Assembly (NCBI GenBank): GCA_025055285.1
Contig: JANWXM010000002.1
Coordinates: forward strand, 62,239 to 126,238
Source: Saprospiraceae bacterium
Lineage (GTDB): Bacteria > Bacteroidota > Bacteroidia > Chitinophagales > Saprospiraceae
Reading direction: 5' to 3'
DNA length: 64,000 nt
Part shown: positions 1 to 64,000 of the stretch, in pieces
Layout of the letters: every line of letters starts with the position of its first letter
Position numbering within the stretch: position 1 is the stretch's first letter
The notes under the pieces: model-generated
Seen by the model: the letters and a program-made list of their open reading frames with translations, nothing else
The model's database searches: none
What the model was told of the DNA's origin: nothing
Translations under genes and position numbers: made by a program

Positions 1-1511
1 TTGTAAGCAGCTGGTGGAGAAGGTTGTGTATTGAACACACTGGGTAAGCCCGTACCCGGAGGCGGAACGACACTGGAGGCAGAGGGACTAGGCGGCGTAT
101 TTGGCGCAGAGGTTTCTGCAACTTTCGGTTGAGAAGCACTACTTTGCGGACAACAAGTCGGCACGAGAATTTGCATGCCCGGCTGAAGATTAATTGGCCC
201 TGAAGAGGGATAGTTGTTGACGCGGCGGATTTCAGCTTCACTGACACCATAACGCGCCGCAATACCATAGAGTGTTTCACCACTTTGCACGAGGTGCACG
301 AAGGTCGCCTGGCTCGTGGTATCGGAGGGTACTCGCTGAGGTTTGCCCTGCTGAGTAGAGGCAGCCATAAGTCTGCGCCAATAAACGTCTTGTCGTCGAG
401 CAACGGGCAAATCCTTCATACCTTTCGCCAAAGCAGATGACGCAGCCAAGGCTGGTTGTCTTTGTAGCGCAAGTTGAGCCTCGGCGGGTGGCTTGCGAAG
501 CCAAATTTTTTGGCAGACCAGGAGGCGGTCGGGTTCTTTGATTTGATTCCACGCAATAAGTGAGCGTAGCGGAATGCCGTAAGCACGTGAGATAGCGTTA
601 AGTGTTTCTCCTGGTTGGACGATGTGGTAGCCCTCTCCCGGCGGCTCCGGGCAATCCACTAAAGGCGGTAAAGAGACATCCGCGGAATCTTTTGTTTCAG
701 AAGATTTTTTAGCAGGCAACGACGAGATCTCCTTATCCGCTTCCTGAATCACGCCATAGGCGACTCGAGGAGCATGAGCCGATAATGGAGGCGGTGCAGG
801 GGCAGTGCGTTTCCCGCAGCGCTGTCGGATGTACTCCTCTAACGGAAGATTGTTGACCTTAACCAACCGATAGTGGTTGTTTTCTGCCTCGGTCGGAGTT
901 ATTCCCGTGCGCTCATAAGTAAATCCAATACCTGGGATAAAGTCGAACTCCGAGCGCTCTTGATTGGCACGTGTAGGCTCGCGCTTGAATGAGTACTCAA
1001 GGAAACAATCTCGAAACTTTAAACCATTGAAATATATGTACCATTCCGAAGACCCTGTAGCCAAGTTGTTTTCATAGACTAAATTGTTTGTATCAAGAGC
1101 AAAAGAATAATTGCGAGCGCGCACAATATAAAACTGCCCACTTCGGAGAATTTGGGTAGCAGCAATAATTGGAATGAGCAAGTAACCTCTTGCCTGAGGA
1201 TGCACCATATACACTTGGCGCGAGAGGTTGTTGACATCGTTGAAAAACTGTTCATCGAACTTGAAAGTCTTACAGGTGACCATATTGGGCGGCATAGTAG
1301 GCGAAGTGATGCCTTGATTGCCCGCCTGTAGTTGGATGTATTCACTTGGGCTGGTCTGCACAAGATATGCGTTGGAGATTCCACCTGTGTACACGAAGCG
1401 ATATTCTAATTGGCTCATGCAGACCGAACTATATTCGATATAAATCGGCTGGGCGCAAGGTGGAGTCGCGCATAAAAAATAGAGCACGACAAGAAAAACG
1501 GTCTGTTTCAT
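1..1511 (-). CDS. LysM-domain exported protein, C-terminus beyond the window
   Basis: The frame is open from an ATG at 1511 down to base 1, so the C-terminal part is missing. The protein starts with a hydrophobic signal-like segment (MKQTVFLVVLYFLCA), so it is probably exported. Residues about 20-270 form a globular region of unknown family. Two LysM modules follow, near residues 293-338 and 403-452, each with the pattern VQxGETLxxIxxxYG. LysM modules usually bind peptidoglycan or related glycans. A Pro/Ser/Thr-rich linker lies between the modules and after the second one. Several similar Bacteroidota proteins are periplasmic or outer-membrane associated, and I infer the same here. No family name can be given for the N-terminal part. 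Confidence 0.8.
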   Translation of the reverse strand, partial: MKQTVFLVVLYFLCATPPCAQPIYIEYSSVCMSQLEYRFVYTGGISNAYLVQTSPSEYIQLQAGNQGITSPTMPPNMVTCKTFKFDEQFFNDVNNLSRQVYMVHPQARGYLLIPIIAATQILRSGQFYIVRARNYSFALDTNNLVYENNLATGSSEWYIYFNGLKFRDCFLEYSFKREPTRANQERSEFDFIPGIGFTYERTGITPTEAENNHYRLVKVNNLPLEEYIRQRCGKRTAPAPPPLSAHAPRVAYGVIQEADKEISSLPAKKSSETKDSADVSLPPLVDCPEPPGEGYHIVQPGETLNAISRAYGIPLRSLIAWNQIKEPDRLLVCQKIWLRKPPAEAQLALQRQPALAASSALAKGMKDLPVARRQDVYWRRLMAASTQQGKPQRVPSDTTSQATFVHLVQSGETLYGIAARYGVSEAEIRRVNNYPSSGPINLQPGMQILVPTCCPQSSASQPKVAETSAPNTPPSPSASSVVPPPGTGLPSVFNTQPSPPAAY

Positions 1512-2075
1512 AAAATTAGGCGGTTTTCTCCTCGTCAGAAAGGCATCCTTTTTCTTGACAAAGGAAAGAAGAAAATTGCATACACTCCAGCCAAATTAAC
1601 TAGAAGAAAAGCATATGCCTACCCACAACAGGCGCCGAGTGACCAATTTTACATAAACCACAACTTGTGTTTCATATTTGTTGAAATTAGAGGATAAGTC
1701 CCTGATTTTCAATTTTTACATAGCTGTAATTATAGAGGAATACAGGCTGTTTCCTCTGAATTGTTAGCAGGCATTCCTTGCCGGTCGGTTTTCGCACAAA
1801 GGCACAAAAGTCCATAGTCAGTCTAGCCGGTTTAGCCAACACAGCACACGAGTCCGTTTTGGTAGCGAAGCTAACTCGAGTTTTTCGAAGCATTCAACGG
1901 CCTGTGCTCGTGAAAGAGTAAGACACTAAAACCGTATTTTTTTGAAGCCCCCGCCGAAAGAAAATACAAGTCGAGGGCAAGCTATCTCCTGGTGAAGCCA
2001 AGTAACTGGCTCTCGACGATAAAATGCGCTCAAAATGAAGATCAAGTTAATACTCGAGGCCATTACCTTTGCAAC
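1512..2075. other. Gene-free stretch between the LysM gene and surE
   Basis: About 560 bases separate the divergent starts of the LysM gene and surE. The only open frames are short and have no recognisable family. The 68-codon frame on the minus strand at 1687-1893 has no promoter element that I can see. The surE promoter lies at the right edge. I see no tRNA, repeat or strong terminator here. Confidence 0.5.
2064..2071 (+). promoter_or_regulatory. Bacteroidota -7 element (TAccTTTG) of surE
   Basis: TACCTTTG matches the Bacteroidota -7 consensus TAnnTTTG and ends only four bases before the surE ATG at 2076. Transcription is expected to begin a few bases after the element, so the mRNA would have almost no leader. 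Confidence 0.6.
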
Positions 2076-2876
2076 ATGGGTAAGCCTCTTATTCTGGTAA
2101 CGAACGACGACGGCATAGTTGCTCCAGGTATTCGAGCTTTGGTAGAAGTCGCCTCTCAGTTAGGAGAAGTAGTTGTAGTAGCACCGGATTCGCCTCAGAG
2201 CGGGCAAGGACATGCAATTACGATTCGCCAACCGCTGCGCTTAGAGCGCGTCCGTTTGTTTCCCGGTATCGAAGCCTGGGAATCTTCAGGAACGCCTGTA
2301 GACTGCGTCAAGTTAGCGCGTCACGTAGTACTAAAAGGCCGAAAAATAGACTTGTGCGTCTCTGGCATCAATCATGGCAGCAACGCGTCCATCAACATTA
2401 TTTATTCGGGCACGCTTTCGGCCGCTATGGAGGCCTCGCTAGAGGGCATCAAAAGTATAGGTTTTTCCCTGCTCGACCACAGCTTCGAAGCCGATTTTGA
2501 GCCGTCAAAGCCTTGGGTGCGTCGCATCATGGAATATGTGCTAAGCGAAAACTTTCCACCTGGTAAGCTGCTCAATGTCAATATCCCAGCCCTGCCGGCA
2601 GAACAAATTAAAGGCATTCGCGTATGCCGACAAGCAGAAGCCCGTTGGATCGAAGACTTTGTAGAAGGCCGAGACCCTCACGGGCAACCCTATTATTGGC
2701 TGACAGGTAAATTTGTAAATCTTGACCCAAAAGACGATACTGATATCTGGGCGCTAGAAAATGGCTACATCTCGGTCGTGCCCTCTATGCACGACCTTAC
2801 AGATTACTTGATGCTCAAACAAATCTCCTTTGAGGACGAATTTACCCCCTCTGAAAGCATGCCACTGTTCGGCTAA
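2076..2876 (+). CDS. surE: 5'/3'-nucleotidase SurE
   Basis: SurE is a metal-dependent phosphatase that removes phosphate from nucleoside monophosphates and is linked to stationary-phase survival. The N-terminus has the family's metal-binding motif TNDDG (residues 9-13). Ser42 lies in PQSGQG and Asn99 in SGINHGSN, both conserved ligand positions. The product is 266 residues, the usual length. The reading frame stays open for 28 codons upstream, but that extension is unlike SurE, so I start at the ATG at 2076. A -7 promoter element ends four bases before this ATG, which supports the choice. The gene stands alone, and the following T9SS gene begins about 115 bases downstream. Confidence 0.95.
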   Translation: MGKPLILVTNDDGIVAPGIRALVEVASQLGEVVVVAPDSPQSGQGHAITIRQPLRLERVRLFPGIEAWESSGTPVDCVKLARHVVLKGRKIDLCVSGINHGSNASINIIYSGTLSAAMEASLEGIKSIGFSLLDHSFEADFEPSKPWVRRIMEYVLSENFPPGKLLNVNIPALPAEQIKGIRVCRQAEARWIEDFVEGRDPHGQPYYWLTGKFVNLDPKDDTDIWALENGYISVVPSMHDLTDYLMLKQISFEDEFTPSESMPLFG

Positions 2877-2991
2877 ACGTCCTTTTTAAGTTGAGCTCGT
2901 AGAAAGTTACTGTCCCGCTTTCTGTAGAGATTTAACATTTAATCCTCCTCTGTCGAACCGATATTTTCCTCACTAATGGCTATCTCACGCC

Positions 2992-5793
2992 ATGAAACTC
3001 TGGTTGCACTGGACTTTTTTCGCGACGGCAGCAACATGCTCGATGGCACAGGGCCCTTGCTCCGTCCAACTGCCCGACAGCATCGTAGTTTGTAACGGCT
3101 CTAGACTCAGGTTGGTGCCTCGAATAACAGACTTCGGCATCGGACCTTCCTTTGGCTGGTCAGGAGACCCAGGGTTAAGTTGCTACAACTGCTTTGCGCC
3201 TAGTGTTTCAGGGCTAACTACGGGCACCTATACCTTTGTTTTTACTGCTACCAATGCTGCAGGAACCTGCACGGCCTCTGATACCGTGCGCGTCATTGTT
3301 CTCAATGGTCAAGCGCCTCAATACACGTTGAGCTTCTCTGTTAGAGAGTTTTGTTTGGGCGATACTGTATACTTGGGAGGCCCTCCCTCGCCCAACACCG
3401 TATATAGTTGGTCTTCTGACCCACCTGGTTTTACTAGCTCGGCGGCAAACCCCATTGCTCTTCCTACGCAACACACCGCATACTACGTGACGATAACAAC
3501 GCCATCCTGCCCAGTTCCCACTGTAGATAGCCAACGAGTATTTGTGCAGAACTACGTGATCAACTTTTTCCCCACAGCTGACACTCTGCGCCTATGCCGC
3601 GGGCAATCGGTGGACATCGGTGCAGTACTGCCTGCTCATGGCTGGACGTGTACGTGGACGCCCACAGATGGACTTACCCTCGTCAACAACGGAAAACGTG
3701 CTATCGCCAGGCCCGAACGCACTGCGCTGTATACCCTCACGGCAGAATATACTCCTTGTATTCGAAAGAAAAGGTACTACATCATCGTAGATAGCCTACC
3801 CGCTAATTTAAAGCTATTACCTACGGATACGACCATTTGCTTTGGTGATACAGTTCGCCTCCAAACGCCGCCATTCAATCCTGCAGACTTCCCCGGTATT
3901 TCGTTCCGCTGGACGCGTTTTCCCGCTACGCCCTTGCTATCTGCTGATACCTTGCCCTCGCTTGTCGCTCACCCTACAGAGACAACGATATATCGGCGAA
4001 TTACTCGCCTAGGCACGTGCGCCGACACTGCTACAACAACGGTGCGTGTCGTGCCTTCTGCTACCATAAGCGTGTCTCCCCAGCAAAGTAGCCTCTGCCC
4101 AAGCGATAGCGTGCTGTTGAGGTTAGCGTATACGCCGGGCATTACTAACATTCGCTGGCAGCCGGCCAGTGGCCTATCGTGCACTACCTGCGACAGTGCC
4201 TGGGCACGTCCTTCGTCCTCTACCACATACACCATTAGCGGCACTTTTCAAGGATGCACAGTGAGTACCTCAGCGACTGTTCTCGTTCGTCCTCTGGCGC
4301 CGCTGCTGCTGCCACCGCCCAACCTAACGGTATGCCCGGGTGATTCTGTGATCCTCAATGGCCTATTCGACCCAAATGCCAATTATGTCTGGACCTCCGA
4401 TCATCCAGGTTTTGGTACGATAAACGCTCCGGCGCCGGTGTTTCAACCAATACAAACCGCCACCTACTATGTAACGACCAACAATGGCTGCATCGGTCGC
4501 GACTCCGTACGCATCGGCGTCCGGCGCGCTATGCTCGACGTCAGCAGCGATACTACCATTTGTCGAGGTCAGTCCGTGCGTCTGGTGGCTCTGACTGATA
4601 CGCCAGGTAGTAATTTCGAATGGAAGCGCCTGCTCGACGGCGTAGTCCTAAGTACAGCGCAATCGGTTCTCGTCAGCCCGGACACTACCACGAGCTACGT
4701 CATTACCCTGAACTACAGCGGACGCTGTCAATTGCGCGATACAGTGAAGGTGACCATAGCAGGACAAGGGCTGGATATCCAGTTTCCGTTAGACCCGCGC
4801 CTTTGCCCCGGCGAGTCGCTAATCCTAAACACTGCTCCCGCAGCGCCCACTGTGCAATACACATGGACAGCTACACCGCCTGACCCAGGTCTGATGCCTA
4901 ACGCGCCTGCTCCCATCGTTTCGCCTAATCAGAACACGGTGTACACCGTTACGGCGCGTGAAGGGGCCTGTACCCTAACGCGTTCGCTCGCTGTATCCGT
5001 ATTTTCTGCCACCCTGCGGGCTTCTGCTGATACTACGATCTGCTCCGGCGACCGCATTATCCTAAGCGCAATAGGCGTTGGACCCAACGGGCGCTACGAA
5101 TGGAGTACGGGTGCTAGCTCCGCGCTGCTCCCCGTCAAAGTAGATACCACTACTTTATTTGTGGTTGCGTTTTTATATGGCGACTCATGTGCCTTGTACG
5201 ATACAGTTCGTGTAACAACTGTGCCGGCGTTCACACTGGCTATTGCTAGTGTACCTGATACTAACCAGATTGACCTAGGAAAAAGCCTCCAGTTGTTCGC
5301 TTCCGTAACACCACCGCAAAATCTCGATGGTTTTACTTTTACCTGGCAAGAGACTATTATTGATACCAAGACTTTGCCGTTTAACACGCCTAATATTGAG
5401 GTTCGACCAGTATCAAACGATACAGCTTCGGCAGCGATCCGGTATACTTTGCGTGCCGTATCTCCTCAAGGATGTATCCGCGTGGCCGAAAAGATCTTCC
5501 GGCTGCTGTTTCCTTTGGTGCGCATTCCGAATGCTTTCACTCCTAATGGTGATGGAGACAACGACTTCTTCGAAATGACCGTCCTTGAAGGTAGTGTTCA
5601 AATAGAGCGCATGCAAATTTTCAACCGTTGGGGCAATCTAGTCTTCGAAAGCACTGACCCCAAAGCGCGTTGGGATGGCACTATTGATGGCCAGCCTGCT
5701 CCGTCAGATGTTTATCTATATCGCATTTCCTGGAGGCGTAGTGATGGGGCCATAATGCCTGTAGCAGTGGGTGACCTTACTCTACTTCGTTAA
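2992..5793 (+). CDS. T9SS type B-sorted surface protein with repeated Ig/PKD-like modules
   Basis: This 933-residue protein begins with a signal peptide ending near AQG (residues 1-20). The body consists of repeated cysteine-containing Ig/PKD-like modules with recurring phrases such as DTTICxGxxVxL and YxWxxxPP. The C-terminus from about residue 845 begins PNAFTPNGDGDND and carries IFNRWGNLVFES, the hallmark of the CHU_C (gliding motility-associated, type B) sorting domain. Such domains direct export across the outer membrane by the type IX system, usually to the cell surface. No catalytic module is visible, so an adhesive or structural role is likely but not shown. Confidence 0.9.
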   Translation: MKLWLHWTFFATAATCSMAQGPCSVQLPDSIVVCNGSRLRLVPRITDFGIGPSFGWSGDPGLSCYNCFAPSVSGLTTGTYTFVFTATNAAGTCTASDTVRVIVLNGQAPQYTLSFSVREFCLGDTVYLGGPPSPNTVYSWSSDPPGFTSSAANPIALPTQHTAYYVTITTPSCPVPTVDSQRVFVQNYVINFFPTADTLRLCRGQSVDIGAVLPAHGWTCTWTPTDGLTLVNNGKRAIARPERTALYTLTAEYTPCIRKKRYYIIVDSLPANLKLLPTDTTICFGDTVRLQTPPFNPADFPGISFRWTRFPATPLLSADTLPSLVAHPTETTIYRRITRLGTCADTATTTVRVVPSATISVSPQQSSLCPSDSVLLRLAYTPGITNIRWQPASGLSCTTCDSAWARPSSSTTYTISGTFQGCTVSTSATVLVRPLAPLLLPPPNLTVCPGDSVILNGLFDPNANYVWTSDHPGFGTINAPAPVFQPIQTATYYVTTNNGCIGRDSVRIGVRRAMLDVSSDTTICRGQSVRLVALTDTPGSNFEWKRLLDGVVLSTAQSVLVSPDTTTSYVITLNYSGRCQLRDTVKVTIAGQGLDIQFPLDPRLCPGESLILNTAPAAPTVQYTWTATPPDPGLMPNAPAPIVSPNQNTVYTVTAREGACTLTRSLAVSVFSATLRASADTTICSGDRIILSAIGVGPNGRYEWSTGASSALLPVKVDTTTLFVVAFLYGDSCALYDTVRVTTVPAFTLAIASVPDTNQIDLGKSLQLFASVTPPQNLDGFTFTWQETIIDTKTLPFNTPNIEVRPVSNDTASAAIRYTLRAVSPQGCIRVAEKIFRLLFPLVRIPNAFTPNGDGDNDFFEMTVLEGSVQIERMQIFNRWGNLVFESTDPKARWDGTIDGQPAPSDVYLYRISWRRSDGAIMPVAVGDLTLLR

Positions 5794-5853
5794 TCTCTTT
5801 CATTTTTTGTCTTAAAAAAATTTAAAAGTGCATTGGTTCAGTCGAAGACCACC

Positions 5854-5861
5854 TACCTTTG
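5854..5861 (+). promoter_or_regulatory. Promoter (-7 TAccTTTG) of the small-protein pair
   Basis: TACCTTTG lies 37 bases before the lipoprotein ATG at 5899. A TTG at 5833-5835 sits 18 bases upstream and is a good -33 candidate. This is one of the few places in the window where both elements of the Bacteroidota promoter are visible. Confidence 0.65.
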
Positions 5862-5898
5862 CCCCTGATTTCTAAAAAACTCATAAAATTGTATAAAC

Positions 5899-6141
5899 AT
5901 GAAAGAGAAACTGTGGATTATGGCCGCTGCAACGCTGCTGACGCTAAGTCTATCTTCTTGCGGCGAAAAGCTTCTGACTCCCGAACAAGTAGAGGCTGAA
6001 ATCGCAAAAGGCGTAGAGGCTGGAAAGCCAAAAATTGAACAAGAGGAAAATGCCAAATGCGATGCTGAATTCGAAGCGCGCGTGACAGCAGAATTTGAAC
6101 GTTTGAAAGCAGAACACGAAGCCCAACAAACAATCCAATAA
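5899..6141 (+). CDS. Small lipoprotein of unknown function
   Basis: The 80-residue product has a lipoprotein leader ending in LSLSSC with the acylated cysteine at residue 21. The mature part is very rich in Glu, Lys and Ala and looks like one long amphipathic helix or coiled coil. It carries no domain I recognise. It has its own promoter and is followed 24 bases later by another small envelope protein with a similar helical region, so the two are probably co-transcribed up to the terminator at 6637-6686. Confidence 0.75.
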   Translation: MKEKLWIMAAATLLTLSLSSCGEKLLTPEQVEAEIAKGVEAGKPKIEQEENAKCDAEFEARVTAEFERLKAEHEAQQTIQ

Positions 6142-6165
6142 TTCACGTTAAAAACATTTTTTCAC

Positions 6166-6621
6166 ATGAAGAAGAAACTCATTTTAGCAGCTTCTGCTGT
6201 GGCTATTGTTTTAATAGCGCTGACTGCTTATAAAACGAAGGAGCAGCAGCAGCAAGAAATTGCTCAGGCGATTGCCATGAAGTTGGACGAGTATCGCCTG
6301 ATGAAGCAAGAGGAGTGTACGGAGCGAATCAACGCGGAGGCACGCCGCCGCTTTGAAGAATATTTAGCCTCGCTGCCTCCAGCAAAACCAGGAGCGAAAC
6401 CTCGTGCGGGTAAAGTCAAGCCGAAGAGCCCAACGCCCGCTGTGAAGCCCTTGCCGCAGCCTCAGACACCTCCACAAGACCCGCAAAAGCAACGCGGCGG
6501 TGCTGTTCAGGAAGGCAACATCGAACAACAGAAGCAGCGCGGTGGCGCTGTCGAAGAAGGCAACATCGAGCAGCAAAAGCGTCGAGGTGGCGCTGTCAAA
6601 GTGGAGGGTGGAAACAATTAA
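6166..6621 (+). CDS. Small membrane-anchored protein with C-terminal tandem repeats
   Basis: The 151-residue protein starts with one hydrophobic segment (residues 4-21) that could be an uncleaved anchor or a signal peptide. A charged helix rich in Gln, Glu and Arg follows (residues 25-70), then a Pro/Lys-rich linker. The end has three 15-residue imperfect repeats of the type QKQRGGAVxEGNIEQ (residues 107-149). The family is unknown to me. It follows the small lipoprotein gene by 24 bases and ends 15 bases before a strong terminator stem, so the pair makes a short two-gene operon. Confidence 0.7.
   Translation: MKKKLILAASAVAIVLIALTAYKTKEQQQQEIAQAIAMKLDEYRLMKQEECTERINAEARRRFEEYLASLPPAKPGAKPRAGKVKPKSPTPAVKPLPQPQTPPQDPQKQRGGAVQEGNIEQQKQRGGAVEEGNIEQQKRRGGAVKVEGGNN
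6484..6618 (+). repeat. Three 45-bp tandem repeats inside the small membrane protein gene
   Basis: Three in-frame 45-base units run from 6484, 6529 and 6574. Units one and two encode almost identical 15-residue peptides and the third is diverged at its end. Such units can change number by slippage or unequal recombination. Confidence 0.8.
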
Positions 6622-6636
6622 CCCACTGCCTTAGGG

Positions 6637-6686
6637 AACAAGGAGGGCCCTCTTTTGCAAGAAAGGGTTGCCCTCCTTGTTTTTTA
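6637..6686 (+). terminator. Intrinsic terminator after the small-protein operon
   Basis: A perfect 12-bp stem, AACAAGGAGGGC (6637-6648) with GCCCTCCTTGTT (6670-6681), is followed directly by a run of T. It lies between the plus-strand small-protein operon and the convergent der gene. Confidence 0.9.
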
Positions 6687-6707
6687 GGCCATCAGGGCTC
6701 TGTGGGC

Positions 6708-8009
6708 TCATTTCGCTCTCATGTAGATTTCAATAGGGACGCCTTTGAAATCGTAATGTTGGCGCAACTGATTTTCGAGGAATTGGATGTAGCTGTCGCG
6801 TACCCAATTAGGATTGTTGACGAAGAAAGCGAAGGAAGGGTAGTGCGTAGGGAGCTGCGTAACGTACTTAAATTTTGGAAACCGTCCTCTGACAGAGGGC
6901 GGAGGAGTTTTCTCAATAACGCTGAGCATGAGTTCATTCAGCTCAGAAGTCTTAATCTTGCGTTTTCGATTTTCGTACACCTGCTGAGCGGCTTCAATGG
7001 CCTGAAAGATGCGCTGTTTGGCTAAGGCAGAAACGAACAAGATAGGTACGTCGTCAAAGGGAGCGATGCGTTTTTTAATGGCCTCTTCGTAATAGCGAGC
7101 GGTATTGGAGTCCTTTTCGACTAAATCCCATTTGTTGACGAGAATGACTACTCCTTTGTGGCGCTTTTGAGCCAGGCGGAGGAGGTGGAGGTCTTGTGCC
7201 TCCATGCCTTGGGTCGCGTCTAACACGAGCAGGCATACATCGCATTCCTCGAGGGCTCGAATTGCGCGCATAACGGAATAAAACTCAAGGTCTTCCTCAA
7301 CCTTGCTCTTCTTGCGAATTCCGGCAGTATCGATCAGAATAAATTGTTTGCCAAACTTATTGTAAACACTGTGGATGGGGTCGCGCGTAGTGCCGGCAAT
7401 GGGTGTCACGATATTGCGCTCCTCCCCTAAGAGGGCATTGGTCAAAGAAGATTTGCCTACGTTTGGCTGTCCAATGATCGCGAATTTGGGCAAGTCGGTT
7501 TCTATTGAGGGCTCATCAGTGATCTGTTCAGCCACAGCGTCGAGCAAGTCGCCAGTGCCGCTGCCCGTAATGGATGCGATAAAGAAGGTATTGGCAAAGC
7601 CTAGGCTCCAAAATTCGTTAGCATCCACTTGAGTGCGAAAATTGTCTACCTTGTTGACGACAAGAAACACAGGTTTATTCGAACGGCGCAAAAGTTTGGC
7701 TAGCTCTTCATCCAGGTCTGTCACTCCCGTTTGCGCATCTACCATGAAGAGGATAACTGCTGCCTCCTCAATGGCTACACGTGCCTGCTGACGAATCGCC
7801 ATTTCGAAGACATCCTTCGAAGAGGGCACAAATCCTCCTGTATCCACCACTGTGAAGCGCTTGCCATTCCATTCGCAAAAACCGTATTTTCGGTCGCGCG
7901 TTACGCCCGCCACATCGTCCGTAATAGCATCCCGAAAGCCAACTAACCGATTGTACAAAGTAGATTTACCCACATTAGGGCGCCCTATAATAGCAACAAT
8001 ACTTCCCAT
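6708..8009 (-). CDS. der: Ribosome biogenesis GTPase Der (EngA)
   Basis: Der is an essential GTPase with two G domains that acts in 50S subunit assembly. Both G domains are visible: GRPNVGKST at residues 9-17 and GQPNVGKSS near 180. Each has its own NKxD motif (NKVD and NKWD), and DTAGI is present in the second. A C-terminal KH-like domain follows (from about residue 350), ending in GVPIEIYMRAK as is usual. The length of 433 residues is normal. A TATCTTTG element at 8104-8111 on the same strand probably serves as its promoter. Confidence 0.97.
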   Translation of the reverse strand: MGSIVAIIGRPNVGKSTLYNRLVGFRDAITDDVAGVTRDRKYGFCEWNGKRFTVVDTGGFVPSSKDVFEMAIRQQARVAIEEAAVILFMVDAQTGVTDLDEELAKLLRRSNKPVFLVVNKVDNFRTQVDANEFWSLGFANTFFIASITGSGTGDLLDAVAEQITDEPSIETDLPKFAIIGQPNVGKSSLTNALLGEERNIVTPIAGTTRDPIHSVYNKFGKQFILIDTAGIRKKSKVEEDLEFYSVMRAIRALEECDVCLLVLDATQGMEAQDLHLLRLAQKRHKGVVILVNKWDLVEKDSNTARYYEEAIKKRIAPFDDVPILFVSALAKQRIFQAIEAAQQVYENRKRKIKTSELNELMLSVIEKTPPPSVRGRFPKFKYVTQLPTHYPSFAFFVNNPNWVRDSYIQFLENQLRQHYDFKGVPIEIYMRAK

Positions 8010-8045
8010 CGTCTCTGAGTTACCCAGCTTTGGCGTGGTTTTTTC

Positions 8046-8053
8046 TACTTTTG
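8046..8053 (+). promoter_or_regulatory. -7 element (TActTTTG) upstream of the MBL-fold gene
   Basis: TACTTTTG on the plus strand lies 114 bases before the metallo-hydrolase ATG and inside the expected der leader. If both elements are used, the two transcripts overlap at their 5' ends. Confidence 0.35.
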
Positions 8054-8103
8054 CCTCGCTACTTTGTCAACTTTTTATGCCGAAAATGTGTATATTGCAA
8101 GGT

Positions 8104-8111
8104 CAAAGATA
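8104..8111 (-). promoter_or_regulatory. -7 element (TAtcTTTG) upstream of der
   Basis: On the minus strand the sequence reads TATCTTTG, matching TAnnTTTG. It would give a leader of about 85-90 bases for der. Confidence 0.45.
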
Positions 8112-8167
8112 GCGCCATTCGAAAGATTCCCGCAAGCTGTTTACTCACGACCTAACCGGAGACCCTG

Positions 8168-9061
8168 ATGAGTAAAATTCTTTACCGCGACCCACAGATT
8201 ACAGTTTTTCAGAGTGCAATTTATCAGACGAATACTACAGTCGTTCGCACTGATGATCTAGTGCTTGTAGTTGACCCAGCTTGGCTTCCCGATGAGGTGT
8301 ACGCCATACGCCAGTATGTGGATAGCATTCGCGAAGGACGTGCCCTGTTTCTCGTTTTTACGCATTCCGACTTCGATCACATCATTGGGTATGGAGCCTT
8401 CAAAGCCGACAAGGTTTTTGCCACAGAGCTCATGGCTGAAAATCCAGCGCAGAACGCCATCTTGGAGCAAATAAATGACTTTGACCAACAGTACTACATC
8501 CATCGCCCCTATCCAGTAGAATACCCTATGGTGGATTTTAAAGTTTACCGAGATGGGGTGCAGTATCGCCACGAATCCACGAAACTTTCCTTTTACCTAG
8601 CGCCAGGCCACACGGCCGATAGCATGATGGTTGTTGTCTGGCACCTGGGGCTTTGTATCGCTGGCGACTATCTATCTAACATAGAATTTCCTATCATTCA
8701 GCACAGCAGCGTAGAGTACGTTAACACCTTAGAGAAATTGCCTCGTATTCACGACCGAAACTGGTTTACTCGCCTTATTCCGGGCCACGGCGACCCCGCC
8801 CTGACCATCACAGACTGGCTGCGCCGACGCACCGAAAGCTTGGCCTACATCTATGCCATTCGCGAGAGCGTCGCCACCGGCCGGCCCTTCGACACCCATT
8901 CGCTGTGGGAGCGGTACTGCTTCCCACGCCAGCAAATCAAAGACCACGAGGCCAACTTAGCCCTAGTGCAACGCGAATACGAACAAGGCCTCTGGACTTG
9001 GGACCCCGACAACCTGCCCACTGTGCCAGAGCCGGTGCCGCTAGGGGAGACGAGTCAATAA
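8168..9061 (+). CDS. Metallo-beta-lactamase-fold hydrolase with a variant HxDxDH motif
   Basis: The 297-residue protein has the order of metal ligands of the MBL fold: THSDFDH near residue 77, APGHT near 146, AGDY near 164 and PGHGD near 199. The usual second histidine of HxHxDH is replaced by aspartate (HSDFDH). This could change metal preference, although related Bacteroidota proteins with THSDxDH exist as far as I recall. There is no signal peptide, so the enzyme is cytoplasmic. The substrate is unknown; thioesterase- or glyoxalase-like hydrolysis is possible. Its stop codon is one base away from the stop of the convergent WYL gene. Confidence 0.8.
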   Translation: MSKILYRDPQITVFQSAIYQTNTTVVRTDDLVLVVDPAWLPDEVYAIRQYVDSIREGRALFLVFTHSDFDHIIGYGAFKADKVFATELMAENPAQNAILEQINDFDQQYYIHRPYPVEYPMVDFKVYRDGVQYRHESTKLSFYLAPGHTADSMMVVVWHLGLCIAGDYLSNIEFPIIQHSSVEYVNTLEKLPRIHDRNWFTRLIPGHGDPALTITDWLRRRTESLAYIYAIRESVATGRPFDTHSLWERYCFPRQQIKDHEANLALVQREYEQGLWTWDPDNLPTVPEPVPLGETSQ

Positions 9062-9062
9062 C

Positions 9063-10061
9063 TCATGGCTTCGGCAGCGGATCCCAGCCGCCGCCGTGGT
9101 AGTGCATAGAAGAACGGACGTGCTCTGGCGCCAGTACTCGAAGCGCAGGCCCAAAACGGCGAAGCTCAGCGTACATCTCGGGATTAGGCACGACAGTCAA
9201 ACAGAATACGGCACGCTTTTCGTCGCGCTCTAAAAGCCGTTGAGACGCATGCAGAGGTTTCGTCTCCAAATACCGCGATAACAGCACAGTTGACTCAAAT
9301 ACCACTTGCGTAGGCACCGCTCCTTCTGGTCGAGACACACCTATTATATCCTGAAAATAAGTATCTGGATTGAAGAAGATATTGGGCTGGAAAGGATGCT
9401 CCGAAACTGCCACACGACAGATCCGGTCCAAGGCCAGCGTGTGAATCTTACCCTCGCCCTCGTTGAGCCCAAGACAAAACCACCGATTGCGATATTCCTT
9501 AAGCAAATAGGGGTGAAAAACGATCTCGTAGGGCTGCTCGAAGGTGAAAGGGTGATACAGCACGCGAAGCGCCTGCTGGTCGTGCGCTGCCGCATACAAG
9601 GGCGCCAGCCATTCCAACCCGGCCACATGTTCGTTCGTTTCAAATTGAATAAGTGTGCGATTGGGAAAACGAGCCAGGCCTTCCATGCGCGTCAAAATAC
9701 CCTTTAAAGCCTCCAACTGAGGCAAGCCTTTGAATTGCTGCAACACACCCACCACCTCTCGTAAAGCCTCTATGTCTGTCTGCGTCAGTGGCCTCTTCTC
9801 GATGGAAAATTCAGGATCCGAGTAAAAATACCGGCCCTGCCGACACTCAATGGGGGCCCCAAACCCGCGCGGCGGCTCGCTCCGCATCAGACTGATGTCG
9901 TAGCGCAACATGCGCTCGCTTACGCCGGAACTCACCCCAAACGCCTCTCGCAACTGCTCGCCGACTTCGTCTGCCAGCTCGGCAATCGTCCACCGACGCC
10001 GGCGCCGAAAACAAGCATCCAGCACCCGATACCGAAAAGCAGCGTGTTTGTTCGTTGGCAT
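9063..10061 (-). CDS. WYL-domain transcriptional regulator
   Basis: The protein has an N-terminal winged-helix region (residues 1-90, with RRRWTIAELADEV) and a WYL domain of about residues 130-240 with YHPF, KEYRNRWFCLG and LALDRI. A C-terminal WCX-like extension follows. WYL proteins are ligand-sensing regulators and are often found beside CRISPR and other defence genes; several bind nucleotides or nucleic acids. I start at MPTNKHAAF, the usual family start; the frame is open for 22 more codons to an ATG at 10127. It is divergent from the type III CRISPR operon, so it may control that operon, itself, or both. Confidence 0.88.
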   Translation of the reverse strand: MPTNKHAAFRYRVLDACFRRRRRWTIAELADEVGEQLREAFGVSSGVSERMLRYDISLMRSEPPRGFGAPIECRQGRYFYSDPEFSIEKRPLTQTDIEALREVVGVLQQFKGLPQLEALKGILTRMEGLARFPNRTLIQFETNEHVAGLEWLAPLYAAAHDQQALRVLYHPFTFEQPYEIVFHPYLLKEYRNRWFCLGLNEGEGKIHTLALDRICRVAVSEHPFQPNIFFNPDTYFQDIIGVSRPEGAVPTQVVFESTVLLSRYLETKPLHASQRLLERDEKRAVFCLTVVPNPEMYAELRRFGPALRVLAPEHVRSSMHYHGGGWDPLPKP

Positions 10062-10138
10062 AAAAATTTTTTCGTTTCGTGGCAAATAGGTTGCAATCGC
10101 CTTCGCCTTTTTTGCCCTAAAAAGCAATGCTGACCATG

Positions 10139-10146
10139 CAAATATA
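10139..10146 (-). promoter_or_regulatory. -7 element (TAtaTTTG) of the WYL gene
   Basis: The minus strand reads TATATTTG. Transcription starting a few bases downstream would give a leader of about 70 bases to the ATG at 10061, or almost none to the alternative ATG at 10127. Confidence 0.5.
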
Positions 10147-10151
10147 CATCT

Positions 10152-10186
10152 ACCCTGATTTTTTTAGGCCGCTACCCCTGATTTTT
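10152..10186. repeat. Direct repeat pair beside the WYL promoter
   Basis: CCCTGATTTTT occurs at 10153-10163 and again at 10176-10186. The spacing of 23 bases is about two helical turns, so both copies face the same side of the DNA. The pair starts six bases upstream of the WYL -7 element, which fits an operator. Confidence 0.45.
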
Positions 10187-10392
10187 ACCGGTTTAGCATT
10201 GCGTTTGGTATTCGTTAACGAAAGACCGCATTCGGCGACAGGACCTTTTAATCCAGACTTCAACTCAACGTCTCGTCTTTCTTGGCTCAGATAATATACC
10301 TAAGCGATGAGCGCTTTTGTTTTGCTTTACTTACACATTTGCTTGCCTATGGAAAAGGTGGTTTTTAGGTCTGCGTTTGCCCACTCCAATCA

Positions 10393-10407
10393 TCCTTTCT
10401 CAAAGGA
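10393..10407. repeat. Short inverted repeat in the cas10 upstream region
   Basis: TCCTTT (10393-10398) and AAAGGA (10402-10407) form a 6-bp hairpin with a 3-base loop. It is not followed by a T run, so it is not a standard terminator. It could be an operator or chance. Confidence 0.25.
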
Positions 10408-10659
10408 GGATGACATAAAACTGCGAAGGAAGTTAGTTACCCTCGAGAAGGGTTAAAGACGGTGTAAGGTGCTTAGAAATCTACAGTTCCCGGTATTTTC
10501 TTGACTAAAATAGTACCTCATGTTAGTAATGTATTGATCCATTTTGTAGGAATTACAAAACGCATAAGTTTACATGACATTAGTGTAAAAAGTTTTTGCT
10601 GCGGTTTTTTCTTGATTACCGAAACAATATCAGTCTCTCTGAAGAATAAATGTCTACTT

Positions 10660-12288
10660 ATGAAAGAATACCGACCCGGACAAGGCATTTCAGAGTACAC
10701 CACTCTCTTGCATGGCGACGTGTCAGGCATTCAGGATTTTATCTTCAATGTTCGAAGCGAAGGTGCAGCCAAAACACTTAAGGCGCGTTCCTTTTTCGTC
10801 CAGGCCCTTGCTACATTGTGCATAAACATGATAGAGGATCGGCTTGGTGAAGAAAATTGCCTATTGTTTTATAATGGTGGTGGAGGGTTTAGTGTTTTCT
10901 GCAAAAACTTGAGTGAGGAGACCTTTGCAGACTTGCAAAAAACTATTCAGAGCGACCTACAGGACATGGAAATTTATCTTACCTTAAGTCGAGCAGAATT
11001 GGACGCTCAAGACTTCTCCAAGACCTGGAATAGAATTCGACGGACAGCAAGGCGAGATAAGTTACGCAAGTTCATAAACCATCAGGATGCTTTTACACCT
11101 CAAAAACGCTATAAAGCTAATGACGAACACTGGAAGAAGTTTGCGGGGCGGTTGATTAGAAGTCAGGGATTCGACGACGAAGGCATACCTGGAGCACAGA
11201 AGATCGTTAGAGACACGATTACCCTCTTTGGCAAGCATCTGAGGCTAACTCATGAGCCCAAATCGCAGCATCGGCCAGATGACATCAATTGGCATCTTCC
11301 TGTGTGGGATAGAGCGCTCATGGATATGGACGCCACATGGATGGATTACATCAACCGGCGCAATCAAAAGGATGATCCAGACGAAGAAGAAAACAACGTT
11401 CGTCCGGGCATGATCATAGACTTTGAAACGATGGGCCATTTCGCCAAAAAACGCACGGGTACGGACAAAATAGCCGTGCTCAAAATGGATGTAGATGATT
11501 TAGGCGTTTTATTTTCAACAGTAAAACATTGGGATCAAAGTAAGAAGACTTCGGACGCACTTAAGTACTTTTTTGAGCAAGCGTTGCTAAAACTTTGGCA
11601 GGGTGGTTTTACGTCGGGGATAACCGGAGAGCACGTCTCTTTCCAACAAACCATATATCCTATTTTTTCCGGTGGTGATGATTGCCTCATCATCGGCGCC
11701 TGGGATGCTGTCTTCGAGTTTGCCCTGGCCGTCTATAAGGCATTTCAATCGTTCATGAAAAGTAGACTCGTTGAACTTCAACTACAGAAATTGCCAACGC
11801 TTTCGGCAGCAATTATTGTAGTAGACAGTAGATTCCCCGTTGTTCGCATGGGCGCCCTCGCAGAAGAAGCGCTTTCGTTAGCCAAGAGTGCTGCCGATGG
11901 AACCAAAAATAGAGTATTTGTCTTCGGAAAAGTACTCACATGGACTGAATTTGAAAAAGCGCATAGCATAGCCAACAATCTGGAGCGCCTTATAAAGGTG
12001 GATAATGAGCCACGTAGTATTCTCCAGCGCATTCGGAGTAGTCACACAGGTTTTGAAAAACAGATGCGCCGTGCCATAGAAGAGGGACGCATTCATAACC
12101 CTGCTGTGTGGCGATTAATGTATTATATCCGGCAGTCAAAAAACAAAGATAGCCTGCAAAGTATTATTGAAGAGTACCAGAGGGCTCTCATCGAAGCAGT
12201 TACTAAGCGTATTTACACTAACGCTGACCTGTTTCCTGTTGCCGCCCGGTGGGCCGAATTTAAAACAAGAAAATCTGATAACGATTAA
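10660..12288 (+). CDS. cas10: Cas10/Csm1, type III-A large subunit without an HD domain
   Basis: Cas10 is the large subunit of type III effectors and makes cyclic oligoadenylate after target RNA binding. The 542-residue product starts almost directly in the first palm domain (GDVSGIQDFIF, residues 19-29; YNGGGGFSVF, 71-80). The second palm has KMDVDDLG at 275-282 and the cyclase motif GGDD at 338-341. A helical C-terminal region follows. There is no N-terminal HD nuclease domain and no CxxC zinc finger between the palms, so the protein is shorter than usual Csm1 (about 750 residues). I infer cyclase activity without ssDNA cleavage. The start at 10660 is preferred over a TTG-initiated frame at 10501. 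csm2 follows after 13 bases. Confidence 0.93.
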   Translation: MKEYRPGQGISEYTTLLHGDVSGIQDFIFNVRSEGAAKTLKARSFFVQALATLCINMIEDRLGEENCLLFYNGGGGFSVFCKNLSEETFADLQKTIQSDLQDMEIYLTLSRAELDAQDFSKTWNRIRRTARRDKLRKFINHQDAFTPQKRYKANDEHWKKFAGRLIRSQGFDDEGIPGAQKIVRDTITLFGKHLRLTHEPKSQHRPDDINWHLPVWDRALMDMDATWMDYINRRNQKDDPDEEENNVRPGMIIDFETMGHFAKKRTGTDKIAVLKMDVDDLGVLFSTVKHWDQSKKTSDALKYFFEQALLKLWQGGFTSGITGEHVSFQQTIYPIFSGGDDCLIIGAWDAVFEFALAVYKAFQSFMKSRLVELQLQKLPTLSAAIIVVDSRFPVVRMGALAEEALSLAKSAADGTKNRVFVFGKVLTWTEFEKAHSIANNLERLIKVDNEPRSILQRIRSSHTGFEKQMRRAIEEGRIHNPAVWRLMYYIRQSKNKDSLQSIIEEYQRALIEAVTKRIYTNADLFPVAARWAEFKTRKSDND

Positions 12289-12301
12289 ATGCAATTGTCA
12301 T

Positions 12302-12721
12302 ATGTTGTACCAACAACAATCTCCAAAACAAGTAAAGCCTGAAAATGAGCATCAACAGTATCTAAAACAAAGATGCTCTGACATTCTTAATTTCAAGAAC
12401 ACGAACAACATTAATGAACTTCTAAGTCACCTACAAAAGTACGTGGAAGATTGTGGAGGATTTGTTACAACTCATCAGTTGCGCAATATCTTTTCCAAGG
12501 TCAAAACACATCGAATCAAGACAGCCCAACAGATTCAGCTAATTCGTCCACAGTTAGCTTATATCGCTGCTCGTCAGGGTAATGACAAGGCTAAAGCATT
12601 TGTCAATTTCCTGCAAAATATTATTTGCGAAATAAAAGACGATAAGCAGGTAGAACACTTTGTCGCTTTTTTCGAGGCCATCGTAGCGTATCACAAATTA
12701 TATCACGGCAATAAAAAGTAA
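12302..12721 (+). CDS. csm2: Csm2, type III-A small subunit
   Basis: The 139-residue, mainly helical protein matches Csm2 in its second half: VTTHQLRNIFSKVKT, then LIRPQLAYIAARQG and a C-terminal FFEAIVAYHKLY. Csm2 forms the minor filament along the crRNA-target duplex. The frame is open upstream into cas10, but the start at 12302 leaves a normal Csm2 length and removes the overlap. Its codons look more AT-rich than those of csm3 and csm4. csm3 begins eight bases after its stop. Confidence 0.9.
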   Translation: MLYQQQSPKQVKPENEHQQYLKQRCSDILNFKNTNNINELLSHLQKYVEDCGGFVTTHQLRNIFSKVKTHRIKTAQQIQLIRPQLAYIAARQGNDKAKAFVNFLQNIICEIKDDKQVEHFVAFFEAIVAYHKLYHGNKK

Positions 12722-12729
12722 TAAGCAAT

Positions 12730-13455
12730 ATGGAACTGAAAGCCAAGATTTTCATCACAGGTAAAATCCGAACCCTCACGGGCCTTCACATCGGTGGCGC
12801 TAAATCGGCCTTAGACATCGGTGGCATTGACCTCAACGTCATCAAAAAGCCGGATGGCACTCCATACATTCCAGGCTCCTCTCTGAAAGGCAAGCTCCGC
12901 TCTTTGTTGGCCCGCGTAGCGGGCACTGTAGCCATTACGGCGAGAGAGGCCAAAGGTGAAAAGTGCGATGTAAAAGATGCGCCGTACATCTGCGAAATCT
13001 TTGGTTTGCCTGGCGACGACTCCATAGAAGACAGGGATAATAGCGCATCCACGCGCTACGTAACGCGCCTTATTGTGCGCGATGCGGACCTAGATACCAA
13101 TTCGGAGGTCTTTGAAAATGAACTTGAGTTGCAGTATTCTGAAGTCAAATGGGAAAACAGTATCAACCGAAAAACGGGAACTGCCCAAAATCCTCGCCAA
13201 TTAGAGCGTGTACCTGCGGGTGCTGTATTCCACTTCGAAATGGTCTATGACGATTACGAAGACGGTAAAACGCAGGATCACTTGGAGCGTATCCGTTTGG
13301 CTATGATGCTTTTAGAAAGTGATTATCTCGGTGGCCATGGCTCGCGCGGTTATGGCAAAATCGCTTTCGAGGATGTCCGATTTACGCGAAAGACCATATC
13401 GGACTTTGAACAAAATAAAGAAGCGCGTGAAATGGATTTTAAATACAAGCTATGA
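12730..13455 (+). CDS. csm3: Csm3, RAMP backbone subunit and target-RNA nuclease
   Basis: Csm3 forms the backbone filament and cleaves bound target RNA at 6-nt intervals. The product is 241 residues. It has GLHIGGAKSALDIGGID near the N-terminus; Asp34 in GGID aligns with the catalytic Asp33 of Streptococcus thermophilus Csm3. The RAMP glycine-rich segments PYIPGSSLKGKLRSLL (about 45-60) and GGHGSRGYGKI (about 200-210) are present. The complex should therefore cut target RNA. The stop overlaps the csm4 start in an ATGA arrangement, which suggests coupled translation. Confidence 0.96.
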   Translation: MELKAKIFITGKIRTLTGLHIGGAKSALDIGGIDLNVIKKPDGTPYIPGSSLKGKLRSLLARVAGTVAITAREAKGEKCDVKDAPYICEIFGLPGDDSIEDRDNSASTRYVTRLIVRDADLDTNSEVFENELELQYSEVKWENSINRKTGTAQNPRQLERVPAGAVFHFEMVYDDYEDGKTQDHLERIRLAMMLLESDYLGGHGSRGYGKIAFEDVRFTRKTISDFEQNKEAREMDFKYKL

Positions 13456-14495
13456 AAGCCATAATCCTTGCCTGTAAGCCGCGCGCTCGCTTTCACTTCG
13501 GAGGGATAGCGCCCGACGAGAATGCCTGGCTCAGCACCTCGGACGAGTGGCTCCGCAGCGATACGCTCTTTTCGGCGCTTATCAATATTGCTGCCGAAGT
13601 GTATCCAATAGCCGACGTTGAAGAACTCCTACATGCCTTCGAAGGTGGAAAAGTTCGCATATCCTCTGGCTTCTATCTGCTGGCAGATGAGGCCATGGAC
13701 ACGCCGCTTTTCCTGTTGCCTAAACCTGCTCATTATGCCTTAGAGGTTACAGAAAATTTTAAAGCGTTCAATAAAATAAAGTTTATTTCCAAGCGCGTTT
13801 GGGAGGCCGGTTGGGGTTGGGCAGAATGGCCAGAGCGATGCTGGTTTCTTCAAAACGGCGCAGTAGTAGTATCCAAAGAAGAACTGCCAAACCTGCAGGA
13901 GGAACAAATTAAGCGCGTCCGCCTATGGGAACAGGAAGATTACCCACGAGTCAAAGTACACACTACGGATCGCTCAGAGGGCTTCTTCTATCTGACGACT
14001 ACGACCATAGCCGACATCTCCAAGGTAATCAAGGGCTGGAGGGTACACTTTTATTTTCTGATAGATATGGAGCCCGGTTTTGAAAACAGCAGCGCCCATC
14101 GCCATCTCCAGACCGCTATTCAAATGCTGCCTTATCGCGGCGTTGGTGGTGAACGCTCCGTAGGTTGCGGTCAGATAGAGCAAGTCTTCACTCATGACTT
14201 CTCTTTATTGCCAACTTTTGATAGCCCGCTAAAGTGCTCTATATCCCTGACTTCACCTACACCTCAGGATTTAGCTAAAGTGCAATACTACTCTGTGCTT
14301 TCGCGCGGCGGGAGGCATTACGGTGGTCGGGGCAAGGAGTTCGATTTCGTCCGTATGATGGCTGAAGGCGCTGTTTTCGAGGGCCTTGCTCAGGGCGCCG
14401 TTCCCATCATCGGCCAGAATCTCGGCCATAAAGTTCGCCGCTACGGAAAGGCTTTTTGCTTGCCGGTGAAAAATATCGTTGAAAACTATATCTGA
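13452..14495 (+). CDS. csm4: Csm4, RAMP subunit binding the crRNA 5' tag
   Basis: Csm4 caps the 5' handle end of the crRNA and contacts Cas10. The 347-residue product has the typical N-terminal segment PRARFHFGG, followed by SDTLFSALIN, and the internal glycine-rich loop GGERSVGCGQI near residue 238. A second RAMP half follows, ending with KAFCLPVK. The ATG overlaps the csm3 stop and csm5 begins 14 bases after the csm4 stop. Length and order are normal for subtype III-A. Confidence 0.93.
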   Translation: MKAIILACKPRARFHFGGIAPDENAWLSTSDEWLRSDTLFSALINIAAEVYPIADVEELLHAFEGGKVRISSGFYLLADEAMDTPLFLLPKPAHYALEVTENFKAFNKIKFISKRVWEAGWGWAEWPERCWFLQNGAVVVSKEELPNLQEEQIKRVRLWEQEDYPRVKVHTTDRSEGFFYLTTTTIADISKVIKGWRVHFYFLIDMEPGFENSSAHRHLQTAIQMLPYRGVGGERSVGCGQIEQVFTHDFSLLPTFDSPLKCSISLTSPTPQDLAKVQYYSVLSRGGRHYGGRGKEFDFVRMMAEGAVFEGLAQGAVPIIGQNLGHKVRRYGKAFCLPVKNIVENYI

Positions 14496-14509
14496 AAAGC
14501 ACGACGCTC

Positions 14510-15739
14510 ATGCAAAACACCACCATATCGTTGCCGTTGCGCCTGAAAGTCATCACGCCAGTGCATATCGGCGATGACAAGGGCAAAACCCTCTCGCCTT
14601 ACTGCGATTACGTCTTCTCCGACGATGGTCAGTACCTGCATTATCTCGACCTTAGAAAGATAGAAGAAGCTGTAACTAAAGCAAACGCGCTGGAGGAATA
14701 CATCCGCCTGATCGGGGCCATGGATAACAATCGCTCCGAAATGGACCTGAAGCGCTTCCTGACCGGTAAGCTGAGCTTGGCTGTTCCGCAAGTGACCCGA
14801 TGCCGCCTAGCGCAAAAAGGCCTGAAAAGCAGCGATAAACTCCATATCATGACTACTGTAAAGAATGCCGGTCAGCCCTATCTGCCTGGCAGTTCCCTCA
14901 AGGGAGCACTTCGTACAGCCATCCTGTATGATTGGCTCGTTTGTACAGAGGCAGGTAAGAGCGTTATCGAGGGTTACCGAGTCTTAATTGAAAAAGCAGC
15001 GAGAGAGTACTCGAAGGTTTCTACCTCGCAGCGTTCGCGCCATTCATCAAATAAGGAAATACGCCAAATAAAGAGTGAATTAGAAAAAAATATTTTTAAG
15101 GAAGAGGAATTATTCGGCTTTTTGAATTCAGGAAACAGAGCCCCCGATAGTCAGTACCTGCGCGTTCGCGACAGCCAACCTGTCTCTATAGAACAATTAG
15201 GCGTTTATGCCTTGAGGCGTATCCGAATTACTTCAGGCAAGGACAAAAGTGCCATTCCGCAAGTAGTAGAGGCTATCAAGCCGGGTACAGAGTTAGAAAC
15301 AGATATCTCAATACGACCAGAATTTCATAATAAATACTTTGATTATTGGAAGGACAGAAACTTCCGATCTATATTTGAAAATCTTAATGTATTTTCAAAG
15401 GACTGCATAGACAATGAGTTACATGAACTAAATGACGCTTTAGATAATGCTGAAAATTTGGATTTTAGCGATGAAATAGAAGCACTCGTTGAATTCTACG
15501 AAGACCTGAAAGCTAAAGCCAACAATGGCGCTATCTTCTTGCGTCTGGGCTTTGGCAAGACTATTAATGACAATAGCCTGATCTTAGCGTTGCTCTACGG
15601 TTTAGATAACGATGAGACATGGCACTTATTTCGGGAAGTCATTCATGGCATTCGAAGACGGGACGCCTTCTTTCCCGTTACGCGAGCCATAGCACCAGAT
15701 GGCAAGCCTATGGGGTGGGTAGAGGTGCTCCCAAATTAG
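14510..15739 (+). CDS. csm5: Csm5, RAMP subunit at the crRNA 3' end
   Basis: Csm5 sits at the 3' end of the crRNA and is needed for crRNA maturation. The 409-residue product begins with the RAMP strand LPLRLKVITPVHIGD and has the glycine loop YLPGSSLKGALRTAILYDWL near residue 125. A charged helical insertion follows. The C-terminus contains LRLGFGKTINDNS, the second glycine-rich element. The part after about residue 160 looks more AT-rich than the beginning. A 53-base gap with a small hairpin separates it from the CARF gene. Confidence 0.92.
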   Translation: MQNTTISLPLRLKVITPVHIGDDKGKTLSPYCDYVFSDDGQYLHYLDLRKIEEAVTKANALEEYIRLIGAMDNNRSEMDLKRFLTGKLSLAVPQVTRCRLAQKGLKSSDKLHIMTTVKNAGQPYLPGSSLKGALRTAILYDWLVCTEAGKSVIEGYRVLIEKAAREYSKVSTSQRSRHSSNKEIRQIKSELEKNIFKEEELFGFLNSGNRAPDSQYLRVRDSQPVSIEQLGVYALRRIRITSGKDKSAIPQVVEAIKPGTELETDISIRPEFHNKYFDYWKDRNFRSIFENLNVFSKDCIDNELHELNDALDNAENLDFSDEIEALVEFYEDLKAKANNGAIFLRLGFGKTINDNSLILALLYGLDNDETWHLFREVIHGIRRRDAFFPVTRAIAPDGKPMGWVEVLPN

Positions 15740-15755
15740 CATAAGTCATAGCAGA

Positions 15756-15776
15756 CCTAAACTTTTAGAAGTTTGG
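15756..15776 (+). repeat. Hairpin between csm5 and the first CARF-HEPN gene
   Basis: AAACTT (15759-15764) and AAGTTT (15769-15774) pair around the loop TTAG, extended by CC/GG with one bulged T. No T run follows. It could be a processing or stability element separating effector-complex genes from accessory genes. Confidence 0.35.
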
Positions 15777-15792
15777 CTTAAAGTTCAAGATT

Positions 15793-16932
15793 ATGAAAAA
15801 GACCTTTATCGCTACTGTGGGCACAGGAAAGGGGGTCGAAAATGGACTTCGGTTTTCTATCGAGTCAAATAATCCATCGAAAGTGTATCTAATTGTTACA
15901 CAAGACAGTGTAAAGACTGCAGAGTCTGTTCGTGACTCGTTCAATGATAGGGAAATTGAATTCACGCAATTTATTTACATTAAAGATGAAAACGACGTAG
16001 ACTCTATTTTCATGGAAATATCAAGGAAATTGATGGCCATAATTGATAGCGGCATCTCTCCCAGAGAAATAACAGCAGACTACACGAGCGGAACCAAGGC
16101 CATGTCTGCTGCACTGGTCTTGTCCGCTATCGAATATGGTATAGAAAAAATAAGCTATGTATATGGTAGCCAGAGAGACCCAGAGACTGGTAGGGTGCTC
16201 ACAGGTTCAGAGCGATTAAGTGTGCTAACACCGAATACTGCTCTGGAAAAAAGAGTAATCGAGCAAGCCGTTAGATTATATCACTTATATCAATTTAAAG
16301 CCGCTACGCAACTATTAGGCGAGCATACCTTTTCGGCTAGAAGAAAACCCTATGTGGACATCCTGAAGCAACTCATCGAAGGACATGATAAATGGGATAA
16401 GTTCGAGTTTGAAGACGCTGTAAAGTTGTTTTCAAACTTGAGCAAAGAACAGAAGGAAAAGATTAGAGAAATAAAAGTTGACAATGAATTAAACAAAGTA
16501 AATGCCTGGCTTAGAACTCTTTTAGATGATGAGTCAGGCGAAAAAAGGGTTGTGGATATGTTCTACAACGCCTGTCGCCGGGGTGAAGAAGGAAAGTACG
16601 ATGATGCAGTGGCCAGGTTGTATCGAACACTTGAGATGATAATTCAAAATGAATATAAATTATTGTATGGAAAAACCACAGAAGTAGGGCTAATGGATAC
16701 TTGGAGGGCGATAGAAAACTCTGATGCGCCTGCTATCAGGTTGCTCAATCAAAACAAGGATGAAATAAAAAAGATTCTGCATTCGCGGAACTATTCCATT
16801 CTAGCTCATGGATCAAAGCCCGTTAAGCCAGAAACATACGAAAAATTTAAGGGGATCATACAAGGTATAATAATACCGCCCAACCGTGAAGTAAGATTTA
16901 TGTCTATTCATGCAAAGCACTTTCATCTATAA
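15793..16932 (+). CDS. CARF-HEPN ribonuclease, TIGR02710-type (Csm6-like)
   Basis: The 379-residue protein has an N-terminal CARF domain (about 1-150), which binds cyclic oligoadenylate. It begins FIATVGTGKG and has ADYTSGTKAMSAAL at residues 95-108, the signature I associate with the TIGR02710 / Cas02710 family. The C-terminal part is helical and ends in a HEPN nuclease with Arg332 and His339 in RNYSILAH, an R-X6-H catalytic motif. It should be an RNase switched on by the Cas10 product. It starts 53 bases after csm5 and is followed two bases later by the second nuclease. Its base composition looks AT-rich compared with csm3 and csm4. Confidence 0.88.
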   Translation: MKKTFIATVGTGKGVENGLRFSIESNNPSKVYLIVTQDSVKTAESVRDSFNDREIEFTQFIYIKDENDVDSIFMEISRKLMAIIDSGISPREITADYTSGTKAMSAALVLSAIEYGIEKISYVYGSQRDPETGRVLTGSERLSVLTPNTALEKRVIEQAVRLYHLYQFKAATQLLGEHTFSARRKPYVDILKQLIEGHDKWDKFEFEDAVKLFSNLSKEQKEKIREIKVDNELNKVNAWLRTLLDDESGEKRVVDMFYNACRRGEEGKYDDAVARLYRTLEMIIQNEYKLLYGKTTEVGLMDTWRAIENSDAPAIRLLNQNKDEIKKILHSRNYSILAHGSKPVKPETYEKFKGIIQGIIIPPNREVRFMSIHAKHFHL

Positions 16933-16934
16933 GA

Positions 16935-18296
16935 ATGCCGTTGACTGCAATGCACACCCTCCTCACCTTCCTCGGCGCCATCCCTTACGATAAGACACAA
17001 TATTACTTCGATGGCACGCCCGAGCAGGCCAGCGTGCCCACGCCATATGTGCAAGAGGCCATTTTACGCCATCTGGCGCTCAAGGGTAAGCGGATAGAGC
17101 GCGTAATAGTATTTACTACTGAAAATGCCCAAGAAAATAATTACGAGCGCTGTATAAGAAGTTTCGATAAAAACAGTGGCATACCTGAGTACGATAAGCA
17201 AGAACCAGGGCTGCAAGAACGCTTGGAGCGGTTAAAACGCGAAAATATCATTGATGATTACAAGCGCGTATTAATCTCAGATGGTAACACAGAGAGAGAA
17301 ATTTTTGAGATTTTCTCTGTTCTTTATGAGCAAGTAGCAGCGTTGCCAGAGGGCTCAGCCATAGCGTTAGACCTGACGTATGGCTTTCGCTCTTTACCGA
17401 TGCTGTGCATGTTGTTGTTGCACTATGCGCGTACCCTCCACCATCTTCGGGTGAGTCATATTTTCTACGGCAACTATGAGGTAGGGCGACAAGAGAAGCA
17501 AGCAAAAATTCAGGAGCTGAAAAAATCTGGTGCCTCCGAAGAAGAAATGGAGAAAGCCAACACCCAACCCCCACGAGCGCCGGTATTGGAATTGAGCGCT
17601 TTTGTCGAACTCCAAGAGTGGACGATAGCTGCCCACACCTTTGTGCGTTCGGGCGATGCGTCGCTGCTGGTAGAGCGCATGAACGAAGAGGAGCGCGCTA
17701 CTGGCGAGGCTTTGCGCACCTTTACGGACCAGATTCTGACGTGTAGGGGCAGCGCACTTGCGACACAAAGCAACGTAGAAAGCATCCGAGAGAAAATCCG
17801 AGCACTTCAAGGAAAGTCGAATTTGGGCGCTCCTCTAAAGCCCATCTTAGAGCGCGTAGAACGCAAGTTGGAGCCCTTTGCCAATCGAACTGCGCGCAAT
17901 GGCTTTGCCGCTGTAGAATGGTGCATTGAGCATAACCTTATTCAACAAGGTTTTACCTTGCTGGAAGAGACATGTAAAAGTTACGTCATTGAGCAAATAT
18001 ACGGTATAGAGCGCCTGCAGGAGGCCAATTTGAGAGAGTGCGCTAAATTGGCTTTAAATCGCGTCCCAGAAGGCAAATGGAAGCCCGAACAAGAGGAATA
18101 TGCGAAAAAAATAACGGAATACCTAAAGCGAGAATACCCGAATGCCTTTAGGGCCTATCGCCGGCTCACTGGTGAGAAGGGCTTGCGCAACGATATCAAC
18201 CATGCCGGTTACATGGCTTCTCCAAAGTCCCCCCAAGAACTCAAAGAGGCCTTAAAAGGAGTTTATGTTGAGATAAAGGAAGCCTTCCAATTGTAA
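16935..18296 (+). CDS. csx2: CARF-HEPN ribonuclease, TIGR02221/Csx2-type
   Basis: The 453-residue protein starts with LLTFLGAIPYDKTQYYF, typical of the Csx2 (TIGR02221) branch of the Csx1/Csm6 group. ALDLTYGFRSLP (144-155) is the CARF ligand-site segment corresponding to DxTxGxxxM in other members. A helical region follows. The C-terminus has Arg418 and His423 in RNDINH, an R-X4-H HEPN motif. The protein should be a second RNase controlled by cyclic oligoadenylate, clearly different in sequence from its upstream neighbour. The start at 16935 lies two bases after the previous stop; Met6 is also possible. Confidence 0.87.
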   Translation: MPLTAMHTLLTFLGAIPYDKTQYYFDGTPEQASVPTPYVQEAILRHLALKGKRIERVIVFTTENAQENNYERCIRSFDKNSGIPEYDKQEPGLQERLERLKRENIIDDYKRVLISDGNTEREIFEIFSVLYEQVAALPEGSAIALDLTYGFRSLPMLCMLLLHYARTLHHLRVSHIFYGNYEVGRQEKQAKIQELKKSGASEEEMEKANTQPPRAPVLELSAFVELQEWTIAAHTFVRSGDASLLVERMNEEERATGEALRTFTDQILTCRGSALATQSNVESIREKIRALQGKSNLGAPLKPILERVERKLEPFANRTARNGFAAVEWCIEHNLIQQGFTLLEETCKSYVIEQIYGIERLQEANLRECAKLALNRVPEGKWKPEQEEYAKKITEYLKREYPNAFRAYRRLTGEKGLRNDINHAGYMASPKSPQELKEALKGVYVEIKEAFQL

Positions 18297-18301
18297 TACG
18301 A

Positions 18302-18658
18302 ATGCTATTAAATCTATCGAACCACCCTTCGTCCGCCTGGCCAGCAGAACAATTGCGGGCTGCTGTAGAACAGTATGGAAGTGTGCAGGATATGCTCTTC
18401 CCAAATGTGCCACCCGAGGCTGATATAGATGCAGTTCGCCGGTTGGCAGAGGAGTACAGCCTTCGCATTCAAACTTTGGATCCAAAGCCTACGGCTGTCC
18501 ACCTAATGGGAGAGATGACCTTCACTTACCAGCTTGTTTCTCTTCTTCAGGCTGTAGGGATGTTGTGCATCGCTAGCACCACGTTAAGAGAGGTAACAGA
18601 AGAAGGCGAGAAAAAGATTTCTCGCTTTCGCTTTGTGCGTTTCCGCCCGTATTTTTAG
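18302..18658 (+). CDS. Csx20-like small protein, candidate ring nuclease
   Basis: This 118-residue protein ends the CRISPR operon, starting five bases after csx2. I recognise its C-terminal half as like Csx20: MGEMTFTYQLV (69-79) corresponds to a QGDFGATYLMV-type segment, ASTTLREV (91-98) to the STTxR motif, and FRFVRFRPY (109-117) to the FxHVRFRxY end. The N-terminus (LLNLSNHPSSAW) also resembles the LFLLFSHxLT start. Csx20 has been reported, as I recall, as a ring nuclease degrading cyclic oligoadenylate. The protein is shorter than usual Csx20, and a widespread unnamed Bacteroidota family may be a better match. A function as off-switch is inference. Confidence 0.6.
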   Translation: MLLNLSNHPSSAWPAEQLRAAVEQYGSVQDMLFPNVPPEADIDAVRRLAEEYSLRIQTLDPKPTAVHLMGEMTFTYQLVSLLQAVGMLCIASTTLREVTEEGEKKISRFRFVRFRPYF

Positions 18659-18672
18659 GGAGCAAATTTTCT

Positions 18673-19389
18673 TCACTCCGACATATCCATTGTGTGGAAC
18701 ACGTTGAGCACGTCGTCGTCTTCTTCTAGGCGGTCAATGAGTTTGATGACCTGTTCGGCCTCTTCATCCGAGAGTTTTTTCGTTACGGTGGGTATCCATT
18801 CGGCTTGAGAACTGACCGGCTCTATGCCGCGGTCTTCGAGCGCCTTTTGCATTTTGCCGAAGTCTTTAAAGTCTGCATACAGAATGACTTCACCGTCTTC
18901 GTGTTTGACGTCTTCCAAGCCGGCATCGATGAGTTCAAGTTCAAGTTCTTCCCAGTTGCGCCCGTCATCTTTGATTTTAAAGACCGCTTTTCGATTAAAG
19001 AGATAACTCACGCTTCCCGAAACGCTGAGTGCACCTCCACAGCGGTCGAAGTGCAAGCGCATGTTAGCTACGGTGCGCGTAGGGTTATCGGTAGCCGTTT
19101 CCACCAACACAGCGATGCCATGAGGCCCATAACCCTCGTACAAAATTTCCTGGTAATTTTCAGCATCCTTGCCGCTAGCTTTCTTTATGGCATTTTCGAT
19201 GTTGACTTTTGGCATGTTTGCCTGTTTGGCATTCTGAATGGCCAAGCGCAGGCGAGGATTATATTCTGGATTTGGCCCGCCTGCTTTTACAGCAATGGAA
19301 ATCTCGCGTCCTATGCGCGTAAAAGTCTTGGCCATGTTCGCCCAGCGCTTAAATTTTCGCTCTTTGCGGTATTCAAAAGCGCGTCCCAT
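18673..19389 (-). CDS. yebC: YebC/PmpR family protein
   Basis: YebC-family proteins act as translation or transcription factors; recent work ties them to relief of ribosome stalling. The 238-residue product has the family start MGRAFEYRKERKFKRWANMAK, residues VKAGGPNPEYNPRLR (35-49) and the conserved YEGYGPHG near residue 85. The usual acidic C-terminal end (LEEDDDVLNVFHT) is complete. It converges on the CRISPR operon with a 14-base gap, marking the edge of that island. Confidence 0.95.
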   Translation of the reverse strand: MGRAFEYRKERKFKRWANMAKTFTRIGREISIAVKAGGPNPEYNPRLRLAIQNAKQANMPKVNIENAIKKASGKDAENYQEILYEGYGPHGIAVLVETATDNPTRTVANMRLHFDRCGGALSVSGSVSYLFNRKAVFKIKDDGRNWEELELELIDAGLEDVKHEDGEVILYADFKDFGKMQKALEDRGIEPVSSQAEWIPTVTKKLSDEEAEQVIKLIDRLEEDDDVLNVFHTMDMSE

Positions 19390-19433
19390 AGAAGTCGTCT
19401 ATCTTTTGTGCATACTTGAAGAAAAGTAGCGCG

Positions 19434-19441
19434 CAAAGATA
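19434..19441 (-). promoter_or_regulatory. -7 element (TAtcTTTG) of yebC
   Basis: The minus strand reads TATCTTTG, which matches TAnnTTTG and gives a leader of about 40 bases to the yebC ATG at 19389. Confidence 0.55.
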
Positions 19442-19563
19442 GGCTACTGCTTCGGTGGAGGAAAAAACAAAAACATTCGTCGGCTGAAGGAGCATCGCGG
19501 CACGCAAAAGCAGTTGCAGTAAGCCATTGCTGAGCCAGAAAACTCGCAGCAAGCGCCTCAATT

Positions 19564-19571
19564 TATTTTTG
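19564..19571 (+). promoter_or_regulatory. -7 element (TAttTTTG) of the alpha/beta hydrolase gene
   Basis: TATTTTTG fits TAnnTTTG and lies 45 bases before the ATG at 19617. The sequence is T-rich, so chance is more likely than for the other elements. Confidence 0.4.
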
Positions 19572-19616
19572 CCAAACGAAAAGGTATGAAACGCCGTTTT
19601 CTAAATCTAGGGAGCG

Positions 19617-20654
19617 ATGATGCGCCTAATGTGGTTAATGGCTTTTTTGACTTGTCGAGGCTCATATTCGTTGGTGCAAGGAACTCCTCATGCTGGGCAA
19701 CCGGAATGCGGGCCTGGAGGGGCAGAATACCAGCATGAAAGCGTCATTTTTTACGATGCAGGAGAAAGGGCTGACGGTTTTTGGCTTTTTGAACCGGCAG
19801 ATCCAAAGCCAGATTCTGCACCGGTGGTCGTGTTTTTGCACGGATACGGCGCATACAATCCTATGGCATACGGCAAGTGGATAAAGCACTTGGTAGCTCG
19901 AGGCAACATCGTTATCTATCCGCGCTATCAGAAGAACTTGCTCAGGCCCAGCCCGAGCCGCTTTCCGGCAAATGCGGCAAAAGGGATACGCGATGCCTTA
20001 GCGCTGTTGCAAACAGGCGACCACGTTCGACCTATCTTAAACGGCGTCGGCTACTTTGGGCATTCCTACGGGGGCGCGATAGCCGCCAACTTGGGCGTCC
20101 ATTGGGCGCAATACCACATTCCTAAGCCAGCTGCGATGTTGTTGGCGCAGCCAGGCACAGGCCCGCTCAACGGTGCGCGTTTGCAAGAGTATTCGGCTCT
20201 ACCGGCCGATTTGAACCTGTTGATTATTGTGAGCGAAGACGACTACGTCGTAGGCTATGAGTTTGGAAAATTAGTCTTTGAAACGGCAATTCACACGCTC
20301 AACCGCAATTTCATCATGCAACGGCGCGACACAGACGGTTTGCGTTGGATACAAGCCTCGCACGCCGAACCCTATGCCTACGACTTAGACTTTGATACAG
20401 GCGTGCGCAATTACACAACTTTGCGGGTGCTCCACACAGCGCGTCTCGATGAAGTGGATTTTTATTGCTACTGGAAATTGGGCGATGCCTTGTTAGAATA
20501 CAGTCGTACGGGCCGTTACGGCGAAGTAGCATTCGGCAATTCGCCAGCCCAGCGCTACATGGGTCTCTGGCCCGACGGACGTCCGATTCGCCCTTTAGAA
20601 GTTTTTCTGCCGAAAATTAAAAAAACTAGTGCTGCTGCAGCTCTCCATCGTTGA
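19617..20654 (+). CDS. Secreted alpha/beta hydrolase
   Basis: The 345-residue protein begins with a signal-like segment (MMRLMWLMAFLTCRG). The alpha/beta-hydrolase fold is shown by the oxyanion segment FLHGYGAYNP (about 72-81), the nucleophile elbow GHSYGG near residue 146 and an acidic segment IIVSEDDYVVG near 205. His residues downstream could complete the triad (SHAEP). It resembles dienelactone-hydrolase or cutinase-type enzymes in general, but no substrate can be assigned. The C-terminus contains a stretch of small residues after KIKKT. It stands alone between yebC and asnS. Confidence 0.8.
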   Translation: MMRLMWLMAFLTCRGSYSLVQGTPHAGQPECGPGGAEYQHESVIFYDAGERADGFWLFEPADPKPDSAPVVVFLHGYGAYNPMAYGKWIKHLVARGNIVIYPRYQKNLLRPSPSRFPANAAKGIRDALALLQTGDHVRPILNGVGYFGHSYGGAIAANLGVHWAQYHIPKPAAMLLAQPGTGPLNGARLQEYSALPADLNLLIIVSEDDYVVGYEFGKLVFETAIHTLNRNFIMQRRDTDGLRWIQASHAEPYAYDLDFDTGVRNYTTLRVLHTARLDEVDFYCYWKLGDALLEYSRTGRYGEVAFGNSPAQRYMGLWPDGRPIRPLEVFLPKIKKTSAAAALHR

Positions 20655-20696
20655 AGAGTCAAAAGACCTGTTGCCTGCCAATCCAGAACGCCTTTC

Positions 20697-20704
20697 TACC
20701 TTTG
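20697..20704 (+). promoter_or_regulatory. -7 element (TAccTTTG) of asnS
   Basis: TACCTTTG lies 65 bases before the asnS ATG, with a TTG at 20671-20673 as a possible -33 element (23-base spacing). Confidence 0.6.
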
Positions 20705-20769
20705 CTCGCTCTTTCGAGGAGAGCCGGAGTTACAACTACTTTTCTTTTCTGTGGGTCTTTTAAAACGAC

Positions 20770-22218
20770 ATGCAACGCACAAAAATTGCTGAAATTTTGC
20801 AAAAAGAACCTCTAGGTCAAGAGGTTGTAGTTAAAGGGTGGGTACGAGCCTTTCGGAACAATCAATTTATTGCGCTTAACGATGGTTCTTGCGCTCGACA
20901 TTTACAGGTGGTAATTAACCCTGAGAAATTAGGCGACCAGACGTTACACCGAATCAAGTTTGGCGCTGCGCTTGGAGCCATCGGGCGTGTTGTCGAAAGC
21001 CAAGGGAAGGGGCAGCGAATAGAGCTAGAGGCCCAACAGATCATCATTTATGGCGACTGCGACCTTGAGAAATATCCGCTACAGCCGAAGCGACAATCAT
21101 TGGAATTTCTGCGCGAACACGCTCATTTGCGCTTTCGCACCAATACTTTTGGCGCCATTTTTCGCGTACGGCATGCCCTAGCGTATGCAGTACATCAGTT
21201 TTTCCACGAAAGAGGTTTCTACTACCTGCATACGCCCATCATTACGGCAAGCGACGCTGAAGGAGCAGGTGAGATGTTTCGCGTCACGACTTTGCCTTTA
21301 GAGAACGTGCCTAAAACGCCCGATGGTCAGGTTGATTATGGGCAAGACTTCTTTGGTCGCGCTACGAATTTAACGGTCTCTGGACAATTAGAGGCGGAAC
21401 TGGGAGCATTAGCCCTTGGCGACGTGTATACCTTTGGCCCGACGTTTCGTGCGGAAAAATCCAACACTACGCGGCATTTGGCTGAGTTTTGGATGATCGA
21501 ACCAGAGATGGCCTTTGCCGACCTGGAAGACAATATGAACTTAGCAGAGGCCATGTTGAAATACGTGTGCAGTTTTGCGCTAGAACACTGTCCTGAAGAC
21601 CTCCAAATTCTAGAGGAGCGTTTGATAGAAGAAGAAAAAAGTAAGCCGCAAGACCAACGCTCACCCATGCCATTGCGCGAAAAGGTTCGCTTCGTGGTAG
21701 AGAATCAATTTGAGCGTCTGACTTACACAGAGGCCATTGAAATTTTAAAAAATTCGCCGCCAAATAAAAAAGGGAAATTCCAGTTTCCCATCGAGCGTTG
21801 GGGCGCCGATTTACAGAGCGAGCACGAGCGCTATCTTGTAGAAAAACACTTCAAAAAGCCTGTCATTTTGACCAATTATCCGGCAGCGATTAAAGCCTTC
21901 TACATGCGTTTGGATGATCCAAAGGAAGGCGTACCTGGCCCAACTGTAGCAGCGATGGATATCCTATTTCCCGGCATTGGGGAGATCGTAGGCGGCTCCC
22001 AGCGCGAAGAGCGGCTAGACGTCCTATTGAAAAAGATGCACGACATGCACATTCCAGTGGAGGAATTGTATTGGTACTTGGACACACGTCGCTTTGGGAC
22101 GTGTCCTCACGCGGGCTTTGGTTTGGGCTTTGAGCGATTGGTGCAATTTGTTACGGGCATGAGCAATATTCGCGATGTGATTGCATTTCCGCGTTATCCA
22201 GGGAATGCGGAATTTTGA
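20770..22218 (+). CDS. asnS: Asparaginyl-tRNA synthetase
   Basis: A class IIb aminoacyl-tRNA synthetase that charges tRNA-Asn. The N-terminal OB-fold anticodon-binding domain (1-105) begins GWVRAFRNNQFIALNDGS. Class II motif 2 is FRAEKSNTTRHLAEFWMIEPE (about 226-246). The C-terminus GFGLGFERLVQF with SNIRDVIAFPRYPGNAEF is motif 3 and the usual end of AsnRS. The 482-residue length is normal for Bacteroidota. panC starts nine bases downstream, suggesting co-transcription. Confidence 0.97.
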   Translation: MQRTKIAEILQKEPLGQEVVVKGWVRAFRNNQFIALNDGSCARHLQVVINPEKLGDQTLHRIKFGAALGAIGRVVESQGKGQRIELEAQQIIIYGDCDLEKYPLQPKRQSLEFLREHAHLRFRTNTFGAIFRVRHALAYAVHQFFHERGFYYLHTPIITASDAEGAGEMFRVTTLPLENVPKTPDGQVDYGQDFFGRATNLTVSGQLEAELGALALGDVYTFGPTFRAEKSNTTRHLAEFWMIEPEMAFADLEDNMNLAEAMLKYVCSFALEHCPEDLQILEERLIEEEKSKPQDQRSPMPLREKVRFVVENQFERLTYTEAIEILKNSPPNKKGKFQFPIERWGADLQSEHERYLVEKHFKKPVILTNYPAAIKAFYMRLDDPKEGVPGPTVAAMDILFPGIGEIVGGSQREERLDVLLKKMHDMHIPVEELYWYLDTRRFGTCPHAGFGLGFERLVQFVTGMSNIRDVIAFPRYPGNAEF

Positions 22219-22226
22219 GCGGCTCT

Positions 22227-23081
22227 ATGCATGTTTTCAAAAAAATTACTGACTTGCGAGCATGGCTCTCAGAGCAACGCCGTCGAGGAGAGCATATTGG
22301 CTTTGCTCCGACGATGGGCGCCTTGCACGAGGGTCATCTCAGCTTAATTCGAGCTGCAAAAGCGCGTGGCGACGTGGCGGTGGCGAGTATTTTTGTGAAT
22401 CCCTTGCAGTTCAACGATCCTGAAGACCTGCGCCGATATCCGCGCATGCCGGAACACGACCTTTTACTCCTAGAGCAGGTCGGCTGTGCAGCCCTTTTCA
22501 TGCCGGAGGTGGAAGAGGTTTATCCTCAGGGCGAAGATTTGACCGTTCGTCTAGACTTTGGCCATCTTACACAAGTCATGGAAGGCCGCTTCCGACCAGG
22601 GCATTTTCAAGGTATGGCCACTGTAGTAAAGCGCCTATTGGATATCGTAAAGCCCTCGCGGCTATATATGGGTCAGAAAGACTTTCAGCAGCTGACTATT
22701 GTTGCGGAAATGTTGCGTCGCTTAGCCATGCCTGTTGAGCTGGTTGCCTGCCCTACCGTGCGCGAGCCGGATGGCTTGGCCATGTCAAGCCGTAATTTGC
22801 GCCTAACGCCGGCAATGCGCAGTGCTGCACCTGCCATCTTCCGAGCACTAACCGCTGCGAAGACCGATTTCTTGAATAGAACTCCGGTTGAACTTCTCAA
22901 GCAAAGAGCCATACAGACCTTGCAAAGTGCAGGGCTCCAGCCTGAGTATTTCGAGGTAGTAGATGGGCATACGTTGTTGCCTGTAGAGCATTGGCAACCC
23001 AAGCAGTTTGTTGTAGCTTGCACGGCAGCTTGGGCAGGCGATGTACGGCTGATTGATAATCTTATTCTGCAAGAGGGTTAA
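22227..23081 (+). CDS. panC: Pantothenate synthetase
   Basis: PanC joins pantoate and beta-alanine with ATP to make pantothenate, the precursor of coenzyme A. The 284-residue product has PTMGALHEGHLSLI (the HxGH nucleotide-binding motif) near residue 28, FVNPLQFNDPEDL, GQKDFQQL near residue 150 and MSSRNLRL near 190 (KMSKS-like). I start at the ATG at 22227, which encodes MHVFKKI; the frame continues four codons upstream to a TTG that overlaps asnS. It is the last gene before a terminator at 23135-23169. Confidence 0.96.
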   Translation: MHVFKKITDLRAWLSEQRRRGEHIGFAPTMGALHEGHLSLIRAAKARGDVAVASIFVNPLQFNDPEDLRRYPRMPEHDLLLLEQVGCAALFMPEVEEVYPQGEDLTVRLDFGHLTQVMEGRFRPGHFQGMATVVKRLLDIVKPSRLYMGQKDFQQLTIVAEMLRRLAMPVELVACPTVREPDGLAMSSRNLRLTPAMRSAAPAIFRALTAAKTDFLNRTPVELLKQRAIQTLQSAGLQPEYFEVVDGHTLLPVEHWQPKQFVVACTAAWAGDVRLIDNLILQEG

Positions 23082-23450
23082 ACTTCTCGCTACGCCGATG
23101 CCTTTGCAGATGTAAAAAGTGCGGTGGATGAGCATGCCTTTCCTCGCTTAGGTAAGGCAGCGTTTTTTTACCGACAGACCTAATACAGGCGAGGCAGAAT
23201 GTTGGCTTTTTTCGAGCGGTGTCATTCCGCCGAAGCAAGTACATCGAATATCCTCCACTTGTCCGATGCATTCAAACTGCCGATGCGAGTATTGTCTTTT
23301 TCAGGCAAGAAAGCAGGAATTGCTTCATGTAGCTCAACACCCTCTTTCCGCATAAATCGCCCGAATCTTCCTTCCTTTGTGGCCGAAAAGCTATAGACTT
23401 TCCTAGTCGTAGGGCATTTTCCCAGAAAAGCATTTAGGGCTGCAAAAAGA
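23082..23450. other. Intergenic stretch between panC and nadC
   Basis: About 370 bases holding the panC terminator and no convincing gene. Short frames in it lack family features. I see no perfect TAnnTTTG before nadC; the nearest is TTCCTTTG near 23370. Confidence 0.5.
23135..23169 (+). terminator. Intrinsic terminator after panC
   Basis: TGCCTT (23135-23140) pairs with AAGGCA (23154-23159), with inner CCT/AGG pairs across a T-T mismatch and a 5-base loop. GCG and a run of seven T follow. Confidence 0.75.
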
Positions 23451-24320
23451 ATGTATATGCGACCTGCAAACATTACCGAAGAACAAATCAGCGAGTTTAT
23501 TCTCGCCGGCTTGCGAGAAGATATCGGCAAAGGCGACCATACTTCGATGGCGACTATTTCACCTACTCATCGCAGTCGAGCTATACTCAAAGTCAAGGAC
23601 TATGGCGTCTTGGCTGGCGTAGAGTTGGCCGAACGCATCTTTCGCTTCTTAGATCCGGAAGTGCGCTTTATTGCCCATAAAACAGATGGTGCTGACGTAT
23701 TTTACGGTGATGAGCCTTTTGAGGTAGAGGGTCTTACACGTGCATTACTCTTGGGCGAGCGTTTGGTGCTCAATACTCTTCAACGCATGAGTGGCATTGC
23801 CACGTTGGCCAGTCGCTTTGCTTTTGAAGTAGGTGATTTGCCCGTTAAGGTGCTTGATACGCGGAAGACGACCCCTCTCATTCGTTTCATAGAGAAATGG
23901 GCCGTTCATATCGGTGGCTGTGAGAATTACCGCTGGGGCCTTTACGATCGCATCATGATCAAAGATAACCACATAGAGGCATGTGGCAGCATCCAAGCCG
24001 CTATTGAGCGCGTCCACGAATATTTAAAAGAGCATCAGCTTAACCTGGAGATTACCGTCGAGGTGCGCAATTTGGAAGAGCTTTATGAAGTCCTCGAAGT
24101 TGGCGGCATTCATCGCATTATGTTCGACAACTTCGAGATACCAATCTTGGCAGAAGCGGTGGCTACTGTAGATCGGCGCTTTGAGACAGAGGCTTCAGGT
24201 GGCATTACGCTCTTCAACGTGCGGCGCTATGCGCTTACAGGCGTGGATTACGTCTCTTCTGGAGCACTTACGCATTCTGCCCAGCCGCTAGATATGAGCT
24301 TAAAGATAAAAACTTGCTAA
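23451..24320 (+). CDS. nadC: Nicotinate-nucleotide pyrophosphorylase (quinolinate PRTase)
   Basis: NadC converts quinolinate and PRPP to nicotinate mononucleotide in de novo NAD synthesis. The 289-residue product has EDIGKGDHTS near residue 24, LNTLQRMSGIAT near 105, DTRKTTPLIR near 137 and YDRIMIKDNHIE near 165, all family hallmarks. The C-terminal EASGGITLFNVR and GVDYVSSGALTHS complete the barrel. A second Met lies two codons inside. The ABA4-like gene follows after 24 bases, so both may share a transcript. Confidence 0.96.
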   Translation: MYMRPANITEEQISEFILAGLREDIGKGDHTSMATISPTHRSRAILKVKDYGVLAGVELAERIFRFLDPEVRFIAHKTDGADVFYGDEPFEVEGLTRALLLGERLVLNTLQRMSGIATLASRFAFEVGDLPVKVLDTRKTTPLIRFIEKWAVHIGGCENYRWGLYDRIMIKDNHIEACGSIQAAIERVHEYLKEHQLNLEITVEVRNLEELYEVLEVGGIHRIMFDNFEIPILAEAVATVDRRFETEASGGITLFNVRRYALTGVDYVSSGALTHSAQPLDMSLKIKTC

Positions 24321-24344
24321 CTTGTAGATAAATCTTGCTTCCCT

Positions 24345-24770
24345 ATGACAGTCAGTCAGTTTTATGCATATGCGTCAATCCTTATCTTCGTGCCTTGGGC
24401 ATTGCTCATTGCAGCTCCTCGGTGGCGGTACACAGAAATCCTCGCTTTCTTAACGGCTCTTGGGCTATCGCTTGCAGCCGCTTTTTTCACCTATGAATTT
24501 TTGACTGACGAGGCCCGGCAGGGAAACCTCCTCTCCTTTGAAGGGATGAAAAACCTCTTCCGCCATCCAGCGATGCTGCTCACGGGGTGGTTCAACTACC
24601 TGTCTTTTTCGCTTCTTGTCGGCATCTGGTTGGTCTCCGATGCGCGCTCGAATCGCTTGCCGCATTGGTTGGTCGTTCCGGTGCTTGTCTTAACGCTGCT
24701 CGGCGGGCCTGTAGGAGCGCTCGTTTACTTAGGATTGCGCTCTTTCAAAACGGGAAAATGGCGCATCTGA
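24345..24770 (+). CDS. ABA4-like (DUF4281) integral membrane protein
   Basis: The 141-residue protein has four hydrophobic segments (about residues 7-27, 34-52, 78-96 and 107-128). Conserved features of the ABA4-like family are visible: LTGWFNYLSFSLLVGIWLVSDAR and a GGPVGALVYLGLR end. Plant ABA4 takes part in neoxanthin formation; the bacterial members have no clear role to my knowledge. The gene starts 24 bases after nadC. A link to carotenoids is only suggested by the family name. Confidence 0.7.
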   Translation: MTVSQFYAYASILIFVPWALLIAAPRWRYTEILAFLTALGLSLAAAFFTYEFLTDEARQGNLLSFEGMKNLFRHPAMLLTGWFNYLSFSLLVGIWLVSDARSNRLPHWLVVPVLVLTLLGGPVGALVYLGLRSFKTGKWRI

Positions 24771-25031
24771 AAAATTGCATTTCCTCAAAGCAATTCATTA
24801 GGTGAATACCCAAGTCTGTCTAAAGAATTGGCTATCCCTCCGCTTTGCTCCGTTGTTCGTTCTATAGAGCGCGTTTGCCGAAATGTCAGCGAAAGTTATC
24901 TAATGAGTTATCAGGCATTGAGCCTTCTATGCTGTATTTAGCGTTTAAATTACTCTGTTTAGCACGGCATCTTTCGGTTATTTTAAGCGCGCCTAAACCG
25001 CACTTAATGTCTAAATTTCCTCGAGTGACAT

Positions 25032-25733
25032 ATGCTGATTTCCATTGAACACCTCAATAAGACCTACCTGATGGGGTCGGAGAAAATAGAAGCCCTCAAG
25101 GATATTTGTTTGCAAATTGATCGCGGCGAGTATGTAGCCCTTATGGGGCCATCTGGTAGCGGTAAATCGACGCTTATGAACCTGATGGGTTGCCTAGATT
25201 CGCCTACACGGGGAAAGTATTGGCTCGACGGTGTAGAAGTGAGTACGATGAGCGACAGTGAGTTAGCGGAAGTCCGCAATAAAAGAATTGGTTTCGTATT
25301 TCAAACGTTTAATTTATTGCCGCGACTTACGGCTTTAGAAAACGTCGCTCTACCGTTGGTATACGCTGGTTTGCCCAAAGAAGAGCGCCTCAAAAGGGCG
25401 CGAGCTACCCTGGAGGCGGTGGGTTTAGGCGATCGAATGCTGCACAAACCCAATGAGTTGTCGGGAGGTCAACGCCAACGTGTTGCAATTGCTCGAGCGC
25501 TAGTAAACAACCCCGCCATTATTTTAGCCGACGAGCCTACGGGTAATTTGGATAGTAAAACCTCTCACGAGATCATGTTACTTTTTGAGCAGATCCACCG
25601 CGCGGGCAACACGATTGTGCTCGTGACTCACGAGGCGGACATTGCTCAGTGTGCTCATCGAATTGTGCGTTTACGCGATGGCATGATAGAGTCCGACCAA
25701 CCCAACGAACACGTAGTAGTGCACAGCTGCTGA
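25032..25733 (+). CDS. ABC transporter ATP-binding protein, LolD/MacB type
   Basis: The 233-residue ATPase has Walker [10 protein letters not shown] (about 38-46), Q-loop FQTFNLLP, signature [15 protein letters not shown] (about 139-153) and Walker [13 protein letters not shown]. The layout and the [13 protein letters not shown] segment are typical of the MacB/LolD/FtsE group that powers mechanotransmission or lipoprotein release. No permease gene is next to it, so its partner must be encoded elsewhere. The upstream 260 bases hold no gene or clear promoter element. Confidence 0.9.
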
Positions 25734-25826
25734 TAAACTCTGAGGCGCAATCGCGCTATTTGGCCCATCCTTTGAAGAACATAGGAACGACAGGACGCAA
25801 GATAACGTTTCCCTTATCAAAAGGAT

Positions 25827-27395
25827 GTGGAGATGGCAAATCGCTTCCAGGTTCTAGCGATGGGTTTATGGATGTTTGGAGAAACGCTTTGGCTTCGAGG
25901 GCAAACAGCAGACGGTTGTCCAGGAGCAACGTCTACTCCGAATAGGTTTATTTTTTATTGGGGGACAGCTCAGGTGGTATTAACGGCCGAGGAGAAATAC
26001 CGCGCAGTATGGAGGCTCAAGCCTCGCGAATTTCGGCAAATGCTCCTTCAGCGTCCGTATCTGTGGAACGGCTGTACCATGAGTGAGCGCGTAATTTTTC
26101 GTTTGAATGGCACACTTGTAGTGGCTCCTTATAAAAGCCGAGACGATGAGGCATCGCTGCTCTCGCTATACGAGAGGTTCTCAAGCGAAATCGCCGTAGG
26201 TCAATCTTTTGAAATTACTGACTTGATCCTCACCCCCCAACACGTAGGTAATATCCAGGTCCTACTGGAGGAGCAACCGGCAGGGTCTGCTGCTAGTTCA
26301 GCGCTCCATTTAGAACGATATGTCGGCTCTTGGCTTGACGAAAGCACTGTTGTGAAAGTCCACTGGGGGCCAACCCACTACGAGGTAAATCAACGCGATT
26401 TCTTTACGTCGCGCGAAGTTCTAGAGATCTTGCGCCAGCAGCCAGTCGTCGAGTGGCAGCCTCACGTGTTGCCACAGCCCGTCTATGCTGAGGTGCGAAT
26501 CACTGACGTAGGCGGAGCTCAACACGAAAAAAGAGTCTTCTTGAGCGATCCTGAGGCCTACTCACCCTTCCTCCAATACGTAGAGCGATATCGCTTTCTC
26601 TTTCGGAGTGGTGCGCGCATCGTTTTGGCCCTGTATTCTGCGCGCTACGACCGCCTCTTCGAGCATCTATTGCAAATAGTTGAGGAGAATGACCCACGCC
26701 TCGCCCTACGGCGCTATCGCGATGCACATCGCGTGCGCCTGGAGTGGGGCCCTCTAGCATATGAGTGGAAAGATGTTTACCTGGCTCGCTATCTCAATGC
26801 TGATGGCGATTTGCTACCTACTGACTTGCCCGTTATTGCCCGATTTCACCTAGCTCGTGCCCTCCTGGATAGCTTACTCACCCTTAGTCCTACCCTTTGG
26901 ATAGATGGTATTCGCGTGCCAGATCTGTCCTTCAGCCTAATTGCCGACGGTCACGCAAACCACGTAAGGGCAGAAGATAGATTACCTCAATTGTCGCCAC
27001 CTACTGAGGACACCATTTACTCCATACGAATCAACAACTTTCATGCTGCCGGATATGATCTATCAGCTTTAGAGGCAATAGTATCGTTTGTCCCGGCGCA
27101 TACACCGCTCTCGCCGCCTAACCCGAAAAAGAGAATACCTTCCGCCCTTGCATTATACTCTCCAATCGTTTCACTAGAGTCGGTAGAAATAACCTTCGCC
27201 TTGCCCATCGCAACACCTGTAAATGTCCTCATCAAAGATCGTTCTGGAGCCGCTGTAGTGGAAACTAATGGCCTTTACGCTGCAGGTTATCACACCGTTT
27301 CATTTTCGCGCCATTTATTTTCTACCACAGGCCGCTATGTTTTTTACTTAAAGACTCCTTATGGCGAGGTCCAACAAACAGCGGACCTTCCCTAG
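25827..27395 (+). CDS. Exported protein with three repeated modules, unknown function
   Basis: The 522-residue protein starts with a signal-like segment ending at RGQ (residues 1-25). I do not recognise the family. Three stretches look related: each opens with a strand containing WG (FYWGTAQ near 43, VHWGPTH near 178, LEWGPLAY near 308) and continues into a helical region and a second strand. The C-terminal 70 residues (ITFALPIATPVNVLIKDRSG, then AAGYHTVSFS) resemble a FlgD-like or T9SS-type Ig module, so surface or periplasmic location is likely. The stop is 11 bases from the stop of the convergent M14 peptidase gene. Confidence 0.65.
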   Translation: MEMANRFQVLAMGLWMFGETLWLRGQTADGCPGATSTPNRFIFYWGTAQVVLTAEEKYRAVWRLKPREFRQMLLQRPYLWNGCTMSERVIFRLNGTLVVAPYKSRDDEASLLSLYERFSSEIAVGQSFEITDLILTPQHVGNIQVLLEEQPAGSAASSALHLERYVGSWLDESTVVKVHWGPTHYEVNQRDFFTSREVLEILRQQPVVEWQPHVLPQPVYAEVRITDVGGAQHEKRVFLSDPEAYSPFLQYVERYRFLFRSGARIVLALYSARYDRLFEHLLQIVEENDPRLALRRYRDAHRVRLEWGPLAYEWKDVYLARYLNADGDLLPTDLPVIARFHLARALLDSLLTLSPTLWIDGIRVPDLSFSLIADGHANHVRAEDRLPQLSPPTEDTIYSIRINNFHAAGYDLSALEAIVSFVPAHTPLSPPNPKKRIPSALALYSPIVSLESVEITFALPIATPVNVLIKDRSGAAVVETNGLYAAGYHTVSFSRHLFSTTGRYVFYLKTPYGEVQQTADLP

Positions 27396-27406
27396 TGGAA
27401 AGTTTT

Positions 27407-29980
27407 TCACTTTTCCTCGATGATTCGCGCATTTGTTCGGATGAGATGACCTAGAAACACAGCATTAGCAAATAGCCGATGCGTTCCGTACCAGAAGCCA
27501 CGGAAGAGCGGGTTCGTGCAAAAGCCGATGACGCGCCCATTTCCAGAGGTATGGACTACCGCAGCGGCTGCTCCGGAAACCATGGCATGATGCTGGCGAT
27601 GCATGTAGCCCGCAAGTAGAGGTTGAGAGTGGTAAAGCACTGGCGTAGCATATGGACTGGTTGGCGGTTGAACGAACACATCGCCAGAAGCAAAGATCGG
27701 GATAAATGTTCGCCGATAGCCGTAGGTCAACGGATGAGTGAGGTCTAGTTCAGCGCGCATAATGGTTCCAGGCAGCTGAAGGGCGCGAGCATCCTCCTCC
27801 ATGTTGGCGTAGGCTCGTCGGCCACTTTCCTCTGGGCGCGGCACAGAGCGCAACTCCCAAGGAACAATGCCAGCATTCTTTGCCCACCGAATGGCTGTCC
27901 CCTGAACAATGAGCGTGCCCCCGGCAGCGACGAAGGCTTTGACCTTTTCCGAGGACAAGCGATTGAAGTTGCCACTAACTAACACTACGGTATTGTATTT
28001 CCCTAAGTCTAAATTATTAAAGCGCTCTACATCCACGAGCAAGGGCGGCATGTTGTAGTGTACATCCAACAGATGCCATACCTCACCTACTTCTGTTGTG
28101 TTCATCTCTCGGCCTGTTACGACGACAACCTTGGGCGGTCGCAGCACAGCAAAATTCGGGCTTCCTAAGTCTGGGCCTTTGGGAGTTAGACCGTTGCGGA
28201 GTGCGCGTAATTTTACATCGTAGACTCCGCTTTGAAGTATATGCTGCCGAATGACTGCGGCATCTAGCGGCTGTCGGTCGAGCGGAATGAGGAGCGATCC
28301 TTGACGGAAAGCCTGGCCTTCCGCTTCGAAGGGACGCTGGGCTACCATTACCCGGATGTTAGCGCGATGCAGGGCAGCCAGCAGGCGAGGCACATCATAA
28401 CCTTCAGCATCTACGACATATGCATAAAGGTCAGTTATAGTGTCTGGCAAAGCTAGCGCAGGCAATTCCGGCTCTTGTTTAAGAGGCTTATCTATTTGGC
28501 TTAAAGTCAGGGCTGATTCATCCAGTTCTGCCCAATAGAGGCCAAAGGCGTCGGGTAGCGTCCAAGCGGAGATGTCGTAAAAAATACTGTCTTCAAAGGT
28601 CGTTCGACGCTCGAAGATGGCCTTTATGAGGCGATACTGTGGTTGTTCTATAGGAACTACCCACGTCATCTTGTCATTCTTGTCTTGAGAGGAAGCGGGA
28701 GCGGGATGTACGCGAATGCGGTGGCGCAACAGTAGGCGGATAAATTCATAAAGAGGGCGACTCATCGTGTTAGAGGGGTCACTGAAGAGGTAACCCTTGA
28801 CTTTGCTTTCGCGAGCTTCCTTCAGAGCAGAGACATAGAAATTGCGCAGGTATTTGTTAAGTTCAATGCGCAGGTCGCTCACAGCAGTCAGCGTGGAGAG
28901 CGATGCAATCACTTGATTACGAATAGTATAAGGAAATGCGAGCAGGCCGTGGTTTGTCTCTTGAGCACTGCCGCGGCTACTTGCTTGCTCGAAGAGAATG
29001 CCGATGCAGCCATTGACATCTGGGTAAGTGGAGCCCTTTCCATAGTAGAAATCGTCATAGTTTTCCTCGGAAAAGAAAAGCACCTTCTTTTCACTCAAAG
29101 CGCGAGCGTAGTATTCGCCGATCCGCGCGGTCAGCTGCTGATTAAGGGCAGGTGTAAGCGGATGTACGCGCGATGGAACGCCCGGTTGGAAGAAGAATGT
29201 CGCTTGGGAGCCCATTTCGTGGTGGTCGGTCAGCACATTGGGCAGCCATTCATGGAATAGTTCGACACGCCCTACTGACTCTGGCTGTTGTATGGCAAGC
29301 CAATCGCGGTTGAGGTCGAACCAATAATGATTGGTGCGGCCTCCTGGCCAGGGCTCATGAAACTCCTCGTGCAGAGGATCGGGCATTAGATTTTTACTGC
29401 GCCGGCTATTCACCCAAGTGGAAAAACGCTGCAAGCCGTCAGGGTTTAAACAGGGGTCGAGCAATACTACGGTTTTCTGAAGAAGTTTCTCTACTTGAGT
29501 TGATTGAGCTGCCGCTAGGTAGTAGGCCACTAGCAAAGCCGCGTTGCTTCCGCTGGCTTCGTTGCCGTGCACGGAATAACCCATCATGACTACGGCAGGA
29601 AGTGCCGTTGAGTCGAAGGCGATGTTCTGCGTAGGGTCGGCCAATTGGCGGCGCTGCAGGCGTATTTCGTCCAGTTGTTGATGATTTTCGGGAGAAGTGA
29701 TGATCAGATAAATCAATGGGCGGCGTTCATGCGTGCATCCATACTCGCGCAATACTACTCGCTTACTTGTTCGCGCTAGTTCGCGCATGTAGGCGAGCAG
29801 TTGATCGGGAGAGACATGCCATTCGCCTACTTCGTAGCCTAGAAAATCTGCTGGTTTGGGCACGGCGGGGTCGTAAGTAACAGCCGGTAAGTAATAATCC
29901 AAAGTGGGTTTTTGGGCAAAAATTTCCTTAGGTAGAAAAGCGAGCCCAAGAACAACTAGGTATCTGAACAGAGTATTCAT
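27407..29980 (-). CDS. M14-family zinc carboxypeptidase, secreted
   Basis: M14 enzymes remove C-terminal residues from peptides or act on cell-wall peptides. After a signal peptide ending FAQ (residues 1-23), the peptidase domain has the metal motif SVHGNEASGSN (HxxE), DPCLNPDGLQRFSTW, FDLNRDW and a DHHEMGSQ metal-ligand region. About 470 further residues follow, including a part resembling a class I glutamine amidotransferase-like fold (VVLVSGNFN, GGTLIVQG). Total length is 857 residues from the ATG at 29980; an ATG three codons upstream is equally possible. It probably degrades external peptides. Confidence 0.87.
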   Translation of the reverse strand: MNTLFRYLVVLGLAFLPKEIFAQKPTLDYYLPAVTYDPAVPKPADFLGYEVGEWHVSPDQLLAYMRELARTSKRVVLREYGCTHERRPLIYLIITSPENHQQLDEIRLQRRQLADPTQNIAFDSTALPAVVMMGYSVHGNEASGSNAALLVAYYLAAAQSTQVEKLLQKTVVLLDPCLNPDGLQRFSTWVNSRRSKNLMPDPLHEEFHEPWPGGRTNHYWFDLNRDWLAIQQPESVGRVELFHEWLPNVLTDHHEMGSQATFFFQPGVPSRVHPLTPALNQQLTARIGEYYARALSEKKVLFFSEENYDDFYYGKGSTYPDVNGCIGILFEQASSRGSAQETNHGLLAFPYTIRNQVIASLSTLTAVSDLRIELNKYLRNFYVSALKEARESKVKGYLFSDPSNTMSRPLYEFIRLLLRHRIRVHPAPASSQDKNDKMTWVVPIEQPQYRLIKAIFERRTTFEDSIFYDISAWTLPDAFGLYWAELDESALTLSQIDKPLKQEPELPALALPDTITDLYAYVVDAEGYDVPRLLAALHRANIRVMVAQRPFEAEGQAFRQGSLLIPLDRQPLDAAVIRQHILQSGVYDVKLRALRNGLTPKGPDLGSPNFAVLRPPKVVVVTGREMNTTEVGEVWHLLDVHYNMPPLLVDVERFNNLDLGKYNTVVLVSGNFNRLSSEKVKAFVAAGGTLIVQGTAIRWAKNAGIVPWELRSVPRPEESGRRAYANMEEDARALQLPGTIMRAELDLTHPLTYGYRRTFIPIFASGDVFVQPPTSPYATPVLYHSQPLLAGYMHRQHHAMVSGAAAAVVHTSGNGRVIGFCTNPLFRGFWYGTHRLFANAVFLGHLIRTNARIIEEK

Positions 29981-30322
29981 GAGGACCATTTTTAGCCGAA
30001 AAGTACAAGTTTGCAGACAATCAGCCCTTTTCTAAAAGAGAACAACTTCATTTCATCCCTCCTAAATTTCCGGTGATGCAGGGGGAGCTGCAGCAGTAAC
30101 CAAACGCAACCGGGCACAGATAGCGCGCCACCTTCCTCGGAGGCTTCTAGTAGCAGCCTCTGTGCCGCCTCTCTAGAGTTTGAGCCATAGCGTAATGGCT
30201 TGCTTTGCCGTTCCGCTGCGGAGAAAGAAACCTTCTGAGACGCTTTTCCTGCTAATGCCCGCGAAAGTTTACACCTCTCATCTTATGAAGCATTTTCATT
30301 TTTTTCTTTGCAGCGCGCTAAC

Positions 30323-30357
30323 AAAAAATGAGGTAGCGCCACCACAGCACTACCTCA
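30323..30357 (-). terminator. Minus-strand intrinsic terminator
   Basis: A perfect 8-bp stem, TGAGGTAG with CTACCTCA (30329-30336 and 30350-30357), has a 13-base loop. Read on the minus strand it is followed directly by six T. Confidence 0.7.
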
Positions 30358-30406
30358 GCCCTAACCAAATAAAACCAAATTATTACTCTTAAGTACCCAA
30401 CTTTAC
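30323..30406 (-). ncRNA. Candidate small RNA of about 85 nt
   Basis: On the minus strand a TACTTTTG -7 element (30413-30420), with a TTG 21 bases further upstream (30442-30444), is followed after about 60 bases by an intrinsic terminator (30323-30357). No start codon with a useful frame lies between. The predicted transcript begins near 30406 and ends in the T run at 30323-30328. It could instead be an attenuated leader for the M14 peptidase gene, whose ATG is about 340 bases further on. Confidence 0.45.
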
Positions 30407-30412
30407 ACAGCA

Positions 30413-30420
30413 CAAAAGTA
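30413..30420 (-). promoter_or_regulatory. -7 element (TActTTTG) of the candidate small RNA
   Basis: TACTTTTG on the minus strand, with TTG at 30442-30444 as a -33 candidate. Confidence 0.5.
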
Positions 30421-30488
30421 GATGACTTGGTGTGATTAAAACAAGAACTGCTCGTATTTTTTTTAATTTTTTAGACGAAAGTCTTTTT

Positions 30489-30496
30489 TATCTTTG
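30489..30496 (+). promoter_or_regulatory. -7 element (TAtcTTTG) of the M28 peptidase gene
   Basis: TATCTTTG on the plus strand lies 73 bases before the M28 ATG in an AT-rich leader. Confidence 0.5.
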
Positions 30497-30569
30497 AAAT
30501 TAGAATTTTATTTTTTAAACAAACTAAAAATAAAATATTTAAATAAAAATAGCCTAATAAAAAACTTTT

Positions 30570-32030
30570 ATGTCGGACATGAAAAAATATGCACTTATCA
30601 AAGAATTTGCTCCTTCGTGGAACAACTGCATTTGGCGAGCCCTAGCAAAGGCTCTTATTGTAATCTTTACACTGAAAGGCTCTATTTGGGCACAATCGGA
30701 CCCTTGGGCTGCTGATAAAGCTTTCATTAAAAGCATTTTCGACCGCGCTCTTGTTCAAAGGCAGTCGTATACGTGGTTGCGCGACTTGTGCTATGGAGCA
30801 GGACACCGCCTGAGCGGGAGTGTTGGAGCAGAAAAGGCCATCCGGTGGGCAAAATCAGTTCTCGACACGTGCGGATTAGACAGCGTATGGCTTCAGCCAG
30901 TAATGGTACCGCGATGGGAACGCGGCGCACCTGAGGTAGTTGAAGTACTGGGTACACCCAAGCGCAAGGCAATTCGGCTACCTGCTTTAGCTCTTGGCGG
31001 GTCAGTAGGTACGGGAGGAAAGCCTCTCATAGGCGAGGTGCTCGAGGTCCGAAGTTGGGAAATGCTAGACTCGCTAGGCAAAGCCAATGTATCGGGCAAA
31101 ATTGTCTTTTTTAATCGCCCCATGGAGTGCAGACACGTTAACACCTTCGAAGCATACGGCGGGGCGGTAGACCAACGGGTGCACGGACCCTCTCGCGCTG
31201 CGAAATACGGTGCGGTGGCTGTTTTGGTGCGCTCTATGGGATTAAGCCTGGATGATTATCCACATACTGGTATGCTCCGCTATGACTCAGCCTATGCCCT
31301 CATTCCTGCAGCAGCAATTAGCACTAATGCAGCCGAGCAGTTGAGTGCCTTGTTAGAGAAAGAAAAGACCGTGCGCGTCTCCATGACCCTCCACTGCCGC
31401 ACGCTACCCGACGTGCTGTCGTATAATGTTATTGGCGAGATTCGAGGCGCTGAGGTACCCGACAAAATCCTTCTTGTGGGCGGCCATTTGGACAGTTGGG
31501 ATGTGGGTCATGGTGCACACGACGACGGTGCTGGTTGCGTACAAAGTATGGAAGTGCTTTATCTTCTGCGCCAGCTGGGCTATCGACCGCGACACACTTT
31601 GCGCTGTGTGTTATTTATGAATGAAGAAAACGGCCTGCGCGGAGGCCTCGCTTATGCGACCGCAGCCGAAGAGAAAGAAGAAATTCACCTCTTTGCCTTG
31701 GAAAGCGACGCCGGAGGCTTCACGCCACGAGGTTTCAGTTTCGATGCCGACCCTGAAATGATTGACTATTACTACGAACAAATCCTACATTATGAGGAAG
31801 TTTTGCGACCGTATGGGCTGTTGTTTTGGCGCGGTGGCTCTGGTGCTGACATCAACCCCTTGCGCGGGCAAAAAGGCTTGCTTGCTGGCCTTCGCCCCGA
31901 CTCACAGCGATATTTCGATTTTCACCATACTGCAGCAGACGTCTTCGAAGCTGTTCATCCGCGCGAGCTCCAGTTGGGAGCCGCCAGCATGACAGCGCTG
32001 ATCTATTTGATCGACAAATACGGGCTGTAG
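30570..32030 (+). CDS. M28-family zinc aminopeptidase with PA domain, secreted
   Basis: The 486-residue protein has an N-terminal signal region ending near WAQ (residue 42), unusually long because of about 20 charged residues before the hydrophobic core; Met4 may be the true start. A protease-associated (PA) domain spans about 140-275. The M28 metal ligands are visible in order: GGHLDSWD, HDDGAG, NEENGLRG, ESDAGG and FHHTAAD. The enzyme should remove N-terminal residues from peptides outside the cytoplasm, complementing the M14 carboxypeptidase nearby. A terminator follows at 32156-32187. Confidence 0.92.
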   Translation: MSDMKKYALIKEFAPSWNNCIWRALAKALIVIFTLKGSIWAQSDPWAADKAFIKSIFDRALVQRQSYTWLRDLCYGAGHRLSGSVGAEKAIRWAKSVLDTCGLDSVWLQPVMVPRWERGAPEVVEVLGTPKRKAIRLPALALGGSVGTGGKPLIGEVLEVRSWEMLDSLGKANVSGKIVFFNRPMECRHVNTFEAYGGAVDQRVHGPSRAAKYGAVAVLVRSMGLSLDDYPHTGMLRYDSAYALIPAAAISTNAAEQLSALLEKEKTVRVSMTLHCRTLPDVLSYNVIGEIRGAEVPDKILLVGGHLDSWDVGHGAHDDGAGCVQSMEVLYLLRQLGYRPRHTLRCVLFMNEENGLRGGLAYATAAEEKEEIHLFALESDAGGFTPRGFSFDADPEMIDYYYEQILHYEEVLRPYGLLFWRGGSGADINPLRGQKGLLAGLRPDSQRYFDFHHTAADVFEAVHPRELQLGAASMTALIYLIDKYGL

Positions 32031-32155
32031 CACGTCTTTTTTCACTATATCTCTTGATATACAGCTGCTACTTCAAGCATTTTCTGGTCGCAGAACTTCT
32101 CCTTGCTAAGCGCAAAGGAGATGCTCACTTTTCTCGAAGACCTTACAACCACGCC

Positions 32156-32187
32156 TTAAATGCGCCTAGCGAGGCATTTAAATTTTT
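32156..32187 (+). terminator. Intrinsic terminator after the M28 peptidase gene
   Basis: TTAAATGC (32156-32163) pairs with GCATTTAA (32174-32181) around a 10-base loop, followed by A and five T. It is about 125 bases after the stop codon. Confidence 0.6.
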
Positions 32188-32609
32188 CATCGGAATGCCT
32201 CAATACTCGTGTTACTGTGGGGGACGATCTTGATCTTTAGCGGCCCTCCGTTTTCTCGAAAGCACTGCGCCTCGAAAACGAAACCATCTTTTTGGTAGCG
32301 GAGCGTTTTTTCCTGAACTACCTCAAAGGTACTCCAAGAGGTGTCGCTACACGGTCCGGCGATGACAAATTTTTCCTCTGTGGGATTGTATTCCACTACA
32401 AATTGCACATTGCCCACGACTAACTTAGTAGGCACATACGAAGAGCCCGAAACAGCCCAGTTGAACGCGTAGACCGAATCACCAACGGCCGAAGGCTGGT
32501 AATAGTAACGCTCCGACAGGCCATCGCATATTTGATCGGTGGTTGTTGGGACGGTGCGAAGGATGACCTCCAACAAAATGATGAAAGATAAGCTAAGATA
32601 AGTCCTCAT
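32187..32609 (-). CDS. Small exported protein of unknown function
   Basis: The 140-residue product begins with a hydrophobic segment (LSLSFIILLEVIL) that could be a signal peptide or anchor. The rest is predicted to be strand-rich, with three cysteines (CDG, GPCSD, AQCF), and has no domain I know. It is divergent from the helical protein gene at 32694 and converges on the M28 gene. The near-consensus TACTTTTC just upstream may be its -7 element. I support it as real on length, leader and balanced composition only. Confidence 0.6.
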   Translation of the reverse strand: MRTYLSLSFIILLEVILRTVPTTTDQICDGLSERYYYQPSAVGDSVYAFNWAVSGSSYVPTKLVVGNVQFVVEYNPTEEKFVIAGPCSDTSWSTFEVVQEKTLRYQKDGFVFEAQCFRENGGPLKIKIVPHSNTSIEAFR

Positions 32610-32693
32610 AGAAGAAAAGTATTAAGTGTGATTTATTATTGCAGCGTCATTACAAGGCGTTTTCTCACGGCTGATTGCACTTTCACACTAGGT

Positions 32694-34202
32694 ATGCTAA
32701 AATCAGACTTGGTAGAGGATTTATCTGTCTTTACGGCAGAGGAGAGGAAGCGGTTTCTGCATTTTTTACACTCCACTTATTGCCAGGGAGATAGACATGT
32801 TGGCAACGAAACAAAACTTTTGCATTACTTAATTCAAGTTATTGAAAATAGTGGTACAGAAAATCTAGTGGAAGCATTAAATCCGAGACGGGTCTTTAAT
32901 GTCATTTTCGGAGAAGTGCCCTTCAGCAAAAGTCATTTGAATCGGGTCCAACACGAGGCGCTTCGTCGGGTACGGGAGTTCATTTTGCTGGAAAAAACCG
33001 GAATGGAAGCTATACAACATGAAGCCCTCGATCTTTCCTCGCTCGTGGAGTTCTTTATGTCGCGCGGAGCGACCAAGGTTGCCTATCGATATATTCGCCA
33101 ATACAAACGACAAACCGAAAAAAATAGTCTCATAGGTCAGGAGAAAGAACGAAGAAAATGGGCCGCAGCGCGTATGCTTTCGTGGTATAGGATTGCCACT
33201 GCAGATGTGAGCGATGGCGCCCATCTTCCTGCGGCATTGGCAGCATTGGATGAATATTACTTAACTCAACGAGCAGACCTGTTACTAGCTCTTTTGAGCC
33301 TAAGTGCTCAATACCAAATAAAACTTGACACACCTATTGAAGATTATATCAATACCTTTTTTGCACACGCACGAGCGCCTTGGGTTCACACCACTATTGG
33401 GAAATTATACTGTTATGCTATTCGGACTTTTATTGGAGAGCCTAGCGCCCGCGAAGCCGCATTTGAAGACCTCCTAGCTCTATACTTAGCGTGCCGCGAG
33501 CACCTAGAGAAGTACGAGCGCGAGCGTTTTGAAACTGTGATTTACAATTTTTGTGCGCGTAATTTCCAAAATCTCACGTATCGCGAGCACCTTTTAAATC
33601 TCTATCAACAGAAGGCGAACCAACTGTCTGCTCAAGCGGAGATCATTCACGCCAATGCTTTTATTTCTCTAGTGCGCTTTGGCATTTACTTTCACGATTT
33701 GGACTTTGTGCGTAAACTCATTGCACGATGCCGAAACAAAGTATATGGCCCAGCACCCTCTGAGGCCTATCACCGGTTGGCCCTGGCCCACATAAGTTTT
33801 GAGGAGGGAGCTTATGAGGAATCTCTGTCTATCTTAAACGAGTTAGACTTTGAGGAACCGCTTTTTCAATATCTCGTTCGGGTATTAGAGATCAAAAATG
33901 GCTTTGAGCTAGGGCTATGCTCTCTTGTAGAGAGCCGATTGCATGCCCTTCGCATGGCTATAACGCGCGATAAACGGTTGCCTCTCGATAAACGCCAAAC
34001 GTTTCGAGACTTTCATCGCATTGTAGCGCGACTCTGGCACCTCAAGTTGGCCCTCAACGAAGGAAGGCGCCTCTCTATAGTTTCCTTGCAGCGAGACATT
34101 CAAGCACACCCCGCTGCGCTAGAGATAAGATGGTTGCAAGAAAAACTAGCGGACATTGAGCGGGTTATAATTGCTACTGTGGAACGAAGCGCTGGCGCGT
34201 AG
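32694..34202 (+). CDS. Large helical protein of unknown function
   Basis: The 502-residue protein is almost entirely helical and looks like a TPR-type repeat solenoid. The N-terminus (LSVFTAEERKRFLHFLHS) resembles a group of unnamed Bacteroidota proteins with a conserved E-x-x-R-F-x-x-F start. No signal peptide or catalytic motif is seen, so it is probably cytoplasmic. I start at the ATG at 32694, because the 22 codons upstream look non-coding. Its 3' end overlaps the convergent DUF4230 gene by 29 bases. Confidence 0.7.
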   Translation: MLKSDLVEDLSVFTAEERKRFLHFLHSTYCQGDRHVGNETKLLHYLIQVIENSGTENLVEALNPRRVFNVIFGEVPFSKSHLNRVQHEALRRVREFILLEKTGMEAIQHEALDLSSLVEFFMSRGATKVAYRYIRQYKRQTEKNSLIGQEKERRKWAAARMLSWYRIATADVSDGAHLPAALAALDEYYLTQRADLLLALLSLSAQYQIKLDTPIEDYINTFFAHARAPWVHTTIGKLYCYAIRTFIGEPSAREAAFEDLLALYLACREHLEKYERERFETVIYNFCARNFQNLTYREHLLNLYQQKANQLSAQAEIIHANAFISLVRFGIYFHDLDFVRKLIARCRNKVYGPAPSEAYHRLALAHISFEEGAYEESLSILNELDFEEPLFQYLVRVLEIKNGFELGLCSLVESRLHALRMAITRDKRLPLDKRQTFRDFHRIVARLWHLKLALNEGRRLSIVSLQRDIQAHPAALEIRWLQEKLADIERVIIATVERSAGA

Positions 34203-35427
34203 CTGGTGGCTTCTGAGCGGGTGACGCAGGCGCCTCAGGTTGTTCTGGCGATGGCATATGAGTATCGCGAAAACGGACTTCTAGCCGATAGTTCTTTCCC
34301 ATGCTCTTGACCAAAGGCCCAAGTAGCAGCTGGAGAACACTATCGGCGCGTTCGCGTGCCCGGTCAAGGATACGGTCATTTTCAATGGCTTCCTCTCGAA
34401 ACTGCCGGCGCAGTTCGTTCAAGTTTCGGTTGACTTCCTCCTCGTTGATGCCAGCCAAGAAACCTACATCTAGTTTATCCATACGCGGATAGACTTCGTG
34501 AGATAGAATGGTCGGAGGCGGTAGCGTCACATAAACGATACCTCTGCGCGGATTGAGGGTGACATCAAAGTTTTGGTCTAATTTGAAGCCTGCTTTGATG
34601 ACACTCATAGCTTCGATGCGGATATCTGTCTGAGAAAGCGAAATGCCAAAGATTTTATACGAGAGGGTCTTATCGAGGCCCATGCGGCTACGGAGTTCAT
34701 AAGTGGCCAATTCAGCAATTCCTTGGCGCACCTTGTCGCGCAACATACCGCGAGAAGCACTAAAGTCACGGATAGTCGCCTTTGTTTGAAGGCGTTCTGC
34801 CATAGGGATCAGCGCTTCGTTTATGGCAATGCCGCACGGGTTATCTACTTTTCGGCCTTTGGCCATAAGCTGACCATCAGAAACTTTCAGAAGCGTAGCG
34901 ATGATGTGTGTCACGAAGAAACATGTGTATTTCCCTGCGACCTCTCGAAAGATGCGCACCGCCTGATTGCTATTATCGCGATACCACTGCTCATATAGAG
35001 AAGCCGTCGTATCTTTAAGCGACACGAAATCATTGAAATATAGGTCTTTCAGGTAATCGTGATGTTTGCGATATTCCGGCTCAAGACGACGCTTCAGACT
35101 GTCGTCCAAATTCATCCGGTTAGCTACGTGGTATAGCAGAGACAGGTTGAAATGGTACACTAAGTCGTCGAACTCCTTGCGGTACTTTTCAGGCGCAGAG
35201 AGAATTTGCAAGGTCGTCTCCTCGTCTAAATAAGGCTTAAAATCTGCAGGGACGTAAGTAAGTTGAATACCCTGCGCTTTTTTAAGCACGTCCGTAACCA
35301 CATTATCTGAAGTAAGCAAGCGAAAAAGCAATACTCCAACGATGGAAATTAGTGCTAGGAAGAGCACTTGTCTTCCCAGATTCGGTGCATCAGAAGATGG
35401 CGAGGCATCAGGTTGCTGTGTAGCCAT
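34174..35427 (-). CDS. DUF4230-domain membrane-anchored protein
   Basis: The 417-residue protein has a single N-terminal membrane segment (VLFLALISIVGVLLFRLL, about residues 19-36). The C-terminal half matches DUF4230: an amphipathic strand region (IRIEAMSVIKAGFKLDQNF), then YVTLPPPTILSHEV and a helix containing NRNLNELRRQFREEAI. DUF4230 proteins have no known activity. A Pro-rich tail ends the protein. I use the ATG at 35427; the frame is open 12 codons upstream. Tail-to-tail overlap with the upstream gene suggests a compact genome here. Confidence 0.8.
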   Translation of the reverse strand: MATQQPDASPSSDAPNLGRQVLFLALISIVGVLLFRLLTSDNVVTDVLKKAQGIQLTYVPADFKPYLDEETTLQILSAPEKYRKEFDDLVYHFNLSLLYHVANRMNLDDSLKRRLEPEYRKHHDYLKDLYFNDFVSLKDTTASLYEQWYRDNSNQAVRIFREVAGKYTCFFVTHIIATLLKVSDGQLMAKGRKVDNPCGIAINEALIPMAERLQTKATIRDFSASRGMLRDKVRQGIAELATYELRSRMGLDKTLSYKIFGISLSQTDIRIEAMSVIKAGFKLDQNFDVTLNPRRGIVYVTLPPPTILSHEVYPRMDKLDVGFLAGINEEEVNRNLNELRRQFREEAIENDRILDRARERADSVLQLLLGPLVKSMGKNYRLEVRFRDTHMPSPEQPEAPASPAQKPPATRQRFVPQ

Positions 35428-35497
35428 GAGAAAGAGTGCTATTTTGTCGTTAACATATTTCAAGGGAGTAAACCCATCTGTGTTAACAGGCTTCGAG

Positions 35498-35505
35498 CAA
35501 AGTTA
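35498..35505 (-). promoter_or_regulatory. -7 element (TAacTTTG) of the DUF4230 gene
   Basis: TAACTTTG on the minus strand gives a leader of about 65 bases to the ATG at 35427. The divergent ABC-F gene has the near match TACCTTCG at 35517-35524. Confidence 0.5.
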
Positions 35506-35532
35506 CAACACTGCCGTACCTTCGCTGCTGTT

Positions 35533-37461
35533 ATGCTTAGCCTAAATAATCTCTACGTTCAGTACGGCGATCGAATACTTTTAAACGGTATAAGCCTTTC
35601 CGTCAAACCCGGAGAGCGGATTGGACTAGTAGGCCGAAATGGTGCAGGTAAGTCTACCCTGCTTAAAATCATTGCTGGCGAAATGTCGCCTCATGAAGGG
35701 CAAGTAATTAAACCTGCGCGCTTCACGATTGGCTACTTGCATCAAGATATGCTATTGCCCAAGGGTAAGACAGTGCTTGAGGAAGCTATGACGGCATTCA
35801 GCGAAGTCTTGACCTTGGAGGAAGAACTACGAGGTCTTCAAAACGCCCTAGTCCAGCGCTGCGACTACGAGACCGAGGAATATCATCGCCTGCTAGGGCA
35901 AATAGGAGACATTACCGAACGTCTTCACCAGTTAGGACAGCAAACTACCACCGCCCACGCAGAGCGCGTGCTGACTGGATTGGGCTTTCGACATACCGAC
36001 ATGAATCGCCTTACCGACGAACTTTCCGGCGGTTGGCAAATGCGTGTAGAATTGGCCAAAATCTTGTTGCGTCAACCCGACCTCATCCTCCTCGATGAGC
36101 CGACGAATCACCTAGATATCGAAAGTATTCTGTGGCTTGAAGAGTGGCTCAACCGATATCCAGGGATGCTTATTGTCATTAGTCACGACCGCCGCTTCTT
36201 AGACAACGTCACCAACCGCACAATAGAGATCGTTCTCGGGCGCATAGAAGACTACAAAGTCCCTTATTCTCAATATGTTCAACTTAGCGCCGAACGCCGA
36301 CAAAGGCTACAGGCAGCCTACGAAAACCAGCAACGCTTCATCGCAGAGCGCGAACGCACCATCGCTCGCTTCATTGCCAAGGCTACAAAGAGCAGAGCTG
36401 CTCAAAGCATGCAGAAGCAATTAGACCGGATAGAGCGCATCGAAATTGAGGAGCAAGATGTGGCGGTCATGCGGGTGCGTTTTCCCGAGGCTCCTCGCTC
36501 CGGAGAGATCGTGGCTAAGGCCGAAAATTTATCCAAACGCTACGGGGATCTTAGGGTGCTGGAAAACATAGACTTTCAAATTGTGCGCGGCGAGCGTGTG
36601 GCTTTTGTAGGCCAAAACGGTCAAGGCAAAACTACTCTGGCCAAAATCCTCATTGGACAGGAGTCACCTACCTCTGGAAAAGTGTCGCTAGGCTATAACG
36701 TTAGCATTGGCTATTATGCTCAAAACCAAGCAGAAACGCTCAATCCTCAGCTCACAGTTTTAGAAACAATGGAGCTAAATAGCCCTCCTGAAATGCGCCC
36801 CCGCTTGCGAACTATTTTGGGCGCTTTTCTCTTCAGCGGCGATGATGTCAACAAAAAGGTGGTTGCCCTTTCAGGTGGCGAACGTGCTCGCTTAGCCCTG
36901 GCCTGTATGCTCCTGCGTCCTTTCAATTTTTTGGTTCTTGACGAACCCACAAATCACTTGGACATGCTCTCCAAGGATGTATTAAAACAAGCATTGCTTG
37001 AATATAACGGCACGCTTCTAGTCGTTAGTCACGACCGCGAATTTTTGAGCGGCCTTACCAACCGCACCCTTGAGTTCCGAAATGGCCAATTGCGCGAATA
37101 CTTAGGCGATGTCAATTACTTCCTAGAAAAACGCCAATTGGACAACATGCGCCAAGTAGAGTTGCGTACACCTCAGCATAGTGGTACACCTGAACACTCT
37201 GCTACACCTAAGCGGTCGAATCAAGCTGCATCTGCTCGTTCGTCCGAAGATAAGAAGCAATTACAGCGGCAACTTCAGCGAGCAGAAAAGCGCATCACTG
37301 AGATCGAAGCCGAACTTAAAAAGATGGAGGCCCTTATGGAACAACCAGACTTCTACACCCGCTCCGATTATCAGCAAATCCTGGAGCGCTACTACGCTGC
37401 ACGCAAAGAACTTGAGCACTACTATACCGAATGGGAAACGGCTGTAGAGCAGTTGAGCTAG
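35533..37461 (+). CDS. ABC-F family ATPase (Uup/EttA-like)
   Basis: ABC-F proteins have two ATPase domains and no membrane part; most act on ribosomes. The 642-residue product has Walker A GRNGAGKST (about 36-44) and GQNGQGKTT (about 360-368), two signatures (LSGGWQMRVELAK, LSGGERARLALA) and two LLDEPTNHLD-type Walker B motifs. The linker between the domains is charged and helical. A coiled-coil C-terminal extension (residues about 560-642) follows a Thr/Pro/Ser linker, as in Uup. The start at 35533 encodes MLSLNNLYVQYGD; the upstream frame of 55 codons overlaps the divergent gene and is not supported. Confidence 0.93.
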   Translation: MLSLNNLYVQYGDRILLNGISLSVKPGERIGLVGRNGAGKSTLLKIIAGEMSPHEGQVIKPARFTIGYLHQDMLLPKGKTVLEEAMTAFSEVLTLEEELRGLQNALVQRCDYETEEYHRLLGQIGDITERLHQLGQQTTTAHAERVLTGLGFRHTDMNRLTDELSGGWQMRVELAKILLRQPDLILLDEPTNHLDIESILWLEEWLNRYPGMLIVISHDRRFLDNVTNRTIEIVLGRIEDYKVPYSQYVQLSAERRQRLQAAYENQQRFIAERERTIARFIAKATKSRAAQSMQKQLDRIERIEIEEQDVAVMRVRFPEAPRSGEIVAKAENLSKRYGDLRVLENIDFQIVRGERVAFVGQNGQGKTTLAKILIGQESPTSGKVSLGYNVSIGYYAQNQAETLNPQLTVLETMELNSPPEMRPRLRTILGAFLFSGDDVNKKVVALSGGERARLALACMLLRPFNFLVLDEPTNHLDMLSKDVLKQALLEYNGTLLVVSHDREFLSGLTNRTLEFRNGQLREYLGDVNYFLEKRQLDNMRQVELRTPQHSGTPEHSATPKRSNQAASARSSEDKKQLQRQLQRAEKRITEIEAELKKMEALMEQPDFYTRSDYQQILERYYAARKELEHYYTEWETAVEQLS

Positions 37462-37639
37462 GACAATAAATCTTCGCTAAACCTGCTATACTTCTCAGCG
37501 CATTTCGCAGCAGCACAGTAGAGGTTTCGGCAGCTGAAACGGTGGGTTAGAAGAGTTCTCCGGAAAAGATATCCTCGCTTTCGAAAATTAGTCAGGTTCA
37601 TGAGCAAGTATGCTCAACATCCCGTGAAAGCCGTCTTCA

Positions 37640-38224
37640 TCATTTCAGGCGCAGAATGTTGCCTTTCACATAACAGGCTCGGCAGCGCGGCTCATATCGA
37701 TCTTTTTCACCCAAGAGCACCACGTCCTCTTCCTGGGTCAATCGATAAGAGTGCGTCGCCAAATTGCCACAATGCACACAGATGGCATGGACTTTAGTAA
37801 CATACTCTGCTATAGCAAGCAGAGCCGGCATAGGACCAAAGGGACGGCCACGGTAGTCCATGTCTAGTCCAGCTACGATGACGCGGATTCCCCGAAGAGC
37901 TAATTGATGGCATACCTCTGGCAATTTATAGTCGAAAAACTGCCCTTCGTCAATGCCCACGACAGACGTTTCCGGATGCAAGTCGAGCAATTCTTCTGAG
38001 TGTTCAATAGGTTTGGCAAAAAGAGAAGTCGTATCATGGGAGACAATGTTCGAAACGCCGTAGCGAGTGTCTATCATCGGCTTGAAGACTTCTACGCGCA
38101 GGTCAGCAATGCGGGCTCGTCGCAAGCGGCGGATAAGTTCCTCCGTTTTGCCTGAAAACATGCATCCGCAAATGACCTCTACCCAGCCAGTGCGCCGTCC
38201 TTTAAAAAAGGGCTCAAGAAACAT
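37640..38224 (-). CDS. tdk: Thymidine kinase
   Basis: Type II thymidine kinase phosphorylates thymidine for salvage. The 194-residue product has the P-loop [11 protein letters not shown] near residue 20, DEGQFFD near 92 and the lasso region with zinc ligands CVHC and CRAC near 148 and 182. The N-terminal phrase [20 protein letters not shown] is typical for Bacteroidota. A TAGGTTTG promoter element lies only five bases before the ATG, which suggests a leaderless mRNA. Confidence 0.95.
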
Positions 38225-38229
38225 CGAGG

Positions 38230-38237
38230 CAAACCTA
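38230..38237 (-). promoter_or_regulatory. -7 element (TAggTTTG) of tdk
   Basis: TAGGTTTG on the minus strand ends five bases before the tdk ATG. Confidence 0.55.
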
Positions 38238-38317
38238 TCGAACTCCTGACTTTTTTGGAACTTCGCCGCCTGAAATTTATCTTTCTGCTCCGCCTGCTCA
38301 CATAAAATTAACCTCGC

Positions 38318-39010
38318 ATGGACTTGTACAAAGCGAAGATCTTCCTAGATAAAATTAATCGCGAGTATGCTCGCATGAGCAAAGACCCGGAAAACATCAT
38401 GCGCATCGACATAGACATCATGCTTGCCTATGTGCGCGATCTATACGATGCACTGTTATCTGAACCTTCTCCGCCCATGACGTCGCCGCCTCGCGAAACA
38501 CCTGCGCGACCTACTCAACCTCAAGCCCGCTCTGCTCCACCACCTACGGCGCCAGCACCCGAAGTTGCTCCTCCTCCGGCGGTAGAGCCGCCCGCACCAA
38601 GCATGGCCAACGTAGTTAAAGACACTGAGCCACTCCCTCAGATAAAACCCACGCCACCACCGCCTTCTACTACTCCACCGCCCAGCTTCCCCACTCCGCC
38701 ACCTGAAGCAGAAGTACTTTTCGAGCACAAACAGGCGGTCGAACTGTCGGAAAAACTCTCCGAACTTCCTATAACCGACCTGCGAAAGGCCATCGGCCTC
38801 AACGATAGGCTCCTCCTCATTCGCGAACTCTTTGGCGGAGATAGTGAAGCCTTCGAACGCACGGTTAATACGCTTAACAGCTTGTCTTCCATGGAGCAAG
38901 CTAAAGCCTTCTTGTTAGAACATTGTGTAATGCGCTACCGTTGGACAGATAAGAAACGCATGGATACTGCCAAGAAATTTATTAAACTAGTGCGTCGTCG
39001 CTACGCGTGA
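38318..39010 (+). CDS. Proline-rich linker protein of unknown function
   Basis: The 230-residue protein has three parts: a helical N-terminus (residues 1-48), a Pro/Ala/Thr-rich disordered linker (about 49-130) and a helical C-terminus (about 140-230) containing [18 protein letters not shown]. That C-terminal phrase recurs in unnamed Bacteroidota proteins as far as I recall. No signal peptide is seen. The TGA stop overlaps the start of the FAD oxidoreductase gene in a TGATG arrangement, so the two are translated from one mRNA. Function is unknown. Confidence 0.75.
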
Positions 39011-40035
39011 TGCGCATTCTAATTGTCGGTCAGGGTCTTGCGGGAACAGTGCTGTCGTGGGCTCTCCTACAACGCGGCGCCGAAGTTTGGGTAGCGGAAG
39101 GCGACCTGGCACATCCGGCCTCGACGGCAGCAGCAGGTCTCATCAACCCGGTGACGGGCAAGCTTTACGTCAAGACTTGGCAATATGACGACTTTTTCCC
39201 TATAGCAAAGCGTTTTTACGCCGAAATGGAGGCAGCTTTGCGAATCTGCGTATGGTCAGACGTACGCGTGTTGCGCCTCCTCGATACGCCTAAATCCGTC
39301 AACGATTGGGAAGCGCGTCAAAGCGACCCAGCATATGCAGGGTTGCTTTCTACTGTGGTCCACGCGGGTTCATGGCAGCCTTACCTACATCACCCTGGAC
39401 CTTGGGGAGAGACGCGAGGTGCAGCGCGAGTAGATCTCCCTCTCTTACTTAGCGCATTTCGCGCGTATCTGCTCGAGAAAGGCCTCTTTTTGTCTGAGAA
39501 AATTTCTCCTGAAGAGATTACTAAGTTGGCTCAGGAGTACGAGGTTGTCATCTTCTGTGAAGGTTGGCGCGGGGCGTTAAATCCCTTTTTTCCAAATTTG
39601 CCTTGGCGGCTCACAGTGGGCGAAGCTCTGCTTGTTCGTCTTTTACATCCGAATGCCGCCTCGCTCTGCGACGTCGTGAAGAAAAACCTCCTGCTTATCC
39701 CTTTGGGCGATGCATATGTGTGGGCAGGCGCTACTTACCGGCACTGGTTCCCTTCCATGCCCATCCCTGAGCCCAGGCCTGAGGCTCTTGAGAAAGAAGT
39801 GCGTCAACTACTGCGCGTGCCGTTTGAAGTTGTGCGCGTCATCAGCGGAATTCGGCCAACCGTGCGCGACCGCCGCCCACTCATTGGAGAGAGTAGCCTG
39901 CAACCTAATTTTTTTCTATTCAATGGTTTAGGAACTAAAGGCGCCTTGCTCGCCCCCTATTGGGCCGAACATTTTGCCTCACATCTGCTAGAAGGTGTCC
40001 CTCTGTCGCCTATTGTTCACATTCACCGATCTTGA
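39010..40035 (+). CDS. FAD-dependent oxidoreductase, DAO family
   Basis: The 341-residue flavoprotein has the dinucleotide motif IVGQGLAGTVLS at the N-terminus and AEGD ending the second strand. TAAAGLINPVTGKLYVKTW is typical of the DAO (D-amino acid oxidase-like) group. The C-terminal part (VISGIRPTVRDRRPLIG, LFNGLGTKGALLAPYWAE) matches the end of the FAD domain. The substrate is probably a secondary or tertiary amine, but none can be assigned. It overlaps the upstream proline-rich gene by one base and the convergent DUF2520 gene by 13 bases. Confidence 0.88.
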   Translation: MRILIVGQGLAGTVLSWALLQRGAEVWVAEGDLAHPASTAAAGLINPVTGKLYVKTWQYDDFFPIAKRFYAEMEAALRICVWSDVRVLRLLDTPKSVNDWEARQSDPAYAGLLSTVVHAGSWQPYLHHPGPWGETRGAARVDLPLLLSAFRAYLLEKGLFLSEKISPEEITKLAQEYEVVIFCEGWRGALNPFFPNLPWRLTVGEALLVRLLHPNAASLCDVVKKNLLLIPLGDAYVWAGATYRHWFPSMPIPEPRPEALEKEVRQLLRVPFEVVRVISGIRPTVRDRRPLIGESSLQPNFFLFNGLGTKGALLAPYWAEHFASHLLEGVPLSPIVHIHRS

Positions 40036-40850
40036 ACGGGCATTTCTTCTTCTGAAGTAAGGCCCTCTAAGTCTAGCGCAGGATTAATGCTGCGCGACAT
40101 GTTTACATACAAAGCATGCCACAAGGGGTGAGTCTGTAGCCAGCGCAAATGGCGCTGAATGGTATAGCGATCACCTCGAATTGCAGGACCTGTCTGCATC
40201 ACTTCGGGCGAGTCTGCCAGCGCCTTAAGTACTGTTTCCTCCATCAGCGGATGCAACAACTCAAAAGGTAAATCCTGCTGCTTCATAATTCGTTCGGCTA
40301 TTGCAAAACAATGGTTAGCAAAATTGTTGGCGAAAACCGCTGCGATGTGGAGCACAGCGCGTTGTTCGTCATTAATGTGATAAACCACGTTTCCAATGAT
40401 CTTAGCAATCTTTTTTAGCAGCAGTAAGTCCTCTGGGCTACCGGCGTCTATACAAAAAGGTATTTTCGACCACAGCGGCATGCGCTCGGCCGAAAAGGAT
40501 TGCAAAGGATAGAATACACCATAACGGCGACACCAAGGAGCCAAAATGTCTGTAGGAGTAGCTCCAGAAGTATGCGTATACAGAGCATGCGGCGCATAAG
40601 AGGCTAATTGCGACCCAATCTCTGCTACAGCATCGTCGCGTATTGCCAGAATAACCCAATCGGCATCAGGATAAATGTCAGACCATTGGTCCGACCAACT
40701 TACTCGAAGTTCATGGGCTAGCATTTGAGCAGCCTGAGCCGAGCGATTGAGTATCTGTACAAGACGTAGATGCTTGGTGCACAGACGGCGACCCAAATGA
40801 GTAGCAATGCGGCCAGCGCCGACTAGAACAATGCGAGAGGGCAAATCCAT
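40023..40850 (-). CDS. Rossmann-fold protein with DUF2520 domain
   Basis: The 275-residue product starts with a Rossmann dinucleotide-binding segment (RIVLVGAGRIATHLG) and has LQSFS and AAVFANNFANHCF further on, typical of the Rossmann-like plus DUF2520 family. These proteins resemble ketopantoate or pyrroline-carboxylate reductases, but their reaction is unknown to me. I start at the ATG at 40850; the 13-codon extension is not supported by the family. It is the last gene of a minus-strand trio starting with the GHMP kinase. Confidence 0.88.
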   Translation of the reverse strand: MDLPSRIVLVGAGRIATHLGRRLCTKHLRLVQILNRSAQAAQMLAHELRVSWSDQWSDIYPDADWVILAIRDDAVAEIGSQLASYAPHALYTHTSGATPTDILAPWCRRYGVFYPLQSFSAERMPLWSKIPFCIDAGSPEDLLLLKKIAKIIGNVVYHINDEQRAVLHIAAVFANNFANHCFAIAERIMKQQDLPFELLHPLMEETVLKALADSPEVMQTGPAIRGDRYTIQRHLRWLQTHPLWHALYVNMSRSINPALDLEGLTSEEEMPVQDR

Positions 40851-40897
40851 GACAATTGTAGGCTTATGCAACAGATGGAAAATGGCCAAGTTTCTTA

Positions 40898-41389
40898 CTA
40901 GTGCTGTGCCAAAACGACGAGAAGCGTACTTTGTTCTGGGCTTAGAATGCGATCCACGCGAATGAAGATACCGGGTTGTAGTTCTGTATCTTCACCTAAT
41001 CGCATGCCAGGACGAACGGCCTCGATGGCATCAGCCCAGGCCTTGAGTGGTGCTTGCTGAGGCGAAAATGTGCTTAGGAAAGTCAGTTGGCGCACAGCTT
41101 CTTTTAGCCACAGAGAATCTACGTAACGGCTGAAGTCTCCTTTCACCGTGAAGCGAAACTCTTGGCGAGTATCCCGGCAAACCTCCTGAAAAATTTCCAA
41201 GTATACCTGCGTATCGAGCAGAAGGCTTTCTATCGATTGAGTACCCTGACGTTCAAAGTGATATTTCAATACGTGAGGCAGATTTGAGCTGAAGATTGGC
41301 TCTGGTCGGTAAGGACACTTAGGTGCAGGAGGGGAACTTGTACATGCCCACCCTAGCAGAAGGCCAAGGGCAAAAAATAGACGTTCCAT
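40898..41389 (-). CDS. Putative lipoprotein of unknown function
   Basis: The 163-residue protein has a hydrophobic leader LFFALGLLLGWAC with a cysteine at residue 16. The segment GWAC is an imperfect lipobox because Trp occupies an unusual position. The mature part has no known domain and looks alpha/beta. It lies between the GHMP kinase gene (42 bases upstream) and the DUF2520 gene (47 bases downstream), so it is probably in one operon with them. Export is likely; function is unknown. Confidence 0.7.
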   Translation of the reverse strand: MERLFFALGLLLGWACTSSPPAPKCPYRPEPIFSSNLPHVLKYHFERQGTQSIESLLLDTQVYLEIFQEVCRDTRQEFRFTVKGDFSRYVDSLWLKEAVRQLTFLSTFSPQQAPLKAWADAIEAVRPGMRLGEDTELQPGIFIRVDRILSPEQSTLLVVLAQH

Positions 41390-41431
41390 AGAAAGATAAA
41401 CTCGATTTCAACCGAGAGGCCTGAGGTTTTT

Positions 41432-42310
41432 TTACAGTGTTAACACAGGAATCAACGGCGCGTTTTGTGCTCGCTTTTGAACCTGTGAATGCTCTTTCCC
41501 AAAGATAAGCAAGAAACCTCCTCCGCCGGCGCCGCAGAGTTTAAAGAGCACTTCTCCATTTTCCAGCGCCTGAGCCCAAGGCTGGCGCCAGCGACTAGGT
41601 ATCATGGGCTGAAAATGCTTCCATTGGAAAGCTGACACGACTCCTAAGTTTGGCCAAATGTCTTCACCCCGACCGGCTAGCCAAGCGTCTATAAGCGCCT
41701 CGTGGGCGGGTAAAAGTTCTCTTTCTATCTGGGCAGAAAAGGCTTGTTGGCGACATTTTTCGAGAAATTCTTGCACAAATGGTCCAGTCTGTCGCGCTTG
41801 GCCCGTGTCTAGTAAGAATACCTGTGGCGGCGGCAGTTGCCAAGGGCGCTGTTCAAAAAAGTGAGGTTGCCCGTGCTGAACAAGGATAGGCCGACGGGTG
41901 TAACTGGTCAAGGGATCAAGACCCGAGCTTTTGCCGTGAAAATAACTTTCCATCTGGGCAAACACCCGTTGAAGAGCCGTCAACTCGGTAGCCTTTGACG
42001 ACGCATAGCGGTCGTAAACCGCCGCACACAGCGCTCCAGAGCTGCCCAGACCATAACCCATCGGAATGTCGGAAAAGAAAACTAGTCCCTTTGTCACATC
42101 CTGCTGGAAAGCAGCCACATCGATTTCTGGTATTTGCTGAAGAACACGGCTACGGGCAAATTCGCGCAACGTCTCGCGTAAGAAGTTGCTGCTGGAGGAT
42201 ATAGACCAGGCCCACTCACCGCCGAATCGTTCAAAGGGCAAAGAGAGTGCCCGAGCGCCCACTAAGACGACGTACTCGCCAAACAGCAAAACCTTTGCCG
42301 GATACCTCAT
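41432..42310 (-). CDS. GHMP-family kinase, mevalonate kinase-like (GYDIA type)
   Basis: GHMP kinases phosphorylate small alcohols such as mevalonate. The 292-residue product has the N-terminal motif AKVLLFGEYVVLVG, the ATP-binding loop GYGLGSSGALCAAV near residue 85, and the third motif KLCGAGGGGFLLIF near 260. Bacteroidota genomes carry a related GYDIA-type group that is annotated near mevalonate or lipid genes; the substrate is not settled. A TACCTTTG element ends eight bases before the ATG, giving a nearly leaderless message and heading a three-gene operon. Confidence 0.87.
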   Translation of the reverse strand: MRYPAKVLLFGEYVVLVGARALSLPFERFGGEWAWSISSSSNFLRETLREFARSRVLQQIPEIDVAAFQQDVTKGLVFFSDIPMGYGLGSSGALCAAVYDRYASSKATELTALQRVFAQMESYFHGKSSGLDPLTSYTRRPILVQHGQPHFFEQRPWQLPPPQVFLLDTGQARQTGPFVQEFLEKCRQQAFSAQIERELLPAHEALIDAWLAGRGEDIWPNLGVVSAFQWKHFQPMIPSRWRQPWAQALENGEVLFKLCGAGGGGFLLIFGKEHSQVQKRAQNAPLIPVLTL

Positions 42311-42318
42311 TCAAAGGG

Positions 42319-42326
42319 CAAAGGTA
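42319..42326 (-). promoter_or_regulatory. -7 element (TAccTTTG) of the GHMP kinase operon
   Basis: TACCTTTG on the minus strand lies eight bases before the kinase ATG at 42310. The divergent rsmB-like promoter is 47 bases away. Confidence 0.6.
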
Positions 42327-42373
42327 GACTAGGACAAGTCTTAATGCATGGCAAATCGTTCAAGTGCGTATCG

Positions 42374-42381
42374 TAGCTTTG
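42374..42381 (+). promoter_or_regulatory. -7 element (TAgcTTTG) of the rsmB-like gene
   Basis: TAGCTTTG ends nine bases before the ATG at 42391. It supports that start over an ATG-like codon at 42364, which would lie upstream of the transcript. Confidence 0.6.
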
Positions 42382-42390
42382 CCGGCACAC

Positions 42391-43620
42391 ATGTCCACGC
42401 CCACGTTCTCTTCTGTTCGGCCTTTGCTGGTACGCGCTGTCGCCCAAGCGCTGTGGACTATTTTTATGGAAAATCAATATGCTGACCGCGTCGTAGAACG
42501 CGTACTGCGCCAAAACCCAAAAGCGGGAAGCCGCGACCGCGCCTTTATTGCCGAAACGACCTATGAAGTGGTGCGCTATTACCGACTTTATAGCGCTCTT
42601 TTAGGCACGGAGCCGCGTACAGAACGACATTTCTGGCAACTAGTGGGCATCCATTTATTACTACAGACGAATCATGAAGAGGCCCTTCGGCTTTCCGAAA
42701 TGCATGGCTTAGACCCACAGGCCATCCGCCAGAAGGCAGCGATGCTTCGCCAGCAACGCGTCTACCGCGAAAGTGTGCCTGACTGGTTGGATGCATTAGG
42801 CGAACAACAGTTAGGCGACCAATGGGAGGAAACCTTGCTCTGGCTTAATCGTCCAGCACAAGTAGTTTTGCGCACCAATCGACTGAAAATCCATCGAGAC
42901 TTGCTCCAACAACGCCTCAAAAGTGAAGGTATTGAAACACGTCCACATGGAGCAGCAGACGCCCTAGTGTTGCTACGACGCCAAAATGTTTTTGCTACTC
43001 AAGCCTTTCAAGAAGGGCTTTTCGAGGTGCAAGACTATAGCAGTCAACAAGTAGCGCCGCTCCTCGATGTCCAACCTGGCATGCGCGTGGTAGATGCATG
43101 TGCGGGTGGCGGAGGAAAGACTCTTCATCTAGCCGCGCTCATGCAGGGAAAGGGGACCATTATCGCCCTCGACACATTAGCCTGGAAATTAGAAGAATTG
43201 CGCAAACGGGCCCGCCGCGCAGGAGCGCAGAACATTGAAACGCGCCTCATTGAAAACAACAAGACCATCAAGCGTCTTTACGAAAGTGCTGACCGCCTGC
43301 TCCTAGATGTGCCGTGTAGCGGAATCGGTGTCCTTCGCCGAAATCCAGATAGCAAGTGGAAGTTATCTCCCGAATTTATAAAAAACCTTGAGCAAATTCA
43401 GCAAAATATTCTACAACAATACTCTCGTATTACCCGCCCTGGCGGCCTGATGGTCTATGCGACTTGTAGTCTGTTGCCCTCAGAAAATCAGCATCAAGTG
43501 AGGACCTTCTTAAAGTCTCCTGTAGGTCAAAATTTCGAACTTTGTGTTGAAAAGACAATTTGGCCCCAAGACGAAGGCTTTGATGGCTTCTACGTAGCGC
43601 TATTTAGGCGAAAAAACTAG
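42391..43620 (+). CDS. RsmB/NOP family RNA m5C methyltransferase
   Basis: This family methylates C5 of cytosine in rRNA or tRNA using SAM. The 409-residue product has an N-terminal helical NusB-like part (about 1-150). The catalytic domain has the SAM site DACAGGGGKTLHLAAL near residue 228, PCSGIGVLRRNP near 308 (motif IV with one Cys) and ATCSLLPSENQ near 356 (motif VI with the second Cys). The order fits RsmB, which methylates C967 of 16S rRNA, but the exact target cannot be told. A helicase gene follows after 38 bases. Confidence 0.88.
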   Translation: MSTPTFSSVRPLLVRAVAQALWTIFMENQYADRVVERVLRQNPKAGSRDRAFIAETTYEVVRYYRLYSALLGTEPRTERHFWQLVGIHLLLQTNHEEALRLSEMHGLDPQAIRQKAAMLRQQRVYRESVPDWLDALGEQQLGDQWEETLLWLNRPAQVVLRTNRLKIHRDLLQQRLKSEGIETRPHGAADALVLLRRQNVFATQAFQEGLFEVQDYSSQQVAPLLDVQPGMRVVDACAGGGGKTLHLAALMQGKGTIIALDTLAWKLEELRKRARRAGAQNIETRLIENNKTIKRLYESADRLLLDVPCSGIGVLRRNPDSKWKLSPEFIKNLEQIQQNILQQYSRITRPGGLMVYATCSLLPSENQHQVRTFLKSPVGQNFELCVEKTIWPQDEGFDGFYVALFRRKN

Positions 43621-43658
43621 CGAACCTGATTTTCGTTAGGTTTAAAGGTCGTGCTCTC

Positions 43659-44915
43659 ATGCGTTTTGAAAAATATCCGATTGCTGAAGAAATTAAGCAG
43701 AATTTAGCTGATCTCGGTTGGAGACGACCAACAGACATTCAATACAAAGCCATTCCGCATATCTTGAGCGGTGAAGACGTCTTAGCGGTGGCACAAACGG
43801 GTACAGGCAAGACTGCAGCATTTGCTATACCCATCGTACACCTGCTACATGAGGCGAAGCGATCGTCGCGCTCCGACGGTGTTCGCTGTGTAGTTTTAGA
43901 GCCCACGCGTGAGTTAGCAGTGCAAATTGCAAAGGTTTTTCAAGCATTGGCTCGCCACACTCGCGTGCGCGTGCTCGATTTGTTTGGTGGTGTGGAGCAA
44001 GAACCCCAAATTGCTCGCCTCTTGAAAGGCGTAGATGTGGTTGTAGCAACTCCTGGCCGCCTTTTCGACTTACATGCCCAGGGATATTTGCCCTTAGACA
44101 AAGTGTGCATCCTCGCCGTAGACGAAGCAGATCGCATGCTCCAATTAGGCTTCTTACAAGATATTCAAGATTTAATAAAACGGCTGCCTCGTCGTCGTCA
44201 GACGTTATTTTTTTCCGCTACGCTCGACACCGACATCAAACGACTGGCTTACTCATTGGTGCGCAGCAATGCTATACGCATCCAGATCTCTCCTCAGGAT
44301 CCGGTATCGAAAAACGTGCAACATGCAGTGGTCTTCATTCGCCAGGAAGATAAGCGTTTCTTCTTGGAACGCTTCTTGCGCGAACATCCAGAGAAGAAGG
44401 TGCTGGTCTTTGTGCGCACGCGCGTGAGGGCCGAACGCGTCCAAAAGGCCATGGAACGCGTTGGGCTGCAGGCGCTCTATCTTCATGGAGCCAAAAATCA
44501 GCACGAACGCTTACAAACCTTAGAGGCCTTCCGCAACGGCACTGTGCGCACCCTCATTGCTACCGACGTAAGCGCACGCGGTATCGACATCCCAGACGTA
44601 GACTACGTTATCAATTATGACCTACCTGAAGCCGCAGAAAACTACGTACACCGCGTCGGCCGTACTGGACGCGGACAACGCAAAGGTCAGGCGTTATCTT
44701 TCTGCAGTGATGAGGAGAGAGCCCTCCTTCAGCGCATTGAAGCCTACTTAGGTAAAAAAATTGCCGTTCTAGAGGTAGACGACGAAACTTATGCCGAAAC
44801 GCTGCGCTTAAGCGAGGATGTACCTGATAAGTGGCGCGATATTATGGCTGAAATAGAAGCCGCTGAGAAGTGGTTTGAAGGAAGGCGAAGAAGCAAGAAG
44901 GCAAATTCTTCCTGA
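43659..44915 (+). CDS. DEAD-box RNA helicase
   Basis: The 418-residue ATP-dependent helicase has the Q motif region RRPTDIQ, motif I AQTGTGKT, PTRELAVQI, motif II DEADRM, motif III FFSAT, and in the second half RGIDIPDVDYVINYDLP and HRVGRTGR. It resembles RhlE. A basic tail (GRRRSKKANSS) may bind RNA. The gene is 38 bases after the rsmB-like gene and its stop overlaps the next start as TGATG. A role in ribosome assembly or mRNA decay is likely from the family. Confidence 0.95.
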   Translation: MRFEKYPIAEEIKQNLADLGWRRPTDIQYKAIPHILSGEDVLAVAQTGTGKTAAFAIPIVHLLHEAKRSSRSDGVRCVVLEPTRELAVQIAKVFQALARHTRVRVLDLFGGVEQEPQIARLLKGVDVVVATPGRLFDLHAQGYLPLDKVCILAVDEADRMLQLGFLQDIQDLIKRLPRRRQTLFFSATLDTDIKRLAYSLVRSNAIRIQISPQDPVSKNVQHAVVFIRQEDKRFFLERFLREHPEKKVLVFVRTRVRAERVQKAMERVGLQALYLHGAKNQHERLQTLEAFRNGTVRTLIATDVSARGIDIPDVDYVINYDLPEAAENYVHRVGRTGRGQRKGQALSFCSDEERALLQRIEAYLGKKIAVLEVDDETYAETLRLSEDVPDKWRDIMAEIEAAEKWFEGRRRSKKANSS

Positions 44916-45874
44916 TGATAAAGAACAAGCACTTAGTCTTGATCTTCCTCTTGGTGTTGTTCCTTGGATACATCGGACGTCGAGTGCCATGGCGCTGTCG
45001 TTCGGAGGTACGCAGTTGCTTGATTCATACCCCAGAAGACGTGTATCGCATCCGGATTAGCCGCCTCGGTCGGCCTGACTTACTCTTAGAGCGAACCTCT
45101 ACAGGCTGGGCTGCGGAGCAAGAAGGCCGCGTTGTGCCTCTCAGCGGCGATACAATGACTGCTCTTCTTCAACAACTAGGGCGTTCCGTGACCTTTTCTC
45201 CTCTGCCTTATAAAAAAGCCGAGTGGGAAGCCACAGAGAAGGAATCACGCTTGTACGTTCAGTTTCATTTAAAAAATCGTTCGTCGTTGTCTATTGAAAT
45301 AGGCCCTCAAGAGCAAACCGCAGAGGGTTGCTGGACGCGTATTTACTTTCCACAGCATAAGGGCTTATATCGTGTTCAAGGTGCTTTTCGTTCGCTTTTT
45401 GACCGCTCTCTAAATGACTTTAGGAGTCGTCTGCTGTTGCCTTTCGAATTAGAGCATGCCTGCGCCATCACTCTATCGAGGCCGCCAGATAGTATCATCC
45501 TATGGACGAGAACGGATACCTCTGAATGGAAGATGGTCACGGATACCGCCGGATCTTCCAGATACGTATCGCTTCATTATTGGCTGAATGCCGTAGCTCA
45601 GCTGAAAAATTTGCCCTTCGCCGACTTTTTTGACGAAAGCCGAGAAGAGCAATGGCTACAATTTACTGCTCACATCTCTGCTTGCGATGGCCGTTCGTTT
45701 GCTCTTCGTTTCTTCGTGCTTGAGCCTCCTGATGTGCCCGAAGATATCCACCTCCTGATCCGTCAGGGCATCCGAGTGTTGCCGCGTTACGTTGTACATA
45801 GCTCCGCTAATCCTCGTCAGTACTTTCTGATCCCTGACGCAGAAATAGGCGCGCGTCTTTGCTCTGGCCCTTGA
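44915..45874 (+). CDS. DUF4340-like membrane-anchored protein
   Basis: The 319-residue protein begins with one hydrophobic segment (HLVLIFLLVLFLGYIG, about residues 6-21), followed by a strand-rich region with WAAEQEGRVVPLS and LKNRSSLSIEIGP. This pattern is typical of DUF4340 proteins, which are often found with gliding or ABC-transport genes. It overlaps the helicase stop by one base, so translation is coupled. The family assignment is based on general pattern and is moderate. Function is unknown. Confidence 0.65.
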   Translation: MIKNKHLVLIFLLVLFLGYIGRRVPWRCRSEVRSCLIHTPEDVYRIRISRLGRPDLLLERTSTGWAAEQEGRVVPLSGDTMTALLQQLGRSVTFSPLPYKKAEWEATEKESRLYVQFHLKNRSSLSIEIGPQEQTAEGCWTRIYFPQHKGLYRVQGAFRSLFDRSLNDFRSRLLLPFELEHACAITLSRPPDSIILWTRTDTSEWKMVTDTAGSSRYVSLHYWLNAVAQLKNLPFADFFDESREEQWLQFTAHISACDGRSFALRFFVLEPPDVPEDIHLLIRQGIRVLPRYVVHSSANPRQYFLIPDAEIGARLCSGP

Positions 45875-45886
45875 CGAGCCGCTTTT

Positions 45887-46147
45887 TCAACTCGTACCTT
45901 CTCCCTTAGTTTCGCCTCCAGGACGGCGCATTTGGCCTACTACTTCATCAACGACATTTTCAAACTTCTCCGCCATTTCTTCTACGAGATCATTCAACTT
46001 CTCGCGCACATCGTCTAGATACTCCTCTCCCTTTCGCCGCAAACGCTCGCGAGTGCGCTCACCTTTGTCTGGAGCAAACAAAATGCCTATGGCCGCTCCA
46101 ATTGCCAAACCTCCTAGAAAGCCTAGTAAAATAGATTCTCGTTTCAT
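45887..46147 (-). CDS. YtxH-domain protein
   Basis: The 86-residue protein has one membrane segment rich in glycine (LLGFLGGLAIGAAIGILFAPDKG, about residues 7-29), followed by a charged amphipathic helix. The GxxxGxLFAPxxG pattern is the YtxH hallmark. Such proteins are small stress-associated membrane proteins with unknown activity. A TACTTTTG promoter element lies 49 bases upstream. Confidence 0.85.
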   Translation of the reverse strand: MKRESILLGFLGGLAIGAAIGILFAPDKGERTRERLRRKGEEYLDDVREKLNDLVEEMAEKFENVVDEVVGQMRRPGGETKGEGTS

Positions 46148-46196
46148 TGGTACCCTACGAATTTTAAAGAACCTTGAGCAACCTTGATAACAACGA

Positions 46197-46204
46197 CAAA
46201 AGTA
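46197..46204 (-). promoter_or_regulatory. -7 element (TActTTTG) of the YtxH gene
   Basis: TACTTTTG on the minus strand, giving a leader of about 45 bases. Confidence 0.5.
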
Positions 46205-46627
46205 TTGGAGATATTGACCTTGAACCCTGACTTGCGTTGCCCTGCAGAATGACCTTTAGTCAACGAAGATTATCCCGGAAATCCTTTCAGCGGAGCTCTT
46301 CGAAAAAACACTTCCCCAGCGAGGCAATTGCCTCCGCAGTTGAGCGGCGAACCGCAGTTCAAAGAGTGACAGGAGAGTCAATTGATGCCAGTTTGTCAGC
46401 TTTGAATGCCTATTTTCCTCTCTTAATTTGTGCGAAGTTGGTGTTCGTTTTTCAGAGCACAAGACTCCTACAGCACTTCGTTTGAGCCCTTTTGGAAGGC
46501 TCGTTGAACTAATCAGCTGGTGGTTTTCCCGTGCAGGTCATGTGCAAAGCAAGTCGTGCAGACTATCGCGTTTAAGAAGGAATAGCCCGTAGCCATTGCA
46601 CTGCACAGGGAGCGCTTCAAGACGCAC

Positions 46628-46635
46628 TACTTTTG
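46628..46635 (+). promoter_or_regulatory. -7 element (TActTTTG) of the haloperoxidase gene
   Basis: TACTTTTG lies 23 bases before the ATG at 46659. It supports this start over the longer frame from 46596, part of which would be upstream of the transcript. Confidence 0.6.
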
Positions 46636-46658
46636 CGGGTAAAAACAGTAGAGTTACT

Positions 46659-48035
46659 ATGCGCATCTTAACTTTTCCGCTGCCGCGACTTCTAGTGCTT
46701 GGAAGTGGGCTTGCTTTGGTTGTAGCCTGTCATTCCGATTCTTATAGAGCGCTCTCTGAAGATCCGGAGCTTTTACACCGAGGCATGCGGCGCATTACCG
46801 ACATCATGCGGCACGATATTTTTTCACCTCCGGTGGCCTCGCGCATTTACGCCTACTCAGCCGTGGCCGCTTATGAAGCCCTGCGGCCCGGATACGAAGG
46901 TTACCGCTCCTTGGCAGGTCAGGTAAACGGACTAACTGAAGTGCCTAAACCTGAGGCGGGCAAGGTATATTGTTTTCCACTTGCTTCTATCGTCGCCTTA
47001 ACGAAAGTAGGCCGTCATTTGGTCTTTTCCGAAGAGCAGATAGATGCCCTTCGCGATACGATGCTGGCTGATTTTGCTCATATGGGCATCCCACACGATG
47101 TATATGACCGCTCTGTCGCTTTCGGAGAGGCAGTAGCCGACTGCATAATAACTTGGTCGAAAGGCGATCGATATGCCCAAACGCGCAGCATGCCCAAGTT
47201 CACCATTAATGCTAAGGATCCTGCTCGTTGGGTGCCCACTCCACCTCAATACGCTGACGCTGTCGAGCCCCACTGGAGTCAGATTCGGCCGTGGGTGCTT
47301 GACTCGGCCCGCCAGTTTAAACCGGCTCCTCCACTTCCCTATAGCGAAGACAAGAAGAGTGCCTTTTACCAAGCAGCATTAGAAGTATACGAGATTGGCA
47401 AAAAGCTATCGGCTTTCGAGCGCGAAACTGCCTTATATTGGGATTGTAACCCTTTTGAGATGACAGTGACCGGGCACCTCATGGTAGCGCTGAAAAAAAT
47501 TAGCCCTACAGGGCATTGGATCAATATCACGACTCAGGCATGCAGGCAGGCGAACGCTTCTCTTATCCAATCGGCAGAAGCTTATGTCCTCGTTGCCTTA
47601 GCCATTGCCGATGCCTTCATCAGCTGCTGGACAGAGAAGTATACTAGCGCTTTACTGCGTCCGGAGACTTATATCAATCGCCATATTGACCCGGATTGGC
47701 GCCCATTTATTGAGACACCGCCTTTTCCCGAACACACGAGTGGCCACTCTACCATATCGGCCGCTGCCGCCACAGTGTTGACGCGTCTCTTCGGCGAAAA
47801 CTTCTCTTTTACCGACAGCACCGAGGTGGAATTCGGAATGAAACCTCGCTCGTTCGCTTCTTTTTACGAAGCCTCTGACCAGGCAGCAATGAGCCGACTC
47901 TATGGCGGTATTCATTACCGACACGGAAATGAAAGCGGACGTCAAAACGGCCGTCAAATTGGACAATATGTATGGGAGAAAATTCGCTTGCGATCTTCGA
48001 CAAAATCTTCTAGCGATCATTCTCAAAAAAATTAA
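46659..48035 (+). CDS. Vanadium-dependent haloperoxidase/PAP2-family lipoprotein
   Basis: The 458-residue protein has a lipoprotein leader ending LALVVAC (cysteine near residue 23). The C-terminal half contains the PAP2/haloperoxidase phosphate- or vanadate-binding motifs: PPFPEHTSGHSTISAAAA (PxxxSGH) near 358 and SRLYGGIHYRHGNESG (SRxxxGxHxxxD-like) near 417. Related enzymes oxidise halides or remove phosphate. Asp of the last motif is replaced by asparagine or glycine in GIHYRHGNES, so activity cannot be assumed. It should be anchored in the outer membrane or periplasm. Confidence 0.85.
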   Translation: MRILTFPLPRLLVLGSGLALVVACHSDSYRALSEDPELLHRGMRRITDIMRHDIFSPPVASRIYAYSAVAAYEALRPGYEGYRSLAGQVNGLTEVPKPEAGKVYCFPLASIVALTKVGRHLVFSEEQIDALRDTMLADFAHMGIPHDVYDRSVAFGEAVADCIITWSKGDRYAQTRSMPKFTINAKDPARWVPTPPQYADAVEPHWSQIRPWVLDSARQFKPAPPLPYSEDKKSAFYQAALEVYEIGKKLSAFERETALYWDCNPFEMTVTGHLMVALKKISPTGHWINITTQACRQANASLIQSAEAYVLVALAIADAFISCWTEKYTSALLRPETYINRHIDPDWRPFIETPPFPEHTSGHSTISAAAATVLTRLFGENFSFTDSTEVEFGMKPRSFASFYEASDQAAMSRLYGGIHYRHGNESGRQNGRQIGQYVWEKIRLRSSTKSSSDHSQKN

Positions 48036-48416
48036 TACAAATTTAAATTTTAATTTATACGCTTTCACAGTATGGAAACAAACCTTTGTTCCTGTAGCGT
48101 ATCATGGCAAAAAAGAGTTCAGTAGTTTAAAAGGTTAGGAATTGACTGTACCCGGCCGACGGAAGTCGAGCCGGGATTTTTTCTTGCTAACTAAGGGTGT
48201 TTTGAGAGGGCTAGTTTAGGTAAGACAAACAAGAGGCTACTGAGTTCCGCTTTCGGGAGCCCATAAATAAGGGAAAAGCCATTCCCTGCTTTGTGCTAAA
48301 TGCAGGAATTCGGCGCATACAGTAGCAGAATCGCCGGCTGAGGAGCGCAAGTGAGGAAAGTCGCTGAATTTGGCGACAACTACGCTCGAGATACTCTGAA
48401 ACCCGCAGAGCATCCG
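48036..48416. other. Intergenic stretch after the haloperoxidase gene
   Basis: About 380 bases. It holds an AT-rich 3' region, a strong terminator (48151-48182) and no supported gene. The segment right of the terminator has no recognised feature. Confidence 0.5.
48151..48182 (+). terminator. Strong intrinsic terminator with GGAA tetraloop
   Basis: CCCGGCCGAC (48151-48160) pairs with GTCG and GCCGGG (48165-48168, 48170-48175) with one bulged A, closed by the loop GGAA. A and six T follow. It lies about 115 bases after the haloperoxidase stop. Confidence 0.85.
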
Positions 48417-48923
48417 TCAATTACCGTACACTTTCTTGCCTCGCTTCAGCCAAACACCCCATTTTCGGTCATAAGCATGCACCTCCTCGGTCGGGCCATT
48501 GGTGTTGTAGACGGGATAACCTGCATTTACCCACTCGAAAATACCTCCATAAAGGTTCCATATCTTTCGGAAGCCAGCGCGGATGAGTTGCTCAGCGATT
48601 TTTTCACTTCGATATCCAACCGAGCAGTAAACCACGATGGGTGTATCTTTTGGCAATTGCTGAAGCTGAAGGAGTTCAAAGGTTTTGTAGCCAACCCACT
48701 TGGCTTGAGCAATGTGCGATACTTCATACTCCCTCCACTCGCGAGCATCTAAAAACACGTAAGCGGAGGCGCTTGCTGCCGCCTCGTGAACCGTTAACTC
48801 GGGTACACTGTGGTCAAGCAACACATTTAGCAGCGCTCGGTAAGCGCCATTTTCCACCTGGCTGTGGCCGGGGGCTGCTATGAGTAGCAACCAACCGGCC
48901 ACAATCGCATTTTTCACCTTCAT
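48417..48923 (-). CDS. Exported rhodanese-like protein
   Basis: The 168-residue protein has a signal peptide (residues 1-21, ending GHSQ) and a single rhodanese domain. The active-site loop is VYCSVGYRSEKIA with the catalytic cysteine near residue 100; LDAREWREYEVSHI and LYGGIFEW are the other family segments. Rhodaneses move sulfane sulfur or act as redox proteins. The C-terminal 30 residues (GPTEEVHAYDRKWG) are also seen in other Bacteroidota members as I recall. I use the start at 48923 (MKVKNA), since the nine upstream codons are not signal-like. Confidence 0.88.
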   Translation of the reverse strand: MKVKNAIVAGWLLLIAAPGHSQVENGAYRALLNVLLDHSVPELTVHEAAASASAYVFLDAREWREYEVSHIAQAKWVGYKTFELLQLQQLPKDTPIVVYCSVGYRSEKIAEQLIRAGFRKIWNLYGGIFEWVNAGYPVYNTNGPTEEVHAYDRKWGVWLKRGKKVYGN

Positions 48924-49092
48924 AAGATGTGGCAAAATTCCACCAGGCAAGCGATTAAAGCGAGGGGGGTTAAAGCAAATGCATTAAGCGATCGGTGGAT
49001 TCAAACTGTTCTGAAAACACAAAAGGGCGCAGAACGACAATATGAACGGGGGAAACCGGAATAAACGCCAAAGGCGGAGGCCATATTCATGT

Positions 49093-49125
49093 AAAAAATC
49101 CTACTGCTACCAGGGAGCAGTAGGA
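49093..49125 (-). terminator. Intrinsic terminator of prs
   Basis: A 10-bp perfect stem, TCCTACTGCT and AGCAGTAGGA (49099-49108 and 49116-49125), has a 7-base loop. On the minus strand it is followed by six T. It lies 89 bases beyond the prs stop codon. Confidence 0.85.
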
Positions 49126-49213
49126 AAATCAAAACATACTATGAGAAAACTGGCTCCAAGATAAATGCAGTTCGCTCCGGCTTCCAAGGGCTATTTACGG
49201 AACGGCAGAATTT

Positions 49214-50173
49214 TTAAGGAAGCGGCGGATTTGCTGAATTTTTCCAGTGAAAGAGCGCGGCAATAGATTTGTGCTCAACAGTATTTCGAATGGCGCGAGA
49301 GAATAATTTGGCAGTGGAAAGTACTTTGATCTTCGAGCACGACTGCTTTAGGGGGATGGTATCGCACACAATAAGTTCGGTTAATTTAGACTTTTCAACG
49401 TTTTCGTAGGCTTTACCTGAAAGCACAGGATGCGTACAGATGGCCCGAACAGAGCGGGCTCCCTTTTCGATAAGTGCATCGGCTGCCTTACACAGCGTTC
49501 CGGCTGTATCCACCAAGTCGTCTACTAGAATGACGTCGGCGCCATTGACGTCACCGATAACGGTAATGGATTCGACCTGATTAGCTTGCGAGCGATATTT
49601 GTCGCAAATGACGAGATCTCGCCCGAAATGTTTAGCAAACTCCCGCGCACGCTTCACGCCGCCTACATCTGGGCTAGCGAAAACTACGTTAGAAAGGTCC
49701 AGATTTTTTTCTAAATAAGGAATATAGATGGCCTCTGAACGCAAGTGGTCTACCGGGATGTCAAAAAAGCCTTGTACTTGCTCAGCATGTAGGTCCATTG
49801 TCATGATGCGGTTGGCTCCAGCAGTGGTTAGCAGATTGGCGATGAGTTTAGCGCTAATGGGTACACGCGGCATGTCTTTGCGGTCTTGACGAGCGTAGCC
49901 GAAGTAAGGTATAACTGCTGTGATATAACCCGCTGACGCCCGCCGAGCGGCATCGATGCACAAAAGAAGCTCCATCAAATTGTCGTGAGGCTGGTAAGTA
50001 CTTTGGATAAAGAACACAAAGGCACCTCGCACACTCTCTTGAATGATAGGCTGCATCTCACCATCGCTAAAGCGATGTAAGGTTTTTTGGCCCAGAGGTT
50101 CATCGTAATGGAAGGCAATTTCCTTAGCAAGCTCCTCAGAAGCTGAGCAGGCAAAAAGTTTAACTTCGGGCAT
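49214..50173 (-). CDS. prs: Ribose-phosphate pyrophosphokinase (PRPP synthetase)
   Basis: Prs makes PRPP from ribose 5-phosphate and ATP for nucleotide, His, Trp and NAD synthesis, including the nadC step in this window. The 319-residue product has HRFSDGEMQP near residue 37, PYFGYARQDRK near 92, the metal-binding region MTMDLHAEQ near 125, and the PRPP loop VILVDDLVDTAGT near 217. I start at the ATG at 50173 (MPEVKLFACS), because this is the usual N-terminus; the open frame continues 25 codons upstream past the -7 element. Confidence 0.95.
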   Translation of the reverse strand: MPEVKLFACSASEELAKEIAFHYDEPLGQKTLHRFSDGEMQPIIQESVRGAFVFFIQSTYQPHDNLMELLLCIDAARRASAGYITAVIPYFGYARQDRKDMPRVPISAKLIANLLTTAGANRIMTMDLHAEQVQGFFDIPVDHLRSEAIYIPYLEKNLDLSNVVFASPDVGGVKRAREFAKHFGRDLVICDKYRSQANQVESITVIGDVNGADVILVDDLVDTAGTLCKAADALIEKGARSVRAICTHPVLSGKAYENVEKSKLTELIVCDTIPLKQSCSKIKVLSTAKLFSRAIRNTVEHKSIAALFHWKNSANPPLP

Positions 50174-50244
50174 CATAGTGCCGGCATAAGAAGGATGACT
50201 AGGTTCGGAATAGTTGACTTGCAATTGCTCGACGCGAATTTTTG

Positions 50245-50252
50245 GCAAAAGT
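50245..50252 (-). promoter_or_regulatory. -7 element (TActTTTG) of prs
   Basis: TACTTTTG on the minus strand, giving a leader of about 65 bases. It lies 16 bases from the divergent element at 50269-50276. Confidence 0.6.
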
Positions 50253-50268
50253 ACATCAGAACCAATCG

Positions 50269-50276
50269 CTACTTTT
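50269..50276 (+). promoter_or_regulatory. -7 element (TActTTTG) of the aminotransferase-fold gene
   Basis: TACTTTTG on the plus strand ends 15 bases before the ATG at 50292. The -33 region must overlap the opposing prs promoter. Confidence 0.6.
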
Positions 50277-50291
50277 GCCTACAGGCAAAAA

Positions 50292-51809
50292 ATGTTTGTC
50301 GTTATGAGTTGTCGTTTAGAAGACTACTTTCTGCCCTTTCGCCAAAATATCGTCGGGATTGACCAGTACATTCACACACCGTACGGCCATAAGCCGCTCG
50401 TTTACGCCGACTGGATTGCCAGTGGCCGCCTTTACCAACCCATCGAAGAGCGCTTAAGCCAACATATTGGCGCATACATGGCTAATACCCATACGGAGAC
50501 GAGTTTGACGGGCAGACTGATGACACAAGCATACCACACGGCTCAGCAAATTATCAAGCGCCATGTGAACGCCAATGAAGGCGATGCTTTGATTGCAGCG
50601 TATTCCGGCATGACAGGGGTAGTGAACAAGCTCCAGCGCATGCTCGGTTTGCGTATTCACGAGCGCTATTACGAGCGCCTCCAACTGCGGCCCGAAGAGC
50701 GCCCTATCGTATTCTGTACGCACATGGAACACCACAGCAACCAAACTTCCTGGTTGGAAACTATTTGCGACGTTGTTATCATTCCGCCAAACGAAAAAGG
50801 ACATGTAGACCTGCGTCACTTGCAGCAGCTGCTTCACCAGTACCGCAACCGTCCCTTAAAAATTGCGGCTATTACCTCTGGCAGCAACGTTACCGGCATC
50901 CTCACTCCCTATCACGAAGTGGCCGCATTGATGCATCGACACGGCGGCTACTGCTTCGTAGATTTCGCCTGTACTGCCCCTTACGTCGAGATCAACATGC
51001 ACCCTGCTGACCCTTTAGAGCAACTAGACGCTATTTACTTTTCGCCGCACAAATTTCTGGGTGGGCCAGGTTCACCCGGCGTCCTAATATTCAATAAAGC
51101 ACTCTATCACAATCGAGTTCCTGACAACCCAGGAGGTGGCACCGTTCTTTGGACTAACCCGTGGGGAGGGCATCATTACATTGAAGATATTGAAATACGC
51201 GAAGATGGAGGGACGCCGCCCATTCTCCAGACGATTAAAGCTGCCTTGGCCATTCGTTTGAAAGAACAAATGGGTGTGGCCAACATTCTAGAGCGCGAAC
51301 ACGAACTTCTCGAAATGTTCTGGCGCGAAACAGACGGCCTGCCTTGGCTCAACATTTTGGAACGTCAAAACGAAGACCGCTTAGGCGTAGTATCGTTCAC
51401 TATTGAAGGGCTCCACTATAACCTAGCAGTTAAACTCCTTAATGACCTCTACGGCATCCAGGTTCGCGGCGGGTGCGCCTGTGCAGGCACCTACGGCCAC
51501 TTCCTATTTGGCATTTCTCAAGAGCGCTCCTGTGAAATCGTAAGCAAAATTGATGCTGGTGACCTAAGCGAAAAACCCGGTTGGGTTCGCCTGTCTCTTC
51601 ACCCTACTATGACCAATGCCGAACTCCGCTATATCCTTAATGCCATCAAGGACATCGGTAAAAACCACCGCCGCTATGCCTTGGACTATGAAGCGAACCT
51701 CAAACACGGCCAGTTCTGGCATCGAAACGAACGCCCAGAAGAAGTGAGAGACTTTGTTCGTCAGTGGTTTCTATTTCAAGAGGCAGAAAATCTCGTAGAA
51801 GAAGCATAA
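50292..51809 (+). CDS. Class V aminotransferase-fold PLP enzyme (cysteine desulfurase-like)
   Basis: The 505-residue protein has the fold-type I PLP core: THMEHHSNQTSW near 140, DFACTAPY near 222, and the PLP lysine in SPHKFLGGPGSPG near 255. RGGCACAGTYGH near 395 holds a cysteine in the position used by cysteine desulfurases. It is longer than SufS or IscS and ends with about 70 extra residues. The substrate is not known; sulfur transfer is possible. Met at 50304 is an alternative start. It is divergent from prs with overlapping promoters. Confidence 0.85.
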   Translation: MFVVMSCRLEDYFLPFRQNIVGIDQYIHTPYGHKPLVYADWIASGRLYQPIEERLSQHIGAYMANTHTETSLTGRLMTQAYHTAQQIIKRHVNANEGDALIAAYSGMTGVVNKLQRMLGLRIHERYYERLQLRPEERPIVFCTHMEHHSNQTSWLETICDVVIIPPNEKGHVDLRHLQQLLHQYRNRPLKIAAITSGSNVTGILTPYHEVAALMHRHGGYCFVDFACTAPYVEINMHPADPLEQLDAIYFSPHKFLGGPGSPGVLIFNKALYHNRVPDNPGGGTVLWTNPWGGHHYIEDIEIREDGGTPPILQTIKAALAIRLKEQMGVANILEREHELLEMFWRETDGLPWLNILERQNEDRLGVVSFTIEGLHYNLAVKLLNDLYGIQVRGGCACAGTYGHFLFGISQERSCEIVSKIDAGDLSEKPGWVRLSLHPTMTNAELRYILNAIKDIGKNHRRYALDYEANLKHGQFWHRNERPEEVRDFVRQWFLFQEAENLVEEA

Positions 51810-51983
51810 CCGTCGTATGGCGCCGTACTCATAGCAAATCCATCTTCTCCAGAAGAAGGCGCAGCCACTACTTATTGCCAATCAAGTATAAAGATGTTCG
51901 TTCATCTAACAAAGAATTCCGAGAAAAAGAGGGGTTAAAATTTCATCTCAAGCCATGAATCTGATTATCAATAATACATAATT

Positions 51984-52520
51984 ATGGAAGGCCTCTCTTG
52001 GCGTATCCGCTTAAGCGCCATCCTTGTAGTAGCGGTACTTTTTGGACTAATTTGGCTCTATACGCGCGAATATCCAGTGTTTACAAACACTCTGGAAGTC
52101 AGTCGATTAGTGTTACTTTCTTTTCTTTTCGGTGCGGGAGTGGCCGCTGCCATAGTGTATGTGCTGCGTCACCGCTTGAAGCCATGGGTCAACCACGTAC
52201 CGGAGGTACTCCTCATCGTTTTCTTCGTGCCCTTATTCATGCCGCTCTTTGCTAGCAGAGTCAATCGAGCAAGTGGCTTAGTCGAACATCGCCCTTTTGA
52301 GTTCGTAGCGGAAACTCCTTATGTTGCTTCTGCTTATGGTTGGTTGTGCTTTCAGCCTGTAAGAATTACAGGCTATTGCCTTCTCGTCAAAGATGGTCAG
52401 CGTCTCCATCGGTTTCAATACAAGAGTCAGGCTTATTTTCCGCTCTCTCGACCCGGAGATACTGTATTATTGCCCATCCGCCAAGGATGTTTAGGCATAG
52501 AAGTAATGGAACTCCGTTGA
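51984..52520 (+). CDS. Integral membrane protein of unknown function
   Basis: The 178-residue protein has three hydrophobic segments (about residues 10-26, 41-60 and 73-90), followed by a C-terminal soluble part of about 85 residues. I recognise no family. It has a normal start with ATG in AT-rich surroundings and is 174 bases after the aminotransferase-fold gene. No promoter element with a perfect match was found. Confidence 0.6.
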   Translation: MEGLSWRIRLSAILVVAVLFGLIWLYTREYPVFTNTLEVSRLVLLSFLFGAGVAAAIVYVLRHRLKPWVNHVPEVLLIVFFVPLFMPLFASRVNRASGLVEHRPFEFVAETPYVASAYGWLCFQPVRITGYCLLVKDGQRLHRFQYKSQAYFPLSRPGDTVLLPIRQGCLGIEVMELR

Positions 52521-52729
52521 CGAATATCCGCGAAAGCAAGCGCTAGAAATGGTATAAATACCAGAATTCACTCAACATAGGACACTTAAGCCTTTTGAGC
52601 CTTATTATTGAGGATTGTCCAGCTACAGCCGTATATCTCTATGAACCAAAAGGCTGAGGAGGGACAAAAATGAAAAGGCTTAGCTACATGCCCCTGCACA
52701 GACGATTAGTCCTGACATAAGCAGAAGCG

Positions 52730-54202
52730 TTACCGGCGCAGGACAACCTTGTTTTGCCATATGCGCCCATCTGCAAAAAAGCGAACAATATAGAGACCGT
52801 CCTCCAAGCTGCTCAAATCCAGCAGATAACGACTACCTGTTACCGAGAAGACGTTTTGGCGCAGCCGGCCGTTGATATCGAGAACTTGTAGGTGGCCTTC
52901 GCCAGGAAGGTCGGTTAGCCACGCAATACCACTGGTCGGATTGGGCCACAGCGAAAGCAGCTGTGTCGTTACTGCCTCAGTTGTGCTGCTTACGTAGCCG
53001 ACGTCTCGATAGCCGAGGAAAAACAGCAGCGTATTGACTATTGCGGGTGATGCGCAGGCGCTGTGGTCGGCATTTGGATTTACGTCGACTGTTTGTACGT
53101 TGATAGCACCACGAGCGATCATCGTATCACGCGCTACGATACTATTTTGATAGGGCACCTGGTCGTCAGCCGTGCAGAAAAAGATACGCGCAGGTGCCTT
53201 AGGTGCCCACTGATAAACGTTGTTATCGCGCAGAGCGACATTAATCGGATGCCAGTCGTCTGCCTTCAGTTCTTGTACCAGAGCAGGCTGCAACATTCGC
53301 ATCGGACGGCACGAGCCTTCGTTCTGTACCAAGAGATTAACCAATTGAGTGTTTAGCAATATAAGGTTGAAGCTCCCGCTGTAATGCTGGGCAATAGCAG
53401 TCGCATAAGGCTCCCGGAATATTTGTTGAAGAGAGCCGTATAAGTTGCCGTATACGTGTTGATACGAGATTAACGTGTGAGGTATGTATGCTGGATACAG
53501 ATAGATTTCGTCTGACAGCACTGTATTTCGCATAACCTCTCCTATACTGTACGGCCCGGACATGTAACTAGCAGCGGTTATTTTAAACTCGTTCTGCCAG
53601 AGTTGCTCGACATCTCGATGAAAGGCCATAGAGGCATGACCACCTTGGGAATAGCCAGTTACAAATAACTGGTCGTTAGTATGCAGTTTGGTACCTTGGT
53701 GGGTTTGGTAGTACGCTATGAAGTCAGGCAGGGCGCGCAACATATCCGCCGCTACCCAAGCTTCTGAGGCAGCATGCACGTATGGATGAAAGCCCTTGGC
53801 TACGCCTAGCCCTAAGTAATCGGGCATAATCGTCAGAAAACCCATACCTCCGAACAGCAAACCCGTAGCGCCGTCGCCTCCACCAAGTACGTTGAACGAG
53901 GGCACATCAGTCTTAGTCACCGATGTACCGTGTTGATACACCAAGCGAGGAAAAATACGCGTTGTATCCTGCGGAACAACAACGAGCCCTGAAACAGTAT
54001 CGGGCTGCCCAGCAGTATTTTTGGTAGTATATATTACTCGATAAAAACGAACGTCATACTGAACTAATGGATATTTGAACTGGCTAGCAATTTGGGCACG
54101 CGTCCGGCTGCCTAGAAACTGCGCAGAAATCATCTTCTGAGCAGCGACCGTATTCCACAACAAGCAAAGTGTGGCAAAAACAAGAAATAACCTTTTTTGC
54201 AT
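52730..54202 (-). CDS. T9SS type A-sorted alpha/beta hydrolase (secretory lipase-like)
   Basis: The 490-residue secreted enzyme has a signal peptide (residues 1-21, ending VAAQ). The hydrolase part has a YQHGTSV segment near 88, the nucleophile elbow TGYSQGGHASM near 185, a TADDQVPY segment near 347 and NADHSACASP near 380, which could supply the acid and base. The pattern resembles the lipase/prolyl oligopeptidase-like LIP group. The last 75 residues (LWPNPTSG, LDINGRL, DGLYIVRF) form a T9SS type A sorting domain. The protein is therefore exported to the surface or medium. Confidence 0.88.
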   Translation of the reverse strand: MQKRLFLVFATLCLLWNTVAAQKMISAQFLGSRTRAQIASQFKYPLVQYDVRFYRVIYTTKNTAGQPDTVSGLVVVPQDTTRIFPRLVYQHGTSVTKTDVPSFNVLGGGDGATGLLFGGMGFLTIMPDYLGLGVAKGFHPYVHAASEAWVAADMLRALPDFIAYYQTHQGTKLHTNDQLFVTGYSQGGHASMAFHRDVEQLWQNEFKITAASYMSGPYSIGEVMRNTVLSDEIYLYPAYIPHTLISYQHVYGNLYGSLQQIFREPYATAIAQHYSGSFNLILLNTQLVNLLVQNEGSCRPMRMLQPALVQELKADDWHPINVALRDNNVYQWAPKAPARIFFCTADDQVPYQNSIVARDTMIARGAINVQTVDVNPNADHSACASPAIVNTLLFFLGYRDVGYVSSTTEAVTTQLLSLWPNPTSGIAWLTDLPGEGHLQVLDINGRLRQNVFSVTGSRYLLDLSSLEDGLYIVRFFADGRIWQNKVVLRR

Positions 54203-54384
54203 AAGAAGTAGCGTACAAATACGTGATCAGGTACACAAAAATAGGTTAGTGAAACAGTTTTACCAAAAAGAGGAAGGAAACGACTTCAGTCTTTTTGACC
54301 TTTGCCAGTGCTTTCCTTCAGGGAAGGCTTCTTGCAGCGAAATGACAGAGTTTTGTTCCATCTTTCTCTTTGTAAATGCCAATC

Positions 54385-56517
54385 ATGAAACTCTCGAAGA
54401 AATTTTTGCGTATAGTCCTATTCTACCTCGCAACGTTTCATAGCATTATTTTTGGCCAAGAGGCGGCCGATTTTAAGCGTATTGGAGAAAAGCTGTTTGC
54501 CCTTGAGCGTTGGGCGGAAGCGGAAGAGGCTTTAAAGCGATATCAGCAAAAAAAACCCGGTGACTTGGGCGTTTTGAGCAAATTAGGCATTTGCGCCTAT
54601 CATTTACATCGGCCTCAGGCTGCCTTACAATATTTGGAATACGTGCTCCAGCGAAGCTCACGTGCAGCCGAGCCAGATGCTCATTATTATTATGCACGCA
54701 CCTTGCATGGTTTGGGCGAGTACGAGCGCGCCATCACCGCCTATAAGGGTTTTTTGCGCATTGTATCCGAAAAGCATCCCCTGAGGGCTAGTGTATTAGA
54801 CAACCTACGGCGATGTGTCAGTGGTTTAAAAGTAAGGCATAACCCAGAAGTGGCTTTAGTAGAGAACTTAGGGGATCGCGTGAACTCACCGGGCGATGAG
54901 TTTGCTCCGCTACCTTCGATCAACTTCCCGGACCGACTTTACTTCTCTGCAGCGCGCCAAAACACTACGGGAGGCCTGCGCAATGAGGAGGGCTATGAAG
55001 ATCCAGAAAAAGGTCGATGGTGTAGCGACATGTTCTACACCCAACGCACGGCCAGTGGCTGGAACTATGCTACGTTGTTGAGTGATTTGCTCAATACGCC
55101 GCGTTATGAAGTAGCCTTAGACTTTACTAACGCCGGTCAAGTGCTTTATTTCTTCCGAGGCTTCACCTTGTACAGCGGTGTGGTATTAACCGATACAGCA
55201 GGCAAGGTCGCCGTAGAAAACCGCCCTTTTGAAAGCCCAATGAAGCCGGAAGAGGGCGACACAGGACTATTTTTTGCCAGCGACTCCCTCTTATTTTTTG
55301 CTAGCCGGCGCCCTGGCGGTTTAGGTGGCTTGGACCTGTACTATTCCCTTCGAACTGATACGGGCTGGACGGAAGCGCGCAACTTAGGTCCTCCGATCAA
55401 CACGCCATATGATGAGACTACGCCTTTCCTGGCGCGGGATGGGCGTACGCTGTATTTCAGCAGCAATCGCACTGAAAGCATCGGAGGCCTCGACATCTTT
55501 CGATCCGTATTCGACTTGGCAAAGCAGGCTTGGAGCGAACCCGTTAACCTGGGCTTACCTATCAACTCTCCCGGAGAAGACGCTTTCTTTCGCTTGTCTG
55601 CTGACGGTCAGGTGGCTTTCTTTGCTTCTGACCGGCTGTTAGATGGTTATGGTCAGCGAGATTTATACGCAGCCTATTTCAAGCAGGCCCGGGAAGAACA
55701 ATTTGCCCAGCGCTTATTATTTACTCAGGATATTCAATCCTTTGCGCTCTCGCGCGAGGCAATATCCATGCGCGCAGTTGCTCTACCCACTATATACTAT
55801 CAGAGTGATGCTGACCTTCTGCGGGAAAACAATCGCCGCGTCTTTCAACAAGTAGCTCGTTTGGCAAATGATTATCCAGAGGTTCGCGTATTAGTGCACG
55901 TACACACCGACCCGGGCGGTGCAGCCAAGTTCGATCTATATCAAGGCATCAAACGCGCCGAGCTTGTAGCAAGAGCTCTTATAGAGTATGGCGTACCATC
56001 CCAGCGAATTATCTTACAGAGCTTTGGTTCAGCTTACCCAGTGGCCCAGAATGCTCTGCCCGATGGTCGACCTGTTCCCGAAGGGCAGCAGCTTAATCGG
56101 CGCATCGAATTTTCCTTCGTTCAGTTAGGAGAGCCACTACCGTTTCGACTAACTTTGCAAGCGCGCCCAGTGCCACCAGGTTTAGAAGCGTATGGCGCTA
56201 CTTCCTTAGTCGAGCGGAGCAAAGGCTTAACCTTCCGTGTAGAAATGCTTTCTGCTCGCCAATTGGTGACTGACGATGCGCTGAACATGTTCAGTGACCT
56301 TATGGTAGAGGGTGAACTCGAAAGCGGCCTCTACAGGTACTGCACAGGATTAGTGCGTACTTATGCGGAGGCCGTTGCGCTTGCGCGCGAGGTGAAAGCT
56401 GCTGGTTTTCCTGAACCCATTGTGTGGGCCTATATAGATGGCGTGCGCTTAACGCGTGCAGAGGCGGCTAATCTGTTGAAGCAATATCCTGCGCTGATTC
56501 CATATGTCCGTTCATAA
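54385..56517 (+). CDS. TPR-PD40-OmpA outer membrane-associated protein
   Basis: The 710-residue protein has a signal peptide ending IFGQ (about residue 22), TPR-like helices (about 27-145), four or five PD40/WD40-like beta-propeller units (for example LYFSAARQ, LFFASRRPGGLGGLDLY, LYFSSNRTESIGGLDIF, AFFASDR) across 150-435, and an OmpA C-like peptidoglycan-binding domain (about 470-590; VLVHVHTD, QLNRRIEF). A C-terminal 90-residue SPOR-like part follows. The order resembles PorE of the T9SS. I use Met at 54385; an ATG three codons upstream is possible. It may tie the T9SS or another machine to the cell wall. Confidence 0.85.
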   Translation: MKLSKKFLRIVLFYLATFHSIIFGQEAADFKRIGEKLFALERWAEAEEALKRYQQKKPGDLGVLSKLGICAYHLHRPQAALQYLEYVLQRSSRAAEPDAHYYYARTLHGLGEYERAITAYKGFLRIVSEKHPLRASVLDNLRRCVSGLKVRHNPEVALVENLGDRVNSPGDEFAPLPSINFPDRLYFSAARQNTTGGLRNEEGYEDPEKGRWCSDMFYTQRTASGWNYATLLSDLLNTPRYEVALDFTNAGQVLYFFRGFTLYSGVVLTDTAGKVAVENRPFESPMKPEEGDTGLFFASDSLLFFASRRPGGLGGLDLYYSLRTDTGWTEARNLGPPINTPYDETTPFLARDGRTLYFSSNRTESIGGLDIFRSVFDLAKQAWSEPVNLGLPINSPGEDAFFRLSADGQVAFFASDRLLDGYGQRDLYAAYFKQAREEQFAQRLLFTQDIQSFALSREAISMRAVALPTIYYQSDADLLRENNRRVFQQVARLANDYPEVRVLVHVHTDPGGAAKFDLYQGIKRAELVARALIEYGVPSQRIILQSFGSAYPVAQNALPDGRPVPEGQQLNRRIEFSFVQLGEPLPFRLTLQARPVPPGLEAYGATSLVERSKGLTFRVEMLSARQLVTDDALNMFSDLMVEGELESGLYRYCTGLVRTYAEAVALAREVKAAGFPEPIVWAYIDGVRLTRAEAANLLKQYPALIPYVRS

Positions 56518-56607
56518 AGGGCCGAGCAAAGAGCTCACACATACTTCCTCTAGTTAGGCGCGGTATTTGATCGAAAAGAGTCTACTGCTTTGATTCCTTT
56601 TATTGGT

Positions 56608-57831
56608 ATGAATAATTATCTGCTTATTCAGCGGTTACTGCCCTTTGCTCTGTTCTTTTTGTTGGCGCAAAAGTGTACCAACATCTGCTCGCAAGTGACG
56701 TTGTTTAATGTGCCTTATCCTCCAGAAAATCCGCATTTGCGGACGCTCATAGAACACTTCGACCGTTTCCTAGCAGATACTTTAGCGCGTGCTGGAGTTC
56801 CCGGAGCTGCAGTGGTAATAGTTTACGATACTGCTGTTGTGTTTCAGCGGGGTTATGGCTTGCGTCGGCTGGATGTAAGAGACTCTGTAGATGCCCACAC
56901 AGTATTTCGCATCGGCTCCTTGTCAAAAGGATTCACGGGTGTGCTCGCTGCTCTTTTAGTTCACGAAGAATGCTTTTGCTGGGACGACTGCGTAAAACAG
57001 TACGTGCCAGAATTTTCGCTCAATCCAGCGAGCTATACATCTCGCGTGCAACTATTGCATTTACTGGCGCATACTACCGGTCTTCCGCACCACGCCTATA
57101 CTAACCTCATCGAAGCAGGTTATGATTTGCGCTCTATTGCGCGTCGCTTTTCCCATTTTCGCATAAAATACTCTCCTGGCGAGGTATACTCCTATCAAAA
57201 CGCCGCATTTGCCTTGATAGGAGAAGCGATGCGGACAGCTACGGGTAGAACTTTTGACGAACTGTTACGAGAACGCATTTTCAAGCCAGCGGCCATGCAT
57301 TCTGCCTCCACAGATCAACGCAGCATGCTTCTGCATCCCAATATTGCCTGGCCTCATGAGTATACCCGCGCCGGCTGGCAACCCATTCCCATAACTTCGC
57401 GTTACTACAATGCTGCTCCCGCTGGAGGTATCAATGCCAGTGTAGCCGACATGGGCCAGTGGTTGCTCATCCTCCTGGGCAACCGACCAGATATTGTACC
57501 GCCCGAGGTGCTCGATGAAGTTTTTCGGCCTCGTATTCGCACTGATGGTGAACGTCGCTATTCTCAACTGTGGGGTCAACCTTTAACACCCTATTATGCC
57601 ATAGGATGGCGCCTTCTAGTTGGCCAAACTGATACTATCGTCTACCACGGTGGATTTGTAAATAACTATCGCAGTGAAATCGCCTTTGACCGCCGAAACC
57701 GCATAGGCATTTGCGTACTCTTTAACGCTCCAGCACCTATGGCTGCCAACGTTATTCCTACCTTTTGGCAGATGTTCCACGCGCGCAAAGAAGCAATTCG
57801 GAATTGGAAAGCTATGAAAACAGAGCCCTAA
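56608..57831 (+). CDS. Serine hydrolase, beta-lactamase/class C-like
   Basis: The 407-residue protein has a signal peptide (MNNYLLIQRLLPFALFFLLA). The serine hydrolase motifs of the beta-lactamase/DD-peptidase group are visible: SLSKG (SxxK, about residue 107), YSYQNAAFA (YxN, about 192) and HGGFVNN (HxG, about 347). These enzymes act as beta-lactamases, esterases or D-peptidases. The start is the ATG at 56608; a TTG six codons upstream is also in frame. The following band 7 gene begins about 135 bases downstream. Confidence 0.9.
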   Translation: MNNYLLIQRLLPFALFFLLAQKCTNICSQVTLFNVPYPPENPHLRTLIEHFDRFLADTLARAGVPGAAVVIVYDTAVVFQRGYGLRRLDVRDSVDAHTVFRIGSLSKGFTGVLAALLVHEECFCWDDCVKQYVPEFSLNPASYTSRVQLLHLLAHTTGLPHHAYTNLIEAGYDLRSIARRFSHFRIKYSPGEVYSYQNAAFALIGEAMRTATGRTFDELLRERIFKPAAMHSASTDQRSMLLHPNIAWPHEYTRAGWQPIPITSRYYNAAPAGGINASVADMGQWLLILLGNRPDIVPPEVLDEVFRPRIRTDGERRYSQLWGQPLTPYYAIGWRLLVGQTDTIVYHGGFVNNYRSEIAFDRRNRIGICVLFNAPAPMAANVIPTFWQMFHARKEAIRNWKAMKTEP

Positions 57832-57965
57832 CGAACTACGTGTTTTCAAAGGTTAAAAACTGTTATTTTGCTCAAATTAGCCGAGCAATTGAACAAATGG
57901 AAAGAACTATAGAAGATAAGCTGTTGTTTTTGTATAGAGCTTTAATAAAAAAACAACAACTTTCT

Positions 57966-58820
57966 ATGCAAAGAGTGAAAAAATTTCGGCACGTTGGCCT
58001 TGCTCTATTGGCCATAGCTCTTCTAACGCCTGGTTGCGTCGTCGTTCGTCAGGGAGAATTTGCCGTAAGGCGCACCCTTGGCAAATACGAGGATAAGGTG
58101 CGTACTAGCGGCTTACATGTGTTCAACCCGTTTATAGCTACTATTGTCAAGATAAGTGGCCAAACGGAAAACATTGAGGTAAACGTGAACATTCCTTCAA
58201 AGGAGGGTCTGACCATTCAAAGCGAAGTGTCTATCTTGTATCGAGTAGTACAGAAGGAAGCGCCCAATTTGCTACGAAATGTGGGTCTAGATTACGAAAA
58301 TACGCTCATCCTTCCGGTGTTTCGCTCTGCAGTGGCGGATGTCACAGCGCGCTACTTTGCAAAGGACATGCACTCGGGCAGCCGGGCCGAAATTGAAGTG
58401 GCTATTCGCGACTTAATGATGCAGACCCTTGGCCCGCGCGGTATTGTTGTAGAAGCTGTGCTGCTTAAAAGTATCGTATTGCCGCGCAATCTAACCAAGG
58501 CAATTGAGGAAAAACTCGAGGCTGAACAACAAGCGCAGCGCATGGAATTTGTGCTTCAACAAGAACGCCAAGAGGCTGAGCGCAAGCGAGTGCAAGCCCA
58601 AGGAATTCGCGACGCCAACCAGATCATCTCTGAAGGCCTGACGCCAGAAATCCTGCAGTTCAAAGCTATCGAAGCTTGGCTAGAGTTGAGCAAATCGCCC
58701 AATGCTAAGGTAATCTTTAGCAACGGTAACATTCCGTTAGTGATAGATGCAGATCAGATGAGCACCAATTCTGCTCCTCCTGCAGCGCGCTCGTCCGGTA
58801 GCGCCTTGAGCCGACAGTAA
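57966..58820 (+). CDS. Band 7/prohibitin-family lipoprotein
   Basis: The 284-residue product has a lipoprotein leader (ALLTPGC, cysteine at about residue 24), so it is anchored in a membrane by lipid. The prohibitin/SPFH domain covers residues about 26-210 (VVRQGEFAVRRTLGKY, GLHVFNPF, VSILYRVV, TKAIEEKLEAEQQAQRM). Band 7 proteins form large oligomeric rings on membranes and often affect protease activity. A long charged helix ends the domain. I prefer the start at 57966 because a lipobox follows; the frame is open much further upstream, overlapping the serine hydrolase gene. Confidence 0.9.
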   Translation: MQRVKKFRHVGLALLAIALLTPGCVVVRQGEFAVRRTLGKYEDKVRTSGLHVFNPFIATIVKISGQTENIEVNVNIPSKEGLTIQSEVSILYRVVQKEAPNLLRNVGLDYENTLILPVFRSAVADVTARYFAKDMHSGSRAEIEVAIRDLMMQTLGPRGIVVEAVLLKSIVLPRNLTKAIEEKLEAEQQAQRMEFVLQQERQEAERKRVQAQGIRDANQIISEGLTPEILQFKAIEAWLELSKSPNAKVIFSNGNIPLVIDADQMSTNSAPPAARSSGSALSRQ

Positions 58821-58840
58821 ATTAGCCTTTGATTGCTCCT

Positions 58841-58877
58841 GCCTGCTCTCAGTTTCTGCTGAGAGCAGGCAATTTTT
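58841..58877 (+). terminator. Intrinsic terminator after the band 7 gene
   Basis: A perfect 12-bp stem, GCCTGCTCTCAG (58841-58852) with CTGAGAGCAGGC (58859-58870), has a 6-base loop and is followed by AA and five T. Confidence 0.9.
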
Positions 58878-58938
58878 CATCTTGCCAACCCTAACCACTT
58901 GTTTAGTGTTTGAGCATAGCAACGACAAGAGCGGTTCT

Positions 58939-60267
58939 ATGAATCCAATTGCAATATTTTGGTTTCGCCGCGATCTGCGGCTAGACGACAACGCCGGTTT
59001 ATATCACGCACTGCGCGGCCCACATCCCGTGCTGCCGCTCTTCATTTTCGATACAAATATTTTGGACAACCTTCCTAGCCGCCGCGATGCGCGCGTTGAG
59101 TTCATTCATCAAGCTTTAATTGCTCTAAAACAGCGTCTGCGCGCTTTGGGCAGCGATATTCTCGTCCAGCACGGAAGGCCTCTCGAAGTATGGAACCAAC
59201 TTATTCATACTTATCGAATTGCTGCCGTCTACACCAATCGAGACTATGAACCCTATGCCATTCAACGGGATACTGCTGTGAAGAACATGCTCGCTCAACG
59301 CGGCATACCCTTTCAAACTTTTAAAGACCACGTCATCTTCGAAAAAGACGAGGTGCTCAAAGAAGATGGCAAACCTTACACTGTCTTCACTCCTTATAGC
59401 CGAAAATGGAGAGCAAAACTTAACGAACAACTTCAGCCCGACGGAACTTCGTTTTACCTAACTTCCTACCCTTGCGATAAATATTTCCACAATTTCCTAT
59501 CTGTAGCAGAAGCTTTGCCCTTCCCTACCCTAGCGGATATTGGCTTTGAGCCCGCTAACATTCCCTTTCCGCCCGCCTCAGTGCCGTGTAGTCTAATTCG
59601 CAATTACGACAAGACGCGCAATTTCCCTGGCATTGCAGGTACCTCGCGCTTGGGTGTGCATTTTCGCTTTGGCACCATCAGCATTCGCCAAAAGGCACGC
59701 CATGCCCAACAACTCAACGATACTTACTTGAATGAACTCATTTGGCGCGACTTCTACAGTCAAATTCTCGCTCATTTCCCTCATGTAGTAAATCATCCTT
59801 TTCAACCTCAATACGAGCATGTTGCTTGGCGCAACGCCCCCGAGGAGTTTCAACTTTGGTGTGAAGGGCGCACAGGATACCCCATCGTGGACGCTGGCAT
59901 GCGCGAACTGAACGCCACCGGCTACATGCATAATCGCGTACGTATGATCACAGCTAGTTTTCTGACCAAGCATCTGCTCATTGATTGGCGACTGGGTGAG
60001 GCTTACTTTGCTCAAAAATTACTCGATTTTGACCTAGCTAGTAACAACGGCGGTTGGCAATGGGCAGCAGGTTGTGGGACTGATGCAGCGCCCTACTTCC
60101 GCATCTTTAACCCGATTGAGCAAGCCAAAAAATTTGACCCGGAACTGACGTATATCCGAAAATGGGTTCCTGAATTTGGAACGCCTGCCTACCCTAAGCC
60201 CATCGTAGAACACCACTTTGCCCGACAGCGATGCCTACAAGCATTTAAAGCAGCCTTAAACCGCTAG
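58939..60267 (+). CDS. phrB: Deoxyribodipyrimidine photolyase
   Basis: Photolyase repairs UV-induced pyrimidine dimers with blue light and FAD. The 442-residue product starts IAIFWFRRDLRLDDNAGLYHA. It has the N-terminal antenna domain (1-130), the linker, and the FAD domain with TSRLGVHFRFGTIS near 236, ELIWRDFY near 270, WCEGRTGYPIVDAGMREL near 307 and NNGGWQWAAGCGTDAAPYFRIFNP near 370. This matches class I CPD photolyase. I start at the ATG at 58939, 61 bases after the terminator T run. A longer frame would run into the terminator stem. Confidence 0.94.
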   Translation: MNPIAIFWFRRDLRLDDNAGLYHALRGPHPVLPLFIFDTNILDNLPSRRDARVEFIHQALIALKQRLRALGSDILVQHGRPLEVWNQLIHTYRIAAVYTNRDYEPYAIQRDTAVKNMLAQRGIPFQTFKDHVIFEKDEVLKEDGKPYTVFTPYSRKWRAKLNEQLQPDGTSFYLTSYPCDKYFHNFLSVAEALPFPTLADIGFEPANIPFPPASVPCSLIRNYDKTRNFPGIAGTSRLGVHFRFGTISIRQKARHAQQLNDTYLNELIWRDFYSQILAHFPHVVNHPFQPQYEHVAWRNAPEEFQLWCEGRTGYPIVDAGMRELNATGYMHNRVRMITASFLTKHLLIDWRLGEAYFAQKLLDFDLASNNGGWQWAAGCGTDAAPYFRIFNPIEQAKKFDPELTYIRKWVPEFGTPAYPKPIVEHHFARQRCLQAFKAALNR

Positions 60268-60602
60268 CTTTGCTTGCCCGGAGAAAGGTTTATTCCGCGT
60301 TTAATCTTTTGTTGAACATACCATGCGCTCAGGCGACCTTCCTTTCGAATTAGAATTCGCGCATATTGAGATGTTTGCGAGGCGTCTGGCAACAACAGAG
60401 GGAATCAAGCTTCTCCTCAACCGAATGTTGAATCCTAGATAGGGCAACACGCGCGCTGACTGCGCTAGAGACAACACGACATTGTTCTCTTTTCGCCTAT
60501 CGTCTTTAAATTGAATGGAGTCATATAGAAACCACGCGAAAATTTTCCGAAAGATATAGTAGCAGGGTACAAGGACTGTACCGTATTCAAGCATGGGTTT
60601 GA
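60268..60602. other. Intergenic stretch between the photolyase and the T9SS cargo
   Basis: About 335 bases. A 97-codon minus-strand frame (60301-60594) is Arg/Ser-rich with no family features, so I do not call it. I see no strong terminator or RNA. Confidence 0.45.
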
Positions 60603-63600
60603 TTAATGTATTTGAAGGGTAGCTGAACGAGACGAGCCATTCTCTCCGAACACAAATACGCGGTAGAGTCCTGCAGGCGTTGAGGATAGGTGCACGGGCA
60701 AACGATGTTCACCGGCAGGGAGTGTGTGTACACCTTCTGCAATTAATCGCCCTAGTGCATCGTACACCCGTAATTGAAGCGTATCTGAATGTGTCAGGTG
60801 CAGCTGGATGCTAAAAGTGCCACTGGTCGGATTAGGAAATACCACCAGTGCATCTTCTCCGCGCTTGAGTTCAGGATTTACCTTTGTTGGCATTGCACAG
60901 CGGTTATCTAACAAAGCCTGGTATTTAGGCGCCGTTTGCATATAGGGGGGCTGTATGTCGATGTCGTTGAGCACTCCCCAGGAGCCGTAGACGCTTTCCT
61001 GAGGTGAGGCTAGGGTAAAATTGCCAAACAAGCGACTGCCCCAAGCCCGAATGGTATCGAGCATATCGTTGTACAGAGCATAAATGCCTGGGCTGTATTG
61101 AGCAGCCCACATAGCCTGCTGATAAGGATAAGGGATGCCGAAGACATTGCCTACAAAGTGTTGACCTCCTTCGTAATTAAGGACCTCCTTTCCAAAAAGT
61201 TGCACATTCCAGTAGTCTTGTCTTACGACGGGCCGAAATTCCGCCCAGTGATTGCGCGCGTTGGTCAAGATGTCATCAATGGTGCTACCCGCATGCAGGA
61301 CAGGCTTGCCGTTGCTTGTGTGGTCGAGGCCAATGTAGCTGGCCGGTGAACCATAGTCCCATTCTGATTGGGATAGTTGGGCCAAGATTTCTTCATTGAG
61401 GTAATTGTAGCCCGCTTGTAGGCCTAAGACACGTTTGACGCGGTGTTTTTGCGGCCCAAAAACCTGGTGCCAAATGCGAAAGACACGACCTGCCTTCTCG
61501 GCTATAGCTCGCCCATAATTCAAGTTGGCCGGACGCGTCTGCTCGTTGTAGTGCGCTTGATCAAAGATCCAATTCCACACTTCATTGCTGTATTCCAAAT
61601 ATATAGTACGATTAGAATCCAACCGGTCGCGGAATAACTCGGCCATGCGCGTTATGTAGTCGTCATCGACAGCATGCGGCACGCAAATCCACACATCTTT
61701 CCTGGTGCGGTTGGCAAGGTCAATCATAACTTCATAGGGCACCCCTTGAGGCGTTCCGTAAGTAAAGTAAGTAAGAGGAGTTCGCTCCTGCCAGCGGCGG
61801 ACAGGATTGTTGTTCGTTGCTCCCCAATCCATAAAGCGCAACACTTGGAAGGGAGCAATTTTTTCTAAAAAAACTTCGTAAAAAGGATTTTCCGCTAGAT
61901 CAACGAATTCATCTTGCAGCCGAAGCAAGCGGAAATTGCGCACGGGATTGCCCGCTTGCGAAGCTTCGATATTTAGGACAACAATATCTGTGCCCGTCAC
62001 CTGAAACTGTAAGCGCCCTGGCGTATTGCTTACAGCAGTAGCATTGCCACTAACGGTTACGACCCCCTGGCCATCGTAGAGCAAGACGTATGAGCCAGGC
62101 GGGAGGTTAGCACCTTCGGTCGAGACGACATAGCGCACTTTGTTGGGTACGCCGTTGGCTAATTGCGGCACGTGAGTGGGATAGCCATCGGGCGTTCGAG
62201 CGATAAGTGCTTCGTTTCCATTGCTCCAGCAATAACATGCATCGTCGTAGGCTACAATGTTTGGTCGCACATGTTTCATGCGATTGCGCAAGGGGCGTTC
62301 AGGCACCCAGTCAGCAAAGCCACTCAAGTTCGTACCCATAATCATGCGGCAGGTAGAGGGCTGCCATCCCGCACAGGTAGTGCTATCTACAGGTACATGG
62401 AGCGTAAAACGGTCGGCACATCCCGCAGCACTAGTAGCTTCGTATCGGTACGTACCCGCAGGCAGATGATGAAATTCATTGACATTTACGGGTGTTAAAA
62501 CCTTCCCATTGGCGTCGCGCAGCGTATATGAAGCTGTTCCCGGGTGGATGCGAAGGATGCCATCATTGTTCGAACAACTGGCCGGCCGAACTAAAGTAAA
62601 ACTACTCAAGCACGGGAAGGTATTGTCAGGCCGTCGCACAGTGATGATGCGCGTGACCGTGTGTTGCTGACCACTAACGTCGCGCACTGTAAGCCGTACT
62701 GGTAGTTGACCTAGGGCAGTATACGTATGCACATGGTTAACGCCTGTAGCAGGCGCCGAACCATCGCCGAAGTTCCATTGATAGCTGACTAGAGGTAAGC
62801 CCTCAGGATCGTAGCTTCCCGCTGCAGATAGACTTACCGTTAACGGCGCTATACCATCCGTCGGTGTAGCAGTTATAACAGCTACAGGAGGCAAATCGAG
62901 CGTCACAGTGTTATCAGGGGCAACGCAAGCGTATGTTTTAGCCAGCCGAATCTCATCTGCTGCGCCGTTTCCTGGGCTATGACCGAGGTATAGATGTACG
63001 CTGCGAAGAAGGAAAGGGTCAGCAGTATTCTGAGTGATAGTGGGGGTGAGCGGAGGGCCCGCCGTGCCTAACATCGTAGGGTTGACAAATAATTCTACTG
63101 CTGTATAAGGGTCAAGAAAAGTCATCTTCAGTACAAAGAAAGCTGCCGAACCAACAGCCACCGGCACCGAAGTAGGATAATACTGATTGCCAATGCGGAG
63201 CGTCCACCGGCGCTGGCCGCCGACGTCGCTATGACCTTCGAAATAGCCAAACTCGATGCGGCGCTGCGTGCAGTCGTTACACCACGAGAGCGCTTCACTA
63301 TGGACGCCAGCAAATACAGATTGACTATTGTTTTGAGTTTTTCGCAACACAGCGCTCATCCACAGGGTGCTGCCTTTTCGGGTGCCGATGGCGTCGCTAT
63401 TTGGCAGGATATACTCTGCAAAGGGACCTTCGGGGTCTGTGTCGAGGCGACGGCCGGCAGTCAGATACTCACGTCCGCCATTAGCCTGGCCTCCGCTGGT
63501 GCGCAAGGCACCATAGACGAGCGAGCCGTTTGCTGTCTGATATCCGGGTAAGACCGTATTGAATACCTGAACATTCCACGGTTCGGCCCAGCCCGTGCCA

Positions 63601-63725
63601 CCTTGCTGGCCGTGTAGAGGCTGATTAGGCGGATAATTGAAATCGTCCGAAGCCAGCAAAATGCAAGGCTGGCTCTGTGAAGAGGTAATCACCAAAACTA
63701 GAACAAGCGCAAATAGACAGCGCAT
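60603..63725 (-). CDS. Large T9SS type A cargo with PKD and glycoside hydrolase-like domains
   Basis: This 1040-residue secreted protein has a signal peptide (residues 1-18), an N-terminal lectin/laminin-G-like region (about 20-260), a PKD domain (about 265-350; YQWNFGDGSAP) and a further strand region. A large domain (about 450-930) has FMDWGATNNNP, DVWICVPHAVDDDYIT and IYLEYSNEVWNWIFDQ, typical of putative cellulase or GH5-like proteins; the NEVWN phrase suggests a catalytic acid. The last 75 residues (VVFPNPTSGTFS, YDALGRLI, PAGLYRVFVF) form a T9SS type A sorting domain. It is probably an exported polysaccharide-active enzyme. proC lies just upstream on the same strand. Confidence 0.85.
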   Translation of the reverse strand: MRCLFALVLVLVITSSQSQPCILLASDDFNYPPNQPLHGQQGGTGWAEPWNVQVFNTVLPGYQTANGSLVYGALRTSGGQANGGREYLTAGRRLDTDPEGPFAEYILPNSDAIGTRKGSTLWMSAVLRKTQNNSQSVFAGVHSEALSWCNDCTQRRIEFGYFEGHSDVGGQRRWTLRIGNQYYPTSVPVAVGSAAFFVLKMTFLDPYTAVELFVNPTMLGTAGPPLTPTITQNTADPFLLRSVHLYLGHSPGNGAADEIRLAKTYACVAPDNTVTLDLPPVAVITATPTDGIAPLTVSLSAAGSYDPEGLPLVSYQWNFGDGSAPATGVNHVHTYTALGQLPVRLTVRDVSGQQHTVTRIITVRRPDNTFPCLSSFTLVRPASCSNNDGILRIHPGTASYTLRDANGKVLTPVNVNEFHHLPAGTYRYEATSAAGCADRFTLHVPVDSTTCAGWQPSTCRMIMGTNLSGFADWVPERPLRNRMKHVRPNIVAYDDACYCWSNGNEALIARTPDGYPTHVPQLANGVPNKVRYVVSTEGANLPPGSYVLLYDGQGVVTVSGNATAVSNTPGRLQFQVTGTDIVVLNIEASQAGNPVRNFRLLRLQDEFVDLAENPFYEVFLEKIAPFQVLRFMDWGATNNNPVRRWQERTPLTYFTYGTPQGVPYEVMIDLANRTRKDVWICVPHAVDDDYITRMAELFRDRLDSNRTIYLEYSNEVWNWIFDQAHYNEQTRPANLNYGRAIAEKAGRVFRIWHQVFGPQKHRVKRVLGLQAGYNYLNEEILAQLSQSEWDYGSPASYIGLDHTSNGKPVLHAGSTIDDILTNARNHWAEFRPVVRQDYWNVQLFGKEVLNYEGGQHFVGNVFGIPYPYQQAMWAAQYSPGIYALYNDMLDTIRAWGSRLFGNFTLASPQESVYGSWGVLNDIDIQPPYMQTAPKYQALLDNRCAMPTKVNPELKRGEDALVVFPNPTSGTFSIQLHLTHSDTLQLRVYDALGRLIAEGVHTLPAGEHRLPVHLSSTPAGLYRVFVFGENGSSRSATLQIH

Positions 63726-63735
63726 ACGTGTTTAT

Positions 63736-64000
63736 TTAAAGTATTTCACCCAATTCTTCTGCTCGCTTCCAGGCCGCTGCAAGACCAGCATAAATGTGAT
63801 GACGTAACTGTGTTTGTTCAAAAACGCGCAAAGCAGCCTCTGTCGTACCACCTTTGGAGGCTACTTTTCTGATCCACTCCTTACAACTAAGGTTGGCCTT
63901 GTGATACAGATCTAATGCTCCTATAAACGTCTGAGCAACAAGCAGCTCTGCCTCTGCGGCTGAAAAGCCCATTTGTTGAGCAGTTTCTATCATGGCTTCC
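63736..64000 (-). CDS. proC: Pyrroline-5-carboxylate reductase, C-terminal part
   Basis: Only the C-terminal 88 codons lie in the window; the start is beyond base 64000. ProC reduces pyrroline-5-carboxylate to proline. The segment matches the family's end: LLVAQTFIGALDLYH, VASKGGTTEAALRVFE and a final AAWKRAEELGEIL. The stop lies ten bases before the ATG of the T9SS cargo, which could mean a shared transcript. Confidence 0.88.
   Translation of the reverse strand, partial: EAMIETAQQMGFSAAEAELLVAQTFIGALDLYHKANLSCKEWIRKVASKGGTTEAALRVFEQTQLRHHIYAGLAAAWKRAEELGEIL

Follow-up and report, generated by a model that had tools for sequence, protein, structure and literature searches.

A Csx20 protein of a branch left unnamed by the NCBI model closes a type III-A CRISPR operon of a Saprospiraceae bacterium and is a predicted ring nuclease

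The window, which is the whole stretch of 64,000 nt that was analysed, is part of contig C22 of a Saprospiraceae bacterium genome and contains a type III-A CRISPR operon with a divergent regulator gene beside it. The parts of the locus, with the profile evidence for each, are as follows:

9063..10127, minus strand: WYL-domain regulator, divergent from the operon (PF13280 and PF25583; PADLOC WYL E 7.1e-22)
10501..12288 (longest ORF), plus strand: cas10/csm1 (TIGR02578, 273.8 bits, cut-off 170)
12167..12721 (longest ORF), plus strand: csm2 (PF03750 E 3.3e-19; TIGR01870, 58.5 bits, cut-off 30.6)
12730..13455, plus strand: csm3 (TIGR02582, 212.6 bits, cut-off 90)
13452..14495, plus strand: csm4 (TIGR01903, 132.3 bits, cut-off 55)
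14510..15739, plus strand: csm5 (TIGR01899, 127.8 bits, cut-off 38.3)
15793..16932, plus strand: TIGR02710/Csm6-like CARF-HEPN effector (TIGR02710, 147.3 bits, cut-off 83.9; PF09670 E 6.7e-22)
16935..18296, plus strand: csx1-type CARF-HEPN effector (TIGR02221, 87.5 bits, cut-off 76.25; PDLC01824 E 2.8e-88)
18302..18658, plus strand: csx20, 118 aa, predicted stand-alone ring nuclease (PDLC01397 E 2.5e-39; NF040559, 32.4 bits, cut-off 70; AF2 pLDDT 97)

The csx20 gene is an intact open reading frame of 118 codons with an ATG start, and is the final gene of the type III-A operon, after the Csx1-type CARF-HEPN gene. It is separated by 5 nt from the preceding frame, which ends at 18296, and the following gene (18673-19389) runs in the opposite direction; csx20 therefore closes the operon, as the sequence-only reading had stated. 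The segments quoted in that reading are all present, MGEMTFTYQLV at residues 69-79, ASTTLREV at 91-98, and FRFVRFRPY at 109-117. A chance open reading frame is ruled out by the full-length profile match and by residues that are invariant in all 50 aligned rows.

Upstream of csx20 and on the same strand, the locus comprises Cas10, which carries a cyclase motif (GGDD at residue 391), and Csm2-5, and is of type III. The Cas10 protein matches positions 214-378 and 434-753 of the 753 positions of TIGR02578, while the N-terminal part of the model, with the HD domain, is unmatched; the N-terminal HD domain thus appears to be missing from the Cas10 of the window. Judged by eye, an ATG at about 10660 is a likelier start for cas10, and an ATG at about 12302 a likelier start for csm2, than the starts of the longest frames. 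Both CARF-HEPN effectors retain a HEPN-type R-x4-6-H motif, RNYSILAH at residue 332 of the Csm6-like protein and RNDINH at residue 418 of the Csx1-type protein. The Csm6-like protein matches solved Csm6 chains (best E 4.9e-7), and no solved relatives of the Csx1 protein were found by phmmer at E 0.01. The GGDD motif in Cas10 and the HEPN-type motifs in the two effectors indicate that the operon can produce a cyclic messenger, to which its two ribonucleases would respond.

A direct-repeat search found no CRISPR array within the 64,000-nt window, and neither Cas1 nor Cas6 had a match on contig C22. Another contig of the genome, C16, contains a CRISPR array in which the repeat (GTTTCAATTCCAACTGGTTCGATTACGAG) occurs 41 times and which runs from 4895 to at least 7511 (L089), together with cas1 and two Cas6 matches above cut-off. 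Two 45-nt tandem copies that are 80% alike occur in the window at 6484-6573, within a small ORF (6166-6621), the product of which contains repeated units like QKQRGGAVEEGNIEQ. Homologues of the WYL regulator also directly adjoin csx20 at two other loci (L018 and L028) and on the Runella plasmid pSP2_2.

The name Csx20, which the sequence-only reading had given, is borne out by profile search. The PADLOC model PDLC01397 'Csx20' matches residues 1-117 of the protein over model positions 1-114 of 114, with E 2.5e-39. The protein also matches the Csx20 end of the fusion model PDLC01843 CARF_HEPN_CSX20 (E 4.7e-21), the first part of which is matched by the gene just upstream (E 1.5e-81). The mixed PADLOC model 'Csx15/20/peptidase' gives E 3.6e-15 and 54.4 bits, below the 132.4 bits of the Csx20 model. 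Pfam gives nothing at E 1, the Crn1 profile NF040581 has no match to the protein at E 1, and the sequence matches to solved structures are weak and probably due to chance (best E 0.12 with the protein and 0.058 with the alignment). The NCBI model for CAS_Csx20, NF040559, matches at 32.4 bits (E 9.8e-8) and does not reach its naming cut-off of 70 bits.

This low score is a property of a whole branch. All 25 branch members in one alignment match NF040559, with a best E of only 2.4e-11, and all 25 match PDLC01397, with a best E of 1.9e-44. Among 395 sampled genomes of the phylum, 21 match NF040559 at E 1e-4, and the cut-off is passed by one (G069), which has a protein of the other branch; the best member of the branch of the window protein reaches 51.2 bits. 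In a profile-profile comparison, these 25 sequences align with three proteins of the NCBI-named branch (two annotated as csx20 and a third that passes the NCBI cut-off) at a probability of 98.4 and E 5.1e-15, with the alignment beginning at residue 10. Csx20 thus comprises two or more branches, which join at this E-value. The cut-off of NF040559 is regarded here as a naming limit set by one model, which favours the other branch, and not as a defining property of the family. By its profile matches, the window protein is an ordinary member of the Csx20 branch that the NCBI model leaves unnamed.

The suggestion that this might be a short branch does not hold, as 118 aa falls among the lengths of its relatives (115 aa in L010 and 134 aa in L029). 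That it is poorly described is true of its naming, given 32.4 bits against 70 and one of 21 matching genomes over the cut-off. The branch scores well below this cut-off, and its plasmid homologues accordingly lack the Csx20 name; two of four are labelled 'hypothetical protein' (Rhodothermus) and two 'CRISPR-associated protein' (Aureispira and Runella).

PDLC01397 matches 28 of the 395 sampled phylum genomes, with the own genome included, although the matches of two (G069 and G258) are weak or partial and that of a third (G423) is split. In this last genome, the two halves of csx20 match in different frames (contig C97, 468-841, L054/L057), which probably reflects a disrupted gene or a mistake in the assembly. 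Among relatives, 4 of 60 genomes match, again including the own genome. A peptide scan of genome contigs, which finds close relatives only, yields 24 named loci, 23 in Bacteroidota and one in a Chlorobiota assembly, and the nearest relative is from a Saprospiraceae bacterium with 72% identity. A search of 50,697 phage records gave no match at E 0.01, and of 18 stretches of viral contigs that matched the peptide pattern none encodes a relative. A protein of the other branch has two weak phage matches (E 6e-3 and 9e-3). With 28 genomes found by the PADLOC model and one over the NCBI cut-off in the same sample of 395, the CRISPR off-switches of the phylum may be undercounted.

The homologue set consists of 50 distinct rows, including the window protein, in which identical proteins are merged and from which seven partial rows are removed (L054 and L057 twice each, L055, L056, and L058). 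The residues N4, N7, H8, W13, Q17, P34, G70, and F109 are identical in all 50. The AlphaFold2 monomer model, made with a 25-sequence alignment, has a pLDDT of 97 and the order E2-6, H15-25, E28-30, H42-57, E65-69, H72-84, E88-101, and E104-116. Only a short turn is located between the last two strands, in agreement with the antiparallel end reported in CARF proteins (PMC13148439). H8 directly follows strand 1 in the model, and this invariant histidine is the likely catalyst.

Fold comparison of the model gives best Z scores of 7.4 for SAVED-CHAT, 6.8 for Csm6, 6.3 for Sis0811, 6.2 for Cam1, and 5.3-5.5 for Sso2081, with unrelated Rossmann-type folds reaching up to 6.6 in the same comparison. 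None of 1000 re-aligned chains reaches Z 8, and Foldseek gives nothing at E 0.001, its best E being 5.1e-3 for Cam1. Near the top of both lists are chains of CARF, SAVED, and ring nuclease proteins. In the structure prediction that the sequence-only reading had proposed, the order of strands and helices fits a CARF-like fold, and the matches to solved ring nucleases are moderate only.

The neighbours of csx20 across the homologues are effector genes of several kinds. Csx20 and Csx1 are fused in one open frame in 6 of the 50 homologues, and in a further 24 a Csx1-profile match lies no more than 1.5 kb upstream, the distance being at most 101 nt in 20 of them. For the 20 other rows, the upstream proteins of ten were scanned and comprise seven CARF-PD-(D/E)XK nucleases, one CARF-RelE, and two Cmr6. 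The remaining ten are one copy after csm5 (L064), two orphans (L052 and L053), and seven outside the classification (L019, L049, L060, L062, L063, L067, and L073). The partner is thus exchanged while Csx20 persists, and this swapping, together with the Csx1 fusions, fits an enzyme whose substrate is the messenger common to these effectors.

A divergent Csx20-like gene (PDLC01397 E 1.3e-22) is present in two genomes of one genus, at 7743-8156 of L094 (G242:C3) and 7652-8065 of L095 (G431:C6). The two copies are 84% identical and share the same chromosomal neighbourhood. They retain the N-H-W-Q motif and GE, and have SHAGKR in place of the STTxR of the others. No CRISPR genes are seen beside them by eye, and two flanking ORFs that were scanned have no PADLOC match. 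This gene may represent a relative that was domesticated outside CRISPR.

In published work from 2025, one Csx20 degraded cA4 fully in a buffer with EDTA, whereas its cA3 activity was very minor, being complete at ten-fold more enzyme, and cA6 was not degraded (PMC12409355). In the survey of that study, Csx20 is the commonest ring nuclease, with 78 loci, and has a particularly strong association with Csx1; it had been predicted earlier in a CARF survey (ref. 20 of PMC12409355). A 2025 classification speaks of Crn1-Crn5 (PMC12669027). The names 'Csx15' and 'Csx16' do not occur in its main text, and it was not returned by a full-text search for 'Csx20'; Csx20 may carry a Crn number in this scheme.

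The csx20 gene very probably encodes a small CARF-like ring nuclease that is the off-switch of the type III-A operon. Direct support comes from family identity, operon context, linkage or fusion to effectors in relatives, and the conservation of His8 and its neighbours, whereas for the window protein itself cA4 specificity, cleavage, a dimer, and the catalytic residue are predicted. The earlier term 'candidate ring nuclease' is thus too weak for the Csx20 family, given the published cleavage of cA4, and appropriate to the window protein as a prediction. In the proposed mechanism, the Csm complex would meet its target RNA, upon which Cas10 would make a cyclic oligoadenylate, most likely cA4. 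The messenger would activate the two CARF-HEPN ribonucleases encoded just upstream of csx20. Csx20, probably as a dimer, would then bind cA4 and cut it to linear products without metal, leaving the ribonucleases silent. His8, in the loop after strand 1, may help catalysis like His13 of CliCsx15, which is located in the loop that links strand 1 to helix 1 and the replacement of which (H13A) abolishes ring nuclease activity (PMC13148439). The equivalence of the two histidines is one of loop position and not of superposition.

It is conceivable that the protein binds cA4 without cutting it and damps the signal as a sponge. Some members of Csx15 are non-enzymatic and rely on such sequestration (PMC13148439), and the organism of the assayed Csx20, and hence its branch, is not named in the main text of PMC12409355. 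This reading is unlikely, however, as the assayed Csx20 is an active enzyme, and all 50 homologues share the candidate catalytic His8 together with N4, N7, and Q17. An action on Csx1 by contact, as a protein partner or inhibitor and not on the messenger, would agree with the six fusions and the very tight linkage. It is nevertheless highly improbable, because Csx20 is also encoded behind seven CARF-PD-(D/E)XK proteins and one CARF-RelE among ten scanned, and two divergent copies occur where no CRISPR gene is seen by eye.

A ring nuclease with cA3, cA5, or cA6 as its main substrate, rather than cA4, is very unlikely. The CARF-PD-(D/E)XK and CARF-RelE effectors, which are partners of some homologues, use cA4. 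The commonest partner is Csx1, a CARF-HEPN family defined as cA4-activated, and surveyed ring nucleases in effector-bearing loci accompany cA4-dependent effectors only (PMC12409355). On the other side, one of the two effectors of the window is Csm6-like, and cA6-dependent Csm6 proteins have been described, while the assayed Csx20 had the minor cA3 activity given above (PMC12409355).

If Csx20 is a ring nuclease of cA4, its range may extend beyond the operon. The genome has a second Cas10, of the III-B type by PADLOC; it is encoded on contig C23, as are Cmr5 and a CARF-PD-(D/E)XK effector (L091, 2059-11606). By eye, this contig also contains other Cmr-like genes, GGDD in the Cas10, and a nuclease motif; solved relatives of the CARF nuclease were not found by phmmer at E 0.01, and no ring nuclease was noticed beside the III-B system. 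A single csx20 was detected in the genome. Crn1 (E 0.01) and DUF1874 have no match in the genome, with one control detected for each, whereas Csx16 and Csx3 have no genome match but no control was detected either, so that their absence is not established. With these four searched, Csx20 is the only ring nuclease found in the genome, and it may serve both the III-A and the III-B systems. The CARF-PD-(D/E)XK proteins presumably belong to the Can1-2 effectors. Can1-2 effectors are reported to be without intrinsic ring nuclease activity (PMC12409355), and the service of Csx20 to the CARF-PD-(D/E)XK system would therefore be useful. The wider proposal is a tentative one and rather doubtful as a whole: an unnamed and perhaps never assayed branch with a motif-I histidine as catalyst, and a single enzyme that resets in trans the messenger pool of III-A, with its two CARF-HEPN ribonucleases, and of III-B, with its CARF-PD-(D/E)XK effector. 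If one enzyme does serve both systems, loci with no apparent ring nuclease may borrow one.

The Csx20 family and its cA4 activity are known from published work, and the window protein adds a new member. What is mildly new is its branch, marked by an invariant N-H/W/Q motif and by scores far short of the NCBI cut-off. The remaining interest is in the annotation gap of this branch, the motif-I histidine as a candidate catalyst, and a possible common off-switch for two type III systems.

Compared with known ring nucleases, Sis0811 (7pq3) aligns with the model at Z 6.3 and an rmsd of 3.0 over 100 residues, and Sso2081/Crn1 (7ygh) at Z 5.3 and an rmsd of 2.8 over 98 residues. Both differ from it in sequence, with identities of 9 to 14% in the alignments, and unrelated folds score as high; the NCBI model for Crn1 has no match to the window protein or its genome. 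Csx15 (CliCsx15 and PfCsx15) is alike in the CARF superfamily, to which the window protein is predicted to belong, and in the histidine of the strand 1-helix 1 loop of CliCsx15. In contrast, its dimers stack head to tail into filaments (PMC13148439), and it is joined to the window protein only through the mixed PADLOC model 'Csx15/20/peptidase'. The NCBI-named branch of Csx20, with Arcobacter cloacae WP_129013804.1 and Persicobacter psychrovividus WP_338399351.1, is of the same family by the profile-profile comparison. By eye, both branches have Ser-His after strand 1, Gln in helix 1, a Gly-acid pair, an STTxR-like segment, and an F-x4-5-R ending, although the pairing of His8 with the Ser-His of the NCBI-named branch was made by eye, as the profile-profile alignment begins later, at residue 10. 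The branch of the window protein carries the motifs N-x-S-N-H-P-x3-W-x3-Q, HxMGE, and FxFVxFRxY, while FSHxLxxxQ, GD, and FxHxxxR occur in the three proteins from the other one. Csx20 as modelled by PDLC01397 shows no difference that would rule out membership, and the window protein resembles it in its full-length profile, size, type III site next to Csx1, and a predicted fold that fits CARF.
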